From NCBI RefSeq assembly GCF_016907915.1, contig NZ_JAFBCW010000002.1, positions 1 to 64,000 on the forward strand: a stretch of DNA of 64,000 nt, written 5' to 3'. A model generated the notes under the pieces. It made no database searches. It saw nothing but the letters and a program-made list of their open reading frames with translations, and had not been told where the DNA came from. The position numbers and the translations under genes were made by a program. Shown piece by piece: positions 1-64,000 of the stretch (positions within the stretch are counted from its first letter, which is position 1; every line of letters begins with the position of its first letter). Source of the stretch: Desulforadius tongensis. GTDB lineage: Bacteria > Bacillota > Desulfotomaculia > Desulfotomaculales > Desulfohalotomaculaceae.

Positions 1-85
1 GACTACCAGGTAGATAGGCCGGGAGTGTAAGCACAGCAATGTGTTCAGCGGACCGGTACTAATAGGTCGAGGGCTTGACCTGGAG
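1..85 (+). rRNA. 23S ribosomal RNA, 3' end (partial)
   Basis: The first bases carry the conserved end of 23S rRNA: the sarcin-ricin-distal helix segment reading GGACCGGTACTAATAGGTCG followed by a GGGCTTGACC terminus. Only the last part is inside the window. A 5S gene follows about 50 bases later, as in a normal rrn operon. The exact mature 3' end cannot be fixed without the 5' end that pairs with it. Confidence 0.93.
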
Positions 86-133
86 AAAGGTAATAACACT
101 GTGCAGTTTTGAGAGAGCGAGGAAATAAATATT

Positions 134-248
134 TCTGGTGGCGATACCGCAGAGGACACACCCGTTCCCATACCGAACACGGAAGTTAAGCTCTGCAGGG
201 CCGATGGTACTTGGGGGTTGACCCCTGGGAGAGTAGGTCGCTGCCAGA
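134..248 (+). rRNA. rrf: 5S ribosomal RNA
   Basis: A molecule of about 115 nt with the conserved 5S block CCCGTTCCCATACCGAACAC and the AAGTTAAGCTC segment. Its ends TCTGGTGGC and GCTGCCAGA pair to form helix I. It lies directly after 23S and before tRNA-Asn, the expected rrn order. The ends may be off by one or two bases. Confidence 0.95.
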
Positions 249-275
249 ATTAATTTTATAAAAACTTTATAAAAG

Positions 276-293
276 CCCGGCTTAACCGGGTTT
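276..293 (+). other. Small hairpin between 5S rRNA and tRNA-Asn
   Basis: CCCGG and CCGGG flank the five-base loop CTTAA and are followed by only three T residues. It may be a processing signal or weak terminator between 5S and the tRNA. The short T run argues against full termination. Confidence 0.35.
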
Positions 294-298
294 AGCGT

Positions 299-373
299 TC
301 CGCGATAGCTCAATGGTAGAGCAACCGGCTGTTAACCGGTAGGTTGCAGGTTCGAGTCCTGCTCGCGGAGCCA
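299..373 (+). tRNA. tRNA-Asn (GTT)
   Basis: A full cloverleaf can be drawn. The acceptor arms TCCGCGA and TCGCGGA pair perfectly, the anticodon loop is CTGTTAA with anticodon GTT at 331-333, and the T loop is TTCGAGT. Discriminator G and an encoded CCA end the gene. It sits immediately after 5S, so it is probably co-transcribed with the rRNA operon. Confidence 0.97.
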
Positions 374-394
374 TTTTATTTTATTAATCAAAAG

Positions 395-420
395 CCCGCT
401 GGATTACCCAGCGGTTTTTT
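395..420 (+). terminator. Rho-independent terminator of the rrn/tRNA-Asn unit
   Basis: CCGCTGG and CCAGCGG form a GC-rich stem around a short loop, followed by six T residues. It lies 20 bases after the tRNA CCA end. Confidence 0.9.
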
Positions 421-520
421 GTATTTTTAGTCAAATTTAGTATAACTGTGAAATAATGACTTAATTTTAAATAATGAGCTTAAAATAAAAATAAAGTTTT
501 AAAATAAAAAAATATCGAAT

Positions 521-551
521 TTGAATAATTGCGGTATGACGGTGGTATACT
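521..551 (+). promoter_or_regulatory. Putative sigma-A promoter of the ctsR operon
   Basis: TTGAAT (521-526) and TATACT (546-551) are separated by 19 bp, within an AT-rich stretch. The spacing is long, so the -35 choice is less certain than the -10. The CtsR boxes start 13 bp after the -10, where a repressor would block initiation. Confidence 0.55.
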
Positions 552-563
552 TTAGTTAAGGTC

Positions 564-592
564 AGTCAAAGTCAAAGTCTATAAAGGTCAAA
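564..592 (+). promoter_or_regulatory. CtsR operator (heptad direct repeats)
   Basis: CtsR recognises tandem RGTCAAA heptads separated by three bases. Here AGTCAAA occurs at 564-570 and 570-576, and GGTCAAA at 586-592. An AGTCTAT partial heptad at 576-582 has the standard three-base spacing (AAA) to the last heptad. The boxes lie between the -10 and the ctsR ribosome site, consistent with autorepression of the operon. Confidence 0.8.
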
Positions 593-607
593 GAGGTGGA
601 GTGACTA

Positions 608-1075
608 ATGCCCAATATATCTGACCTGATAGAGGCATACTTGAAGAAAATGCTTGAACAAAGCCCAAAGGGGTATATAGAAATTCAGCGCAATGAATTG
701 GCCGGTGAATTTAATTGTGTACCATCGCAAATAAATTATGTGTTATCCACCCGCTTTACCGTTAATCACGGGTTTGTGATAGAAAGCAGGCGCGGTGGAG
801 GTGGTTATGTACGAATATCAAAGGTTCCCCTTGAGAGCGGTTGTGATTGGCTGGAAGAATTATACCGCCTGATGGGGAACAGTGTAACTCAAAGCGTTGC
901 CACCGGTATACTGCAGCGCCTGCTGAGTGAAGAAAAAATAACAAAGAGAGAATTTAAAATTATGAAGGCCGCGGTAGACAGGTCGGTATTAAAAATTGAA
1001 CTGCCATGGAGAGATAAACTGCGGGCTCAAATTCTAAAAGCCATGATAACAGCGGTGGCGGGTGAAAAAAAGTAA
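608..1075 (+). CDS. ctsR: CtsR, repressor of class III heat-shock genes
   Basis: A transcriptional repressor of clp genes, 155 aa, the usual family length. The N-terminal winged-helix half carries the glycine-rich wing RRGGGGY (residues 61-67). In studied Bacillaceae this loop senses heat, and the arginine just before the glycines is a McsB phosphorylation target; R62 is present here. The C-terminal half is the dimerization and McsB-contact domain. An AGAGGTGGAG ribosome site precedes the ATG. It is the first gene of ctsR-mcsA-mcsB-clpC, with CtsR heptads in its own promoter, so autoregulation is expected. Confidence 0.96.
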   Translation: MPNISDLIEAYLKKMLEQSPKGYIEIQRNELAGEFNCVPSQINYVLSTRFTVNHGFVIESRRGGGGYVRISKVPLESGCDWLEELYRLMGNSVTQSVATGILQRLLSEEKITKREFKIMKAAVDRSVLKIELPWRDKLRAQILKAMITAVAGEKK

Positions 1076-1081
1076 TTAGCA

Positions 1082-1167
1082 GGATAACACTTTCAGGGCA
1101 GACTCTCATGCCCAGCGTTTATGAATGAACCGCAGCCACCGGCTTTAGAACCGTAACATTTTTCAGG
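1082..1167 (+). repeat. Two copies of a dispersed TTTCAGG motif in the ctsR-mcsA gap
   Basis: GGATAACACTTTCAGG (1082-1097) and CGTAACATTTTTCAGG (1152-1167) match motif copies in front of thyX, cwlD and amrS in this window. Between them lie a small hairpin (GGGC...GCCC) and a segment resembling the cwlD leader (GCG, TTTATG, CCGCAGCCA in the same order). Function unknown; it interrupts an otherwise tightly packed heat-shock operon. Confidence 0.55.
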
Positions 1168-1196
1168 GGAAACAATAATTAAAGGGGGGGTTGCTT

Positions 1197-1700
1197 ATGA
1201 AGTGTGAGCGGTGTAACCAGCGTCCGGCCACAGTGCATCTAACCCAGGTAATAAACAATCAGAAAACCGAAATGAACGTTTGTGAGTATTGTGCCAGGGA
1301 ATTACAGCAGGAAGCATGGGGATTTGCCCCGCAATTTGATTTACATCACCTTTTAGGCGGCTTAATGGGTTATGATTACAGCCCCAGCATTAAAACCGGA
1401 ATGAGCCAGACATGTCCTAAATGCGGTATTTCCCAAAGCAGGTTTGTCAAAGTGGGGCTGTTGGGCTGCACGGAGTGTTATGAAGCCTTCGAAGGGCAGA
1501 TAATACCGCTGGTGAGAAGAATTCACGGTACCGGCCAGCACACCGGAAAAGTACCTAAGAGAACGGGCGGCAGGGCCAGAATAAATAAAGAAATCAAGAT
1601 GCTGAAAGAAAAATTACAGGAAGCGGTTAATAGAGAGGAATTTGAAAAAGCGGCGGAAATTCGCGATCAAATAAAATCACTGGAAAAAAAGCTGCAGTAA
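1197..1700 (+). CDS. mcsA: McsA, zinc-binding activator of the McsB arginine kinase
   Basis: McsA activates McsB and helps regulate CtsR and mark proteins for ClpCP. The 167-aa protein has two pairs of CxxC motifs: C3/C6 with C29/C32, and C73/C76 with C91/C94. These fit two zinc ribbons. A C-terminal UVR motif (EEFEKAAEIRDQI, about residues 146-158) is the type also found in ClpC. The ATG six bases after the G7 ribosome site is preferred over a TTG two codons upstream. It is followed 13 bases later by mcsB. Confidence 0.95.
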   Translation: MKCERCNQRPATVHLTQVINNQKTEMNVCEYCARELQQEAWGFAPQFDLHHLLGGLMGYDYSPSIKTGMSQTCPKCGISQSRFVKVGLLGCTECYEAFEGQIIPLVRRIHGTGQHTGKVPKRTGGRARINKEIKMLKEKLQEAVNREEFEKAAEIRDQIKSLEKKLQ

Positions 1701-1713
1701 GGAGGGGAGAAGC

Positions 1714-2781
1714 GTGGGAGTTAGAGAAGCGGTAAATAACATTGCTGCCAGGTGGATGGATGGTGACGGCCCGGAGCACGATATTGTTATCAGCAGCCGC
1801 ATCAGGTTGGCCAGAAATTTACAAGGGATGGCTTTTCCCAATCAAATGTCACATCAAGAAGCCGATTCGGTCTTTCATGCCGTTCAGTTGGCGCTGTCTG
1901 ACCGCCATTTTAGACAGCAGTTTGGAGATATGGAACTGGTTAGGTTGGGCGAATTGTCCCCGGTGGAGAGACGTATACTAATGGAAAAACATTTGATCAG
2001 CCCGGACCTGCTAAAAGATCACGAGAAAAAAGCGGTGGTGTTGAGCGATGATGAAGTAATCAGCATTATGCTCAATGAAGAAGATCATTTAAGAATGCAG
2101 TGTCTGCTGCCCGGGCTGCAGCTGCAGAAGGCTTGGGAGATAGCTAATAAGCTGGATGATGGGCTGGAAGCGATACTGGACTATGCCTTTTCGGAACAGC
2201 TGGGTTATCTAACCGCTTGTCCTACCAATGTGGGTACCGGGCTGAGGGCGTCGGTAATGGTGCATTTGCCCGGCCTGACTATGTTAAACCAAATAAATCA
2301 AGTTATAAACGCAGTATCTAAACTGGGACTTACCGTACGGGGGTTGTATGGTGAGGGAACTGAAGCAATGGGCAACCTGTACCAGATTTCCAACCAGGTG
2401 ACCCTGGGTCTTACCGAAGAGGAAATAATTAACAAGCTCACCTCTGTTATTAAACAGCTTATCGATCAGGAACGATTGGCCAGAAAAGCTCTGCACCGTG
2501 ATCAAAAGTACCGGTTAGAGGATAGAATATTCCGGGCCTACGGGACGCTGAAGAATGCCCGGCTGCTGACCTCTGACGAGGCGATGAAATATATATCTGA
2601 TGTGAGATTGGGTGTAAATTTAAACATTGTTGACAGTTTGTCAAACAAAATATTGAATGAACTGGTTGTTATGACCAGGCCGGCTTATTTGGTAAAGCAG
2701 GCGCGGAGAGAATTAAGTTCCCAGGAAAGGGATATAATGAGGGCGGAAATTGTTAGAAATAAATTAAGTAAACAAAATTAA
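1714..2781 (+). CDS. mcsB: McsB, protein-arginine kinase
   Basis: McsB transfers phosphate from ATP to arginine side chains, inactivating CtsR and tagging damaged proteins for ClpC-ClpP. The 355-aa sequence belongs to the phosphagen-kinase fold. It has the N-terminal [10 protein letters not shown] arginine-kinase signature and a conserved [13 protein letters not shown] nucleotide-binding stretch (about residues 171-183). The GTG start is 13 bases after the mcsA stop and has an AAGGAGGGG ribosome site. Position between mcsA and clpC is canonical. Confidence 0.97.
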
Positions 2782-2800
2782 TTTCGGGAGGTGTTTGGCA

Positions 2801-5257
2801 ATGTTTGACAGATTTACCGAACGGGCACGGAAGGTGATTTCGCTGGCTCAGGAAGAAGCCAGAAATATGAGATATCCCTACATAGGTACAGAGCACATTC
2901 TGCTGGGATTGATAAGGGAAGGTCAGGGTGTTGCTTCTAAGGTACTGCAGGAGCTGAATATTAAGGCGGAAAAGGTAAGAGCGGAAGTGGAAAAAATGGT
3001 GGAGAAGGGGCAGGGTGAAGTGCCTAAAGAACTGCCTCTGACACCGCGGGGAAAAAGGGTAATAGAACTGGCGGTTTTTCATGCCCGCAGAATGGGGCAC
3101 AATTACGTAGGCACGGAACACCTGCTGCTGGGATTAATCAGTGAAGGCGAAGGTATTGCGGCCAGGATATTATTAACCATGGGTGCTGATTTGAACAGGG
3201 TGCAGCAGCTGTTAATTAAGATGCTTGGCGGCCAGTATGGTGAGGCGGCCCAAAATAATCAGAGCCCGGTGGGCGGGTGTGCCGGAGGTGCCTGCGGAAC
3301 CGCTAAAACGGCAACCCTGGATGAATTCGGACGGGATTTAAATGCCCTGGCCAGGGAAGGTAAACTTGATCCCGTGGTTGGCAGGCAGAAAGAAATTGAG
3401 CGGGTAATTCAGGTTCTCAGCAGAAGAACCAAAAATAACCCGGTGCTGGTGGGAGAACCGGGTGTAGGTAAAACAGCCATTGCCGAAGGCCTGGCCCAGC
3501 GTATTGTAAATGGCGAAGTTCCGGAAACACTGGCGGACAAAAGGGTGATTACCCTGGATCTGGCTGCCATGGTGGCCGGTACCAAATACCGGGGTGAGTT
3601 TGAAGAACGGCTGAAAAAAGTTATTGACGAAATTACCCAGGCCGGAAATATCATAGTATTTATTGACGAGCTGCACACGCTGATAGGTGCCGGGGGAGCA
3701 GAAGGAGCCATTGACGCATCTAACATATTAAAACCGGCCCTGGCCAGGGGTGAGCTTCAAACCATCGGCGCCACCACGCTGGATGAGTATCGCAAATATA
3801 TTGAAAAGGATGCGGCGTTAGAGCGGCGCTTCCAGCCAATTATTGTGGAAGAGCCATCGGTGGAAGAAACGGTTAAAATACTGGAGGGATTGCGTGACAA
3901 ATATGAGGCCCATCACCGGGTGCGCATAACCGATGAAGCGCTGAAGGCGGCAGCCAGGCTGTCAGACCGCTATATTGCAGACCGGTTTTTACCTGACAAA
4001 GCCATAGACCTGGTGGATGAGGCGGCTTCCCGGGTACGGGTCAATGCTTATACCGCTCCGCCGAACATGAAAGAATTAGAAAATAAACTGGAAGAAATTC
4101 GCAAGGAAAAAGAAGCGGCAGTAAACAACCAGGAATTTGAAAAAGCTGCTGAGCTGCGGGATAAAGAAAGAGAGATCCTGAATAAATTAGAATCGGAGCG
4201 AAAAGAGTGGGAGCAGCAGCAGGAAAACAAAGAACTGGTGGTAGATGAAGAAGAAATTGCAGAAATAGTTTCCAGCTGGACCGGTATTCCGGTACGCAAA
4301 TTGGCCCAGGAAGAGTCCCAGCGTTTATTGAACCTGGAGAAAGTTCTGCATGAACGAGTTGTCGGTCAGGATGAGGCGGTTAAAGCAGTGGCCAAAGCAG
4401 TTCGGCGTGCAAGGGCCGGGTTGAAAGATCCCAAGCGCCCCATCGGATCCTTTATCTTCTTAGGTCCCACGGGGGTTGGGAAAACAGAACTGGCCAGGGC
4501 GCTGGCGGAAAGCTTATTTGGCGATGAAGATGCCCTGGTAAGAATTGATATGTCCGAGTACATGGAAAAACATGCTGTATCCCGCCTTGTGGGTGCCCCT
4601 CCCGGATATGTGGGATATGATGAAGGCGGTCAATTGACGGAAGCGGTTAGACGCCGCCCCTACTCGGTGGTGCTGCTTGATGAAATTGAAAAAGCGCACC
4701 CGGAGGTGTTTAATATACTGCTGCAGGTGCTGGAAGACGGGCAGCTTACCGAAGCAAAGGGCCGTACCGTGGATTTCCGAAATACCGTCATTATCATGAC
4801 CTCCAACGTGGGGGTACAAAAGCTCAAGCACACACCGGTGGTGGGCATTAAGACCGGCGAAGATGAAAGCAATAGAACAGAAGAAATGCGCCGGGGATTA
4901 AAGAAGGAGCTGGAGCGCGCATTTAGGCCGGAATTTTTAAACCGCATAGACGAAATTGTATACTTCCACCCCCTTAAACGGGAACACATTAAAGAAATTG
5001 TGGGCTTAATGCTGGATAAAGTTGCTAAAAGAATAGCCGACAGGGAAATCTACCTAGAGTTTACAGAAGAAGCTAAAGAACTGCTGGCCGAAAGGGGCTA
5101 CAGTGAAGAATACGGTGCCAGACCGCTGCGGCGGGAAATTCAAAAGGCTGTGGAGGATAAACTTTCGGAAGAAATTTTAGAAGGAAATATTAAACACGGT
5201 GATAAAGTTCTGGTGACAGCTGCCGATAATGAAATAACAATACAAAAAGCAGATTAA
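2801..5257 (+). CDS. clpC: ClpC, AAA+ unfoldase of the ClpCP protease
   Basis: Hsp100 unfoldase that feeds McsB-tagged and other substrates to ClpP. At 818 aa it has the full family layout. Two Clp-N repeats cover about residues 1-145, AAA+ domain 1 has Walker [10 protein letters not shown] near 217, a UVR/M-domain region ([12 protein letters not shown]) lies near 444, and AAA+ domain 2 has Walker [10 protein letters not shown] near 555. The M-domain contacts adaptors such as McsB or MecA. The ATG is nine bases after GGGAGG and is preferred over an in-frame TTG two codons earlier. Last gene of the ctsR operon. Confidence 0.97.
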
Positions 5258-5267
5258 CATAGCAAAA

Positions 5268-5304
5268 AGGGCAAAAGCACTAGCTTTTGCCCTGTACCCT
5301 TTTA
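5268..5304 (+). terminator. Terminator of the ctsR-clpC operon
   Basis: AGGGCAAAAGC and GCTTTTGCCCT form an 11-bp perfect stem with a four-base loop. The T run comes late and is short (TTTT), so termination may be incomplete and radA may receive some read-through. Confidence 0.75.
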
Positions 5305-5312
5305 ACAGGCCG

Positions 5313-5321
5313 TGGTATAAT
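5313..5321 (+). promoter_or_regulatory. Extended -10 promoter in front of radA
   Basis: TGGTATAAT is a perfect extended -10 (TGnTATAAT). No good -35 lies 16-18 bp upstream, where the clpC terminator ends. The radA coding region begins about 35-50 bases downstream. Confidence 0.6.
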
Positions 5322-5354
5322 TTAATTTTAGTAGGTTAAAAACGGACATAAGAA

Positions 5355-6728
5355 TTGAGGGAGCTGGTTGCTATTCGTAATAAAACCAGTTTCTGGTGTC
5401 AAGAATGCGGTCACCGGTCACCCCGGTGGATGGGTAAATGCCCGAACTGCGGTGCCTGGAACACTTTGGTGGAAGAACCTTCCACAACTAAAAGCCCCAA
5501 AAATAAAATTACTGGAAACAGCCAATTTCCTAAACTAATTTCCCAGGTAGATTTATCCCAGGAAGAAAGATATTCTACCGGAATAGGGGAATTGGACCGG
5601 GTTCTCGGCGGCGGAGTGGTGCCCGGTTCACTGGTTTTAATTGGTGGAGACCCGGGTATCGGTAAATCCACCCTTTTGCTCCAAGCGGCCGGCAGTTTAA
5701 GTGCCGGCGGAAAAGTGCTGTATATAACCGGGGAAGAATCCATGAGACAGGTGGGCATTCGAGCCCAAAGGTTAGGGATAGATACCAAGAAACTGTATTT
5801 GGCCTGTGAAACGGATTTGGAAATTATTACTGGTTATTTAAAGGAATTTTCTCCTAAAGTGGCGGTGGTTGATTCCATACAGACCATGGTGCACCCGGAC
5901 ATCAGCTCGGCCCCGGGCAGTGTGTCCCAGGTTAGAGAAGCCACTGCAAAACTGATGCAGTATGCCAAGGAGTATGGAATTTCTATTTTTATAGTTGGTC
6001 ATGTTACTAAAGAAGGAACGCTGGCTGGTCCCAGGGTTTTGGAACATATGGTGGATACGGTTTTATATTTTGAGGGAGACCGGCACCAATCCTTTCGGAT
6101 TTTGAGAACGGTGAAAAACAGGTTTGGCTCCACCAATGAATTAGGGATATTTGAAATGCGGCATCAAGGACTGGTGGAAATAGAAAATCCATCGGCCATG
6201 TTTATGGCCAGGCATCCCCTGGCTTCTGCCCCCGGTTCGGTGGTGGTGCCCAGCATAGAAGGCAGCAGGCCGCTGCTGGTAGAAATACAGGCTTTGATTT
6301 GTCCCAATTCATTCGGCGTTCCCAGGCGCATGACCACAGGTGTGGACCACAACCGGGTGGCTCTGATTATGGCGGTTTTGGAAAAGCGGGTGGGACTGCG
6401 CATGGGGAACTGCGATGCCTATGTTAACGTGGTTGGTGGGGTGCGCTTGACGGAACCGGCGGTGGACCTGGCAGTGGCACTTTCACTGGCATCCAGTTTC
6501 AAGGAGGTAGCAATTTTCAACGATATGGTAGTGGTTGGAGAAATCGGGTTAACCGGTGAAGTAAGGCCGGTAACCGCATTGGAAAGAAGATTAAAGGAAG
6601 CGGAAAGCATGGGATTTAAAAAGGCGCTGGTTCCCGGTACCGGGATTAAAAAAATGACCTTGCCCGCCATAGAAATTTACCCGGCGAATACAGTTGCGGA
6701 AGCCATTGCCGCGGCACTGAACAGGTAA
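5355..6728 (+). CDS. radA: RadA, DNA repair ATPase/branch-migration protein
   Basis: RadA processes recombination intermediates as a RecA-like hexameric helicase. The sequence has the N-terminal zinc finger (C15, C18, C29, C32), Walker A GGDPGIGKST near residue 97, the RadA-specific KNRFG motif near 254 and a Lon-like C-terminal domain. The reported start is the only in-frame TTG, ATG or GTG before the zinc finger, but it has no ribosome site upstream. The GAGGGAG motif lies inside the reading frame and points to an ATT codon at 5373 (giving M-RNKTSFWCQ). The true start is therefore uncertain. It precedes disA by 12 bases; the two are commonly linked in Firmicutes. Confidence 0.94.
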   Translation: MRELVAIRNKTSFWCQECGHRSPRWMGKCPNCGAWNTLVEEPSTTKSPKNKITGNSQFPKLISQVDLSQEERYSTGIGELDRVLGGGVVPGSLVLIGGDPGIGKSTLLLQAAGSLSAGGKVLYITGEESMRQVGIRAQRLGIDTKKLYLACETDLEIITGYLKEFSPKVAVVDSIQTMVHPDISSAPGSVSQVREATAKLMQYAKEYGISIFIVGHVTKEGTLAGPRVLEHMVDTVLYFEGDRHQSFRILRTVKNRFGSTNELGIFEMRHQGLVEIENPSAMFMARHPLASAPGSVVVPSIEGSRPLLVEIQALICPNSFGVPRRMTTGVDHNRVALIMAVLEKRVGLRMGNCDAYVNVVGGVRLTEPAVDLAVALSLASSFKEVAIFNDMVVVGEIGLTGEVRPVTALERRLKEAESMGFKKALVPGTGIKKMTLPAIEIYPANTVAEAIAAALNR

Positions 6729-6740
6729 GGGGGTAGCAGC

Positions 6741-7820
6741 ATGGTTAAAGACGAAAAAGTTGAAGCTGAATTACTGCAGGTGCTGCGCAAAGTTGCTCCC
6801 GGTACACCGCTGCGGGATGGCATGGAAAATATCCTGCGGGCCAAAACAGGGGCGCTGATAGTGATTGGCGACGGCCCCGAGGTGATGAACATTGCTGAGG
6901 GCGGGTTTTTAATTGATGCCGACTTTACACCTGCGGCGATGTATGAACTGGCCAAAATGGATGGAGCTATTATACTGAGCGAAGATACCAAAAAAATAAT
7001 TGCGGCCAATAAGCAGCTCATTCCTGACCTGCTGATACCTTCATCGGAAACGGGCATCCGGCATCGTACTGCCGAAAGGGTGGCCAGGCAGAGCGGAGCG
7101 CTGGTTATTTCCATATCCCAGCGCCGGGGTGTAATCACTTTATATAAAGATACCATTAAATACGTGTTGAGAGACATTGGGGTAATACTGGCTAAAGCCA
7201 ACCAGGCGATACAAACTTTAGAAAAATACCGCTCTGTTTTAGACCGGGTGGTACTGGAATTATCCAACCTGGAGTTTTTGGATGCGGTAACCCTTTACGA
7301 TGTTACCAAAGCCATCCAGCGGGTGGAAATGGTGATGCGGGTGGTAAAGGAAATCGAACGCTACACCAGTGAACTGGGTACAGAGGGCCGCTTAATTACC
7401 ATGCAGATGGAAGAACTTGTATCCAATGTTGAAGATGAAGGGTTGTTAATAATTCAAGATTATGCTGCCGATGCAGATAAATCGCCGGAAAATATTTTAA
7501 ATATGATCAGCAGCTGGCCGGCGGAGGACTTACTGGATTTTGCCTTAATTGCCCGGGCGCTGGGATACTCGGGAGGGCAGAGTATACTGGAACAGAATGT
7601 TACTCCCCGGGGATACCGGGTGCTGCGTAAAATACCCAGACTTCCCGTACCGGTGATTGAAAACTTGGTAGACACCTTTGGAACCCTGCAAAACATAATG
7701 GCTGCCAGCATAGAACAGCTGGATGATGTAGAAGGAATTGGTGAAGTGCGTGCCCGTTCAATTAAAGACGGTTTGCACCGCTATAGAGATAAGATATTGC
7801 AGGATAGAAACACCACTTAA
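6741..7820 (+). CDS. disA: DisA, diadenylate cyclase and DNA-integrity scanner
   Basis: DisA makes c-di-AMP from two ATP while scanning DNA. The 359-aa protein has the DAC domain with the DGA motif (74-76) and RHRT (107-110), both needed for catalysis. A helical spine follows, and a C-terminal helix-hairpin-helix DNA-binding domain ends the protein (DVEGIGEVRARSIKDGL). The ATG has an AAGGGGG ribosome site and starts 12 bases after radA, so the pair is probably co-transcribed. A strong hairpin follows. Confidence 0.97.
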   Translation: MVKDEKVEAELLQVLRKVAPGTPLRDGMENILRAKTGALIVIGDGPEVMNIAEGGFLIDADFTPAAMYELAKMDGAIILSEDTKKIIAANKQLIPDLLIPSSETGIRHRTAERVARQSGALVISISQRRGVITLYKDTIKYVLRDIGVILAKANQAIQTLEKYRSVLDRVVLELSNLEFLDAVTLYDVTKAIQRVEMVMRVVKEIERYTSELGTEGRLITMQMEELVSNVEDEGLLIIQDYAADADKSPENILNMISSWPAEDLLDFALIARALGYSGGQSILEQNVTPRGYRVLRKIPRLPVPVIENLVDTFGTLQNIMAASIEQLDDVEGIGEVRARSIKDGLHRYRDKILQDRNTT

Positions 7821-7850
7821 ATAAAGATTAATATCCAGCTAAATTGCTTA

Positions 7851-7876
7851 AAACCGGGGCTTTAAACCCCGGTTTT
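7851..7876. terminator. Bidirectional terminator between disA and the reverse-strand gene
   Basis: AAACCGGGG and CCCCGGTTT form a 9-bp perfect stem with a seven-base loop and A/T-rich flanks on both sides. It lies between convergent genes and can serve both. Confidence 0.8.
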
Positions 7877-7879
7877 AAA

Positions 7880-8278
7880 TTAAGTTAAATTATAATGCCC
7901 CAGCAGCTTCATTTTATTGTGTTCTTTAATAATAATGTCAAATAAATTGACATCCAATAGATTGCACAGGGCAGCTAAATAAACCATTGCCCGCCCGATT
8001 TCGATTTCAATTGTTTCCCTGCACTGGGGGCAGAGCTTTCCGTACAGGTGAGAATCCATTATATTTTTTAGGTCGGCCAGCGATGCATCTTTGGGAATGG
8101 TATTTTTTTTAGTTTCTATTTTCATACAACCGCAGGTGGTTACCGTTTTTACTATCGATCTGTTAATTCGTGCCCCGCACTCCTGGTGTTTGCTTAAAAT
8201 ATCTAAAATGCTGCGGCTGCATATCAATTGCTCTGAAACGGTGTATTGAAATTCATCTGTTAAGAGGTCTTTTAACAA
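7880..8278 (-). CDS. Conserved protein of unknown function with a CGC cysteine pair and a CPQC motif
   Basis: The 132-aa protein begins LKDLLTDEFQYTVSEQL and has a TTCGC segment and a later CPQC, giving four cysteines that could bind metal. The C-terminal helix (IEIEIGRAMVYLAALCNLLD) resembles the end of MazG-type helical proteins. I recall similar clostridial proteins next to disA, sometimes labelled DUF1573, but this is unverified. The TTG start has AAAGGAG nine bases upstream; a GTG two codons earlier is the alternative. The frame stays open for 26 more codons upstream, but that stretch holds a consensus promoter, so I exclude it. Confidence 0.75.
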   Translation of the reverse strand: MLKDLLTDEFQYTVSEQLICSRSILDILSKHQECGARINRSIVKTVTTCGCMKIETKKNTIPKDASLADLKNIMDSHLYGKLCPQCRETIEIEIGRAMVYLAALCNLLDVNLFDIIIKEHNKMKLLGHYNLT

Positions 8279-8314
8279 GCGCACCCACTCCTTTAAAGTG
8301 TAATACTTAAACAA

Positions 8315-8344
8315 ATTATAGTCATCGCTTGAGGTGTTTGTCAA
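8315..8344 (-). promoter_or_regulatory. Consensus sigma-A promoter for the reverse-strand gene
   Basis: On the minus strand TTGACA (8344-8339) and TATAAT (8320-8315) are separated by 18 bp. Transcription would start near 8308, just ahead of the AAAGGAG ribosome site. This places the true start of the gene near 8278. Confidence 0.8.
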
Positions 8345-8367
8345 ACGAACACGCATTCAAAAAAATG

Positions 8368-8396
8368 TTGACACTAGATAGCGCCTATGCTATAAT
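8368..8396 (+). promoter_or_regulatory. carD promoter P1, perfect sigma-A consensus
   Basis: TTGACA and TATAAT are separated by 17 bp, with TGC giving an extended -10. Both hexamers and the spacing are at consensus. It lies 41 bp upstream of a second promoter. Confidence 0.88.
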
Positions 8397-8408
8397 CATA
8401 ATTTTAAT

Positions 8409-8437
8409 TTGACAGCCAAAGCCCTTTGTGGTATACT
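8409..8437 (+). promoter_or_regulatory. carD promoter P2
   Basis: TTGACA and TATACT with 17-bp spacing and an extended TGG. Transcription would begin near 8444, only about 20 bases before the start codon. Confidence 0.85.
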
Positions 8438-8466
8438 GTTGAGAGGATAATAAGGGGGGGATGCTT

Positions 8467-8943
8467 TTGTTTAATATAGGAGATAAAGTTGTTTATCCCA
8501 TGCATGGCGCCGGTATTATTGAAGCCATTGAGGAAAAAGAGGTGCTGGGTGAGAAACGCAAGTATTATATACTGCGTCTTCCCATGGGGGATATGAAAGT
8601 AATGATACCTATCAACGGTTCAAATGGTACGGGGCTGCGGCAGGTAATAGACGATAAAGGTGTACAGCGGGTTATAGATATACTGAGTGAAGATACCACC
8701 AGCATGTCATCCAATTGGAACAGACGCTACAGGGCTAATTTGGAAAAAATTAAAAGCGGCGATGTTTACGAAGTGGCTGAAGTAGTACGCAACCTTTTTA
8801 AAAGAGATAAGGAAAAAGGGCTGTCATCGGGGGAACGAAAGATGCTGGAAAATGCCCGGCAGATTTTAATTAGTGAACTGGTACTGGCTGCAGAAATGGA
8901 AGTGGATTCGGCGCAAACGCTGGTTGACAGCGCTCTGGCATAA
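8467..8943 (+). CDS. carD: CarD-family RNA polymerase-binding regulator
   Basis: CarD/CdnL proteins bind the RNA polymerase beta subunit and stabilise open complexes. The 158-aa sequence opens with FNIGDKVVYPMHGAGIIEAI, the RNAP-interaction domain shared with Mfd (about residues 1-60), followed by a helical DNA-binding domain. The TTG six bases after the G7 ribosome site is chosen over an ATG two codons upstream, which would touch the ribosome site. It is transcribed from two strong tandem promoters and ended by its own terminator, so it is a monocistronic, highly expressed gene. Confidence 0.93.
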   Translation: MFNIGDKVVYPMHGAGIIEAIEEKEVLGEKRKYYILRLPMGDMKVMIPINGSNGTGLRQVIDDKGVQRVIDILSEDTTSMSSNWNRRYRANLEKIKSGDVYEVAEVVRNLFKRDKEKGLSSGERKMLENARQILISELVLAAEMEVDSAQTLVDSALA

Positions 8944-8977
8944 CTACGCCAGAACTTTGTTCTGGCGTAGTTTGTTT
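8943..8977 (+). terminator. Terminator of carD
   Basis: A 12-bp perfect stem (ACTACGCCAGAA with TTCTGGCGTAGT) around a five-base loop, followed by TTGTTTT. The stem begins in the carD stop codon. Confidence 0.93.
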
Positions 8978-9029
8978 TAGTTTTAGGTATATATTTTACT
9001 AAAAACTGGCAGAAATGACTTGAAAGATA

Positions 9030-9059
9030 TTGAATTTATTAATACTAATTCACTATAAT
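9030..9059 (+). promoter_or_regulatory. Sigma-A promoter of the yacL-ispD-ispF operon
   Basis: TTGAAT and TATAAT with 18-bp spacing. Transcription would start about 45 bases before the yacL ATG. Confidence 0.75.
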
Positions 9060-9110
9060 GTATATAGCGTCCTAAAAATGCTTTATATTATCAACGGGGG
9101 GGTGAAGTGT

Positions 9111-10262
9111 ATGATTAAAAAGGCTATCAAAGGACTGTTGGTTTTATCGTTTTCGGTGATGAGTTTATATTTGGCCCTTTATGTTTTGGAACATGATATC
9201 GTATCTCTGCCCGGCGGCCTATCCCAATGGCTGAATATCGGTTTTATCGGTGTTGTTACTTTATTAGGGGCGCTGGCGGGTGTGCTGTTAACACCCTTTA
9301 TCATGAAGTTGGCCCTTTGGTTCACCGCGCATATAGATCAATACCTGGCTAAAACCCCCACCTCGGATCTGATAATGGGTACAGTGGGATTGATTTTTGG
9401 ACTTATAATTGCTAATTTATTAGGTTCTATTTTATCTTTCATGGGTCCTGTTGGTAAAATTGTCTGGCTTTTAAGTACAATTTTATTTGGTTACCTTGGT
9501 CTTTCGGTGGGAATTAAAAAGCGTGAAGAAATACTTGGTTTGATATCGAATCTCCTGCGGTTCGGCAAAGAAAAAACTTTTAAGACAGAAGCAAAGGGCG
9601 GCGGTTCGGTTAAGATACTGGATACCAGTGTTATTATCGACGGGCGCATTGCCGATCTCTGTGCCAGCGGCTTCATTGAAGGGGTTTTACTGGTGCCCAC
9701 ATTTGTGGTTGACGAGCTGAGGCATATTGCCGACTCTTCGGATGTATTAAAACGCAATCGCGGGCGCCGGGGGCTGGATATTTTAAACCACATGCGCAAA
9801 AACATGCCTGATGTTAAAGTGCAGATATACGATAACGTACGCAGTTTGGATGACATAGCCGAAGTGGATGCCAAACTGGTGAAATTGGCGGAAAAATTAA
9901 ATGCCAAGATTATGACCAATGACTTTAATCTCAATAAAGTTGCAGAGCTGCAGGGCGTTAAGGTGCTGAACATCAATGAGCTGGCCAATGCCGTTAAGCC
10001 CGTTGTACTGCCCAATGAAGAAATGGACGTTCAAGTGGTTAAAGATGGTAAGGAGTTTGGTCAGGGGCTGGCCTACCTGGATGACGGGACCATGATTGTA
10101 GTTGAAGGTGGGAAACGTTATATGAATCAAACCATCACGGTGGTGGTTACCAGCGTTCTGCAGACTGCGGCGGGGAGAATGATTTTTGCCAAACCTAAAA
10201 CGGATGATCGCCGCGGCGAGTCTTCCCCCCATTACAACAATGGAGTGAATGCCCTTGGCTAA
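9111..10262 (+). CDS. YacL-type membrane protein with PIN nuclease-like and TRAM domains
   Basis: A 383-aa protein with about four N-terminal transmembrane helices (to about residue 145), a PIN domain opening KILDTSVIIDGRI near residue 168, and a C-terminal TRAM RNA-binding domain (GQGLAYLDDGTMIVVEGGK). PIN domains are Mg-dependent RNases with acidic clusters; the aspartates here fit. Its substrate is unknown to me. The ATG after GGGGGGTGA is preferred to an upstream in-frame ATG without a ribosome site. The 3' end overlaps ispD by 14 bases, so the two are probably translationally coupled. Confidence 0.9.
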   Translation: MIKKAIKGLLVLSFSVMSLYLALYVLEHDIVSLPGGLSQWLNIGFIGVVTLLGALAGVLLTPFIMKLALWFTAHIDQYLAKTPTSDLIMGTVGLIFGLIIANLLGSILSFMGPVGKIVWLLSTILFGYLGLSVGIKKREEILGLISNLLRFGKEKTFKTEAKGGGSVKILDTSVIIDGRIADLCASGFIEGVLLVPTFVVDELRHIADSSDVLKRNRGRRGLDILNHMRKNMPDVKVQIYDNVRSLDDIAEVDAKLVKLAEKLNAKIMTNDFNLNKVAELQGVKVLNINELANAVKPVVLPNEEMDVQVVKDGKEFGQGLAYLDDGTMIVVEGGKRYMNQTITVVVTSVLQTAAGRMIFAKPKTDDRRGESSPHYNNGVNALG

Positions 10263-10962
10263 AGTATATGCGATAATTCCCGCTGCCGGTACCGGCAGCA
10301 GGATGGGTTCTAAAATAAAAAAACAGTACCTGCAGCTGCAGGGGCTGCCGGTGCTGGCTCATACTATAAATATTTTTGAAAAATGCCCCTTTGTAGATGG
10401 TATAGTGGTAGTTGTGGGTAAAGAAGATGTTTCCTGGTGCCGGCAAGAGATAATTGAGAAATATTCCTTTCAAAAAGTGCTGTCGGTGGTTCCCGGTGGG
10501 GACTGCCGGCAGCATTCGGTATATAACGGCCTGGTGTCGCTGCCGGCGGGCGAAGATGATGTTGTTATGGTACATGACGGGGCGAGGCCGCTGGTGACGG
10601 CGGATATACTGGCAGATGCCCTTTCGGCGGTCCGAAAAAACGATGCGGTGGCTGCTGCCGTGCCGGTGAAGGATACTATCAAACTGGCTGACGCTGAACA
10701 AAAAGTGATTGATACCCCGCCCCGGGAAAAACTTTGGGCGGTGCAAACACCGCAGGTATTTAAGTACCGGCTTTTAATGAAAGCCTACCGGCATGCCGCG
10801 GATAATGATTTTGCGGGAACAGACGATGCATCGCTGGTGGAAAAGCTGGGACATGCTGTTCACCTGGTTTCCGGCAGTTATGAAAATATAAAAATAACCA
10901 CCCGGGATGATATGCTGCTGGCTGAGTTAATACTAAAAAGGAGAGGGTGTGCTTGCGAGTAG
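10249..10962 (+). CDS. ispD: IspD, 2-C-methyl-D-erythritol 4-phosphate cytidylyltransferase
   Basis: Third step of the MEP isoprenoid pathway: joins CTP and MEP to give CDP-ME. The 237-aa protein has the nucleotide-binding PAAGTGSRMG loop near residue 10 and VHDGARPLV around the metal and CTP site. It overlaps yacL at its start and ispF at its end. A downstream TTG (two codons later) is an alternative start. Confidence 0.96.
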   Translation: MPLAKVYAIIPAAGTGSRMGSKIKKQYLQLQGLPVLAHTINIFEKCPFVDGIVVVVGKEDVSWCRQEIIEKYSFQKVLSVVPGGDCRQHSVYNGLVSLPAGEDDVVMVHDGARPLVTADILADALSAVRKNDAVAAAVPVKDTIKLADAEQKVIDTPPREKLWAVQTPQVFKYRLLMKAYRHAADNDFAGTDDASLVEKLGHAVHLVSGSYENIKITTRDDMLLAELILKRRGCACE

Positions 10963-11426
10963 GTATTGGTTACGATGTTCACAGGCTGGCTCCCGGCCGC
11001 CTGCTGGTTATTGGCGGGGTGGAGATACCATATCCGGCCGGTTTGGTCGGCCACTCCGATGCGGATGTGTTAACCCATGCCATTATGGATGCCCTGCTCG
11101 GTGCCGCCGGTGAGGGGGATATCGGCAGGCACTTTCCCGACAGTGATGAGAAGTATAAAGGAATATCCAGCATTAAACTGCTGCAGCGGGTGGGGGAAAT
11201 AATATCGGCGGCAGGGTACGCGGTAAACAACATAGACGGAATTATTATTGCCCAGGCCCCCCGCATGGCCCCTCATATACGGGCAATGGAGCAAAACATT
11301 GCCGGTGCGCTGGGAATTGAAATTAACAGGGTAAATATAAAAGCCACCACCACAGAAAAACTGGGCTTTGTGGGGCAGGGACAGGGGATGGCGGCCCAGG
11401 CCATTGCATCTTTAAATGAAGAATGA
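10953..11426 (+). CDS. ispF: IspF, 2-C-methyl-D-erythritol 2,4-cyclodiphosphate synthase
   Basis: Fifth step of the MEP pathway: cyclises CDP-ME 2-phosphate with loss of CMP. The 157-aa protein begins RVGIGYDVHRL with the zinc ligands D and H, and has the conserved HSDADVLTHA block. The TTG nine bases after AGGAG gives the family-typical N-terminus; a GTG two codons upstream lies too close to the ribosome site. It overlaps ispD by 10 bases. IspE and the other MEP genes are not in the window. Confidence 0.96.
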   Translation: MRVGIGYDVHRLAPGRLLVIGGVEIPYPAGLVGHSDADVLTHAIMDALLGAAGEGDIGRHFPDSDEKYKGISSIKLLQRVGEIISAAGYAVNNIDGIIIAQAPRMAPHIRAMEQNIAGALGIEINRVNIKATTTEKLGFVGQGQGMAAQAIASLNEE

Positions 11427-11469
11427 TTACAGCAATGCCCGGGCCCGGCAGGGTAACGTTTAGTTAAAG

Positions 11470-11499
11470 TTGATTGGCTTAAACCAATAATGTTATAAT
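11470..11499 (+). promoter_or_regulatory. Sigma-A promoter of gltX
   Basis: TTGATT and TATAAT with 18-bp spacing and an extended TGT. Two short palindromes, ACTCTACTAGAGT (11500-11512) and AGTATATACT (11514-11523), cover the expected start site and could bind a regulator. No T-box leader is present. Confidence 0.75.
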
Positions 11500-11555
11500 A
11501 CTCTACTAGAGTTAGTATATACTGTTTATTTTGGCAGCCAAAGGAGGAAATGATT

Positions 11556-13016
11556 TTGTCTGTTCGTGTAAGATTTGCGCCAAGTCCCACCGGGCCGCTG
11601 CACATTGGCGGAGCCCGTTCAGCTCTTTTTAACTGGCTTTTTGCCCGTCGTAACGGCGGCCAATTTATTGTCCGTATTGAAGATACCGATGTGGAACGCT
11701 CCAGCAGGGAATCGGAACAAAATATTTTAGATTCCTTAAAGTGGCTGGGATTGGACTGGGATGAAGGTGTCGAGGTGGGCGGCGAAAACGGCCCCTATCG
11801 TCAAATGGAAAGGCTGGATATTTACCGCCGCTATGCCCGCCAGCTTTTGGATTCCGGTAAGGCTTATTACTGTTACTGCACCGAAGAAGAACTGGCCAGG
11901 GAACGGGAAGAACTGCTGGCCAAAGGAGAGATGCCCCGCTACATGGGAAGGTGCCGCAGCCTTTCCCGGGAAGAGCGTGAAAAATTAGAAAGGGAAGGCC
12001 GCAGGCCGGTGCTGCGTTTTAAAGTGCCGGGGGATAAAACCGTTACCGTTAAAGATATGGTGCGGGGTGAAGTGGATTTTGACTGCAGCGGTATTGGCGA
12101 CTTTATAATAATGAAGTCCGAAGGAATACCGACGTATAACTTTGCGGTGGTGGTAGATGACCACTTAATGAACATAACCCATGTTATAAGGGCGGAGGAG
12201 CACCTGTCCAACACCCCCAGGCAGATTTTGGTATATGATGCGTTGGGGTGGGAAGTGCCTGTATTTGCCCATGTTTCTTTGATACTGGGGAAAGACCGCA
12301 GTAAAATGTCCAAACGTCACGGCGCCACATCCATTGAACAGTATAAGTCCATGGGCTACCTGCCGGAAGCACTGGTTAACTTTTTAGCCCTGCTGGGGTG
12401 GTCCCCGGGTGGGGAAGAAGAAGTTTTCTCCATAGAAGAGTTGAAGAAACTGTTTTCGCTGGACAGGGTTTCCAAGAGCCCGGCGGTATTTGACATGGAA
12501 AAACTGAACTGGTTAAACGGGATTTATATTCGTCAGGGCAGCATTGAAGATATTACTAAAATCTGCCTGCCCTATTTACAAAAGGCCGGGTATGTTCCCG
12601 CTGACCCCGCTCCGGAGGATATAGAACATGCTCAAAGGATTGTGGCGGTCACAAGGGATTATTTGATCAATGCTTCGGAAATAGTTGACCATGTGGATAT
12701 TTTTTATGCCGACAGTGTAAAACTGGAGGATGAGAAGGCGAGAGAGGTAATTGCCCAGGAACAAGTACCCCAGGTGATGCGTGCTTTAAAGGAAAAACTT
12801 TACGCAGCGGGTACGCTGGAAGAAGATGTGGTTAAGAAGATGCTGAAGGAACTGACCAAAGAACTGGGCTTTGGCGGTAAAAAAGTTTACATGCCCCTGC
12901 GGGTGGCTTTGACAGGAAAAACCCACGGCCCGGAACTGTATCAGATAATTCCTATTTTAGGGATAGAAGGTACTGTGAAGAGGCTTAATGCGGTGCTTGA
13001 AGGCAGGCTGCAGTAA
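11556..13016 (+). CDS. gltX: GltX, glutamyl-tRNA synthetase
   Basis: Charges tRNA-Glu. In many Firmicutes it also misacylates tRNA-Gln for GatCAB; whether that holds here cannot be told from this window. The 486-aa class I synthetase has the HIGH-type motif [11 protein letters not shown] at the N-terminus and KMSKR ([10 protein letters not shown], about residue 250). The TTG eight bases after AGGAGG is preferred to the ATG two codons upstream, which sits two bases from the ribosome site. It heads the gltX-cysE-cysS-mrnC group. Confidence 0.96.
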
Positions 13017-13104
13017 TAAATAAGGACAAACATTCGGTTCATAAGTGGCGCTATCAGAGGATGAAAATTTCAGGGTAGTAAAGCTAAATGAGAGGGGTTG
13101 CGCC

Positions 13105-13797
13105 ATGTTTGAAAGGATTAAAAAAGACATTAAAGTTGTTTTTGAGCGTGACCCGGCGGCAAAAAGTGTGCTGGAAGTAGTGCTTACGTACCCGGGCTTA
13201 CATGCTATTATGCTGCACCGGGTTGCCCACTGGCTGTATAAAAGAAAGAGGTTTCTTTTAGCCCGCATCATTTCCCAGTTCAGCCGCTTTTTGACCGGGA
13301 TTGAAATTCACCCCGGGGCTAAAATCGGTGAAGGCTTGTTTATAGACCACGGGGCCGGTGTGGTAATAGGAGAAACGGCAGAAATTGGGGATAACGTGAC
13401 CATATACCAGGGGGTAACCTTGGGCGGCACCGGTAAAGAAAAGGGCAAGCGCCACCCCACCATTGGTAACAATGTGGTGATTAGTTCCGGCGCTAAAGTA
13501 CTGGGCTCCTTTACCGTGGGTGATAACGTTAAGATTGGCGCCGGTTCGGTGGTGTTAAAACCGGTGCCTCCCAACTGCACTGTGGTGGGCGTGCCGGGGA
13601 AAGTGGTGGTAAGAAACGGCGAAAAGGTACCCAAGGTACCGGAAATTGATCTGCGGCATGACCTGCTGCCCGACCCGGTGGCTGATGCCCTTTCTGCAAT
13701 GAACGAAGGGATACGGCAGTTAGAAAAAAGGGTGGATGAACTGGAAAGAGAAAATGCTGTTTTGAAATCCAAACTTCAAGGGGGCCAAGGTTTGTGA
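13105..13797 (+). CDS. cysE: CysE, serine O-acetyltransferase
   Basis: Makes O-acetylserine from serine and acetyl-CoA, the first step of cysteine synthesis. The 230-aa protein has the short N-terminal helical domain, then left-handed beta-helix hexapeptide repeats ([18 protein letters not shown] onward) with the catalytic DHG histidine, and a C-terminal coiled coil ([19 protein letters not shown]). The ATG with GAGAGGGG upstream is used. Twenty more in-frame codons upstream lack a ribosome site. The stop overlaps the cysS start. Confidence 0.94.
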
Positions 13798-15260
13798 TAG
13801 AGGTATACAATACTTTAACCAGGCAAAAAGAAAAACTGGAACCCGGGCAGCCTGGCCGGGTAAGTATGTACGTGTGCGGCCCGACAACATACAACTATAT
13901 ACACCTGGGCAATGCACGGCCTTTGGTGGTATTTGACACTGTGCGTCGTTATCTTTTGTATAAAGGATATAAAGTGACATACATACAAAACTTTACCGAT
14001 GTGGATGACAAGATAATCAAAAGGGCCGGTGAAGAGGGAGAGGAACCCCTTGACCTGGCCCAGCGGTATATTAATGAATATTTTACCGATGCCGACGCCC
14101 TGCATGTGATGAGGGCGGATAAGCATCCCAAAGTGTCGGAACACATAACAGAAATTATAGAACTGATTCAAAAATTAATAGCTGACGGTTATGCTTATAA
14201 CGTTGACGGGGATGTATTCTTTGAAGTGCGGAAATTTCCCGGTTACGGTAAACTGTCCGGGCGTTCCTTGGACGAAATGCAGGCCGGGGCCAGGGTGGAA
14301 GTGAACGAAATAAAAAGGGATCCCATGGATTTTGCACTGTGGAAAAAGGCCAAACCTGGTGAGCCCAGCTGGCCCAGCCCATGGGGAGACGGGCGTCCCG
14401 GCTGGCATATAGAGTGTTCGGCCATGGCATTAAAATACCTGGGGTCCGGGTTTGACATACACGGTGGGGGGTATGATTTGATTTTCCCGCACCATGAAAA
14501 TGAAATTGCCCAGTCGGAGGCGGCAGCAAAGAAACCCTTTGCCCGGTACTGGATGCACAACGGTTTTATCACTGTAAACAAGGAAAAGATGTCCAAGTCC
14601 CTGGGCAATTTTTTCTTGGTAAGAGAAATACTGGACAAATTTCCCGGTGAAGTGGTGCGCTTTTACCTGCTTTCCACCCATTACCGCAGCCCGCTGGATT
14701 TTGATGACGAAAAACTGGCTGCCAGCCAGCGCGGGTTGGAGCGGTTGAAAAACAGTTATGCGCGGCTGAGTGAGGCGCTGGCCGGCACCGGGGCGGATGA
14801 TGGGGCGGCGGGGGAAGAAGAGCGGCAGTTTGCTCTCAAGCTGGATCAGTTGAAGGAATCCTTTGAAGCAGCCATGGATGACGATTTTAACACCGCTTTG
14901 GCCATCGCCGTTTGGTTTGACCTGGCCAAGGAGATAAATGTATATTTAAATAAGTTTTCGCCCGGCGGACCTGGGGCATCCCCGGAATTATTAAAACAGG
15001 CAGAAAAGCTGTTTGCCGTTTTTAACCGGGTGCTGGGTGTTTTTAAAGAAGACCCTTCCACCGGCAGGGTGGTGTTGAACGAAAACGAAGATTCCGGGAA
15101 TAATGATTTAGTGGATAAGTTAATAGAGTTAATTGTTGACATCCGCCAGCAGGCCCGTAAAAAGAAGGATTGGGATACCGCTGATGCCATAAGGGACGGT
15201 CTGAAAGAACTGGGTATAACTTTGCAGGACACCCCCCAAGGCGTTAAGTGGAAAAAGTAA
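13794..15260 (+). CDS. cysS: CysS, cysteinyl-tRNA synthetase
   Basis: Charges tRNA-Cys. The 488-aa class I enzyme has the zinc-site opening [19 protein letters not shown], which includes the HIGH-type motif, and KMSKSLGN near residue 266. The GTG start overlaps the cysE stop (GTGA), so translation is coupled and cysteine supply and use are matched. No T-box precedes cysE or cysS, unlike Bacillus. Confidence 0.97.
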
Positions 15261-15269
15261 CGGTGATTT

Positions 15270-15698
15270 ATGAATAAAATAAATTTTACTGATCAATCTA
15301 TGGAAAATCCTCACCTGCTGCCGCCCCAGGCCCTGGCCTATATTGGGGATGCGGTGTATGAACTGGCGGTGCGGCGGTATTTAATAGCTAAAGGTACGGT
15401 GAAGGTTAATCAACTGCACACCCAGGCGGTTGAGTATGTCCGGGCCGGCGCCCAGGCGGAGGCTTTATTGGCGTTGGAAGATGTGCTCACAGATGAGGAG
15501 AAAAGTGTGGTGCGGCGGGGGAGAAATACCAAGTTATTGCATATCCCCAAGGGAGCCGGGGTGATGGAGTATCGCTACAGCACGGCCTTTGAAAGTTTAA
15601 TCGGCTTTTTGTATTTAAAGGGTGATATACAGAGATTAAATGAAATTTTACAGCTGGCCGGAGAGGTTATTTCCGGTGCTGGCAGCAAAAAAGCATAG
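15270..15698 (+). CDS. mrnC: MrnC, Mini-ribonuclease III
   Basis: Mini-III matures 23S rRNA by cutting the double-stranded end-pairing helix. The 142-aa protein is a bare RNase III catalytic domain without dsRBD. It has YIGDAVYELAVRRYL (signature with catalytic acid) and the later YRYSTAFESLIGFLYL metal-binding helix. The ATG lies nine bases after cysS; the ribosome site (GGTGAT) is weak, so coupling to cysS is likely. cysS-mrnC-rlmB-rae1 is a usual Firmicutes order. Confidence 0.95.
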   Translation: MNKINFTDQSMENPHLLPPQALAYIGDAVYELAVRRYLIAKGTVKVNQLHTQAVEYVRAGAQAEALLALEDVLTDEEKSVVRRGRNTKLLHIPKGAGVMEYRYSTAFESLIGFLYLKGDIQRLNEILQLAGEVISGAGSKKA

Positions 15699-15739
15699 CA
15701 TTTGACAAACTTTGAATTTTTTACTGGGTAGGAGTTGAT

Positions 15740-15833
15740 GTGCCCTGCAGAAATAATGCCCTTTTTCTGTGGGGTGCAGTTTGCTAAAACCCTTAAAATC
15801 AAGATACCATTTTTCAGGTTAGGATAAGGAGAG
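15740..15833 (+). other. thyX leader: hairpin plus dispersed TTTTTCAGG motif
   Basis: TGCCCTGCAGAAA and TTTCTGTGGGGTGCA form a 12-13 bp imperfect hairpin. About 20 bases later comes AAGATACCATTTTTCAGG (15801-15818), identical over 18 nt to a copy in front of cwlD. Including the following TTAGGATAAGGAG the match is 28 of 31. The motif overlaps the approach to the thyX ribosome site. Function unknown. Confidence 0.6.
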
Positions 15834-15837
15834 TAAT

Positions 15838-16587
15838 ATGGGAAGTACATTTGCAAAAGTTAAACTGCTGCGCCATACCCCGGACCCGGAAGAACTGGTG
15901 GCCATGAGCGCCAGGCTTTGTTACTCCGCTGCTTCCATTGAAGAAATAGCGGAGGGAGTAAGCCGGGAAAATCAAGCCGGGTTTATAAAAAAAATAATGA
16001 GCATGGGGCATCTAACAGTGCTGGAGCATGTTTCTTTCACCTTCGGTATTGAAGGTGTATCCAGGAGCATGCTGGCGCAGATCACCAGGCATCGCATTGC
16101 CAGTTTCAGTGTGCAATCCCAGCGCTACGTAGGTGAAACCACCTCTCAAAACCGGGGGGATACCTTTGGATTTATAGTGCCGGAAAAGGTAAAGCAGCTG
16201 GGGGAAGAAGCGGTGGAGGAGTTCTGCAGTCAAATGAGTCAAATCCAGCGCTGGTATGACGGTTGGGTGGAGAGTTTTGGCGGCCGGCGTTCCGGTTATG
16301 AGGATGCCCGCTTTGTACTGCCGAACGCTGCCGAAACAAAAATTATCGTCACCATGAATGCCCGGGAGTTAATACACTTCTTTAAACTGCGCTGCTGCAA
16401 TCGTGCCCAGTGGGAAATCCGGGCGGTGGCCAATGAAATGCTGAGACAGGTGAAAAAGGTAGCTCCCACCATTTTTAAAGAGGCCGGGCCCGGCTGCGTA
16501 AGCGGTCCCTGTCCCGAAGGGCAGTTTAGCTGCGGGAAGGCCGAAGAGGTAAGAAATTATTATTTGAATGATGCGGAAGAAATATAG
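15838..16587 (+). CDS. thyX: ThyX, flavin-dependent thymidylate synthase
   Basis: Converts dUMP to dTMP using methylene-tetrahydrofolate with FAD and NADPH. The 249-aa sequence contains the ThyX signature RHRX7S (R84-H85-R86 to S94) plus a following QR, and the C-terminal domain typical of the family. The ATG follows AAGGAGAG. Its presence suggests dTMP may be made without ThyA, though ThyA elsewhere cannot be excluded. It is inserted between mrnC and rlmB, with its own leader. Confidence 0.97.
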   Translation: MGSTFAKVKLLRHTPDPEELVAMSARLCYSAASIEEIAEGVSRENQAGFIKKIMSMGHLTVLEHVSFTFGIEGVSRSMLAQITRHRIASFSVQSQRYVGETTSQNRGDTFGFIVPEKVKQLGEEAVEEFCSQMSQIQRWYDGWVESFGGRRSGYEDARFVLPNAAETKIIVTMNARELIHFFKLRCCNRAQWEIRAVANEMLRQVKKVAPTIFKEAGPGCVSGPCPEGQFSCGKAEEVRNYYLNDAEEI

Positions 16588-16611
16588 TTTATAAAGAAAC
16601 TGGTGAGGTTT

Positions 16612-17358
16612 ATGTCGCAAGATATTATTATTGGCCGCAATGCGGTGCGTGAAGCCCTGCGCGCCGGGCGATCCATAAATAAAATAATGCTGGCTTCCGA
16701 AAATAAATCCGGCCCGGTGAAAGAAATAATTGACCTGGCCAGAGAAAATAAAGTGCCGGTACAAAATGTTGATCGAAAACAGCTGGACAAACTGGCCGGC
16801 GGCCGGCACCAGGGTGTGGTGGCCGTGGCGGCAGCAAAAGATTATGCTGATTTGGATGATATGCTGGAGGCGGCAGAAAAGCAGGGTCCGCCTTTTTTAA
16901 TCCTGCTGGACGAGATTAACGATCCTCACAACCTGGGGGCGATAATACGTACAGCCGATGCCGCCGGCGTGCACGGTGTGATTATTCCCCGGAGGCGCTC
17001 GGTGCAGCTGACGGCTGCGGTGGCCAAGGCTTCCGCCGGTGCTGTGGAACATGTACCGGTGGCCAGGGTGACAAATTTATCGCAAACCATTAAAAAGCTG
17101 CAGCGCAGGGGCATTTGGGTAGTGGGTGCGGATATGGATGGCCAGCAGCTGCACTGGGACGCACCGCTGGATGGACCGGTGGCCCTGGTGATCGGTGGAG
17201 AAGGAAAGGGTTTGGGCCGGCTGGTTAAAGAGAACTGTGATATGGTGGTCAAGCTGCCCATGCGGGGCAGGATTAATTCATTAAATGCCTCGGTGGCCGC
17301 CGCTTTACTGGCATATGAGGTTGTGCGGCAGCGGACAAAGGGAGCAGACAATGCCTGA
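16612..17358 (+). CDS. rlmB: RlmB-type 23S rRNA 2'-O-ribose methyltransferase (SpoU family)
   Basis: Methylates a 23S rRNA ribose (Gm2251 in E. coli numbering). The 248-aa protein has an N-terminal substrate-binding domain (IIIGRNAVREAL) and a C-terminal SPOUT knot with DEINDPHNLGAIIRTADA (motif 1), GGEGKGL (motif 2) and NSLNASVAAALLAYE (motif 3). The ATG is chosen over a GTG three codons upstream inside the ribosome site. It overlaps rae1 by 8 bases. Confidence 0.94.
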   Translation: MSQDIIIGRNAVREALRAGRSINKIMLASENKSGPVKEIIDLARENKVPVQNVDRKQLDKLAGGRHQGVVAVAAAKDYADLDDMLEAAEKQGPPFLILLDEINDPHNLGAIIRTADAAGVHGVIIPRRRSVQLTAAVAKASAGAVEHVPVARVTNLSQTIKKLQRRGIWVVGADMDGQQLHWDAPLDGPVALVIGGEGKGLGRLVKENCDMVVKLPMRGRINSLNASVAAALLAYEVVRQRTKGADNA

Positions 17359-17863
17359 TTACTATGTAATTGACGGTTACAACATTATTCATGCCTGGCC
17401 GGGTTTTAAAGCAATAAGAGAAAACTCCCTGGAACACTCCAGGGACAAATTAATTGAGATGATGTCTGACTTTGCCGCTTCCACCGGCAGTAAAGTAACC
17501 ATAGTTTTTGATGCCCATCAAGTAAAGACCGGCATTGAACATACGGAAAAAGTATACAATATTGAAGTTTATTATACCGGTAAAGATGAAACTGCCGACA
17601 GCCTTATTGAAAGATTGGTTGGTGACCTTTATAAAAAGGGCAAAGTTTATGTGGCCACATCTGATTGGGACGAGCAGCGAATAATTTTTGGACGGGGGGC
17701 TTATCGATTAACGCCGAAGGAATTATTAAAACAGGTAAATGATGTAAAAAAAGAAGCCCGACGTCACGCCAGGCAGTCTTTGCCCGCGGAGGATTACCTG
17801 GAAAATCGCCTGCAGGAAGAGGTACTGCGCAAGTTCGAGCAGTGGAGACGGCGAAAAAAGTGA
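17351..17863 (+). CDS. rae1: Rae1/YacP, NYN-domain ribosome-associated endoribonuclease
   Basis: In B. subtilis, Rae1 cuts mRNA in the ribosomal A site. The 170-aa protein begins DYYVIDGYNIIHAW, the NYN/PIN-like nuclease start with its first catalytic aspartate, and has a second acidic cluster (GKDETADSLIERLV) and ATSDWDEQ. The C-terminus is basic and could contact rRNA. The ATG overlaps the rlmB stop, with AAAGGGAG upstream. Confidence 0.9.
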   Translation: MPDYYVIDGYNIIHAWPGFKAIRENSLEHSRDKLIEMMSDFAASTGSKVTIVFDAHQVKTGIEHTEKVYNIEVYYTGKDETADSLIERLVGDLYKKGKVYVATSDWDEQRIIFGRGAYRLTPKELLKQVNDVKKEARRHARQSLPAEDYLENRLQEEVLRKFEQWRRRKK

Positions 17864-17891
17864 CACCGGCGGCGGACTTAATCTTTTCTAG

Positions 17892-17921
17892 TTGACTACT
17901 GTTTTTGTTTTCGGGTATAAT
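17892..17921 (+). promoter_or_regulatory. Sigma-A promoter of sigH
   Basis: TTGACT and TATAAT with 18-bp spacing, giving an untranslated leader of about 130 bases. In B. subtilis sigH is repressed by AbrB; no AbrB site can be read from sequence alone. Confidence 0.78.
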
Positions 17922-18057
17922 TGTAAGCGGTATAGACTTGTCTGCAGAAATTGTTTACGTACTTAATCTGTCGAATTATTGCGGCAGTTTAAGTGATTTT
18001 TTGTTTTCAATGCTTTTAAGGTTTTTTCTAAATGAGAATAGAAAGCGGGGCGATGTG

Positions 18058-18702
18058 ATGAGTGCTAATGCACAAAGAGATGTTGCGGCAGATTATCACC
18101 TGTTAGTTGACGAGGAAGTGGTGGAGTATGCCCGGAAAGGTGATGACCTAGCGCAGGAGTACTTGATTAACAAGTACAAAAACTTTGTGCGTGCCAAAGC
18201 CCGCAGTTATTTTTTGATTGGGGCGGACCGGGAAGATATTATCCAGGAGGGTATGATTGGCCTGTACAAGGCAATTCGCGATTTCAGGATGGATAAGCTG
18301 TCATCCTTTAGGGCTTTTGCAGAATTGTGCATTACCAGGCAGATTATTACGGCCATTAAAACAGCCACCAGGCAAAAACACATACCCCTTAACTCATACG
18401 TTTCATTGAACAAGCCCATTTACGATGAAGATTCCGATCGTACCCTGCTGGATGTTATTTCGGGTTCCAAAATTACAGACCCGGAAGAATTGATTGTAAG
18501 CAGAGAAGAATTTGACGATATTGAAGAAAAGATGGGTGAGATTCTCAGTTCGCTGGAGTGGAAGGTTCTAATGTCCTACCTGGAGGGAAAGTCATACCAG
18601 GAAATAGCGGCGGAATTAAACCGCCATGTTAAGTCCATTGATAACGCGCTGCAGAGGGTTAAGCGCAAGATCGAACGCTATTTAGAAAAACGGGAAGTAT
18701 GA
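18058..18702 (+). CDS. sigH: SigH, stationary-phase/sporulation sigma factor
   Basis: Sigma-70 family factor that drives early sporulation and post-exponential genes. The 214-aa protein has region 2 (KYKNFVRAKARSYFLIGADR, DIIQEGMIGLYKAIRDF) and region 4 helix-turn-helix (YLEGKSYQEIAAELNRHVK). The ATG has AAAGCGGGG upstream; a GTG one codon earlier is also possible. The frame is open 51 codons further upstream but includes the promoter, so that part is not coding. It sits at the conserved rae1-sigH-rpmG position, here separated from rpmG by tRNAs and tuf. Confidence 0.95.
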   Translation: MSANAQRDVAADYHLLVDEEVVEYARKGDDLAQEYLINKYKNFVRAKARSYFLIGADREDIIQEGMIGLYKAIRDFRMDKLSSFRAFAELCITRQIITAIKTATRQKHIPLNSYVSLNKPIYDEDSDRTLLDVISGSKITDPEELIVSREEFDDIEEKMGEILSSLEWKVLMSYLEGKSYQEIAAELNRHVKSIDNALQRVKRKIERYLEKREV

Positions 18703-18738
18703 TTTTAACAGTAGATAAATTTGTTAATAAAAATGGTG

Positions 18739-18767
18739 TTGACAGCCAAAGACAGACATGTTAAGAT
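18739..18767 (+). promoter_or_regulatory. Sigma-A promoter of the tRNA cluster
   Basis: TTGACA and TAAGAT with 17-bp spacing and an extended TGT, about 50 bases before the first tRNA. Confidence 0.8.
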
Positions 18768-18825
18768 AGAACTTGCGTTGAGGGGTGGGAATGAATCGCC
18801 TCTCCAGCGCAGATAAAAGGTGTAA

Positions 18826-18901
18826 GCTGGCGTAGCTCAATTGGTAGAGCAGCTGACTTGTAATCAGCAGGTTGCAGGTTCAAGTCCTGTCGCCAGCTCC
18901 A
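18826..18901 (+). tRNA. tRNA-Thr (TGT)
   Basis: Acceptor arms GCTGGCG and CGCCAGC pair perfectly. The anticodon loop is CTTGTAA with TGT, reading ACA. Discriminator T and CCA are encoded. First tRNA of a five-gene cluster. Confidence 0.97.
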
Positions 18902-18914
18902 TAAATAATACTGT

Positions 18915-19001
<87 letters not shown>

Positions 19002-19015
19002 AAGCAAAAAAGGTA

Positions 19016-19044
19016 TTGACATAAAGAACAAGGTATGATAAAAT
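19016..19044 (+). promoter_or_regulatory. Internal promoter in front of the initiator tRNA
   Basis: TTGACA and TAAAAT with 17-bp spacing and an extended TGA, lying between tRNA-Tyr and tRNA-fMet. It would let fMet, Thr(GGT) and Met be transcribed separately from the first two tRNAs. Confidence 0.75.
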
Positions 19045-19056
19045 AATCCTTGCTGA

Positions 19057-19132
<76 letters not shown>

Positions 19133-19134
19133 AT

Positions 19135-19210
<76 letters not shown>

Positions 19211-19220
19211 GTTAAAACAT

Positions 19221-19297
19221 GGCGGTGTAGCTCAGCTGGTCAGAGCACACGGTTCATACCCGTGGCGTCGCTGGTTCGAATCCAGCCACCGCTACCA
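19221..19297 (+). tRNA. Elongator tRNA-Met (CAT)
   Basis: Acceptor GGCGGTG pairs with CACCGCT (with a G-T at the end). The anticodon loop is TTCATAC with CAT. It lacks the C1-A72 mismatch and the three GC pairs of the initiator, and its body resembles known Firmicutes elongator Met. A lysidine-modified tRNA-Ile2 is the alternative but less likely. Confidence 0.88.
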
Positions 19298-19299
19298 GA

Positions 19300-19328
19300 A
19301 AGCCGGTCTTTAAGGCCGGTTCTTTTTT
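19300..19328 (+). terminator. Terminator of the tRNA cluster
   Basis: AGCCGG and CCGGTT form a short stem with a nine-base loop, followed by six T residues. tuf begins about 165 bases later; no strong separate tuf promoter was found, so partial read-through is possible. Confidence 0.75.
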
Positions 19329-19492
19329 GTTTTTTCAGCAGCTTTTAAGCAGGATTTTGTGTTTTAATATCGAATGCTACATACTGGTGTTTATTAAAGG
19401 CCCTGTGGCAAAGAGGGGCGAAAAGTATATTTGCTGTAACTTATGGCAATAACTTAAAAGAGTGTTAAAAGATGTTAAGGGGGAAGAGTGAA

Positions 19493-20695
19493 ATGGCAAA
19501 GGTTAAATTTGAGCGCACTAAGCCGCACGTGAACATCGGTACCATCGGTCACGTTGACCATGGTAAAACCACTCTTACTGCCGCCATTACCATTACACTG
19601 TCTAAGTCTTTTGGTGGCGATGTTAAGAAATACGACGAAATCGACAATGCTCCGGAAGAGCGTGAACGCGGTATTACTATTAACACAGCTCACGTGGAGT
19701 ATGAGACCGAAAAACGTCACTATGCCCACGTGGACTGCCCGGGACACGCTGACTACGTTAAGAACATGATTACCGGTGCCGCTCAAATGGACGGTGCTAT
19801 TCTGGTGGTATCCGCTGCTGACGGTCCGATGCCCCAAACCCGTGAGCACATTCTGCTGTCCCGCCAGGTAGGCGTTCCTTCCATCGTTGTATTTTTAAAT
19901 AAAGCCGATATGGTAGACGATGAAGAGCTGCTGGAACTGGTGGACATGGAAGTACGTGAACTGCTGAATGAATACGAGTTCCCCGGCGATGACACTCCCA
20001 TTGTTGCCGGCTCTGCTTTAAAAGCTATGGAGTGCGGCTGCGGCAGCCGGGAGTGTGAATGGTGCGGTAAGATTTGGGAACTGATGGATAAGGTGGACGA
20101 GTACATTCCCACCCCTGAGCGTGACACCGATAAAGACTTCTTGATGCCTGTGGAGGACGTATTCTCCATCACCGGTCGCGGTACCGTTGCCACCGGTCGT
20201 GTGGAGCGCGGTATGGTTAAGCAGGGTGATGAGGTAGAAATCGTAGGTTTGGCTGACGAGCCGAAGAAGACCGTTGTAACCGGTGTGGAAATGTTCCGCA
20301 AGCTGCTGGACTATGCGGAAGCCGGAGATAACGTTGGCTGCCTGCTGCGGGGTATCGACCGTAAGGAGATCGAGCGCGGCCAAGTGCTGGCTAAACCCGG
20401 CAGCATCAACCCGCACACCAAGTTTGATGCGGAAGTATATGTACTGACCAAAGAAGAAGGCGGCCGTCACACCCCGTTCTTTAACGGATACCGCCCGCAG
20501 TTCTACTTCCGTACCACCGACGTTACCGGTACAATTCAGCTGCCGGAGGGTGTGGAAATGGTAATGCCCGGTGACAACACCAAATTTACCATTGAGTTAA
20601 TCACCCCCATTGCTATTGAAGAAGGTCTGCGTTTTGCTATTCGTGAGGGCGGCCGTACCGTAGGTGCCGGCGTTGTAACAGCCATTCACGAGTAA
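19493..20695 (+). CDS. tuf: Elongation factor Tu, copy 1
   Basis: GTPase that brings aminoacyl-tRNA to the ribosome. The 400-aa protein has G1 GHVDHGKT (19-26), DCPGH (81-85) and NKAD (136-139). The G domain carries an insertion with C181, C183, C188 and C191, a CxCx4CxxC pattern absent from E. coli EF-Tu. The coding sequence is nearly identical to a second copy downstream of fusA: I count about nine base differences, giving only V4/A4 and M241/I241. The ATG has AAGGGGGAAG upstream. It lies between the tRNA cluster and rpmG, the tufB-type position. Confidence 0.97.
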
Positions 20696-20706
20696 AAAGG
20701 AACACG

Positions 20707-20739
20707 GTTAAAAAAGTGGGGACCCCCCACTTTTTTAAC
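20707..20739 (+). terminator. Terminator of tuf copy 1
   Basis: A 15-bp perfect stem (GTTAAAAAAGTGGGG with its complement) around a three-base loop. The T6 run forms the lower part of the stem. Confidence 0.93.
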
Positions 20740-20851
20740 TGTACCAGGAAAAGATAAAATGCAAGCAGCATTTGAAAAGCATAAATGTCCTGGTATATAG
20801 TGGCAGGTAAGGTGTTAAACTAGAAATATTAACTATTGAACATAAAGGCTA

Positions 20852-20880
20852 TTGACATGTAATAATACTTGTGATAAATT
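20852..20880 (+). promoter_or_regulatory. Promoter of rpmG-secE-nusG
   Basis: TTGACA and TAAATT with 17-bp spacing and an extended TGA, about 55 bases before rpmG. Confidence 0.65.
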
Positions 20881-20936
20881 TGATAAGGTGAAATTCAATA
20901 AGCTGCTTGAGGTTTTTTTATTTTTGGGAGGTGGCA

Positions 20937-21089
20937 ATGGTGAGGGTAGGTGTTACGCTGGCTTGCACAGAGTGCAAGAGAAGAAACTACACTACTACTA
21001 AGAATAAAAGGAACAACCCCGATAGGCTTGAATTGAGGAAGTATTGTCCCTTCTGCAAAACTCATACCATGCATAAAGAAACCAGGTAA
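20937..21089 (+). CDS. rpmG: Ribosomal protein L33, zinc-ribbon form
   Basis: 50S protein near the E site. The 50-aa sequence has two CxxC pairs (CTEC, CPFC), the zinc-containing C+ form. Many Firmicutes keep a second, cysteine-free copy for zinc starvation; none is seen here. The ATG is five bases after GGGAGG; a GTG at the next codon is an alternative. First gene of rpmG-secE-nusG. Confidence 0.95.
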
Positions 21090-21141
21090 TCGGGCTGGAA
21101 GGCAGTTGTTATCAGTACATTGGTTTAAGGATGTGGCATAA

Positions 21142-21426
21142 ATGGTAGTTTCTAAAAAACAAGCCGCAGAGAAAAAAGGTGCAGCGGTGGCCCAAAAAGC
21201 CCCGGCTAAAGCTGCAAAAAAGGATAAAGCGGCTAAAGGTCGCCTGCAGGTAGTTAAAGACTTTTTTGCAGGGGTTAAAATGGAGTTAAAAAAGATACAT
21301 TGGCCGACACGCCGGGAAGCGATGGTTTATACAGGTGTTGTTTTAACAACAGTAACCCTTGTTGCCATGATTATATGGATTCTAGATTCCATACTTAGTG
21401 GAGGCATGGCCCTGATTATAAAATAA
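21142..21426 (+). CDS. secE: SecE, preprotein translocase subunit
   Basis: Clamps SecY in the membrane channel. The 94-aa protein has an unusually long Ala/Lys-rich N-terminal tail (about residues 1-33), then the SecE amphipathic signature (FFAGVKMELKKIHWPTRREA) and a single transmembrane helix (about 60-82). The ribosome site is weak (AAGGATG). It sits 17 bases before nusG, as in most bacteria. Confidence 0.95.
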   Translation: MVVSKKQAAEKKGAAVAQKAPAKAAKKDKAAKGRLQVVKDFFAGVKMELKKIHWPTRREAMVYTGVVLTTVTLVAMIIWILDSILSGGMALIIK

Positions 21427-21443
21427 GTGAGGTTCCGTTCTCC

Positions 21444-21971
21444 ATGGAAAAAAAGTGGTATGTGATACATACCTACTCCGGATATGAAAACAAAGTTAAA
21501 GCCAACCTGGAAAGACGAATAGAGTCTATGAATATGGAAGAAAAAATCTTCCGTATTTTGGTGCCGATGGAAGATGAAGTGGAACTGAAAAACGGCAGGA
21601 AAAAGGTGGCCAAGAGAAAGGTCTTTCCCGGTTATGTGCTGGTGGAAATGATAATGACTGATGACTCATGGTATGTAGTGCGCAACACTCCCGGTGTAAC
21701 AGGGTTTGTGGGTTCTGGTACCAAGCCTATTCCTTTAAGTGATCAGGAAGTTAAAGCCATTATGAGGCAGATAGGCGCGGATGAGCCGCGGCCCAAAGTT
21801 CCTTACTCTGTAGGGGAACAAGTGCGGGTTAACACCGGTCCTTTTGAAAATTTTGCTGGTGTGATAGAAGAAATATACCCTGAAAAGGGTAAATTAAAGG
21901 TTATGGTATCTATGTTTGGACGGGAAACTCCCATAGAATTAGATTTTTCCCAAGTAGAAAAAATTGACTAG
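21444..21971 (+). CDS. nusG: NusG, transcription elongation/termination factor
   Basis: NusG binds RNA polymerase and modulates pausing and Rho. The 175-aa protein has the NGN domain (WYVIHTYSGYENKVKANLE, FPGYVLVEM) and a C-terminal KOW domain (GEQVRVNTGPFENFAGVIEEI). Start ATG has a weak AGGTTCC-type ribosome site and follows secE closely. Confidence 0.97.
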   Translation: MEKKWYVIHTYSGYENKVKANLERRIESMNMEEKIFRILVPMEDEVELKNGRKKVAKRKVFPGYVLVEMIMTDDSWYVVRNTPGVTGFVGSGTKPIPLSDQEVKAIMRQIGADEPRPKVPYSVGEQVRVNTGPFENFAGVIEEIYPEKGKLKVMVSMFGRETPIELDFSQVEKID

Positions 21972-21995
21972 ATATCGTGTGAGGAGGTGTGAGTA

Positions 21996-22424
21996 GTGGC
22001 TAAGAAGGTAGCTGCTGTTGTAAAATTACAGATTCCTGCTGGTAAGGCGAGTCCTGCACCCCCTGTGGGACCGGCCCTTGGTCAGCATGGGGTTAATATT
22101 ATGGGGTTTGTAAAGGAGTTTAATGAAAGAACCGCTAAACAGGCGGGTTTGATTATCCCGGTGGAATTAACCGTGTATGAAGACCGCTCCTTTACCTTTA
22201 TTTGTAAAACCCCGCCTGCTGCGGTGCTGCTGAAGAAGGCAGCCGGCATTGAAACGGCATCGGGTGAGCCAAACCGCAACAAGGTAGCTCAAGTGCCGCG
22301 CTCTAAAGTGAAAGAAATTGCTGAGCTGAAAATGCCGGACTTAAATGCAGCGGATATTGAAGCGGCAATGCGCATGATTGAGGGTACTGCCCGCAGTATG
22401 GGCATTGAAATTGTAGAAGGCTAA
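21996..22424 (+). CDS. rplK: Ribosomal protein L11
   Basis: 50S GTPase-centre protein. The 142-aa sequence has the standard [20 protein letters not shown] opening. The GTG start lies downstream of a good GAGGAGGTG ribosome site, 24 bases after nusG. First gene of rplKAJL. Confidence 0.97.
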
Positions 22425-22444
22425 TATGCTGCTGACACCATAGC

Positions 22445-22486
22445 AGTGGTGTTGGGTTGTGGGAGGATTTTTCCGTTAATACCACT
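22445..22486 (+). promoter_or_regulatory. Candidate L1-binding mRNA site in front of rplA
   Basis: AGTGGTGTT (22445-22453) and AATACCACT (22478-22486) form a nine-base-pair stem with one wobble. They close a loop containing GGTTGTGGGAGG, which resembles the GGTGGGAGG of the L1-binding helix in 23S rRNA. L1 is known to repress its own mRNA through such mimicry in E. coli and archaea. The site ends just before the rplA ribosome site. Confidence 0.6.
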
Positions 22487-22501
22487 AAGGAGGTTTGAAC
22501 T

Positions 22502-23197
22502 ATGCCCAAACATGGCAAGAAATATCAAGAGGCAGTGAAAGCTGTTGATGGCAGCAGGCTGTACGATCTGCCGGAAGCTGTAGAGCTGGTTAAGAAAACA
22601 GCGCCGGCTAAGTTCGACGAAACTGTTGAAGTGGCCGTTCGCTTGAATGTCGATGTTCGGCACGCCGATCAGCAGATCCGCGGTGCCGTTGTACTGCCCC
22701 ACGGCATTGGTAAAAGCAAAACGGTATTAGTTTTTGCTAAAGGCGACAAAGCCAAAGAAGCTGAAGCTGCCGGAGCAGATTTCGTGGGAGCAGAAGATCT
22801 GGTGGAAAAAATTCAAGGCGGCTGGCTGGGCTTTGATGTGGCCATTGCCACTCCTGATATGATGGCTGTAGTGGGTAAATTGGGGCGTATACTTGGTCCC
22901 CGGGGCTTAATGCCCAACCCGAAAACCGGCACTGTAACCATGGATGTTGAGCGTGCCGTGAAAGAAGCTAAGGCAGGTAAAATTAACTACCGTACCGACA
23001 AAGCCGGTATTATCCACGCACCCATTGGTAAGGTTTCTTTTGATGCAGAAAAGCTGCAGGATAACTTTAAAACCCTGCTCAGTACATTAATTAAAGCCAG
23101 ACCGGCTGCGGTAAAAGGTACTTTTATAAAGTCCGTTACTTTGTCCAGTACCATGGGACCTGGTATTAAAGTGAATCCCCAAAATATTTCAGGCTAA
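22502..23197 (+). CDS. rplA: Ribosomal protein L1
   Basis: 50S L1-stalk protein and translational repressor. The 231-aa sequence begins [14 protein letters not shown] and has the conserved [18 protein letters not shown] block (about residues 127-144). The ATG has an AAGGAGG ribosome site. The candidate L1 site lies in the 77-base gap after rplK. Confidence 0.97.
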
Positions 23198-23224
23198 TTT
23201 TAGCCAGTACTCACACGTTAAAAT

Positions 23225-23362
23225 TTGATAGGGTAAAATCCTGCTGTAGACCGTTGGTGTTTTAAACTTAATGACAGCAGTCGCCAACGCAGGCCGGAGA
23301 ATTCCTGTGCAGTGATATTGTGCGGGGCCTCTGTGCGTGTCTACAGGGGCCCTTTTCTTTTA
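23225..23362 (+). promoter_or_regulatory. L10 leader RNA with attenuator
   Basis: The leader has the L10(L12)4-binding pattern: CTGTAGACCGTTGGTG (kink-turn arm), then TTAATGACAGCAG and GCAGGCCGG pairing segments. It ends in a terminator: GGGCCTCTGT and ACAGGGGCCC form a 10-bp stem (23325-23352) followed by TTTTCTTTT. Excess L10-L12 complex is expected to favour termination and lower rplJL transcription. Confidence 0.85.
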
Positions 23363-23390
23363 ACTTGTTCTGAAGGGAGGTGTTGTGCAA

Positions 23391-23927
23391 ATGCCCACCA
23401 GACAAGAAAAGGAACAAATGGTAGCTGAATTAAAAGAAAAAATGGAAAAGGCTCAAGTGGTTATTTTGGCCGATTACCACGGTATTACTGTGGATAAAAT
23501 CACCGAGCTGCGTTCCCAGCTGCGCAAAGCCGGCTGTGAATTGAAAGTGGCCAAAAATACATTAACCAAAATTGCTGCTAAAGAGCTGGGTATTGAAGGA
23601 CTGGATTCATATTTGGTAGGTCCTACCGTATTAACCTTTGGCTACCAGGATCCTGCAGCGGCAGCTAAAATCTTATCCAAATTTGCTAAAGAAATTAAAG
23701 AAGGTTTGGATATTAAAGTCGGCGTGCTGGAAGGTGCAGTGGTAGACAAGGGTCAAATTAAGGAGCTGGCAAACCTGCCTTCCCGGGAAGAACTGCTGGC
23801 CAAAGTTGTGGGTGGAATGCAGGCCCCGCTGTACGGTTTCGCCGGTGTGCTGGCTGCAAATCTCAGAAATCTGGTTTATGTGCTTGAGGCTGTTCGCAAA
23901 AATAAGGAAGAACAAGCTGCTTCATAA
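23391..23927 (+). CDS. rplJ: Ribosomal protein L10
   Basis: Base of the 50S stalk; its C-terminal helix binds L7/L12 dimers. The 178-aa sequence begins PTRQEKEQMVAELKEKMEKA. The ATG lies eight to ten bases after GGGAGGTG; a GTG two codons earlier is closer to the ribosome site and is the alternative. Controlled by the leader just upstream. Confidence 0.95.
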   Translation: MPTRQEKEQMVAELKEKMEKAQVVILADYHGITVDKITELRSQLRKAGCELKVAKNTLTKIAAKELGIEGLDSYLVGPTVLTFGYQDPAAAAKILSKFAKEIKEGLDIKVGVLEGAVVDKGQIKELANLPSREELLAKVVGGMQAPLYGFAGVLAANLRNLVYVLEAVRKNKEEQAAS

Positions 23928-23984
23928 AACGGGAACATTATTACCAATAAAATTAATCAAGAAGTATCAAGGAGGTAACATAGA

Positions 23985-24365
23985 ATGTCCAAAGTTAATG
24001 AAATTTTAGAAGCGGTAAAAGAAATGACTGTTTTAGAACTGGCTGAGCTGGTTAAAGCTTTTGAGGAAGAATTTGGTGTTAGTGCTGCTGCCCCGGTAGC
24101 TGCTGTAGCTGCTGTTCCCGCTGCTGGCGGAGAAGCTGGTGGTGAAGAAGAAAAGACTGAATTTGATGTTATTCTGAAATCAGCTGGTGCTAAGAAAATT
24201 AACGTAATTAAAGTAGTGCGTGAAATCACCGGTTTAGGTCTGAAAGAAGCAAAAGAATTAGTAGATAATGCTCCCAAGCCGGTTAAAGAAAAGGTTGGCA
24301 AGGAAGACGCTGAATCCATTAAAGCCAAACTGGAAGAAGCCGGTGCTGAAGTAGAAGTTAAGTAA
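23985..24365 (+). CDS. rplL: Ribosomal protein L7/L12
   Basis: Stalk protein that recruits translation GTPases. At 126 aa it has the N-terminal dimerization helix, an Ala/Gly-rich hinge ([22 protein letters not shown]) shorter than 25 residues and the C-terminal factor-binding domain ([24 protein letters not shown]). The ATG follows AAGGAGGTAA. Confidence 0.97.
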
Positions 24366-24383
24366 TAATTGACAAGGCTGAAA

Positions 24384-24430
24384 TAACCAAAAAGTGCCTG
24401 GTGATTTATACACCAGGCACTTTTTGGTTA
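24384..24430 (+). terminator. Long perfect hairpin terminator after rplL
   Basis: A 20-bp perfect stem with a seven-base loop. The T5 run is inside the stem rather than after it. It separates rplJL from the rpoB promoter but may let some transcription through. Confidence 0.85.
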
Positions 24431-24478
24431 TAATCCTTGGCGGAAAACCGAAAAAATGTCGGCGGCAGATAAAAAGTA

Positions 24479-24507
24479 TTGACAATATTATTGTTTTGTG
24501 CTAGTAT
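24479..24507 (+). promoter_or_regulatory. Promoter of rpoBC
   Basis: TTGACA and TAGTAT with 17-bp spacing and an extended TGC. It gives a leader of about 180 bases before rpoB. Confidence 0.78.
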
Positions 24508-24611
24508 TTAAAAATGCCATTCTATGGTTGTATAATCCCTTTTTTGTACCTAAAGCAAGGGTGAATGTATTGGTAATAATTAGGGTAAAATATAGAAGAT
24601 AAGGGTTGTGT

Positions 24612-24665
24612 AAAAAGCGAGGTTGTGAGGTTATAAAACCGTAGCCTTGCTTTTCGCTTGTTTTT
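24612..24665 (+). terminator. Candidate attenuator hairpin in the rpoB leader
   Basis: AAAAGCGAGGTT (24613-24624) can pair with AGCCTTGCTTTT (24643-24654). Alternatively AAGCGA can pair with TCGCTT right before GTTTTT, a more terminator-like shape. An inner GGTT/AACC hairpin is also possible. Competing folds 30 bases before the start codon suggest attenuation, but this is inference. Confidence 0.5.
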
Positions 24666-24692
24666 AATTTTATAAGGGGTGTGATGCACTAG

Positions 24693-27600
24693 ATGGTCTT
24701 TCCGGAAAAGGTTGGTGCCAGGGTTAGGTGGAACTTCGGTAAACTTAAAGAAGTGCTGCAATTGCCCAACCTGATAGAAATTCAAAAGGATTCCTACCAG
24801 TGGTTCCTGGGTAGAGGTTTAAGAGAGGTGTTTCACGACATATCTCCCATCCAGGATTTTACCGGCAATTTGGTGCTTGAGTTTTTGGATTACACCCTGG
24901 GTGAACCCAAATACTCGGTGGAAGAATGTAAAGAGCGTGATGTTACCTATGCTGCGCCGCTAAGGGTTAAAGTAAGGCTGATTAACAAAGAAACCGGTGA
25001 AGTGAAAGAGCAGGAGGTCTATATGGGGGATTTCCCTTTAATGACCGAAAAGGGAACTTTTATTATTAACGGTGCTGAGCGGGTTATAGTCAGCCAGCTG
25101 GTGCGCTCGCCAGGGGTTTACTTCACCGAAACCGTTGACCCCAGCGGTAAAAAACTTTACGGTGCAACAATAATTCCCAACCGGGGTGCTTGGTTGGAGT
25201 TTGAAACGGATGTAAATGACCATCTGTTTGTACGGATAGATCGTACTCGTAAAATCCCGGCTACGGTGCTGATAAGGGCACTGGGGTACGGTTCAGATCA
25301 GCAGATACTGGAGCTGTTTGACAATGACAAAAATATCAATGAAACTCTCAGCAGGGATAACACTGATACGGAAGAAGATGCCCTGGTGGAAATATACAAG
25401 AGATTGAGGCCGGGTGAACCCCCTACCGTTGAAAGCGCTCGTTCTTTACTAGAAACTTTATTCTTTGATCCCAAGCGATATGACTTGGCTAATGTGGGTC
25501 GTTACAAAATACATAAGAAATTAAAGCATGGAGTGTTATACCGCTATAAAAACGAAGAAAACGGCGCTAAAGAATTTGACCGGTACCTGCAAAAGGAAGT
25601 GCCGGTGGAAAGGGAATATATAAGGGAATTAACCCCGGAAGATATTATTGAGACCGTTCGCTACCTGCTGGGCTTAATGCAGGGTAAAGGCTATGTGGAT
25701 GATATAGATCACCTGGGCAACCGCCGCCTGCGTTCAGTGGGGGAACTGCTGCAGAACCAATTCCGGATTGGCCTGTCCCGGATGGAGAGAGTGGTACGTG
25801 AACGGATGACCATTCAGGATGTGGATGTTATAACACCGCAGGTGCTGATAAATATTCGCCCGGTGGTGGCGGCGATAAAAGAGTTTTTCGGTTCCAGCCA
25901 GCTGTCTCAATTTATGGACCAGACGAACCCGCTGGCCGAATTAACGCACAAGCGCAGGCTGTCTGCTTTGGGCCCCGGTGGTCTTTCCAGGGAGCGGGCA
26001 GGATTTGAAGTGCGCGACGTGCACCACTCGCACTACGGCCGCATGTGTCCCATTGAGACGCCGGAAGGTCCCAACATCGGCTTGATCGGCTCGTTATCCA
26101 CCTATGCCAGGATAAACGATTTCGGCTTTATGGAAACCCCGTATCGCAAGGTGGATAAAGAAAACAAGCGTGTTACCGATGAAATTGTTTACCTGACGGC
26201 GGACGAAGAAGAACATGTCGTTATAGCCCAGGCCAACGCGGCGTTGGATAAAGATGGCTGTTTTATCGAGGAGCGGGTAAACGCCCGCCGGGGCCATGAT
26301 ATTTTGGTGGTACCGGTGAGCAAGGTTGACTACATGGATGTGTCGCCGAAACAGGTATTTAGTGTGGCCACATCATTAATCCCCTTTTTGGAACACGACG
26401 ATGCCAACCGGGCCCTGATGGGTGCCAACATGCAGCGCCAGGCTGTGCCCCTTTTGCGGCCCCAGGCGCCGCTGGTGGGCACGGGTATAGAGCACAAAGC
26501 CCTGCGGGATTCCGGGGCGGCGGTGGTGGCGAAGCGAAACGGCGTGGTGGAAAAAGTTACGGCCACTGAGATACGTGTACGGGCGGAAGACGGCTCTCTT
26601 GATGTTTATAAGCTGCTTAAATTTGCCCGTTCCAACCAGGGTACGTGTATCAATCAAAAGCCAATAGTGGACAAGGGGCAAAAGATTTACGCGGGAGAAA
26701 TTATTGCCGACGGTCCTTCTTCCGACAACGGGGAACTGGCCTTGGGGCGTAACGTGCTGGTGGCCTTCATGCCCTGGGAAGGTTACAATTATGAGGACGC
26801 CATACTGGTAAGCGAAAAAATGGTGAAGGAAGATTACTTTACATCCATTCATATTGAAGAATATGAGTGTGATGCCCGGGACACCAAGTTAGGCCCCGAA
26901 GAAATTACCAGGGATATACCCAATGTGGGTGAAGAAATTTTAAAAGACCTGGATGAACGGGGCATTATCCGGGTGGGAGCTGAAGTTCGCCCGGGAGATA
27001 TACTGGTGGGTAAGGTTACTCCTAAGGGAGAAACCGAGCTTACTGCTGAAGAGCGTCTGCTGCGGGCTATTTTTGGTGAAAAGGCCAGGGAAGTACGGGA
27101 TACATCACTGCGGGTGCCCCATGGGGAAGCGGGTAAAATTGTTGATGTTAAAGTATTTTCCAGGGAAAACGGTGACGAGCTGCCCCCGGGGGTAAATCAA
27201 CTGGTACGGGTTTATATAGCTCAAAAGAGGAAAATCTCTGAGGGCGATAAAATGGCCGGCCGTCACGGCAACAAGGGTGTTATTGCCCGTATTCTGCCGG
27301 AAGAGGATATGCCCTTCCTGCCTGACGGCACACCGGTGGAGATTGTTTTAAACCCCCTGGGGGTTCCTTCCCGGATGAATATCGGTCAGGTGTTGGAAAC
27401 TCACCTGGGATGGGCAGCTAAGGCCCTTGGTTTTCACGTTGCCACCCCTGTATTTAACGGTGCCTCTGAAGAGGATATTGTGGAAAGCCTGCGCAAAGCC
27501 GGTTTGCCGGAAATAGGTAAAATTACTCTTTATGACGGCAGAACAGGGGAGCCTTTTGATAATCCTGTGACGGTGGGTTATGTATATATGTTAAAATTGG

Positions 27601-28106
27601 CTCACCTGGTTGACGATAAAATACACGCCCGTTCCACCGGACCTTACTCGCTGGTTACCCAGCAGCCCCTGGGCGGTAAAGCCCAGTTCGGCGGCCAGCG
27701 GTTCGGTGAAATGGAAGTTTGGGCGCTGGAAGCTTACGGTGCCGCTTATACACTGCAGGAAATACTTACTGTGAAGTCCGACGATGTGGTGGGCCGGGTT
27801 AAGACCTATGAAGCAATAGTAAAAGGTGAAAACGTACCGGAACCGGGAGTTCCGGAGTCCTTTAAGGTATTGATTAAAGAGCTGCAGAGCTTGGGACTGG
27901 ATATTAGAGTGCTGTCGGAAGATGAAGAAGAAATTGTGATCAAGGAAACGGAAGAAGACGTTGACGAAGCGGCCAAAGATTACGGGTTGGATGCACAAGA
28001 AGGACCGCCTGCTGGATCAAATGACGACGGTTCCAATGGTGATGATGAAGGTGATGATGCGCTCGATTTGTCGGTTATGGAAAAAGATTTAGAGATAGAT
28101 GATTAA
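24693..28106 (+). CDS. rpoB: RNA polymerase beta subunit
   Basis: Catalytic core subunit, 1137 aa. It has the N-terminal lobes, the rifampicin-pocket block ([23 protein letters not shown] split around residue 405-425), the [13 protein letters not shown] motif and the [21 protein letters not shown] switch/clamp region near the end. The C-terminus is a long acidic tail (from about residue 1085). The ATG is fixed by an in-frame stop one codon upstream. rpoC follows after 38 bases. Confidence 0.98.
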
Positions 28107-28144
28107 TAATCACCGGTAAAACCTGTTTAAAGGGGGAAAAATCC

Positions 28145-31100
28145 TTGCTGGATTTAAATAATTTTGACCGGATCCGTATTGGGCTGGCTTCTCCGGAGCA
28201 AATTAGGGCCTGGTCCAGTGGTGTGGTTAAAAAACCGGAAACTATTAACTACCGCACTTTAAAACCGGAGCGCGACGGGTTATTCTGTGAAAGGATTTTC
28301 GGGCCCACCCGTGACTGGGAATGTCACTGCGGTAAATACAAGCGGGTGCGTTATAAAGGCGTGGTTTGTGACCGCTGTGGGGTAGAAGTTACCAGGTCTA
28401 AGGTGCGCCGGGAAAGAATGGGTATTATCGAGCTGGCTGCTCCGGTATCACATATATGGTATTTTAAAGGAATTCCCAGCCGGATGGGATTAATACTGGA
28501 CATGTCTCCCCGGGCGTTGGAAAAAGTACTTTATTTTGTATCTTATATCGTAATAGATCCGGGCGAGACAAATCTGATTAAAAAGCAGCTGCTTACCGAA
28601 ACGGAATATCGTGAGTATTATGAGAAATACGGCGACAGCTTTAAAGCCGGCATGGGAGCAGAAGCCATCAAGGAGCTGCTGAAAGAAATTGATTTGGAGG
28701 AGCAGGCCCGGGAGCTGCGGCAGGAGTTAAAAGAGGTTTCCGGGCAGCGTAAAATTAGGGCTATTCGCCGCTTAGAAGTGGTAGAAGCTTTTCGCAAATC
28801 CAAAAACAGACCGGAATGGATGATTTTAGATGTGCTGCCGGTAATTCCGCCGGAGCTGCGTCCCATGGTTCAATTGGACGGCGGACGGTTTGCCACATCG
28901 GATTTGAATGACCTGTACCGCCGGGTTATAAACCGCAATAACAGGCTGAAAAAGCTGTTGGATTTAGGGGCACCGGATATTATTGTCCGTAATGAGAAAA
29001 GAATGCTGCAGGAAGCGGTGGATGCCCTTATTGACAACGGCCGCCGGGGCAGACCGGTTACCGGCCCCGGCAACCGCCCGTTAAAATCTTTATCTGACAT
29101 GTTAAAGGGCAAACAGGGGCGTTTTAGGCAGAACCTGCTGGGTAAAAGGGTAGACTATTCCGGTCGTTCGGTTATTGTGGTGGGGCCGAGATTAAAACTG
29201 CACCAGTGCGGACTGCCTAAAGAAATGGCACTGGAACTGTTTAAACCCTTTGTGATGAAAAGCCTGGTAGAAAAAGGGTACGCCCATAACATCAAGAGTG
29301 CCAAACGGATGGTGGAGCGGGTGCGCAGCGAGGTGTGGGATGTACTGGAAGAAGTAATCAGCCAGCATCCCGTTATGCTGAACCGTGCCCCCACCCTGCA
29401 CCGCCTGGGCATTCAGGCCTTTGAACCGATACTGGTTGAAGGGCGGGCCATTAAAATTCACCCCATGGTATGTACAGCCTACAATGCCGACTTTGACGGG
29501 GACCAAATGGCGGTGCACGTGCCGCTGTCCGCTGAGGCCCAGGCTGAAGCCCGGCTGCTGATGCTTTCGGCCCACAACATTTTGAACCCTAAAGACGGTA
29601 AACCGGTGGCCACGCCAACCCAGGACATGGTGCTGGGGTGCTATTACTTGACCATGGAAAAGCCCGGTGCCAAGGGCGAAGGAAAGGTGTTCCGGGATGC
29701 TGAAGAGGCCTTCATGGCCTATGACAACAAAGCGCTGTCGCTGCATGCCAAAATAAAAGTGCGCCGCAGCGGCGAGCTGCTGGAAACCACCGTTGGCCGG
29801 TTAATTTTTAATGAAGTTATACCGGATGGGCTGGGGTATTATAACGAAGTAATGGGTAAAAAGAAACTGGGCAGTATTGTCGATCAGTGCTACCGCAAAC
29901 TGGGTTATGCAGCCACGGCAAAACTGCTGGACGGTCTTAAAAAATTGGGTTACAGGTATGCCACCCAGGCCGGTGTGACCATTGCTATGTCGGATATTAC
30001 CATACCGGAAAAGAAAAAGGAAATTTTAGAGCGCTCTGAGGCCAAGGTTAATGAAATAGAAAAGCAGTACCGGCGGGGTTTAATTACCGATGAGGAGCGT
30101 TACCGCAAGGTTATCGGTGTGTGGACTAAAGCCACTGAGGAAGTAACCGAAGCTTTGATGGAAACGCTGGATAAGTTTAACCCGGTTTACATGATGGCCA
30201 ATTCGGGTGCCCGGGGTAATAAACAGCAGATCCGGCAGCTGGCCGGCATGAGGGGCCTGATGGCCGATCCCTCGGGGAGAATTATCGACCTGCCCATTAA
30301 GGCCAATTTCCGCGAGGGCCTGACGGTGCTGGAATACTTTATTTCCACCCACGGTGCCCGGAAAGGATTGGCCGATACCGCCCTGAGAACTGCCGACTCC
30401 GGTTATCTCACCAGGCGCCTGGTTGATGTGGCTCAGGATGTTATTGTTCGCGAAAGTGACTGCGGTACGGAAGAAGGTGTAACGGTAACCGAAATTAGAA
30501 ATGGCACCGAAATTATTGAAAAATTAGAGGATCGTATCGTAGGCAGATTCGCGCTGAAAGATGTTGTTCATCCCGAAACCGGCGAGGTGATTGTTGAGGC
30601 CGGCCGGGAAATAATGGAATGTGACGTTGAAAAAATTATCGCTGCCGGGGTAAAAGAAGTGACAATTCGCTCGGTGCTCACCTGCCGGACCCGGCACGGC
30701 GTGTGCAAAAAGTGTTACGGGCGCAACCTGGCCACCGGCCAGGAAGTGGATATCGGGGAAGCGGTGGGTATTATTGCCGCTCAGTCCATTGGTGAACCCG
30801 GTACCCAGCTGACCATGCGCACCTTCCACACCGGAGGTATTGCCGGGGACGACATCACCCAGGGTCTGCCAAGGGTAGAAGAACTGTTTGAAGCGCGCCG
30901 TCCCAAGGGGCAGGCTGTCATTGCCGAGAATGACGGTGTGGTTACAATTAAAGAAGTTAAAGGACGCCGGGAAATTGAAATTACCGGTGATGATGGAGAA
31001 AAAAGTACCCACCAGATACCCTACGGAATGCGCTTGAAAGTACAAGACGGTGACCGGGTTAAAGCGGGGGATGAACTGACAGAGGGTTCCGTTAACCCCC

Positions 31101-31624
31101 ACGACCTGCTGAAGATAAAAGGCCCCCGGGATACACAGCTGTACCTGCTGCAGGAGGTGCAGAAAGTGTACCGGATGCAGGGTGTGGAAATCAGCGACAA
31201 ACACATTGAGGTTATGATCCGCCAGATGTTCCGGAAGGTGAAAGTGGAAGAAGTAGGGGATACAGACCTGCTGCCCGGAGGTTTGGTAGATATATTTGAC
31301 TTTGAAGAAGAAAACCGCAGGGTGGAGGAAAACGGTGGAGAACCGGCAACCGCTAAACCGGTGCTGTTGGGAATCACCAAAGCATCACTGGCTACCGATT
31401 CATTCCTGTCGGCGGCTTCATTCCAGGAGACCACCCGGGTGCTTACCGAGGCGGCCATTAAGGGTAAAACGGATCCGCTGCTGGGCTTGAAAGAAAACGT
31501 TATTATCGGTAAGCTGGTGCCGGCGGGAACGGGAATGGCCCGCTACCGGGCTGTGGAACCGCTGGCAAGGGGCGGTAAAAACGCCGGCGAGGAAGCTGCT
31601 GTGGAAGAAGAAATAGATATTTAA
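28145..31624 (+). CDS. rpoC: RNA polymerase beta' subunit
   Basis: Catalytic core subunit, 1159 aa. It contains the zinc ribbon ([19 protein letters not shown]), the active-site NADFDGDQM loop, the bridge-helix/trigger-loop region ([27 protein letters not shown] preceded by four cysteines) and the C-terminal clamp. No large lineage insertion is apparent. Start is TTG, seven bases after GGGGG. Confidence 0.98.
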
Positions 31625-31654
31625 TCAGCAGAGGGTGTGTACCGGTTTTACATG

Positions 31655-31685
31655 AGCATGGTGGAATGTATAGTTTCACCATGCT
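31655..31685 (+). terminator. Hairpin after rpoC
   Basis: AGCATGGTGGAA and TTTCACCATGCT form a 12-bp stem (one wobble) with a seven-base loop. There is no T run, so it may be a transcript-stabilising or weak terminator structure. Confidence 0.55.
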
Positions 31686-31702
31686 TCTAATCTATAAAAA
31701 TG

Positions 31703-31731
31703 TTGACAATGTAATGCCCTAGTGTTATTAT
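31703..31731 (+). promoter_or_regulatory. Promoter of the L7Ae-like/rpsL operon
   Basis: TTGACA and TATTAT with 17-bp spacing and an extended TGT. Transcription would start about 27 bases before the first ATG. Confidence 0.82.
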
Positions 31732-31764
31732 ATACAAGTGTGCGGATTTCTGGAGGTATTTATT

Positions 31765-32016
31765 ATGTCCTATGAGAGAATATCCAACGCTCGACAAAAA
31801 ACAGTAGGTGCCAAACAAACTGCCAAGGCGGTGGAAAAGGGTCGGGCCAAAGTTGTGTTTGTGGCTAAAGATGCTGAACGGCACGTTGTGGAACCGGTTA
31901 TCAGGGCCTGTAAAGCAAAGGCTATTCCGGTGGTTGAAGTGGACAGTATGAAGATGCTGGGAAAGGCGTGCAGTATTGACGTTCGCTGTGCCGTGGCTGC
32001 AATTCTTGAAGAATAG
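31765..32016 (+). CDS. L7Ae-like kink-turn RNA-binding protein (YbxF type)
   Basis: Small L7Ae/L30e-fold protein of 83 aa, related to B. subtilis YbxF, which binds kink-turn RNA. It has the typical KAVEKGRAKVVFVAKDAE segment and the IPVVEVDSMKMLGKA loop. The ATG has TGGAGGT upstream. It begins the rpsL-rpsG-fusA-tuf operon, the usual place in Firmicutes. Confidence 0.93.
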   Translation: MSYERISNARQKTVGAKQTAKAVEKGRAKVVFVAKDAERHVVEPVIRACKAKAIPVVEVDSMKMLGKACSIDVRCAVAAILEE

Positions 32017-32073
32017 CCGTTTGAGGCTTGTCATATTACAGTTTTTACTGGGGAAGGGAGGTGTTGTTTGGAA

Positions 32074-32448
32074 ATGCCGACCATTAATCAACTTATTCGT
32101 AAAAACAGGAAAATGGTAACCGGGAAGTCTGACTCACCGGCCCTGAGAGGCTGCCCGCAAAAGCGTGGTGTTTGCACCAGGGTTTACACAACCACTCCCA
32201 AGAAGCCGAACTCGGCTTTGCGTAAGGTGGCTAGGGTGCGTCTGACCAACGGTATTGAAGTAACCTCCTACATTCCTGGCATCGGCCACAACCTGCAGGA
32301 GCACTCAGTGGTACTGGTTCGCGGTGGCCGGGTTAAAGATCTTCCGGGTGTTCGTTACCATATTGTACGTGGTGCGCTGGATACAGCCGGAGTGCAGGAT
32401 CGCAACCAAGGGCGTTCAAAATATGGAACAAAACGGCCCAAAAAATAA
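32074..32448 (+). CDS. rpsL: Ribosomal protein S12
   Basis: 30S decoding-centre protein. The 124-aa sequence has PTINQLIRK and the streptomycin-relevant [12 protein letters not shown] and [13 protein letters not shown] stretches. The lysines where resistance changes occur are wild type. The ATG gives the standard N-terminus; a TTG two codons upstream is closer to the AAGGGAGGTG ribosome site. Confidence 0.96.
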
Positions 32449-32500
32449 AGAAGTAATTATAGTAAATAAATATGTTTATACTGCAAGATTATACCGATAA

Positions 32501-32995
<495 letters not shown>

Positions 32996-33007
32996 GGAGG
33001 ATAAAGT

Positions 33008-35080
33008 ATGGCTCGTAGGTTTCCATTAGAGCGCACACGCAACATAGGTATTATGGCTCACATTGACGCTGGCAAAACAACAACCACCGAGCGCATTTTG
33101 TTCTACACCGGTAGGGTGCATAAAATTGGTGAAGTGCATGACGGTGCGGCAACCATGGACTGGATGGTGCAGGAACAGGAAAGGGGTATTACCATTACCT
33201 CTGCTGCTACCACCTGTCAGTGGCGGGATCATCGTATCAACATTATAGATACGCCAGGCCACGTGGACTTTACGGTGGAAGTGGAGCGTTCGCTGCGCGT
33301 GCTGGATGGTGCTGTGGCGGTGTTCTGCTCAGTGGGGGGCGTGGAACCCCAGTCAGAAACTGTTTGGAGGCAGGCAGACAAGTATCGCGTGCCGAGGATT
33401 GCTTATGTAAATAAGATGGACCGCATTGGTGCTGATTTCTTCAGATGTATGGACATGATGCGGGAAAGATTGGGAGCAAACCCCGTAGCCGTTCAGCTGC
33501 CCATTGGCGCAGAGGATGAGTTTAAGGGGATTGTGGATTTAATTAAAAACAAAGCAGTTATATATGTAGATGATTTGGGCACCAGAAGTGAACTGTCAGA
33601 GATACCCGAAGAAATGAAGGATCTGGTGGAAGAGTACCGGGAAAAGCTGCTGGAAGCGGTGGCTGAAACCGATGAAGAGTTGATGATGAAATACCTGGAA
33701 GGGGAAGAACTTACCGAGGAGGAAATACGCCTCGCTGTTCGCAAAGCTACCCTGGCGGTGGAAATGATTCCGGTGCTTTGTGGATCTTCATTTAAAAACA
33801 AGGGTGTACAGCTGCTTTTGGATGCCATTGTTGATTATCTGCCGGCTCCCACCGATGTCCCTGCCGTTAGTGGAATCAATCCTGATACGGGGGAAGAAGA
33901 TCGCCGGGTGGCCAGGGATGACGAGCCCTTTTCTGCTTTGGCCTTTAAAATCATGGCTGACCCTTATGTGGGTAGGCTGGCGTTCTTCAGGGTATATTCC
34001 GGTAATTTGAAATCCGGATCATATATTTTCAACAGCAGCAAAGGCAAGAAAGAACGGGTGGGGCGCATTTTGCAAATGCATGCCAATCACCGGGAAGAAA
34101 TTGACGAAGTGTATGCCGGCGACATTGCTGCTGCTGTGGGGTTAAAGGTTACCGGTACCGGTGACACCTTGTGTGATGAAAAACACCCCATAATACTGGA
34201 AGCAATGGAGTTTCCCGAGCCAGTTATCGATGTAGCCATTGAGCCAAAAACCAAAGCTGACCAAGATAAATTAGCTGTTGCACTGCAGAAACTAGCTGAT
34301 GAAGACCCCACATTTAAAACGCATACCGATCACGAGACGGGTCAAACAATCATTTCCGGTATGGGTGAACTGCACCTGGAAGTTATTGTTGACCGTCTGC
34401 TGAGGGAATTTAAGGTAGAAGCCAATGTGGGCAGACCCCAGGTGGCGTATAAAGAAACCATCAAAAAGGCTGTTAAGGCTGAAGGTAAATTTGTACGTCA
34501 ATCCGGCGGCCGCGGGCAGTACGGTCATGTTCACATAGAACTGGAGCCCCTTGAGCCCGGCGGTGGTTATGAATTTGTGAACAAAATTGTTGGTGGGGTA
34601 GTGCCCAAGGAATATATTCCTGCCGTTGATGCGGGAATAAAGGAAGCTATGCAAACCGGGGTTCTTGCCGGTTATCCCATGATAGATATTAAAGCTACAC
34701 TGTTTGACGGGTCATATCACGAAGTGGACTCTTCTGAAATGGCCTTTAAGGTAGCCGCTTCCATGGCTTTGAAAGAGGGGGCTAAAAAAGCTGACCCCGT
34801 AATACTGGAGCCGATTATGAAAGTTGAAGTGGTTATGCCGGAAGAGTATATGGGCGATGTGATGGGAGATCTTAACAGCCGCCGCGGTCGGGTGGAGTCT
34901 ATGGATCAAAGGGGTAACGCGAAAGTTATCGTTGCCAATGTTCCCCTGGCAGAGATGTTTGGCTACGCCACTGAGCTGCGTTCCCGCACTCAGGGACGCG
35001 GGCAGTATACAATGCAGTTCTCCCATTACGAAGAGGTTCCTAAAAATATAGCCGATGAAATTATTTCTAAAAATGCTTAA
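33008..35080 (+). CDS. fusA: Elongation factor G
   Basis: Translocation GTPase, 690 aa. It has G1 AHIDAGKTT (residues 17-25), DTPGHVDF and NKMD, then domains II-V with the GRGQYGHV loop of domain IV. No truncation. AAGGAGG precedes the ATG. It is followed 32 bases later by tuf copy 2 in the tufA position. Confidence 0.98.
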
Positions 35081-35112
35081 AAATTTCTGATTGATTAAGG
35101 GGGAATAGTGAA

Positions 35113-36315
35113 ATGGCAAAGGCTAAATTCGAGCGCACTAAGCCGCACGTGAACATCGGTACCATCGGTCACGTTGACCATGGTAAAACCACTCTTACTG
35201 CCGCCATTACTATTACACTGTCTAAGTCTTTTGGTGGCGATGTTAAGAAATACGACGAAATTGACAATGCTCCGGAAGAGCGTGAACGCGGTATTACCAT
35301 TAACACAGCTCACGTGGAGTATGAGACCGAAAAACGTCACTATGCCCACGTGGACTGCCCGGGACACGCTGACTACGTTAAGAACATGATTACCGGTGCC
35401 GCTCAAATGGACGGTGCTATTTTGGTGGTATCCGCTGCTGACGGTCCGATGCCCCAAACCCGTGAGCACATTCTGCTGTCCCGCCAGGTAGGCGTTCCTT
35501 CCATCGTTGTATTTTTAAATAAAGCCGATATGGTAGACGATGAAGAGCTGCTGGAACTGGTGGACATGGAAGTACGTGAACTGCTGAATGAATACGAGTT
35601 CCCCGGCGATGACACTCCCATTGTTGCCGGCTCTGCTTTAAAAGCTATGGAGTGCGGCTGCGGCAGCCGGGAGTGTGAATGGTGCGGTAAGATTTGGGAA
35701 CTGATGGATAAGGTGGACGAATACATTCCCACCCCTGAGCGTGACACCGATAAAGACTTCTTGATGCCTGTGGAGGACGTATTCTCCATCACCGGTCGCG
35801 GTACCGTTGCCACCGGTCGTGTGGAGCGCGGTATAGTTAAGCAGGGTGATGAGGTAGAAATCGTAGGTTTGGCTGACGAGCCGAAGAAGACCGTTGTAAC
35901 CGGTGTGGAAATGTTCCGCAAGCTGCTGGACTATGCGGAAGCCGGAGATAACGTTGGCTGCCTGCTGCGGGGTATCGACCGTAAGGAGATCGAGCGCGGC
36001 CAAGTGCTGGCTAAACCCGGCAGCATCAACCCGCACACCAAGTTTGATGCGGAAGTATATGTACTGACCAAAGAAGAAGGCGGCCGTCACACCCCGTTCT
36101 TTAACGGATACCGCCCGCAGTTCTACTTCCGTACCACCGACGTTACCGGTACAATTCAGCTGCCGGAGGGTGTGGAAATGGTAATGCCCGGTGACAACAC
36201 CAAGTTTACCATTGAGTTAATCACCCCCATTGCTATTGAAGAAGGTCTGCGTTTTGCTATTCGTGAGGGCGGCCGTACCGTAGGTGCCGGCGTTGTAACA
36301 GCCATTCACGAGTAA
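35113..36315 (+). CDS. tuf: Elongation factor Tu, copy 2
   Basis: Second tuf gene, downstream of fusA. The 400-aa product differs from copy 1 only at residue 4 (A for V) and 241 (I for M). The same C181/C183/C188/C191 insertion is present. The near identity starts about 20 bases upstream (TTAAGGGGGAA-AGTGAAATGGC) and ends right at the stop codon, where the flanks diverge. This pattern indicates gene conversion. Confidence 0.97.
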
Positions 36316-36334
36316 AAACTGGTAGTATAAATTG

Positions 36335-36363
36335 GGAGGTGGGTATTCACAGCCCCCACCTCC
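36335..36363 (+). terminator. Hairpin after tuf copy 2
   Basis: GGAGGTGGG and CCCACCTCC form a 9-bp perfect stem. No T run follows, so read-through into rpsJ is likely. Confidence 0.5.
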
Positions 36364-36411
36364 TGTCATGTGTCTGCAGTAGTAATTAAAGGCACTAAAA
36401 GTCAACTGGTA

Positions 36412-36482
36412 GCGATGAAGTGAGAGGTTGCCTGAAAACAGGGGAATTTTCACCGAGTAGTCCGCTTCAATCGGGCGATAAG
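36412..36482 (+). other. Possible rpsJ leader element
   Basis: The gap between tuf and rpsJ holds GTGA...TCAC enclosing CCTG-AAAA-CAGG, then a short arm near TCCGCTTCAATCGGGCG. S10 operons often carry a leader used for L4 control, and I recall a similar GAGAGGTTGCC segment before clostridial rpsJ. Unverified; no promoter was recognised. Confidence 0.35.
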
Positions 36483-36494
36483 GAGGATGTATTG

Positions 36495-36803
36495 ATGAAA
36501 AAGCAAAAAATTCGCATTAGGTTAAAAGCATATGATCATCAAATGCTTGATCAGTCTGCGCTGAAAATTGTGGATACAGCAAAGCGCACCGGCGCTTCGG
36601 TGTCCGGTCCTGTGCCGCTGCCCACTGAAAAGACTATATACACCATTTTGCGTTCTCCCCACGTTAACAAGGACTCCAGGGAACAATTTGAAATGCGTGT
36701 ACACAAGAGACTGATCGACATTGTTGATCCCACTCCCAAGACGGTGGATTCATTAATGCGCCTTGACCTGCCGGCCGGGGTGGATATTGAAATTAAGCTT
36801 TAA
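36495..36803 (+). CDS. rpsJ: Ribosomal protein S10 (NusE)
   Basis: 30S head protein that also acts in antitermination with NusG. The 102-aa sequence [17 protein letters not shown] is standard. The ATG has AAGGAGG eight bases upstream; the adjacent in-frame TTG is less likely. First gene of the S10 operon. Confidence 0.97.
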
Positions 36804-36911
36804 TTAAATTTGGCAAGTGAAACACCCGGGTCAGTGTTCCTGGGGTTTTAGAAAACGATTAAGTTCGAGCAGTTCGAACCGCTGATCGTGATACAGGAGG
36901 TGCTTGGAGCT

Positions 36912-37541
36912 ATGTCTAAAGCAATTTTGGGTAAAAAAGTAGGTATGACACAAATTCTTACACCTGAAGGCAAAGCTATCCCGGTTACTGTTATCGAAGC
37001 CGGCCCGTGTGTGGTAGTGCAAAAGAAAACTGTTGACACCGACGGGTATAACGCTGTACAGATAGGTTTTGGTTACAAACCGGAAAGACTGGTAAATAAG
37101 CCTTTAAAAGGTCATTTCGCTAAATATGGTGTGCGTCCCGTTCGTTATTTAAAAGAATTAAGAACGGATAATATAGATGAGTACCAGGTTGGTCAAGAAA
37201 TAAAGGCTGACATCTTTGCCGAGGGTGAGAAAGTGGACGTTGTCGGCACTTCAAAGGGACGTGGTTTTGCCGGTACCATCAAGCGCCATGGCTTCCATCG
37301 CGGACCTATGAGTCACGGCTCTAAAAATCACCGCCGGCCTGGTTCCTCAGGTGCGTTGGGGCCGCAGCGGACTTTTAAAGGTAAAAAAGCCCCCGGTCAC
37401 TATGGGGTGGAGCGGGTTACCGTGCAGAACCTCGAGCTGGTGAGAGTTGATGCCGAGCGCAACTTGATCGCTGTAAAAGGTGCTGTTCCCGGACCGCGGG
37501 GTGGCCTGATAATGATTAAAAACAGTGTTAAGGCCAAGTAG
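36912..37541 (+). CDS. rplC: Ribosomal protein L3
   Basis: 50S protein near the peptidyl transferase centre, 209 aa. It has [10 protein letters not shown] and the long extension with [30 protein letters not shown]. The ATG that gives [11 protein letters not shown] is chosen over in-frame upstream codons that overlap the AGGAGG site. Confidence 0.96.
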
Positions 37542-37569
37542 CAGCCGGTAGCGAAAGGAGGAATAAGTG

Positions 37570-38193
37570 ATGCCCAAAGTAGCAGTTTATAATATTAATG
37601 GCCAACAGGTCGGCGAAACAGAGCTGAACGACAGCGTATGGGGTATCCAGCCAAACGAGCATGTGCTGCACGCGGCAGTGGTTATGCAGTTAGCCGGCCG
37701 GCGGTTGGGCACCCACGACACCAAGACTAGATCTGAGGTGCGCGGTGGTGGCCGTAAGCCTTGGAGACAGAAAGGTACAGGTCGTGCAAGACATGGTAGC
37801 ATTAGATCACCTATTTGGCGTGGTGGCGGTATAGTCTTTGGTCCTCATCCCAGGAGTTATAAGTATTCACTGCCCAAGAAGGTAAGACGACTGGCCATGA
37901 AATCAGCTTTATCCGCCAAGGTGCAAAACGGTGAAATCTTGGTAGTGGATAGTCTGACACTGGATCAGCCGAAAACAAAAGAAATGGTGAACATTTTAAA
38001 TAACCTGAATGTGAAAACCAAAGCTCTGGTGGTAACTGCCGAGCGGGAGGACAATGTTATAAAATCTGCCCGCAATATTCCGGGAGTTAAGCCTTTAAGA
38101 GCTGAAGGGTTAAATGTTTACGACATACTGCACCACGACAAGTTGGTCATTACTAAAGATGCGGTGGCCAAAGTCGAGGAGGTGCTGGCATAG
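37570..38193 (+). CDS. rplD: Ribosomal protein L4
   Basis: 50S tunnel protein and, in E. coli, autogenous regulator of the S10 operon. The 207-aa sequence has [19 protein letters not shown], the tunnel loop. The ATG is preferred to the adjacent GTG; AAAGGAGG lies upstream. Its stop overlaps the rplW start by one base. Confidence 0.97.
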
Positions 38194-38480
38194 TGAAAAA
38201 CCCCCGTGATATCATCATCAAGCCGGTGATATCTGAAAAAAGTACAGACCTGCTGGCTGATAACAAATATACTTTTTGGGTTGACAAAAAAGCCAACAAA
38301 ATAGAAATCAGACAGGCAGTGGAAAAGCTGTTTAATGTTAAGGTGGTAAAGGTAAACACCATGAATGTCAAGGGTAAAACCAAGCGTGTGCGTCAATACG
38401 TTGGTAAAACCCCGGATAGGAAAAAAGCTATCGTAAAACTCGCTGAAGGCGACAAGATAGAGATATTCGAAGGACTGTAA
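38193..38480 (+). CDS. rplW: Ribosomal protein L23
   Basis: 50S exit-site protein that docks trigger factor and SRP. The 95-aa sequence begins [16 protein letters not shown]. The GTG start shares a base with the rplD stop (TAGTG), and GAGGAGG lies in the rplD end, so translation is coupled. Confidence 0.97.
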
Positions 38481-38493
38481 GGAGGGATGCCAG

Positions 38494-39318
38494 GTGGCGA
38501 TTAAAAAGTTTAAACCAACCTCCCCTGGTCGCCGCTTTGTAACGGTTTCGGATTTTGCCGAAATTACTAAAACCGAACCTGAGAAGTCCTTGCTGCAACC
38601 TCTGAAAAAAAATGCCGGCCGTAACAACCAGGGACGTATTACAGTAAGACACCGCGGCGGCGGGCATAAGAGGATGTACCGCATTATTGACTTCAAACGG
38701 GATAAAGACGGAATTCCGGCTAAAGTAGCCGCTATTGAATACGATCCAAACCGTTCGGCGCTAATTGCATTACTGCATTATGCTGACGGAGAAAAACGTT
38801 ATATAATTGCACCTAAAGATCTGCAGGTGGGAAGTTATGTTGAATCAGGTCCCGAGGCTGATATTAAAGTGGGTAATGCTCTGCCGCTGGCAAATATCCC
38901 GGTGGGTACCATGATTCATAATATTGAATTACACCCGGGACACGGCGGCCAGCTGGTGCGCTCCGCAGGCGCGGCAGCACAGCTGATGGCTAAGGAAGGC
39001 AAATATGTTACCATCCGCATGCCGTCTGGTGAAATGCGCTTGATTTTACAAACATGCCGGGCAACCATTGGCCAGGTGGGCAATGTTGATCATGAAAACA
39101 TTACCATTGGTAAAGCCGGTCGCCAGCGTTGGTTGGGCAGACGTCCCACCGTACGTGGTGTGGTAATGAACCCTGTTGATCACCCCCACGGTGGTGGTGA
39201 AGGCCGTTCACCCATCGGACGTCACCCTGTTACTCCTTGGGGTAAACCGGCACTGGGTGCACGCACCCGTAAGAAAAAGCATAGTGATAAGCTGATTATT
39301 AAGCGGCGTAAAAAGTAA
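38494..39318 (+). CDS. rplB: Ribosomal protein L2
   Basis: 50S subunit-association and peptidyl transferase protein, 274 aa. It contains [18 protein letters not shown] and the conserved [20 protein letters not shown] stretch with the essential histidine. GTG start with AAGGAGG 13 bases after rplW. Confidence 0.98.
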
Positions 39319-39336
39319 TTAAAAGGGGGTCCAGAT

Positions 39337-39621
39337 ATGGGTCGGTCACTCAAGAAAGGACCATATGTAGATAAAAAACTTTTGGCCAGAATTGAAAAGA
39401 TGAACGAAACCGGTGAGAAAAAGGTTATTAAGACCTGGTCCCGCAGTTCTACCATTTTTCCTGAAATGGTAGGGCACACCATTGCGGTACACGATGGTCG
39501 CAAGCATGTACCTGTGTACATTACCGAAGATATGATTGGGCATAAGTTGGGAGAATTTGCTCCCACACGTACTTTCCGTGGCCATGGAGACCATACAGAA
39601 AGGTCTACTGCTCTTAAGTAG
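39337..39621 (+). CDS. rpsS: Ribosomal protein S19
   Basis: 30S head protein, 94 aa, beginning [15 protein letters not shown] with [16 protein letters not shown] near the end. The ATG has AAAAGGGGG upstream, close behind rplB. Confidence 0.97.
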
Positions 39622-39644
39622 TCCAGAGAGGGGGGCAATAAGTT

Positions 39645-39986
39645 ATGGAAGCAAGAGCTATTGCCAGGTACATTCGGATATCCCCGCGCAAGGTGCGTCA
39701 GGTGGTGGATTTGATTCGCGGCAAAGATATTAATGAAGCCTTGGCAATTTTAAAGTATACACCTAAGCGGGCATCAGAAGCAGTAGCAAAGGTAATTAAT
39801 TCTGCTGCAGCAAATGCTGAGCATAACTACGAAATGGATAAGGATAACCTGTACATTGCCGAAGCCTATGTGGATCAGGGTCCCACCCTCAAGCGCTATC
39901 GTCCCCGGGCCTACGGCCGGGCAGATATGAAGCGCAAACGCACCAGCCACATTACCGTTGTGGTAAAAGAGAAGAAGGAGGGATAA
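39645..39986 (+). CDS. rplV: Ribosomal protein L22
   Basis: 50S tunnel protein, 113 aa. It has [20 protein letters not shown] and the beta-hairpin with [20 protein letters not shown] with AGAGGGGGG upstream. rpsC starts five bases after its stop. Confidence 0.97.
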
Positions 39987-39990
39987 CTTA

Positions 39991-40656
39991 GTGGGACAAA
40001 AGGTTAACCCTAAAGGATTGCGGGTCGGCATCATCAAAGACTGGGACTCAAAATGGTTTGCCAACAAGCGTGATTTTTCCGCTTTATTGATTGAAGACGT
40101 TAAAATTCGGGAGTATATTAAGAAAAAACTGTACCCGGCCGGCATTTCTCGTATTCAAATAGAGCGTGCTGCCAACCGGATTAAAATAACCATTTTCACC
40201 GCTAAACCCGGTATTGTAATCGGCCGTGGCGGTGCCGAAGTGGAAGCTTTAAGACAGAAGTTGGAAAAGATGACCGGGAAGAAAGTTAACGTTAACATTC
40301 AAGAAATTAAAACCCCGGAAATAGATGCCCAGCTGGTGGCTGAAAACGTGGCCGCTCAGTTGGAGAGACGGATCGCTTTCCGCAGGGCAATGAAGCAGGT
40401 TGTAAACAGAGCCATGAAAATGGGAGCCAAGGGTATTAAAGTTGCGGTAAGCGGCCGCCTGGGTGGGGCGGAAATTGCTCGCACCGAGTGGACCAGTGAA
40501 GGTAAAGTTCCTTTGCACACCTTACGTGCAGATATTGATTATGGATTTGCAGAAGCTGACACCACTTACGGCAAAATAGGTGTAAAAGTTTGGATATATA
40601 AAGGAGAGGTGTTGCCCCAAAGGGCAAAGGCGGTTGCCAAAGAAGGAGGGGAATAG
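39991..40656 (+). CDS. rpsC: Ribosomal protein S3
   Basis: 30S mRNA-entry protein with a KH domain ([18 protein letters not shown]-type GxxG region). The 221-aa sequence begins [22 protein letters not shown] start with AAGGAGG inside the rplV end; rplP follows after three bases. Confidence 0.97.
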
Positions 40657-40659
40657 GTA

Positions 40660-41094
40660 ATGTTAATTCCGAAAAGGGTTAAGTATCGTAAACAACACCG
40701 GCCCCGCAAACTGTCTGGTAGGTCCAAAGGTGGTACTGAGGTACACTTTGGTGAATATGGTTTGCAAGCTTTAGAAGCCGGTTGGATTACCAACCGTCAA
40801 ATTGAGGCCGCCCGTATTGCAATGACCCGTTATATCAAACGGGGTGGTAAAGTTTGGATTCGTATATTCCCTGATAGGCCTATTACAGAAACACCTGCCG
40901 AAACCCGTATGGGTAAAGGTAAAGGTACTCCGGAGCATTGGGTGGCCGTAGTGAAGCCGGGCCGTGTAATGTTTGAAATTGCCGGTGTACCGGAAGAAGT
41001 GGCTAGTGAAGCCATGAGATTGGCCTCTCATAAATTACCCGTAAAATGTAAATTCGTTAAACGTGGGGAAGTAGGTGAAGCCAATGAAAAGTAA
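40660..41094 (+). CDS. rplP: Ribosomal protein L16
   Basis: 50S A-site protein, 144 aa, beginning [13 protein letters not shown] and containing [22 protein letters not shown]-type residues. ATG with AAGGAGGGG in the rpsC end. Its 3' end overlaps rpmC by 11 bases. Confidence 0.97.
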
Positions 41095-41287
41095 AGAGCT
41101 CCGTGAACTGACAAACGAAGAATTAAACAAAAAGCTGGATGAATCAAAAGATGAGCTCTTTAAGCTGAGATTCCAATTGGCCACCGGACAGTTGGATAAT
41201 CCGATGAAGATAAAAGAGGTTCGCCGGAAAATTGCACGTATTAAAACCATTATTAGAGAACGTGAGCTGGGAATTAAGAGAGCATAG
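41084..41287 (+). CDS. rpmC: Ribosomal protein L29
   Basis: 50S exit-site protein, 67 aa, two helices with the conserved [13 protein letters not shown] turn. The ATG inside the rplP end is the likely start; a GTG three codons earlier is possible. Confidence 0.95.
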
Positions 41288-41318
41288 CCTTTGCTCGTGA
41301 GAGGAAGGAGGCATAGCT

Positions 41319-41582
41319 GTGCAGAAGCGCAATTATCGCAAGGTAAGATACGGCCGTGTTGTAAGTGATAAAATGGATAAAACAGCTGTGGTGGCTGTGG
41401 AAACCTTAAGCAGACACCCGTTGTACGGCAAGACCGTACGGAAGAGCAAAAAGTACAAAGCCCACGATGAAGAAAACATCTGCCGCATTGGTGATGAAGT
41501 AAAAATCATGGAAACCCGCCCCTTATCAAAGGATAAGCGCTGGCGTGTGGTAGAAGTTATTCGCCGGGCTAAGCAAATCTAA
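41319..41582 (+). CDS. rpsQ: Ribosomal protein S17
   Basis: 30S assembly protein, 87 aa, with [17 protein letters not shown] and the [10 protein letters not shown] loop. GTG start after a GGAAGGAGG site. Confidence 0.97.
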
Positions 41583-41633
41583 TCTAATAAACTCCTTTTA
41601 TGGAGCCAACGGCGTTGAAAGGAGGGAATCACC

Positions 41634-42002
41634 TTGATTCAAGTAGAAACCAAACTCAACGTTGCTGACAATACAGGTGCACGCAAGCTGCAGTGCATTC
41701 GTGTGCTGGGAGGTTCGACAAGACGCTATGCTTCCCTGGGAGATACCATTGTTGCTTCAGTAAAAGAAGCCACACCAGGCGGCGTTGTTAAGAAAGGTGA
41801 CGTAGTTAAAGCGGTGGTTGTGCGTACTAAAAAGGAAGTACGCAGGGATGACGGTTCATATATAAAATTTGATGAAAATGCAGCAGTAATAATTAGAGAC
41901 GACAAAAGCCCCAGAGGTACCCGTATCTTTGGCCCGGTGGCCAGGGAATTACGTGAAAAAGACTACATGAAAATTGTTTCTCTGGCCCCTGAGGTTCTGT
42001 AA
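41634..42002 (+). CDS. rplN: Ribosomal protein L14
   Basis: 50S intersubunit-bridge protein, 122 aa, beginning [18 protein letters not shown]. The start is TTG, nine bases after AAAGGAGGG; no ATG or GTG gives a full N-terminus. Confidence 0.97.
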
Positions 42003-42020
42003 GATTGGAGGTGCATAACA

Positions 42021-42338
42021 GTGCCAAAAGTGCATGTGCGTAAGGGAGATACAGTTGTTGTAATAACCGGTAAAGATGCCGGCAAAAAAGGCAAGGTATT
42101 GGAAGTACACCCCAAAACCAGCCGGGTTGTGGTTGAGGGGGTTAACATCGTAAAACGCCACACTCGCCCCAATCCAAAGATGCCGCAGGGTGGTATCGTA
42201 GAGAAACCTGCTCCCATACACAGTTCCAATGTAATGCCGTTTTGTTCCAAGTGCAATAAGCCTGTTCGCGTAAGCAAGAAAATAGAAAACGGCAAAAAAG
42301 AACGTGTTTGCAAGGTTTGCGGTGAAGTGTTGAGCTAA
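42021..42338 (+). CDS. rplX: Ribosomal protein L24
   Basis: 50S assembly-initiator protein, 105 aa, with an N-terminal KOW motif ([20 protein letters not shown]). The C-terminal half has two CxxC pairs (CSKC, CKVC), as in many L24 proteins. GTG start after TGGAGGTG. Confidence 0.97.
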
Positions 42339-42366
42339 TCCACAAGCGGGAAGGAGGTATCCACCT

Positions 42367-42912
42367 GTGCCTAGGCTGAAAGATAAATATAGCCAAGAAG
42401 TAGTTAAAGCAATGATGGAGAAGTTTGGCTATAAAAACATAATGGAAGTACCCAAGTTAGAAAAGGTTACCATCAACATGGGGCTGGGAGAAGCCACACA
42501 AAACTCCAAAATTATCGACTCTGCTGTTGAAGATTTGATGATTATTACCGGCCAGCGCCCGGTGGTGACAAGAGCCAAGAAATCTATTGCAGGATTTAAA
42601 CTGAGAGCAGGTATGCCCATTGGTGCAAAAGTAACCCTGCGTGGAAATAAAATGTGGGAATTTGTTGACAAACTGTTCAACATCTCCCTGCCCAGGGTTC
42701 GTGACTTCCGTGGGGTATCCCCCACCGCCTTTGACGGTAGAGGCAACTATACGCTGGGTATTAAAGAACAGCTTATTTTCCCTGAGATTGACTATGATAA
42801 AGTGGACAAAGTGCGCGGCTTGGAAGTATGCTTTGTAACCACTGCCAAAACAGATGAAGAAGCTCGGGAACTGCTCAGGCTGTTGGGTATGCCGTTTAAA
42901 AAGGCCAGCTAG
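42367..42912 (+). CDS. rplE: Ribosomal protein L5
   Basis: 50S central-protuberance protein that binds 5S rRNA, 181 aa, containing [13 protein letters not shown] and [12 protein letters not shown]-type residues. GTG start after AAGGAGG. Confidence 0.97.
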
Positions 42913-42964
42913 AACCCGTCGTTAATCCGGCAAAATACAGCGTCCGGTAAAGGAGGGAAATTTA

Positions 42965-43150
42965 ATGGCTAAAAAAGCTATGATTAACAAAGCTAAGCGC
43001 CCACCGAAATTCAAAGTACGGGCGTACAATCGCTGCAAATTATGTGGCAGACCCCATGCATATATGAGGAAGTTCGGTATTTGCCGTATTTGTTTCCGGG
43101 AACTGGCATACAAAGGCGAGATCCCGGGTGTTAAAAAGGCCAGCTGGTAG
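42965..43150 (+). CDS. rpsZ: Ribosomal protein S14, zinc-binding short form
   Basis: 30S head protein, 61 aa. The CKLC and CRIC pairs form the zinc site of the C+ type S14, unlike the longer cysteine-free form. ATG after AAAGGAGGG. Confidence 0.96.
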
Positions 43151-43170
43151 AAAGGAAGGAGGTAGGGGCA

Positions 43171-43569
43171 ATGGTAATGACGGATCCCATTGCGGACTTC
43201 TTGACTCGTATTCGCAATGCTAACATGGTATACAAGGGTGTAGTTGAGGCTCCTGCATCCAATGTAAAAAAGGCAATTGCGCAAATTCTTAAAGAAGAAG
43301 GTTACATCAAGGAATACGAATACATTGAAGACGGTAAGCAGGGCATCTTGAGGATTTATATGAAATATCCCGGTGAAAAGGAAAGAGTAATCACCGGGTT
43401 AAAAAGAATATCCAAGCCGGGCCTGCGGGTTTATGCTAAAAAAGACAGCATTCCAAAGGTTTTAGGCGGCCTTGGTATTGCTATAATTTCCACTTCCAAA
43501 GGAATTATGACCGACAAGAAAGCCCGTCAGCTGGGCGTGGGCGGCGAGGTCATTTGCTACGTCTGGTAA
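43171..43569 (+). CDS. rpsH: Ribosomal protein S8
   Basis: 30S platform protein; in E. coli it also represses the spc operon. The 132-aa sequence begins [15 protein letters not shown] and ends GGEVICYVW. The first ATG fits the AAGGAGG site; a second ATG two codons later would also do. Confidence 0.97.
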
Positions 43570-43592
43570 TGATGGCTAAGGAGGTGTAGAAC

Positions 43593-44129
43593 TTGTCTCG
43601 TACTGGCAGAAAACCAATTCCGGTGCCCGAAGGTGTTGAAGTGAAAATTGAGGGTAACGTAGTTCGGGTAAAGGGCCCTAAGGGTCAATTGGAAAAAGAA
43701 ATGCACCGGGATATGAATATCAAAATAGAAGATAAGCAAATCATTGTTGAACGCCCGTCAGATAGCAAACAGCATAAAGCGCTGCACGGAACCACCCGTT
43801 CATTAATTGCCAACATGGTTGAAGGGGTCACCAAAGGTTTCCAGAAGAACCTGGAGCTGGTTGGTGTGGGATACCGGGCGCAAAAGCAGGGTAAAAAACT
43901 GGTGCTGAGCATGGGGTACTCCCACCCGGTGGAAATGGAAGCCCCTGAAGGCATTGAAATAGAAGTGCCTGCAGCAAACAAAATTCAAGTAAAAGGTGTA
44001 GATAAGCAACTGGTAGGTATTGTTGCTGCCAAAATCCGTGAGGTACGCTTACCTGAGCCGTATAAGGGTAAGGGCATTAAGTACGAAGGCGAACACATTC
44101 GCCGCAAAGCTGGTAAAGCAGGTAAGTAA
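43593..44129 (+). CDS. rplF: Ribosomal protein L6
   Basis: 50S protein near the sarcin-ricin loop, 178 aa, beginning [16 protein letters not shown] with the C-terminal [21 protein letters not shown] motif. TTG start after AAGGAGGTG. Confidence 0.97.
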
Positions 44130-44150
44130 TTGGGGAAGGAGTGAAATCAG

Positions 44151-44519
44151 TTGATAAAAAAGCCTGACCGGAAGGCGATACGTGCCAAGCGTCGTCAGAG
44201 ACTGCGCAATAAGCTGCGTGGTACTGCTGAGCGCCCGAGGTTAAACGTTTACCGCAGTCTAAACCATATTTATGCTCAAGTGATTGATGATGATAAGGGT
44301 GTAACGCTGGTTGCTGCTTCATCCCTCTCGCCGGAGCTGAAAGGAAAATTAGAAACAGGCGGCAACATTGAAGCTGCTAAAGAAGTGGGTAAACTAATTG
44401 CTAAAAAAGCTCTGGATTCAGGTGTTAAAAAAGTAGTTTTCGATAGAGCCGGGTATATTTATCACGGCCGGGTAAAAGCTCTGGCTGAAGCGGCCAGAGA
44501 AGGCGGGCTGGATTTCTAG
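44151..44519 (+). CDS. rplR: Ribosomal protein L18
   Basis: 5S rRNA-binding 50S protein, 122 aa, with a basic N-terminus ([18 protein letters not shown]) and [21 protein letters not shown] start after AAGGAGTG. Confidence 0.97.
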
Positions 44520-44552
44520 TTAGGGTTATTTAAGGAGGGAATTCAAAGCGTA

Positions 44553-45053
44553 ATGTCAAAAATTGACGCCAGCAAATTGGAACTGTCCGAAAAGGTTGTA
44601 TTTATTAACCGCGTAGCCAAGGTGGTAAAAGGCGGCCGGCGTTTCAGTTTTTCTGCCTTGGTGGTGGTTGGTGACGGAAACGGCCACGTTGGTGCCGGTC
44701 TTGGCAAGGCTGCCCAGGTTCCCGATGCCATTCGCAAAGGGGTAGAAGATGCCAAGAAGAATATGATTAAGATACCCTTGAACGGTACTACCCTTCCGCA
44801 CGAAGTGATGGGTAAGTTTGGTGCCGGCAGGGTGCTGTTAAAGCCTGCTGCTCCCGGTACCGGAGTTATTGCCGGTGGTCCGGTAAGGGCTGTCTTGGAG
44901 CTGGCCGGGGTACGGGATATTTTGACCAAGTCGTTGGGATCAAACAATGCCAACAATATGGTTAAGGCAACCCTGGAAGGGTTGAAATCACTGAAAACAC
45001 CGGAAGAAGTAGCACGGCTCAGAGGAAAATCCGTGGAAGAACTGCTAGGTTAG
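44553..45053 (+). CDS. rpsE: Ribosomal protein S5
   Basis: 30S fidelity protein, 166 aa, with the N-terminal dsRNA-binding-like domain ([21 protein letters not shown]) and the [12 protein letters not shown]-terminal helix. ATG after AAGGAGGG. Confidence 0.97.
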
Positions 45054-45063
45054 GAGGGCGGAT

Positions 45064-45243
45064 ATGGCCAAGTTAAAAATTACACTGGTGAAAAGCCCAA
45101 TTGGCAGGTCGGCAAAACAACGCATAACTGTAAAGACACTGGGTCTGAAGAAAGTTAACGGTTCAGTTATTCAAGAGGACACCCCGCAGATCCGGGGCAT
45201 GATTGCCAAAGTATCACACATGGTTAAGGTAGAAGAATTGTAA
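45064..45243 (+). CDS. rpmD: Ribosomal protein L30
   Basis: Short 50S protein of 59 aa, beginning [19 protein letters not shown] and continuing [11 protein letters not shown] with [16 protein letters not shown] at the end. ATG with TAGGAGGGCG upstream. It fills the 10-base to 13-base gaps between rpsE and rplO exactly. Confidence 0.97.
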
Positions 45244-45256
45244 GGGAGGTGCGACG

Positions 45257-45697
45257 GTGAAACTACACGAGTTGAAACCGGCTCCTGGTTCAAGAAAAAA
45301 ACCAACCCGTAAGGGTCAAGGCCCTGGCTCAGGTTTAGGCAAGACTGCCGGCCGCGGTCAAAAGGGTCAAAAAGCCCGTTCCGGCGGTGGCGTTAGACCG
45401 GGTTTTGAAGGTGGCCAAATGCCCTTACAACGCCGCTTGCCCAAACGAGGCTTTACAAATATCTTTAAGAAACAAATTGTAGCTATAAATGTGCAGGAAT
45501 TAAACAGGTTTGAAAACAATACCGTTGTTACCCCGGAATTGCTTAAAGAAACGGGAGTAATCAAAAAAATTGGTGATGGGGTAAAGATATTGGGTAACGG
45601 TGAGCTGGAAAAATCCCTAACCGTTAAGGCACACGCCTTTAGCAAGTCAGCGGAGCAAAAGATCACTGCTGCTGGCGGCAATATCGAGGTGATTTAA
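45257..45697 (+). CDS. rplO: Ribosomal protein L15
   Basis: 50S protein, 146 aa, with a basic glycine-rich N-terminus ([21 protein letters not shown]) and [20 protein letters not shown] start after AAGGGAGGTG; secY follows after two bases. Confidence 0.97.
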
Positions 45698-45699
45698 GC

Positions 45700-46959
45700 T
45701 TGCTTAATAGCTTAAAAAATGCGTTAAAAGTAAGCGAATTGAAAAACAAGCTGCTGTTTACGTTGGCCATGCTGCTGGTCTTTAGGGTTGCCGCGCACAT
45801 TCCTGTGCCCGGCGTTGACCCGACAGTATTTGAGGAACTGGCCAACAGTAATGCGCTGTTGGGTTTCTTTGATGTTATTTCCGGTGGCGCGTTTAAAAAT
45901 GTTTCAGTGGTTGCCATGGGTATTTTCCCTTACATTAACGCATCAATTATTATGCAGTTACTGACGGTGGTTGTTCCCCGCTTGGAGCAGCTGGCCAAAG
46001 AAGGGGAAGAGGGACGGAAAAAAATTACCCAGTATACCAGGTACTTTACAGCGGTAATTGCCTTTATTCAGGCTATCGGGTTATCCATCTACTTAAAAGG
46101 TGCGCTGGAAAATCCGGGACCCTTTTCCTATGCTGCTGTAGCCATTACCCTGACCGCAGGTACGATATTTTTGATGTGGTTGGGGGAACAAATTACGGAA
46201 AAGGGAATTGGCAACGGTATTTCACTGATCATTTTTGCGGGTATTGTATCCCGTATTCCGTCGGCACTGGTAAACCTGTATAAACTGTTGGCAGCGGGTA
46301 CCATAAACATTCTCAGCATCCTGCTGCTGGTAGTAATAGCCCTGGCTGTTATAGCTGGTATTGTCTTTGTACAGCAGGGGCAGCGCCGTATTCCGGTACA
46401 GTATGCCAAGCGGGTTGTGGGCCGCCGGGTTTACGGCGGGCAGACAACACACCTGCCGATTAAAGTTAACCAGGCCGGTGTTATTCCTGTAATTTTTGCC
46501 TCATCATTGTTAATGTTTCCGCAGCAGCTGGTTCAGTGGTTTGGCAGCGCCGGCTTAGCAGAGTGGTATGCTAAATATTTGGGATTCGGCTCAGTTCTGA
46601 ATACCATTGTTTATGCTTTGTTAATTATTGGGTTCACATACTTTTACACCGCTGTAATTATGAACCCGCTGGATATGGCAGAAAACATCAAGAGAAACGG
46701 TGGATTTATTCCCGGCATAAGGCCGGGCAGACCCACTGCTGAGTATATTTCCAAGGTGTTAAGCAGAATTACCATGGCCGGGGCGGTGTTCCTGGCATTT
46801 ATAGCCATCCTGCCCAATTTTGTGCTGGCATTGACCCAAATACCCGGTATATGGTTTGGCGGTACGTCACTGCTCATTGTAGTAGGTGTGGCCCTTGATA
46901 CTATGAAACAGATTGAGTCTCACTTACTGATGCGCAGCTATCAAGGATTTATTAAGTAA
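45700..46959 (+). CDS. secY: SecY, preprotein translocase channel
   Basis: Protein-conducting channel of 419 aa with ten predicted membrane helices. The first begins at about residue 17 ([21 protein letters not shown]), followed by the plug region ([24 protein letters not shown]). The TTG start lies two bases after rplO with GAGGTGAT upstream. It is followed directly by map, without the adk often found here. Confidence 0.97.
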
Positions 46960-46972
46960 GGGATGGATATGT

Positions 46973-47719
46973 ATGATTAGCTGTAAATCAGAAAGAGAAC
47001 TTAATTACATGCGTGATGCAGGCAAATTGGTAGCGGAAACACACAGGGAACTGCAGCAGGCCGTAAAGCCGGGTATAAGTACAAAGGAACTGGATACCGT
47101 GGCCGAGGACTTTATAATCAAGCACGGTGCCAGGCCGGCCTTTAAGGGTTTATATGGATTTCCCGCTACCATTTGCGCCTCTGTTAATGAAGAAGTGGTA
47201 CATGGGATACCCGGTTTAAGAAAACTGGAAACTGGGGATATTATTAGTATTGACCTTGGAGCGGAAATAAATGGATACTACGGGGATGCCGCCAGAACTC
47301 TGCCGGTGGGGTCGGTAAGTGATGAGGCGTTGGAGCTTATGAGGGTAACCGAACAGGCCCTGTATATTGGGATAGATAATGCGGTAAGTGGAAACCGCCT
47401 GTCGGATATATCCCATGCCATACAAAGTTATGTAGAGGCTCATGGCTTTTCGGTGGTACGTGATTATGTGGGCCACGGTATAGGCAGTAAGCTGCATGAG
47501 GAACCACAGGTACCCAACTTTGGCCGCCCTGGACGTGGGCCGCGGCTCAAACAGGGTATGACATTAGCTATAGAACCGATGGTTAATGTGGGCACATTTG
47601 AGGTGCAAACTCTTCCCAACAACTGGACGGTGGTCACCAGAGACAAGAAATTGTCAGCCCATTTTGAGCATACTATTGCCATAACAGATGATGTGCCTGA
47701 AATTTTAACGAAATTATAA
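46973..47719 (+). CDS. map: Methionine aminopeptidase, type I
   Basis: Removes N-terminal methionine. The 248-aa pita-bread fold protein has all five metal ligands in context ([37 protein letters not shown]). ATG with AAGGGATGG upstream, 13 bases after secY. Confidence 0.97.
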
Positions 47720-47753
47720 GCCTGCGGACCACTGACCGAAGAGGTTGTGGGAG

Positions 47754-48035
47754 GTGCCTAAAATTAAGGACGTTGATTTTAAAGTAGGGCAATTAGTTTG
47801 CTCAACTGCCGGACGGGATAAAGGTAAACTTTATCTGGTTATAGGGTCGGCTGAAGACAACCGTGTGTGGGTTGCAGATGGGAGCGTACGCAGGGTTGAA
47901 AATCCCAAGAAAAAAAATATTAAACACTTGAGAAAACTTCCCTTTATTGCCGGCATACCAGCCGGTGGGAAAATCAGGAATGGGGACATTAGAGATAGTA
48001 TTACAAAATATAGGGAGAGCAGTGAGAGTGTTTAA
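47754..48035 (+). CDS. KOW-domain RNA-binding protein (L14e-like)
   Basis: A 93-aa protein with a KOW/L14e-like fold (FKVGQLVCSTAGRDKGKLYLVI) and a basic stretch (RVENPKKKNIKHLRKLP). Similar small genes lie between map and infA in many Firmicutes (ybzG in Bacillus); the exact role is unknown to me. GTG start with GAAGAGG nine bases upstream; a TTG three codons earlier is possible. Confidence 0.85.
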   Translation: MPKIKDVDFKVGQLVCSTAGRDKGKLYLVIGSAEDNRVWVADGSVRRVENPKKKNIKHLRKLPFIAGIPAGGKIRNGDIRDSITKYRESSESV

Positions 48036-48068
48036 CCAGGGAAGAGTAAAGGGGGCGTATATAGACTA

Positions 48069-48424
<356 letters not shown>

Positions 48425-48444
48425 ATTGGAGGTGTTCATAACAG

Positions 48445-48816
48445 ATGGCACGTATTGCCGGGGTGGATTTGCCCAGGGATAAACGGGTGGAAATTGCCCT
48501 GACCTATATATATGGTATTGGTCATTCCACATCCAAAAAGATATTAGCTCAAACCGGTGTGAACCCGGACACCAGAGTGCGGGATCTGACCGAAGAAGAA
48601 GTTAACAGGTTGCGTGAATATATTGATAAAAACCTGAAGGTTGAAGGTGACCTGCGGAGAGAAGTTGCTTTAAATATTAAGCGGTTGATTGAAATTGGCT
48701 GCTATCGCGGTATAAGGCACCGTCGTGGGCTGCCGGTGCGGGGTCAAAAGACAAAGACCAACGCACGTACACGCAAAGGTCCGAAGAAAACTGTTGGTGT
48801 ACGCAGAAAGAAGTAG
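48445..48816 (+). CDS. rpsM: Ribosomal protein S13
   Basis: 30S head protein, 123 aa, beginning [23 protein letters not shown] and ending in the basic [19 protein letters not shown] tail. ATG after TGGAGGTG. Confidence 0.97.
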
Positions 48817-48837
48817 GCTAGGAGGGAAGTGTAATAC

Positions 48838-49227
48838 ATGGCCCGTCGTGCAGCACGTCCTAGAAGACGTGAAAGAAAAAATGTTGAATCAGGTATTGCA
48901 TATATTAAATCTTCATTTAACAATACCATTGTAACTATAACTGATCCAAAGGGAAACACTATTGCCTGGGCATCAGCCGGCCAGGTGGGCTTTAAGGGAT
49001 CCCGGAAAAGCACACCTTTTGCTGCTCAGATGACAGCGGAGAAAGCAGCCAAAGCGGCCATAGATCACGGTATGAAAACCGTTCAAGTAAAGGTTAAAGG
49101 CCCGGGCGCCGGCCGTGAGGCGGCAATTCGTTCACTGCAAGCAGCAGGTTTGGAAGTAAACATGATTCAAGACATTACTCCCATTCCGCATAACGGCTGC
49201 CGGCCGCCAAAACGTCGGAGAGTTTAA
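48838..49227 (+). CDS. rpsK: Ribosomal protein S11
   Basis: 30S platform protein, 129 aa, with [23 protein letters not shown] and the conserved [13 protein letters not shown] end. ATG after AGGAGGG. Confidence 0.97.
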
Positions 49228-49243
49228 GGGAGGGTGAGTAAAT

Positions 49244-49870
49244 ATGGCTAGATATACTGGTGCTCAATGCAAACTTTGTCGGCGTGAAGGCGTTAAGCTT
49301 TACCTAAAAGGGGATCGTTGCTATACAGGTAAATGTGCCATCGACAGACGCAGTTATGCACCCGGTCAGCACGGTCAATCTCGTAGAAAAGTTTCTGAGT
49401 ATGGTTTGCAGCTGCGTGCAAAACAAAGAGCGCGCCGTTTATACGGTGTTCTGGAAAAGCAGTTTAGGAACTACTTTAAAGAAGCAGCCCGTCAGCCTGG
49501 TGTAACAGGTACCAACCTGCTTCGTTTGTTAGAACGTCGTCTGGACAACGTAATATACCGTCTTGGTTTGGGTGCTTCCCGTAACGAGGCCCGTCAGCTG
49601 GTTTTACACGGGCATTTTGAAGTTAATGGTCGCAGGGTTAACATACCGTCATATCTGGTTAAGGTTGGCGATGAAATTACAGTCAAGGATAAGAGCAAAA
49701 ATTCCCCGAGAATCAAAGAGTTGATGGAGCGGGCCGGTGAAAAGACCCCTCCGGCATGGCTTGAGTATGACGCAGAGCAGGCAAAAGGTCGAGTAGTGGC
49801 CCTCCCCACCCGGGAACAAATTGATGTTCCCATTGAAGAACATCTTATCGTTGAGCTTTATTCCAGGTAG
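49244..49870 (+). CDS. rpsD: Ribosomal protein S4
   Basis: 30S assembly-initiator protein, 208 aa. The N-terminus ([35 protein letters not shown]) has C8, C11, C26 and C31, a possible zinc site seen in some S4 proteins. An S4 RNA-binding domain follows ([26 protein letters not shown]). ATG after AAGGGAGGGTG. Confidence 0.97.
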
Positions 49871-49922
49871 GTCGGCATGTTAAGCGGTTTGCTTCTTTCC
49901 GGCCAAAGGAGGGTTACCGTAA

Positions 49923-50873
49923 ATGTTGGAAATTGAGAAACCAAAAATTGAATGTGTTGAAGTAAATGAAGAAGGCAATTACGGAAAATTCGTGTTGGAG
50001 CCCCTGGAACGGGGTTACGGTATCACGTTAGGCAACAGCCTGCGCCGTATTTTGCTGTCATCGCTACCCGGGGTAGCGGTGACATCGGTTAAAATAGACG
50101 GCGTGCTGCATGAATTTTCAACAGTTCCAGGTGTTAGGGAAGATGTAACGGACATTATTCTTAACCTTAAAGGTCTGTGTGTTAAATTAACCGGGGAAGA
50201 AGACGAAAAGATCCTGCGGATAGAAGCTCAGGGTGAGTGTAATGTTACCGCAGGGGATATTATAGCTGATGCCGATGTGGAAATATTAAATCCTGAACTG
50301 CACATTGCCAGTTTAGCGGAGGATAGCCGCCTGTACATGGAAATTACTGTGGCCAGGGGCCGGGGTTATGCATCAGCTGAAAAGAATAAGAAAGGTGAGC
50401 ATGTTATAGGGGTAATTCCTGTGGACTCGGCGTTTACTCCCGTTAGAAAGGTAAATTATACCGTGGAGAATACCCGAGTGGGACAGATTACTGACTATGA
50501 CAAACTAACACTGGAAGTTTGGACTGACGGTAGCATAAGCCCGGATGAAGCAACCAGCTTAGCTGCTAAAATAATGAGTGAGCATCTGCAGCTGTTTATC
50601 AATCTAACTGAAGCAACCAATGACGTAGAAATCATGGTAGAAAAAGAGGAAGAACAAAAGGACAAAATTATGGAGATGTCCATCGAAGAGCTGGACCTGT
50701 CTGTACGTTCATATAACTGCTTAAAGCGTGCTGGCATCAACACGGTGGAAGAACTGACACAACGTTCGGAAGAGGAAATGATGAAAGTGCGCAACTTGGG
50801 TAAGAAGTCCCTGGAAGAAGTTGTTAACAAGCTCAGTGAGTTGGGACTTAGTTTAAGGAAAGACGACGAGTAA
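49923..50873 (+). CDS. rpoA: RNA polymerase alpha subunit
   Basis: RNA polymerase assembly subunit, 316 aa. The N-terminal dimerization domain has [17 protein letters not shown], and the C-terminal domain (from about residue 245) has the DNA- and activator-binding [22 protein letters not shown] motif. ATG after AAAGGAGGG. Confidence 0.98.
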
Positions 50874-50886
50874 GGGAGGGAGAACG

Positions 50887-51225
50887 GTGAGCTATCGCAA
50901 GTTAGGTCGCAACACCGGTCACCGTAAAGCTATGCTGCGCAACCTGGTAACTTCCCTGTTCCGGGACAACCGCATTGAAACCACAGAAACCAGGGCTAAG
51001 GAAGTTAAGAGTATAGCTGAAAAACTGGTAACCCTGGCTAAGCGGAATGATCTGCATGCCAGACGCCAGTGCTTGGAATATATTTACGATAAAAAAGTTG
51101 TGCGCAAGTTATTTGACGATATTGCACCAAGACATGCCGATCGTCCGGGTGGATACACTCGTATTGTAAAGATTGGATTCCGCAGGGGCGACGCAGCGCC
51201 GATGGTGATTTTAGAACTGCTGTAA
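50887..51225 (+). CDS. rplQ: Ribosomal protein L17
   Basis: 50S exit-region protein, 112 aa, beginning [26 protein letters not shown] start after AAGGGAGGG. Last gene of the ribosomal super-operon. Confidence 0.97.
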
Positions 51226-51226
51226 A

Positions 51227-51300
51227 GGCGGCCTCACCAAGTGTGGTCGCCCCAAATAGTATTTGTTTTAAGTCGTGGGAAATCGCTTTGCGATTTCCTT
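51227..51300 (+). terminator. Two hairpins ending the S10-spc-alpha super-operon
   Basis: GGCGGCCTCAC and GTGTGGTCGCC pair at 10 of 11 positions around CAA (51227-51251). Then GGAAATCGC and GCGATTTCC form a 9-bp stem with a TTT loop (51278-51298) followed by only TT. Each is a weak terminator by itself; together they probably reduce read-through into ecfA1. Confidence 0.6.
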
Positions 51301-51336
51301 CTCGGCGTTTAGGGGTGTTTGAAAGGTGGGAAATCT

Positions 51337-52203
51337 GTGCCGCCATCCGCAGCAGGTAACAATGAACCGCTGATAATTTTAGAAAATGTGGATTACTCAT
51401 ACCCGGTGGGTGACGGCGGTTTTGTGCGGGCATTATCCGGCTGCAGTTTGAAAATTAAACGCGGGGAGTTTGTAACCATTGCCGGCAGCAATGGCTCGGG
51501 AAAATCGACTTTAGCCAAGCACTTAAATGCTTTGCTCCTTCCGGAGAAGGGTAAAGTGCTGGTAGACGGCTTGGATACAAGCTGTGAAGACAATGTCTGG
51601 GAGATACGCAGGCGGGTGGGGATGGTATTTCAGAATCCTGATAACCAGCTGGTGGCGGCAGTGTCTGAAGAGGATGTTGCTTTCGGCCCGGAAAATTTAG
51701 GTTTACCCCCGGGGGAAATAAGAAAACGGGTGCGGTATTACCTGGATCTTTTAAAGCTGACAGAGGTTAAAGACCGCCCGCCCCATTTACTGTCCGGGGG
51801 GCAGAAGCAGCGCCTGGCCGTTGCCGGGGTGCTGGCCATGGAACCCCTGTGTATTGTGCTGGATGAACCCACGGCCATGCTTGATCCTGCCGGCAGAAGG
51901 GAGCTGCTGCAGGCCGTTACCAAACTTAACAGGGAGCTGAAAGTAACCGTTATTTTAATCACCCACTTGATGGAAGAAGCGGTGTTTTCTCAGCGGATGG
52001 TGCTGCTGCATAAGGGGAAAATAGTTATGGATGGCACCCTCAGGGAGATTTTTGCCCGGAGAGAGCGGGTGGAAGGGTACGGTTTAGTGCTGCCGGAGGC
52101 AGCACAGTTGGCTGAAAAACTAAAGGCAGTGGGGTTTCATTTTCAACAGCTGCCGTTAAGTATTGATGAGCTGGTGGATGGTTTATGTGGGCAATTGAAG
52201 TAG
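51337..52203 (+). CDS. ecfA1: EcfA1, ECF transporter ATPase
   Basis: ATP-binding subunit of an energy-coupling-factor vitamin/metal uptake system. The 288-aa protein has Walker A GSNGSGKST, the signature LSGGQKQR and Walker B IVLDEPTAML. GTG seven bases after AGGTGG is preferred to an upstream TTG. It overlaps ecfA2 by 19 bases. In Firmicutes this module after rplQ serves several separately encoded S components (group II). Confidence 0.95.
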   Translation: MPPSAAGNNEPLIILENVDYSYPVGDGGFVRALSGCSLKIKRGEFVTIAGSNGSGKSTLAKHLNALLLPEKGKVLVDGLDTSCEDNVWEIRRRVGMVFQNPDNQLVAAVSEEDVAFGPENLGLPPGEIRKRVRYYLDLLKLTEVKDRPPHLLSGGQKQRLAVAGVLAMEPLCIVLDEPTAMLDPAGRRELLQAVTKLNRELKVTVILITHLMEEAVFSQRMVLLHKGKIVMDGTLREIFARRERVEGYGLVLPEAAQLAEKLKAVGFHFQQLPLSIDELVDGLCGQLK

Positions 52204-53051
52204 AAAACCTCTGCTATACACACAGCCGGGGTACGCCTTTTGAAAAAGCTGCTTTACAAAATGTATCTGTAAAGATTGCCCGGGGACAGACTGCTGCTAT
52301 AATTGGCCCCACCGGTTCAGGCAAATCTACCCTGGTGCAGCATTTTAACGGCATTTTAGCTCCGCAGAAGGGTACCGTTAAAATTTTGGGCCGCAACGCC
52401 GCGGATAAAGCTGTGAGAACAGGATTATGGCGGCAGGTTGGCCTGGTATTTCAATACCCGGAACAGCAGCTGTTTGAAGAAACTGTTTATGATGATATTG
52501 CCTTTGCTCCCAAAAATTTGGGTTTAAGCAAAGAGGAAATTAAAAACAGGGTGTACAGGGCCCTTAATGATACCGGACTGCCGGAAAATATTTTAACCCG
52601 CTCACCCCTCAGCTTAAGCGGTGGTTTAAAAAGGCGGGTGGCCATAGCCGGGGTGCTGGCCCTGCAGCCGGAGATACTGGTGCTGGACGAACCAACTGCC
52701 GGGATGGATCCGGTAAGCAAAAAACAGTTTTTAAATACCCTTAAAAAACTGCAGCAGCGTAATGATATCACCATTATAATGGTTACTCACAGTATGGAAG
52801 ATGCTGCCAGATTAGCGGATTGGGTGCTGGTGCTGGATGATGGAAGGGCTGTTCTGGAAGGAACAACCCGGGAAGTGTTCAAGCAGGCGCACAAAATAAT
52901 CAGCATTGGCCTGGATGTGCCTGTAGAAGTCAAGACGATGCTGAAACTGCGGCAGCGGGGTATACCTGTACGCAGTGATGTGCTGGGGCTGGATGAAGCG
53001 GTGAAAGAAATTGTTAAGGTTAAGGAACAGTTGAAAAAACCGGGAGGCTAG
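52185..53051 (+). CDS. ecfA2: EcfA2, ECF transporter ATPase
   Basis: Second ATPase, forming a heterodimer with EcfA1. The 288-aa protein has Walker A GPTGSGKST, LSGGLKRR and LVLDEPTAGMD. The signature is LSGGLKRR rather than LSGGQ, a change often seen in the EcfA2 partner. Its start is inside ecfA1, and ecfT follows after five bases. Confidence 0.95.
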   Translation: MWAIEVENLCYTHSRGTPFEKAALQNVSVKIARGQTAAIIGPTGSGKSTLVQHFNGILAPQKGTVKILGRNAADKAVRTGLWRQVGLVFQYPEQQLFEETVYDDIAFAPKNLGLSKEEIKNRVYRALNDTGLPENILTRSPLSLSGGLKRRVAIAGVLALQPEILVLDEPTAGMDPVSKKQFLNTLKKLQQRNDITIIMVTHSMEDAARLADWVLVLDDGRAVLEGTTREVFKQAHKIISIGLDVPVEVKTMLKLRQRGIPVRSDVLGLDEAVKEIVKVKEQLKKPGG

Positions 53052-53056
53052 TGTAT

Positions 53057-53860
53057 ATGCTGGGGCATATTCCCCTGGGACAATTTATACCGGGACATTC
53101 ACCGGCACATCGTTTAAGCCCGGTAAGTAAAATTGTAATCGTGATAGTAAGCGCGGTGGGAATAATGCTGCTGCCCGGTTTTTATGGTCTGCTCATCGCC
53201 GGGGGTTATCTGCTGTTAATGATGTTATTTACCGGTGGAACGGCCGTTTATGCCTTTAAGGGATTGAAACCGCTGTGGATATTAATAGCTTTTACCTTTA
53301 TTTTTCAGGCTTTGGCCGTACCGGGGGAACCGGTGTTTACACTGGGCGCTTTTGATGTTACCAGGCAGGGGCTGGAAAAAGCGGGGTTGATGACCGGCCG
53401 GCTGCTTTTTTTGGTACTGCTGGCATCTCTGCTTACCCTTACCACATCGCCCATAGGCCTGACCCGGGGATTGGAAAAACTGCTTAGTCCTTTGAAGAAA
53501 TTTGGCCTGCCCGTTCATGAATTGGCCATGATGATGACCATTGCATTAAGGTTTATTCCCACTTTAATAAATGAAGCGGAAGTAATTATCAAAGCCCAGC
53601 GCTCCAGGGGTTCAGACTTGACCCGGGGTAACCCGGTGGATAGAATTAAAGCCCTGATCCCCTTTATCGTTCCCCTGCTGGCCGGTTCACTGCGCAGGGC
53701 TGAAGAACTGGCGGTGGCCATGGAAGCCCGGTGCTACCGCGGGGGAAACAATCGTACGGCTATGAAACAGATGAAAATGGGCAGAATAGATTTTGCCGCC
53801 CTAACGCTGGCATTGCTTTTTTTGTTGATATCAATCAGCGCTCGTTTGGCAGGTTGGTGA
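53057..53860 (+). CDS. ecfT: EcfT, ECF transporter transmembrane coupling protein
   Basis: Membrane subunit that links the ATPases to S components. The 267-aa protein has several hydrophobic helices and the two coupling-helix motifs (AQRSRGSDL and [10 protein letters not shown]). The ATG nine bases after GGGAGG is used; a GTG two codons upstream overlaps the ecfA2 stop. No S component is encoded nearby, so substrate is unknown. Confidence 0.94.
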
Positions 53861-53867
53861 TAACACA

Positions 53868-54608
53868 TTGAATATAAAATTGACGGTAGCCTATGATGGG
53901 ACAAATTATCATGGTTTTCAAGAGCAGCGCGGTACAAAATATGTTACCATACAGGAACTGCTGGAAAAAAGCCTGTCCAAGCTGGCCAAACAAAGGATAC
54001 AGGTTATCGGGGCCGGTCGCACAGATTCCGGGGTGCATGCCAGGGGTCAGGTGGTAAATTTCAAGTGTGACTCTTGGCCTGTGCCGCTGAATAAAGTACC
54101 TTTAGCAGTAAATGCCCTGCTGCCCGGGGATGTGGTGGTGCTGAAGGCTGAAGAAGTACCGGCGGATTTTCATGCCCGTTTTTCAGCACTGGGCAAGACA
54201 TACACCTATACTATTTACAACCATCCCCTGCCGGATCCCTTCAGCCGGAGGTTTGCCCTGCATGAACCACGGCCGCTGGACGATAAAGCGATGAATGAAG
54301 CGGCACAGTTTTTAGTGGGTAAACATGACTTTAAATCCTTTCAAGCCCAGGGTACTCCTGTGAAAACAACGGTAAGGGAAATTACTGCCGCTGGAGTAAA
54401 ACGGGAAAGGGATTACCTGTACTTAAAATTTACTGCCAACGGTTTTTTGTATAACATGGTGAGAATAATGACCGGCACACTGATTCAGGTGGGGTTGGGA
54501 AAGATCAAGCCGGCGGATGTTAAAACCATTTTGGAAAGCAAAGACCGCACCAAAGCGGGCCCAACTGCTCCGCCGCAGGGGCTGTGCATGGATGAAATAT
54601 ATTATTAA
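53868..54608 (+). CDS. truA: TruA, tRNA pseudouridine(38-40) synthase
   Basis: Makes pseudouridine at positions 38-40 of tRNA. The 246-aa protein has [12 protein letters not shown] near the start and [15 protein letters not shown] with the catalytic aspartate (residue 52 or so). The TTG start has GGTGAT upstream, 7 bases after ecfT. ecfA1-ecfA2-ecfT-truA-rplM is the usual Firmicutes order. Confidence 0.96.
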
Positions 54609-54669
54609 CTACCGTCTAAGGGTAGAATAGCGGTTTCGGAATAATGAAACGCCAGGTAACGTGTTTTTC

Positions 54670-54698
54670 TTGACACTATTTTCACCATATATTAAAAT
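54670..54698 (+). promoter_or_regulatory. Promoter of rplM-rpsI
   Basis: TTGACA and TAAAAT with 17-bp spacing, placing transcription start just before the L13 leader hairpin. Confidence 0.83.
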
Positions 54699-54708
54699 AC
54701 AAATATGT

Positions 54709-54742
54709 GGCCGGAAGCAGTTGCCCCGTTCTGCTGGCGGCC
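54709..54742 (+). promoter_or_regulatory. L13 leader hairpin
   Basis: GGCCG pairs with CGGCC and AGCAG with CTGCT, separated by a GA/GG internal loop and capped by TTGCCCCGTT. It lies in the 5' leader of rplM. This matches the known Firmicutes L13 leader, through which L13 represses rplM-rpsI. Confidence 0.75.
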
Positions 54743-54767
54743 CAGGTAGCAAGGAGGGAAATAAATT

Positions 54768-55196
54768 ATGAAGACTTTCATGGCTAAGCCAGAAGAAGTA
54801 CAGCGCAAATGGTATGTGATTGATGCCGAAGGCAAACCCCTGGGAAGGCTGGCCGCTGAAGTAGCTCGCATTCTGCGGGGGAAGCATAAACCTACTTTTA
54901 CACCTCATGTAGATACTGGCGACCATGTTATTGTAGTTAATGCTGAAAAAGCAGTATTAACCGGTAATAAATTGAAAAAGAAAATGTACTACCGTCACAG
55001 CGGATATCCCGGTGGATTGAAGCAGATGGCTTACGGTGAGTTTATGGAGAAAAAGCCGGAAAGAGCGGTGGAAAAGGCAGTAAAAGGAATGCTGCCCCAC
55101 AATCGCTTAGGCAGAAAAATGTTTAAAAAGCTGAAAGTATACCGTGGTTCTGAACACCCGCATCAGGCACAAAAGCCTGAGGCTTGGAATTTCTAA
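54768..55196 (+). CDS. rplM: Ribosomal protein L13
   Basis: 50S assembly protein, 142 aa, beginning [28 protein letters not shown] with [14 protein letters not shown] and [12 protein letters not shown] after AAGGAGGG. Confidence 0.98.
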
Positions 55197-55228
55197 GAGA
55201 ACGTGTTTGATGGAAGGAGGCTTTTTGA

Positions 55229-55621
55229 GTGGCCCAAGTACAATTTTATGGTACCGGTCGTAGAAAGAATGCAGTAGCCCGGGTTTACCTGGTACCTGGT
55301 GAAGGTAAGTTTTCAATTAATAATAAAACACTGGAAGAATACTTTGGTAGAAAAACCCTGGAGATGATTGTACGTCAACCGATGGAAATTACCGGCGTTA
55401 CCGGCCGCTTTGACGTGAAGTGCAAAGTTCACGGCGGTGGTGTGAGCGGTCAAGCCGGTGCAGTGAAAATGGGTATTGCCAGGGCGCTGGTACAAGCAGA
55501 TCCTAATCTGCGTCCTGTGTTAAAACGGGCCGGTTTCTTAACCCGTGACCCGCGGATGAAGGAACGCCGCAAGTACGGTTTAAAGAAAGCCCGCCGTGCA
55601 CCTCAGTTCTCCAAGCGTTAG
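55229..55621 (+). CDS. rpsI: Ribosomal protein S9
   Basis: 30S protein whose C-terminal tail reaches the P-site tRNA. The 130-aa sequence has [14 protein letters not shown] and ends RAPQFSKR as it should. GTG start after GGAAGGAGG. Confidence 0.98.
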
Positions 55622-55669
55622 ACAAATATCAAATTGTCAAACAAATTTGCTGTGTTTGTTATGGCACAA

Positions 55670-55706
55670 AACCGTCGGGGGATACTGCCCTTGGCGGTTT
55701 ATTTTA
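55670..55706 (+). terminator. Terminator of rplM-rpsI
   Basis: AACCGTC and GGCGGTT form a 7-bp stem (one wobble) around a 16-base loop, followed by TATTTTA. The large loop makes it a weaker example than the hairpin 75 bases further on. Confidence 0.6.
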
Positions 55707-55780
55707 TGCAGCAATACGCATACATATGCAAAACCCCGTTGGTTTAATCAGGAGATCTGTATAAAGAAATAAATTTTACC
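55707..55780. other. Unassigned stretch between two terminators
   Basis: It contains the palindrome GCATACATATGC and a short AAACC/GGTTT hairpin. No open reading frame with a ribosome site and no clear promoter are seen. It could encode a small RNA ending at the next terminator, or only be the tail of an rpsI read-through transcript. Confidence 0.25.
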
Positions 55781-55821
55781 GCCCCCGTAAAATGTATTGA
55801 TGCATTTTACGGGGGCTTTTT
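55781..55821 (+). terminator. Strong intrinsic terminator upstream of cwlD
   Basis: GCCCCCGTAAAATG and its complement form a 14-bp perfect stem with an eight-base loop, followed by five T residues. Confidence 0.93.
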
Positions 55822-55839
55822 GCATACCATTTGTTGAGA

Positions 55840-55965
55840 AGTTTCCCTGCCGTCCTGCGCATTTTATGGATCAGCCGCAGCCAAATTAAGGGAAGGGCGG
55901 CGGTGAGGCAGGGAAGGCGAATATGCCGGGCTTGGTAAGATACCATTTTTCAGGATAGTATAAGG
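55840..55965 (+). other. Structured leader of cwlD with dispersed TTTTTCAGG motif
   Basis: TTCCCTGCC (55843-55851) and GGCAGGGAA (55907-55915) form a 9-bp perfect outer stem. Inside, CTGCG (55855-55859) pairs with CGCAG (55876-55880). Then come TGCCGGGCT and AGATACCATTTTTCAGG (55938-55954), shared with the amrS and thyX leaders. No known riboswitch class was recognised. It lies between a strong terminator and the ribosome site, so a leader RNA is plausible, though no promoter was identified. Confidence 0.5.
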
Positions 55966-55976
55966 GGTGGTAGTGA

Positions 55977-56726
55977 ATGTCAATACACTTTAAAGTGATA
56001 CGCTTACGCAAACGTTACTTAATTTACGGAATTTTAATAGCTGTTTTAGCAGTGAAACTGTACGGAATGACACAGGTACGCGTGGAACAAAAATCTATTT
56101 CAACTATGTCCTGGTCGGTGGCCAATAAAGTAATAGTGATAGATCCCGGGCACGGGGGCATGGACCCGGGAAAAATAGCAGGCAACGGGGTGGAAGAAAA
56201 AGAGATTAATTTGGAAATTTCCAAACGCCTGGCCACAATATTAAGCCAGGCCGGGGCGGCGGTGCTTTTAACCAGGGAAAGCGACGTGCACCTGTCAAGC
56301 CCGGATACTAAAGGATGGCCGGCCAAACACCGGGAGGATCTATCAAAAAGAGTTAAGCTGGCCAATGACCGCGGCGCGGATTTATTTATCAGCATCCACT
56401 GCAACAGTTTTTCAGACCCCAAACAGCATGGGGCCCAGGTATTTTACCAACCGGGTTCAGAAGAAAGTAAAATGCTGGCTGAATGTATCCAGGACGAAAT
56501 TATAAGGCTCTTGGACAATACCAAACGCAGAGCCAAGGGCGTGGACTATTATGTAACCAGGAATACCAACATGCCCACAGTAATAGTGGAAACCGGTTTT
56601 ATTACCAACCCCAAAGAACAAAAACTGCTGCTGGACCCGGCTTACCAGTCTAAAATGGCCTGGAGTATTTATGCCGGTATAGTCAAGTATTATGCGGATA
56701 AAGCAGAAAAGTATGAAAGTAATTAA
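55977..56726 (+). CDS. cwlD: CwlD, N-acetylmuramoyl-L-alanine amidase
   Basis: Zinc amidase of the Amidase_3 family that, in spore formers, helps make muramic lactam in the cortex. The 249-aa protein has an N-terminal transmembrane segment (about residues 15-33), VIDPGHGGMDPGK with the first zinc histidine, VKLANDRGADLFISIHCNS with the second, and the catalytic glutamate in VIVETGFITN. ATG after AAGGGGTGG. Along with sigH it supports a spore-forming host. Confidence 0.92.
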   Translation: MSIHFKVIRLRKRYLIYGILIAVLAVKLYGMTQVRVEQKSISTMSWSVANKVIVIDPGHGGMDPGKIAGNGVEEKEINLEISKRLATILSQAGAAVLLTRESDVHLSSPDTKGWPAKHREDLSKRVKLANDRGADLFISIHCNSFSDPKQHGAQVFYQPGSEESKMLAECIQDEIIRLLDNTKRRAKGVDYYVTRNTNMPTVIVETGFITNPKEQKLLLDPAYQSKMAWSIYAGIVKYYADKAEKYESN

Positions 56727-56893
56727 TCCTCTATTACTCTGCCAATGGTTTTAATAGTAATATCGTGCAGGTTAAGCATGTATATTTTTGGTTTTTCCTC
56801 TATGGTGGCAAAAAGCATGGTTCGCTCATTTTTGGCATTTTTACTAAAGGCAAGCAGAAAGGAAAAGGCTTCCGGAATCAGTGTACAGTACAT
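56723..56893 (-). CDS. Small hypothetical protein converging on cwlD
   Basis: A 56-aa frame beginning YCTLIPEAFSFLLAFSK and ending KIYMLNLHDITIKTIGRVIED. The ATG has AGGGGTG seven bases upstream on the minus strand. The stop overlaps the last four bases of cwlD. The frame extends 22 codons further to a GTG without a ribosome site. I do not recognise the family. The well-ordered, non-repetitive C-terminal half suggests a real protein, but the evidence is thin. Confidence 0.45.
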   Translation of the reverse strand: MYCTLIPEAFSFLLAFSKNAKNERTMLFATIEEKPKIYMLNLHDITIKTIGRVIED

Positions 56894-57237
56894 TATAAAC
56901 ACCCCTGTAAAACAGCATAACTTTAATATTCTGCCATTTAAAGCTGCGGCAAATAACACTACCGCTGCATAGCTTTAACGGTTAAAACAGCACTGGTCCA
57001 TGATTCATTATATTAACTTTTAAATTTTGAGGTGACAACAATGGGGTATGTTTATTTTGACAATGCCGCAGCATCATGGCCCAATGGATATTAATAAACA
57101 GCTGCCGGTGGGAAAGGCTCTATAATATAGTCTGCAGGAGATTGCTGCTAATTTACCGGAGAATTAAATTGTTTTGCAGTGCTATTCATGGTAAACTATT
57201 CAATGTAATTTAATACCTAACGGGGGGAGAATAGTAA
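56894..57237. other. Intergenic region before the stress protein gene
   Basis: Apart from the desulfurase relic it holds AT-rich sequence. A possible promoter for the stress gene (TTGTTT, 17 bp, extended TGG TAAACT, about 57168-57196) is weak. No RNA gene or repeat was recognised. Confidence 0.4.
57041..57094 (+). pseudogene. Relic of a cysteine-desulfurase/aminotransferase class V gene
   Basis: A GAGGTGAC ribosome site and ATG precede 17 codons reading MGYVYFDNAAASWPNGY, then stop. YFDNAAxSWP is the hallmark N-terminus of the cysteine desulfurase family (IscS/SufS-like). Nothing downstream resembles the rest of the roughly 380-aa protein. This looks like a gene whose body was deleted. Confidence 0.6.
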
Positions 57238-57648
57238 ATGGCAATCAGTGTGTTGCTGCCTACGGACGGTTCCAGAAGTGCCTTGGGGGCAGCGGAATAT
57301 ACCGCTTCACTGATGAAGCTGGTTCCTTGTATGAAGGTAACCCTTTTAGCCGTTGAAGATGATCAGGTTGATGGGGAAAAGGTTATTCAGCGTACCAAAG
57401 CCATCTTTGCTCGAGAGGGGTTAGCTGTTAAAACAGTGGTTAACAAAGGCGAGGAGGAAGTGGGAAAGATTATTTCCTATTACGCTAATAACGGCCCCTA
57501 TGACCAGGTGATAATGGGCCGCCGTGGTTTAAACCGCTTACAGGATATTTTGCTGGGCAGTGTCAGTGAATATGTAATTCACCATGCCAAATGCCCGGTA
57601 ACAGTGGTGCCGCAAAACGCAAAGACACTGGACTGCGGCAAAGAATAA
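57238..57648 (+). CDS. Universal stress protein, UspA family
   Basis: A 136-aa single-domain protein. It starts AISVLLPTDGSRSALGAAEY and carries the ATP-binding motif G-x2-G-x9-GS as GRRGLNRLQDILLGS (about residues 94-108), followed by VIHHAKCPVTVVP. UspA proteins bind ATP and support survival under stress; the exact role here is unknown. ATG after CGGGGGGAG. It has its own terminator. Confidence 0.93.
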   Translation: MAISVLLPTDGSRSALGAAEYTASLMKLVPCMKVTLLAVEDDQVDGEKVIQRTKAIFAREGLAVKTVVNKGEEEVGKIISYYANNGPYDQVIMGRRGLNRLQDILLGSVSEYVIHHAKCPVTVVPQNAKTLDCGKE

Positions 57649-57667
57649 GATAAGAATAAAAAAATTC

Positions 57668-57710
57668 AGCCTATATCTTTAATGCAGCAATTAAAGATAT
57701 AGGCTTTTGT
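57668..57710. terminator. Bidirectional terminator between the stress gene and the lipoprotein gene
   Basis: AGCCTATATCTTTAAT and its complement form a 16-bp perfect stem with a six-base loop, with TTTTGTTTT on the plus side and an A-rich run on the other. It separates two convergent genes. Confidence 0.92.
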
Positions 57711-57725
57711 TTTGGTATGATTAAG

Positions 57726-58700
57726 TTAGTTGAAGCCGTCCAAATTTAGCTCCTGAGCTGCTTTTTTATAAAGCTGATAACCTTGGTCAAGTATTTTATG
57801 GTCTATTTTAAAATTGTTTTTTTCTATGAGCTGAAGATATTCAGAAATAATTTGGGCGGTACCGGTTTCTTTGTGCTGGGAAATTGTCTTTTGATAGCTG
57901 TTTAAAACCTCACTGCTTAATTTTTTCGTTTCCCAATCAAAGATGGGGGTGTTGTCTAAACCATGCATATATGCCCCGAGATACATCATATATAAATCCG
58001 CCATTTGTTTTTGCCTTGCTGATTCCGGGTACTTTAATAAAAACCTGTCAGCTTTTAATGTTCTATAAGCCAGCTGATCCCAGGAGATAACCAGCCCGGC
58101 ATCGTTGGCCATGGGTTTGTTTGACTCTAAGGACATAACTTCAATATAAGCTATCATGTCCTCTGGTAAATAGGGTATATATTTTTTAAAGTATTCATAA
58201 TCTATGATGGGGTAAAGTTCCCCTTCAAAGCTGGCAAATTTATACCCGCCGTTGACTATTTCCGTAACCAGAGATTTTAAATCTTTATTCTCAATAGCGT
58301 TTATTTTATCCTTGTCAAAGCGGTAATGGAAAAGCTGGTTCAGCTTCTGCTGGTTTTCGCCGTTTCCTTGGAACAGTGCGTATGTATATTGTTCTTGGTA
58401 TTGAATTTGCATTTCTTCCAGCTGCCTAATCATTTCCCCCGCATTTACCTGCGGTAACCGGGCTATATTTTCATCAATGAAGCGAATAACTTGATAGGGT
58501 TTATTATTCTGAAGCAGTTTTTTGTATTCAGACATAATTTCTTCTGCTTTTTCCGGGGGCAGCGGTACATTTTGTTGTTGATTGGCGGTTATATTTTGAC
58601 TTGTTTTAGTATTCGGGCCGTTATCCCCGGCAGTATTAGCTGCGGAGCAGCCGCCCAGTATAAGGGCTGCTGTTAAAATAGGTATTATTATCTTCTGCAT
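57726..58700 (-). CDS. Putative lipoprotein of unknown function
   Basis: A 324-aa protein with a lipobox signal peptide (MQKIIIPILTAALILGGC, cleavage before C18). A low-complexity Asn/Gln linker (about residues 20-46) follows, then a helical domain rich in Tyr, Gln and Lys. I do not recognise a family or catalytic motif. The ATG has AAGGAG on the minus strand. Likely exported and anchored to the outer face of the membrane. It lies downstream of the ylqH-like gene with an 80-base gap and may be separately transcribed. Confidence 0.85.
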   Translation of the reverse strand: MQKIIIPILTAALILGGCSAANTAGDNGPNTKTSQNITANQQQNVPLPPEKAEEIMSEYKKLLQNNKPYQVIRFIDENIARLPQVNAGEMIRQLEEMQIQYQEQYTYALFQGNGENQQKLNQLFHYRFDKDKINAIENKDLKSLVTEIVNGGYKFASFEGELYPIIDYEYFKKYIPYLPEDMIAYIEVMSLESNKPMANDAGLVISWDQLAYRTLKADRFLLKYPESARQKQMADLYMMYLGAYMHGLDNTPIFDWETKKLSSEVLNSYQKTISQHKETGTAQIISEYLQLIEKNNFKIDHKILDQGYQLYKKAAQELNLDGFN

Positions 58701-58780
58701 AATTTTTTCTCCTTCGTATGTTTTATCTAATTAATATATCACTTTTGTAAATGAATTTGGTTACAAAATTGTTACACCGG

Positions 58781-59077
58781 TTAGTGACCGCTCCCTCTGC
58801 TGTGGATATTCCTATCCAGCCTGGCCACTTGAATTAGAATTTTGGCCACCGCCTCATATAATTCCGGTGGAATTTCTGCACCGATGCCCAGTTCCGCCAG
58901 GGCCTGGGCTAAAACTTTGTCCCGGTGGATGGGTATATTTTCCTGCCGGGCCAGTTCCTCAATTCTCTGGGCCACGGGGCCATACCCGGCGGCCACCACC
59001 TTGGGGGCGTCATCTTCCCCCAATTTATATTTCAGCGCTGCCGCCACTTTTCTGGCCGGTTTCTTTTTGTTATCCAA
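58781..59077 (-). CDS. YlqH-like protein, FlhB cytoplasmic-tail homologue
   Basis: A 98-aa protein matching only the C-terminal cytoplasmic domain of FlhB/EscU export-gate proteins (AAALKYKLGEDDAPKVVAAGYGPVAQRI, then ENIPIHRDKVLAQAL). The NPTH autocleavage site of real FlhB is absent; it begins just after where it would lie. TTG after GGGAGGTG, two bases after the stop of the FliK-like gene, so the pair is coupled. Function outside the flagellum is unknown to me. Confidence 0.88.
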   Translation of the reverse strand: MDNKKKPARKVAAALKYKLGEDDAPKVVAAGYGPVAQRIEELARQENIPIHRDKVLAQALAELGIGAEIPPELYEAVAKILIQVARLDRNIHSRGSGH

Positions 59078-59079
59078 AC

Positions 59080-59673
59080 TTACACCTCCCAATCAACCAG
59101 CGATTTTATCACTCCGGCATTGGCCGCTGCCGGGTCGATATCCTGGCACCGGCTTACGTTGGGCTGTACCAGGCAGGAGACTGCAGCTTCCCGGTAGCCC
59201 GACTTTTTCAGCTCAGCCTTGACTGCGGGAAGTATATCGTTGATGGCCTGGCGGGTGGATTGATTTTCGGCAATAAACCGTACCACTATACCTTTACCCG
59301 GTACAGAAAAAAGTCCTATCCACAGCAGACCCAGGTTGGAGGTTTCCAGTTTGATAAAAACCCCGCTGCGGTCACTGCTTGGGCCTGCTTTTTTTTCTTT
59401 ATACTGCCGGATAAAGAATAGTGCGGACTTGAAGCAGTCGCTTTTTAACGGCAGCGGTATGTAAAGTATCTCCCCGGAAGACCGGGCCTGTTTATTACCG
59501 GTTTCTCTGCTTTCAGCGGCCCTGGTGGCTGACAAAGATGCCCGGGGTGTTTTAACGGTTTCCTTTACCTGTTGATTTTGCACATTTTGTCTGCCCGTTT
59601 GTTTTTGGTGTTTGGGCTGATGTTGTAACTTTAAAATTATGGGTAAAATACGGTTAATATTCAGGTCAACCAC
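59080..59673 (-). CDS. FliK C-terminal-like protein (YlqG type)
   Basis: A 197-aa protein. Residues 1-65 are basic, Gln-rich and low in complexity. Residues 70-180 resemble the FliK hook-length-control C-terminal domain (LYIPLPLKSDCF, SNLGLLWIGLFSVPGKGIVVRFIAENQSTRQAINDILPAVKAELKKSGY). The start is uncertain: GTG at the given position has no strong ribosome site. It is coupled to the FlhB-tail gene, as in the ylqG-ylqH pair of Bacillus. No other flagellar gene is near. Confidence 0.75.
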   Translation of the reverse strand: MVDLNINRILPIILKLQHQPKHQKQTGRQNVQNQQVKETVKTPRASLSATRAAESRETGNKQARSSGEILYIPLPLKSDCFKSALFFIRQYKEKKAGPSSDRSGVFIKLETSNLGLLWIGLFSVPGKGIVVRFIAENQSTRQAINDILPAVKAELKKSGYREAAVSCLVQPNVSRCQDIDPAAANAGVIKSLVDWEV

Positions 59674-59796
59674 CTGCTTTTACATCTGCGGTATATATTA
59701 ATGTTATCGTTAATACATACGGCAGGACTTTAGGGTTTAGAAAAGAAAATAAAAATAAAATTTATGCAGCATGTGGCATAAAAGGAGGTTGGTGCC

Positions 59797-61203
59797 TTGA
59801 GCATTGTGCACTGCGGTGTTGTTCCACACCCGCCCGTTGCCGTGCCGGAGGTGGGAAAAAGGGAAGCGGATAAAGTTAGTGATACCCGGCAGGCACTGCT
59901 GGAACTGGGGCGGCGCATTAAAGACAGCGGTGCCGGGGTGCTGGTGATGATATCTCCCCACAGCCCGGTATTTGCCGATGCCATAGTGATCAATATGGCA
60001 GAGAAACTGAGGGGTGATTTGGCGGCTTTCGGTGCTCCGGGGGTTACCTTTGAATGCGATAACGATTCCCGGTTGGCCAATGAGATTATTGCCCAGTGTG
60101 AAAAGTTGAATCTCGTTTCAGCGGCCCTGGATGAACGGTTGGCAGGGGAATTTAACGTGCAGCTGTCATTGGACCACGGTATAACTGTTCCGCTGTATTT
60201 CCTGCGCCAGGCGGGATTGGAACTGCCGCTGGTGGTGTCATCCATGTCGATGTTTTCTTTTGAACAGTTATACCGCTTCGGTATCGCGGTGGCCAGGGCT
60301 TCTGAAACCCTGCACCGCAGGGTGGCCCTGCTGGCCAGCGGGGACCTGTCCCACCGCCTTACTCCCGGTGCTCCGGCAGGTTATGAACCGGAGGCATTTA
60401 AATTTGATGAAGAAATTGTGCGGCTGGTTGGCTCTGCCGATGCTTTGAGCTTAATTAATTTAGACCCGGATATGGTGGAGAAAGCCGGGGAATGCGGGCT
60501 GAGGCCGATCATTATGATGATGGGGGCGCTGGATGGTAAATCAGTACAGCCGGAGGTGCTGTCTTACCAGGCCCCCTTTGGGGTTGGCTATATGGTGGCC
60601 TCACTGCAGCCCGGTGGCGATGATGATGGAAGACTGCTGCTGCAGCCTATGGAAAAAAATCGCCGGGAGAAATTAAAAGCCCGGCGGGAAAAAGAGAGCT
60701 TTCTGGTAAAACTGGCCCGGGAAACACTGGAAAATTACGTGCTGGGCAAACCCAAACCGGAGATTAAATCGGAAGAAATTCCCCCCGAATTTAAACGCCG
60801 GGCAGCTGTTTTTGTTTCCATTAAGAAAAACGGCCAGCTGAGGGGATGCATAGGTTCCGTATACCCCCAGCAGGAAGACTTAGTACAGGAAGTAATGCAC
60901 AACGCCATAAATGCCGGCATACATGACCCCCGGTTTTACCCGGTGCGGCCGGAAGAGCTGGATGAATTGACTTATTCAGTGGATGTTTTAACGGAACCGG
61001 AACCTGTTTCCGGCCTGGAACAGCTTGATCCCAAGAAATACGGTGTGATAGTGAGAAAGGGAAATAAAAGCGGCCTGCTGCTGCCGGATTTAGAGGGCAT
61101 TGACACCGCCCGGGAACAGGTAGACATTGCCAAAGAAAAGGCGGGGATAGGCCGGCACGAGGATGCGGCGCTGGAAAGATTTGAGGTGGTTAGATATAAG
61201 TAA
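59797..61203 (+). CDS. AmmeMemoRadiSam proteins A and B fused: dioxygenase/MEMO-like domain plus AMMECR1 domain
   Basis: A 468-aa two-domain protein. Residues 1-270 have the LigB/MEMO fold pattern: H11 in VPHPP, H55 in ISPHSP, H127 in DHGITVP and H186 in GDLSHR, which fit a non-haem metal site. Residues 295-468 form an AMMECR1 domain with the invariant LRGCIG hexapeptide (348-353). The two parts are often separate proteins that occur with a radical SAM enzyme, and that enzyme follows here. The reaction is not known. TTG start eight bases after AAAGGAGG. A terminator follows, so amrS may have its own signal. Confidence 0.93.
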   Translation: MSIVHCGVVPHPPVAVPEVGKREADKVSDTRQALLELGRRIKDSGAGVLVMISPHSPVFADAIVINMAEKLRGDLAAFGAPGVTFECDNDSRLANEIIAQCEKLNLVSAALDERLAGEFNVQLSLDHGITVPLYFLRQAGLELPLVVSSMSMFSFEQLYRFGIAVARASETLHRRVALLASGDLSHRLTPGAPAGYEPEAFKFDEEIVRLVGSADALSLINLDPDMVEKAGECGLRPIIMMMGALDGKSVQPEVLSYQAPFGVGYMVASLQPGGDDDGRLLLQPMEKNRREKLKARREKESFLVKLARETLENYVLGKPKPEIKSEEIPPEFKRRAAVFVSIKKNGQLRGCIGSVYPQQEDLVQEVMHNAINAGIHDPRFYPVRPEELDELTYSVDVLTEPEPVSGLEQLDPKKYGVIVRKGNKSGLLLPDLEGIDTAREQVDIAKEKAGIGRHEDAALERFEVVRYK

Positions 61204-61225
61204 AGGGCGGCTTGGCCGCCCTTTT
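61202..61225 (+). terminator. Terminator after the AMMECR1 fusion gene
   Basis: AAAGGGCGG and CCGCCCTTT form a 9-bp perfect stem around CTTGG, followed by two more T-rich bases. It overlaps the stop codon. It implies partly separate expression of the downstream radical SAM gene. Confidence 0.75.
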
Positions 61226-61262
61226 CCCCATGCCCTAAAGGGCAGCAGCGGGAAATGAAAAG

Positions 61263-61339
61263 CCCCGGCGGCCATCTGCAGGAGCGAAGGTTTTTTCAGT
61301 GAGCAGCTGCCGGGCTCAGCAGGATAACATTTTTTCAGG
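61263..61339 (+). other. amrS leader: imperfect stem plus dispersed TTTTTTCAGG motif
   Basis: AGCCCCGGCGGC pairs imperfectly with GCTGCCGGGCT, enclosing about 30 bases. Then comes GGATAACATTTTTTCAGG (61322-61339). TGCCGGGCT followed six bases later by the motif is also seen in front of cwlD. The CAGGAGG end of the motif serves as the amrS ribosome site. Confidence 0.5.
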
Positions 61340-61350
61340 AGGTATTTGAA

Positions 61351-62346
61351 ATGCAGGAAGCAATGTTTTGGCGTTCTGAAGAAAACAATTCAGTGCATTG
61401 TGAACTGTGCCCCAAACACTGCACCATCCGCCCGGGCAAAACCGGTTTTTGCCGGGTACGTAAAAATGTGGACGGTAAACTTTATACCCTTAATTTTAAC
61501 CGGGTGGCCGCCCATGCCATGGATCCCATAGAAAAAAAGCCCCTTTACCACTACTACCCCGGTCAATACATACTTTCCCTGGGCACCACCGGGTGCAACC
61601 TGCGCTGTGGATTTTGTCAAAACTGGACCATTGCCCATGCCGACCCTCAAACCATTGAAGTGACTCCGGAGCACGTGGCAGAGGTGGCGGCCAAACAAGA
61701 TCCTTACCCCAATGTGGGCATAGCTTACACCTATTCCGAGCCCTTCATGTGGTACGAGTTTGTCTTTCATACCGCCCGTTTAGCCAGGGAGAAGGGCCTG
61801 AAAAACGTACTGGTAACCAACGGCTACATCAACGAGGAGCCTTTAAAGGCCCTGCTGCCCTATATTGATGCCATGAACATAGATGTAAAAGCCTTTACCG
61901 ATAATTTTTATCGAAAAAACTGCACCGGGCACCTGGAACCGGTGATGCGCACGGTGGAAATGGTTCATTCCCACTGCCATGTGGAGCTGACCACCCTGCT
62001 GGTGCCGGGGCTTAACGATTCGGAGGAAGAAATAAGAAAACTGGTGGACTGGGTGGCCGCCCTGGACCCGGAAATACCGCTGCATTTCTCCCGCTATTTT
62101 CCCAATTTTGAATTTGAACTGGATCCCACCCCGCCGGAAGCATTAAAACGGGCCCAGCAGATAGCTCTGGAAAAACTGGACTATGTGTATATAGGAAATT
62201 TGGGCGACCCCAGGGGTATGAATACCTACTGTCCCCGGTGCGGCAAGATTGTTATCAACCGGACCTGGTATAACGGAAAAGTGGTGGGATTAACTGCGGA
62301 AAACAACTGCAAGCACTGCGGCAGAAAAATTAAGGTCATTCGCTAA
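61351..62346 (+). CDS. amrS: AmmeMemoRadiSam system radical SAM enzyme
   Basis: Radical SAM protein of 331 aa related to pyruvate formate-lyase activating enzymes. The cluster motif CX3CX2C is at C82, C86 and C89 (CNLRCGFC). Four N-terminal cysteines (C17, C20, C24, C34) and four C-terminal ones (C294, C297, C320, C323) suggest further metal or cluster sites, the latter a zinc-ribbon shape. It makes a 5'-deoxyadenosyl radical by family knowledge; the substrate is not known. ATG 12 bases after CAGGAGG. Confidence 0.94.
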   Translation: MQEAMFWRSEENNSVHCELCPKHCTIRPGKTGFCRVRKNVDGKLYTLNFNRVAAHAMDPIEKKPLYHYYPGQYILSLGTTGCNLRCGFCQNWTIAHADPQTIEVTPEHVAEVAAKQDPYPNVGIAYTYSEPFMWYEFVFHTARLAREKGLKNVLVTNGYINEEPLKALLPYIDAMNIDVKAFTDNFYRKNCTGHLEPVMRTVEMVHSHCHVELTTLLVPGLNDSEEEIRKLVDWVAALDPEIPLHFSRYFPNFEFELDPTPPEALKRAQQIALEKLDYVYIGNLGDPRGMNTYCPRCGKIVINRTWYNGKVVGLTAENNCKHCGRKIKVIR

Positions 62347-62353
62347 TCACCTA

Positions 62354-62381
62354 TTGATTTTTATACAGTTTAATGTATAAT
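62354..62381 (+). promoter_or_regulatory. Promoter of the arg operon
   Basis: TTGATT and TATAAT with 16-bp spacing, about 50 bases before argC. Confidence 0.68.
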
Positions 62382-62387
62382 TATAAA
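62374..62387 (+). promoter_or_regulatory. Candidate ArgR (AhrC) box
   Basis: TGTATAATTATAAA matches the ARG-box pattern TGNATWWWWATNCA at all fixed positions except one (A for C). It covers the -10 element, where ArgR would block transcription in the presence of arginine. AT-rich sequence makes chance matches possible. Confidence 0.4.
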
Positions 62388-62430
62388 TAATTATTTTATC
62401 CATAGTTAACTAGTCACCGGGGGTGGTTGT

Positions 62431-63471
62431 TTGATTAAAGCTGCGGTTGTTGGTGCTACGGGATATACCGGGGCAGAGCTGGTGCGCATATTGTCCCGGC
62501 ACCCAGGGGTTGAACTGGTGGCGCTGACCTCCAGAAGTTATGCGGGTAAACCTTATTATCAGGTCTACCCGCATTTGTATAACTATATTGAGTTGGAATG
62601 TGAGGAACTAAACCTGGAGCAGCTGGTGGCCGGGGCAGATGTTATTTTTACCGCCTTACCCCACGGTCACTCCATGGATATTGCTGCCCAAGCGGTTAAG
62701 CAGGGGAAAAAACTGGTGGACCTGGGGGCGGATTTTCGGCTGAACAGCGTGGAGCACTATCATAACTGGTACAAAGTGAAACACACGGCACCGGAACTTC
62801 TGTCCCAGGCAGTTTACGGGCTGCCGGAGATTAACCGCGCTGCAGTTGCCGGCAGCACGCTGGTGGCCAACCCCGGCTGCTACCCCACCACCGTCATTTT
62901 GGGATTGGCCCCCCTGCTGAAAAACAACTTAATCGATGCCGGTACCATTATCATTGACAGCAAGTCAGGGGTTTCCGGGGCCGGCCGCGGGTTGTCGCTG
63001 AAAACACACTTTTCAGAGGTCAACGATAATTTCCAGGCCTATGCAGTGGCCGCCCACCGGCATATTCCCGAAATGGAGCAGGAGCTGTGCAAACTGGCCG
63101 GCGGTGAAGTTACAATCAGCTTCACGCCGCACCTGGTGCCAATGACCAGGGGTATGCTCAGTACAATTTACGCCAACCTAACATGTCAAATGGACAGCGA
63201 GCAAATTAACCGGTTGTACCGGCAGTATTACGCTGGTGAATATTTCGTGCGGGTGCTGCCGCCGGGCATGCTGCCCCAAACCAAGGCGCTGGCCGGCAGT
63301 AATTTTTGCGACATAGCGGTGACGGTGGACCGGCGCACCGGCCGGGTAATTGTTTTGTCGGCCATTGACAACCTGGTGAAGGGAGCCTCCGGCCAGGCGG
63401 TGCAGAATATGAATGTGATGTTTGGGCTGGATGAGAAGAGCGGGCTTGATGTGGTGGGGATGTATCCTTAA
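62431..63471 (+). CDS. argC: ArgC, N-acetyl-gamma-glutamyl-phosphate reductase
   Basis: Third step of arginine synthesis: NADPH-dependent reduction of N-acetylglutamyl phosphate. The 346-aa protein has the dinucleotide motif VVGATGYTGAEL at the N-terminus, the catalytic cysteine in ANPGCYPTT (about residue 150) and SGVSGAGRG. TTG start after CCGGGGGTGG. First gene of the arg operon, 52 bases before argJ. Confidence 0.97.
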   Translation: MIKAAVVGATGYTGAELVRILSRHPGVELVALTSRSYAGKPYYQVYPHLYNYIELECEELNLEQLVAGADVIFTALPHGHSMDIAAQAVKQGKKLVDLGADFRLNSVEHYHNWYKVKHTAPELLSQAVYGLPEINRAAVAGSTLVANPGCYPTTVILGLAPLLKNNLIDAGTIIIDSKSGVSGAGRGLSLKTHFSEVNDNFQAYAVAAHRHIPEMEQELCKLAGGEVTISFTPHLVPMTRGMLSTIYANLTCQMDSEQINRLYRQYYAGEYFVRVLPPGMLPQTKALAGSNFCDIAVTVDRRTGRVIVLSAIDNLVKGASGQAVQNMNVMFGLDEKSGLDVVGMYP

Positions 63472-63523
63472 AGACACTTAAGCCATAGTAAAATAATTTT
63501 TCATGGTGGGAGAGAAACAGATA

Positions 63524-64000
63524 ATGAGCACTATCAATGTAAAGGAAATTACCGGCGGTTTTACCGCCGTACCCGGCTTTCTGGCCAGCGGCATTCATGC
63601 CGGCCTGAAAAAAGAAAAACCCGATCTGGCGCTGCTTTATAACCCCAGGCTGTGCAGCGCGGCGGGGGTATTTACCACCAATGCGGTCAAGGCGGCACCG
63701 CTGTTGTTATCCATGGAGCGCCTGAAAGAAGGCTGTGCCCACGGGGTGGTAATTAATGCCGGCAACGCCAATGCCTGCAACGGCTCCCGGGGGATGGACG
63801 ATGCCAAAGCCATGGCACTGGCGGCGGCTAAAGAGTTGGGGGTGGATGAAAAATACATGCTGGTGTCATCCACCGGGGTGATCGGCGTGCCCATGCCGAT
63901 GGATAAAATTTTACCCGGCATTGCCAGGGCGGCCCGGGAACTCAGCGCTGCCGGAGGCCGTAAGGCGGCTCAAGCCATTATGACCACCGACCTGATAACT
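63524..64000 (+). CDS. argJ: ArgJ, glutamate N-acetyltransferase (partial, 3' end outside window)
   Basis: Bifunctional ornithine acetyltransferase that recycles acetyl groups onto glutamate. 159 codons are visible, with NAGNANACNG and the STGVIGVPMPMDKI stretch; the autocleavage site KGSGMI-type region lies further on, beyond or near the edge. The ATG has GGTGGGAGAG upstream. With argC it indicates the cyclic arginine pathway. Confidence 0.96.
   Translation, partial: MSTINVKEITGGFTAVPGFLASGIHAGLKKEKPDLALLYNPRLCSAAGVFTTNAVKAAPLLLSMERLKEGCAHGVVINAGNANACNGSRGMDDAKAMALAAAKELGVDEKYMLVSSTGVIGVPMPMDKILPGIARAARELSAAGGRKAAQAIMTTDLIT

Follow-up and report, generated by a model that had tools for sequence, protein, structure and literature searches.

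Is the sequence in front of cwlD in Desulforadius tongensis (G000) a regulatory leader of that gene, or one copy of something that recurs elsewhere? An initial annotation had described it as a structured leader and offered two readings, a leader RNA of a new kind and a small repeat that moves. We examined the locus within the window, a stretch of 64,000 nucleotides, and compared it with the rest of the genome and with related genomes. Our overall account, in which we have considerable confidence, is that the cwlD region holds a copy, shortened by two deletions and probably inert, of a non-coding element of about 290 nt that is structured and dispersed. The family is multi-copy, intergenic, directional and covarying, with a TwoAYGGAY RNA core, and one of its subfamilies transposes in a MITE-like manner.

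Results

A deletion remnant lies before cwlD

The window copy extends from 55824 to 55958 and derives by deletion from a repeat that is dispersed through the genome (Table 1). The parts that the initial annotation had picked out were all present: the 9-bp perfect stem, the inner CTGCG/CGCAG helix, TGCCGGGCT and AGATACCATTTTTCAGG ahead of the cwlD start, and the strong terminator just upstream. Its picture of a locally structured RNA fared worse, as the 146 nt from 55830 to 55975 folded no better than their own shuffles (z = -0.37), and the 9-bp outer stem lies outside the family structure. No sigma-70-like promoter was called on the plus strand between the terminator and cwlD, and an Rfam scan of the cwlD region returned no family at the gathering score. 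R1, a covariance model built from six complete G000 copies and giving rough E values, matched 55832-55958 with 20.3 bits (E 0.00089), and the nhmmer profile that matched the core segment had been trained without the cwlD copy.

Table 1 Coordinates of the element copies and neighboring features in the window
Feature	Position	Strand	Evidence or remark
Native intrinsic terminator behind rpsI	55781..55816	+	Element lies directly 3' of it
Left degenerate terminal direct repeat, ATACCATTTgTtgAGA	55824..55839	+	Single in L112
Body of the shortened element, surplus relative to same-genus L112	55841..55938	+	Comparison with L112
5' arm of the 9-bp stem	55843..55851	+	Pairs with 55907-55915; absent from family alignment and consensus
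Type-1 core segment, GTTTATGGATGAGCCGCTGCCAAACTAAG..., 5' side of the long stem	55863..55913	+	nhmmer E 4.5e-7
Remnant of terminal hairpin 2, GGCAGGGAAGGCGAATATGCCGGG	55904..55930	+	96% identical to G000 copies on C26 and C20
Conserved tail, CTTGGTAAGATACCATTTTTCAGGATAG, the right terminal repeat	55931..55958	+	45 genomic matches
cwlD, host gene outside the element	55977..56726	+	ORF, 249 aa
Copy in the mcsA leader	1080..1171	+	Left tail 1080-1101; head and core fragment 1102-1138; right end and tail 1139-1171
Solo tail before thyX	15801..15829	+	Missing upstream of thyX in G001 and G002
Short hairpin form, type 2 ends, with tail	61226..61342	+	R1 28.5 bits, E 1.1e-5
Possible extra fragment, weak	10496..10574	+	R1 12.8 bits, E 0.052

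Hairpin 1 is gone from this copy and hairpin 2 has lost its closing stem by deletion; the copy has neither two AYGGAY hairpins nor a GGA within a hairpin loop. As we read the sequences, one event between direct repeats (CAGGG...CAGGG) would have taken out terminal hairpin 1, and another (TGCCGGG...TGCCGGG) the 3' arms. Having lost both loops and having no predicted activity, the cwlD copy is probably an inert remnant. The same-genus genome G001, whose cwlD product is 83% identical, has a counterpart of the terminator before cwlD and lacks the element: its locus (L112) reads terminator-TTGCATAACATTTTTTAGAAATTG...TTG, one tail-like motif without a body, whereas in the window that motif flanks a 98-nt body on both sides.

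The repeat is dispersed and directional

Searching the genome with 55820-55976 by BLASTN gave 42 matches on both strands of many contigs (best E outside the query 7e-10), and the tail GATAMCATTTTTCAGGRTAG had 45 genomic matches at ≤2 mismatches against none for the reversed pattern. All searches combined, the repeat occupies at least 71 distinct places in the genome. The motif that had been reported as common to the mcsA leader is indeed shared, its spaced pattern occurring only at 1113-1138 and 55858-55883 (0.08 expected by chance), and four of the five copies proposed for the window are clear, the fifth being weak (E 0.05). Full-length copies measure about 250-290 nt, an intact example in G000 being C17 21289-21538. 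Set in register, 59 fragments formed a mosaic alignment with internal deletions, in which a head bearing a small hairpin (ACACTCATGCCRYAAATGGCACCATCAGAGGATGAAAAGC) is followed by middle modules that vary and then by the tail. Copies consisting of a solo tail or of a short hairpin form were frequent, and the deletions seem to be bounded by short direct repeats within the element.

The copies face the genes behind them. With neighboring genes called by a simple ORF rule, on which all gene contexts rest, the downstream gene was sense at 41 of 46 tails and antisense at 5; among tails with co-directional neighbors it was sense in 34 cases (35 with one truncated case) against 2. Besides a preference at insertion, selection may contribute to this sense bias of the G000 remnants. 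The genes downstream of tails are mutually unrelated and, judged from protein sequence, presumably include mutS, lepA, divIVA, proS, valS, thyX, folE, selB and cheW among others. We located the orthologues in two same-genus genomes (G001 and G002) with one concatenated query and lined up their upstream regions: the insert, which in G000 sits between the upstream stop codon and the ribosome site, was missing at nearly all loci examined, and the tail had no match at ≤2 mismatches in either genome. G001, which has no recognisable copies, carries tail-like motifs before valS (L144) and cwlD. Because of the motif before valS, a few tails may predate the species.

A covarying structure is shared across genera

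For the six complete G000 copies, folding gives a single long, branched hairpin (minimum energies -102 to -127 kcal/mol for those printed), and 92.3% of the cells in their alignment are paired. Double changes occurred in 16 of 70 pairs against 8.8 +/- 1.9 after shuffling, a number reached in 0 of 500 shuffles, and slid partners gave at most 4. Since copies of one genome are related, this covariation alone could be a subfamily effect. R1 detected the element in 11 other genomes among 60 relatives, with 22 matches in G004, 23 in G013, at least 34 in G033, 31 in G053, 16 in G045, 9 in G027 and smaller numbers in five others; the richest genomes had best E values of 1e-41 to 1e-31 (lowest 3.6e-41), mostly over the full 250 positions. 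It detected no copies in G001 and G002, so the host can live without them. A species-specific repeat, as suggested by the scattered short BLASTN matches in relatives, was overturned by the covariance model; BLASTN is nearly empty where the model finds copies, and sequence-only searches are therefore misleading for this element.

Stretches around about 80 copies were searched again. In an alignment of 108 copies, 93.4% of cells pair and double changes are seen in 64 of the 70 pairs; covariation scores 0.516, compared with 0.166 +/- 0.004 for shuffled and at most 0.081 for slid partners. This alignment was fitted to the model and leans towards it; even so, the size of the effect leaves little doubt that the covariation is real. 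G.U cells (223) exceed A.C cells (83), which identifies the GGA strand as the structured one. A.G or G.A occupied 255 cells at structure positions, and the conserved unpaired GA of columns 38-39 faces columns 469-470 inside the stem. GA facing GA in a stem is a motif typical of RNA.

The initial annotation's mobile-repeat alternative was borne out by many further copies and by compensatory changes in the stems. Target-site duplications and empty sites in one subfamily, described below, add to them.

The family is placed with TwoAYGGAY

TwoAYGGAY (RF01731) has been an orphan RNA of unknown function since 2010. One G000 copy matched it over its whole length with 33.8 bits (E 0.0011, in a 401-base search with permissive thresholds). 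The gathering score is 43 bits: this copy was the best of those in G000, the cwlD copy had no match, and the Rfam model run over the G000 genome gave sub-threshold matches only. One of these, a full-length match of 23.3 bits (L176), was rejected as its surroundings look unrelated. In relatives the element exceeded the gathering score (L202 62.6 bits, L190 51.9, L191 46.7, L189 and L201 44.7), with family members in G015, G046 and G049 reaching 44-63 bits. Across the phylum, the Rfam model found TwoAYGGAY in 50 of 398 genomes, often in several copies among the matches listed, and in the reverse direction R1 recovered 15 of 30 loci detected by the Rfam model. The relatives' scores and this reverse recovery place the family with TwoAYGGAY; the G000 copies are classed as a diverged TwoAYGGAY subfamily that itself falls below the cut-off.

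In the full-length copies of 12 genomes, two AYGGAY-type hairpins were found, with GGA in 102 of 108 and 103 of 108 apices. The tandem G.A noted in the stem of TwoAYGGAY (PMC4333381) is also present in the family. RF01731 belongs to clan CL00106, that of CsrB; E. coli csrB, run as a control, gave the same clan number. The locus itself has no match at the Rfam gathering score, in keeping with the check by eye in the initial annotation, but the RNA is not wholly new, since full-length relatives match TwoAYGGAY. Such kinship would escape a check by eye against riboswitches.

Subfamilies differ in their ends and in their marks of transposition

The element ends sort into subfamilies. Subfamily B (G053, G045, G027 and G013) has the ends CTGAAGTATCCCCAG...GTGGGGATAACTCAG with inverted ends CTGAAGTATCCCCA/TGGGGATAACTCAG, and identical 9-mers flank 10 of its 16 copies, where 0.6 would be expected on re-pairing. 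At one locus, G045 reads AACCGTTAGAT-[260 bp]-CCGTTAGAT-CTGTTGACA and G053 has the empty site AACCGTTAGATCTGTTGACA; this is a transposition with a 9-bp duplication. Inverted terminal repeats together with a target duplication of fixed length, the marks of a MITE, were found in subfamily B only. Subfamily A, to which the window copies belong, has heads GTAGACGCCCATGACGC... and tails TATTTTCAGGRYAG in G053 and G045, often with GTAG ahead of the head hairpin. It lacks the combination seen in subfamily B: G045 has an empty site without duplication at a G053 copy, and the comparison of G000 loci with G001 and G002 revealed no consistent target duplication. GC skew in the orientation of the element was positive in 66 of 101 cases, with no strict replication-strand rule. 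For two copies shared by descent, identity is 237/238 and 244/244, compared with 93-94% and 90-97% in the respective flanks, consistent with constraint or gene conversion.

Several further arrangements were noted. Copies of other subfamilies in G033 and G013 (L282, L297, L298, L316, L319, L320) have a terminator-like hairpin on each side; the two hairpins are nearly identical, as though the upstream gene's terminator had been duplicated on insertion. G004 copies (L301-L312) have a further outer inverted repeat, ACAGGTGGCTTTTGCC ... GCAAAAGCCACC, by which the unit would be longer than in other genomes. A T-box leader in G053 (L249, 2337-2882) is split by a full copy, the element occupying 2493-2736 of a 546-nt T-box match; this insertion is common to two species (G053 L249; G027 L277/L198), and the element is 100% identical between them. 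Also in G053, a lysine riboswitch (L254, 2272-2460) adjoins a subfamily B copy, and in G000 a truncated SAM riboswitch match below the gathering score (L086, 1-74) lies near a full-length copy.

Both terminal loops are conserved around GGA

We reduced the copies to 42 representatives with less than 85% mutual identity. In these, conservation in the two loops is 0.97 and 0.93 for the A and 0.97 to 1.0 for GGA; the position following GGA varies freely (0.62 and 0.45), and unpaired columns average 0.67 identity. Both terminal loops thus present GGA in a hairpin loop, as expected of a CsrA-binding RNA. CsrA-family proteins bind ANGGAN loops (PMC7652899), and for TwoAYGGAY CsrA binding was proposed in 2014 on the strength of motif matches (PMC4333381). 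The genome of D. tongensis has two CsrA genes, on C38 and C5. Of 93 copies whose upstream gene could be classed clearly, about 66 had that gene in sense orientation.

Discussion

Two readings would tie the sequence before cwlD to expression of the gene behind it. A cis-regulatory leader of cwlD, such as a riboswitch or attenuator, would suit a sense-oriented position between the rpsI terminator and the cwlD start; it is largely refuted and, in our judgment, highly improbable, because the same tail precedes dozens of unrelated genes (mutS, lepA, proS, valS and selB among them), the same-genus relative has no body before its cwlD, so that conservation before this gene is lacking, and the local copy is a deletion remnant that folds at the level of its shuffles. 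The leader half of the initial annotation is accordingly unsupported, and a leader RNA specific to cwlD is ruled out by the empty relative and the copies before unrelated genes. The tail GATAMCATTTTTCAGGRTAG might instead be a stand-alone promoter or translation signal beside which hairpins merely gather. Solo tails 10-30 nt ahead of start codons speak for this, as do the tail-like motifs before cwlD and valS in G001, but most pairs compared have no tail before the orthologue, neither same-genus genome has a match at ≤2 mismatches, and full-length elements of other genera finish with a similar end, TATTTTCAGGRYAG; we consider it improbable.

More weight attaches to the possibility that the element works as DNA only, a REP- or IS200-like palindrome that a transposase recognises in its folded, single-stranded form, with the GGA loops as recognition marks. 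Conserved hairpins can serve transposition as single-stranded DNA, which counts against an RNA role. Subfamily A often opens with GTAG and a hairpin, as GTAG-tagged REP elements do (PMC3733652), and has a strong orientation bias and no target duplication; the genome also holds one Y1 (IS200-type) transposase gene (L174, G000 C15 61123-61482). However, that gene has an in-frame TAA and its flanks are unlike the repeat, so the sole candidate for a Y1/RAYT partner in this genome is not a convincing mobiliser. Subfamily B keeps the same core and loops, yet its inverted ends and 9-bp duplications mean that another machine moves it, and the conserved G.A pairs and the excess of G.U over A.C point to RNA. 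On balance we think a DNA-only element unlikely.

We return to a mobile element with an RNA core. It is likely to be copied as DNA by borrowed transposition machinery that differs between subfamilies, and then to decay, again likely, by deletion between internal short direct repeats into short hairpins and solo tails. As the ends differ while the RNA core is conserved, the element has probably changed vehicles. Counting against this account are the scores of the G000 copies below the TwoAYGGAY gathering score and the lack of a clean duplication in subfamily A. If TwoAYGGAY is the core of a multi-copy mobile element, its patchy distribution would be explained. The locus also illustrates that repeat debris may pose as motif-rich leaders when single genomes are read.

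What intact copies do can be put forward with more reserve. They would mostly be transcribed by read-through from the upstream gene and fold as they are made; the two ANGGA loops could then hold a CsrA dimer, and bound copies might titrate or recruit CsrA. That intact copies act in this way as RNA, predicted from their loops to bind CsrA, with the cwlD remnant having no specific effect, seems to us nearly as probable as its opposite, and intact copies may also affect neighboring genes. Still more tentatively, and with rather more doubt than belief, we propose that TwoAYGGAY is a nomadic, predicted CsrA-binding RNA carried on several unrelated transposable vehicles in Clostridia, whose insertions add CsrA sites, whose copy number sets free CsrA and whose wreckage seeds the 5' regions of genes. 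The known CsrA antagonist in Bacillota is a protein, FliW. If CsrA binding holds, sites for a post-transcriptional regulator would be spread by a transposable element, and the family would give Bacillota a sponge system like that of CsrB. The CsrA proposal is directly testable thanks to the natural presence/absence pairs at orthologous sites.

Comparison with known systems

As in TwoAYGGAY, the long stem has G.A pairs and carries two terminal hairpins, whose loops are of the AYGGAY type. The element differs from TwoAYGGAY alone in being a longer unit of about 250-290 nt around that core, in its tens of dispersed copies and in having one subfamily that has demonstrably transposed; in the papers searched, TwoAYGGAY was nowhere described as a repeat or MITE. 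Subfamily B resembles bacterial MITEs in being short and non-coding, with inverted ends, exact 9-bp duplications and an empty site. Unlike them, the family has a conserved RNA core, and its other subfamilies, including that of the window, end differently and show no clear duplication. REP, ERIC and BOX repeats are intergenic, palindromic, modular and internally deleted, and the element resembles them in this; it is much longer, has an ancient core common to several genera and massive covariation, and carries GTAG only in subfamily A. Finally, like the CsrA-sequestering RNAs of the CsrB/RsmZ type, the element has GGA in hairpin loops and shares the Rfam clan of CsrB, but it has only two GGA hairpins per copy, is spread over many dispersed copies and is known from sequence.
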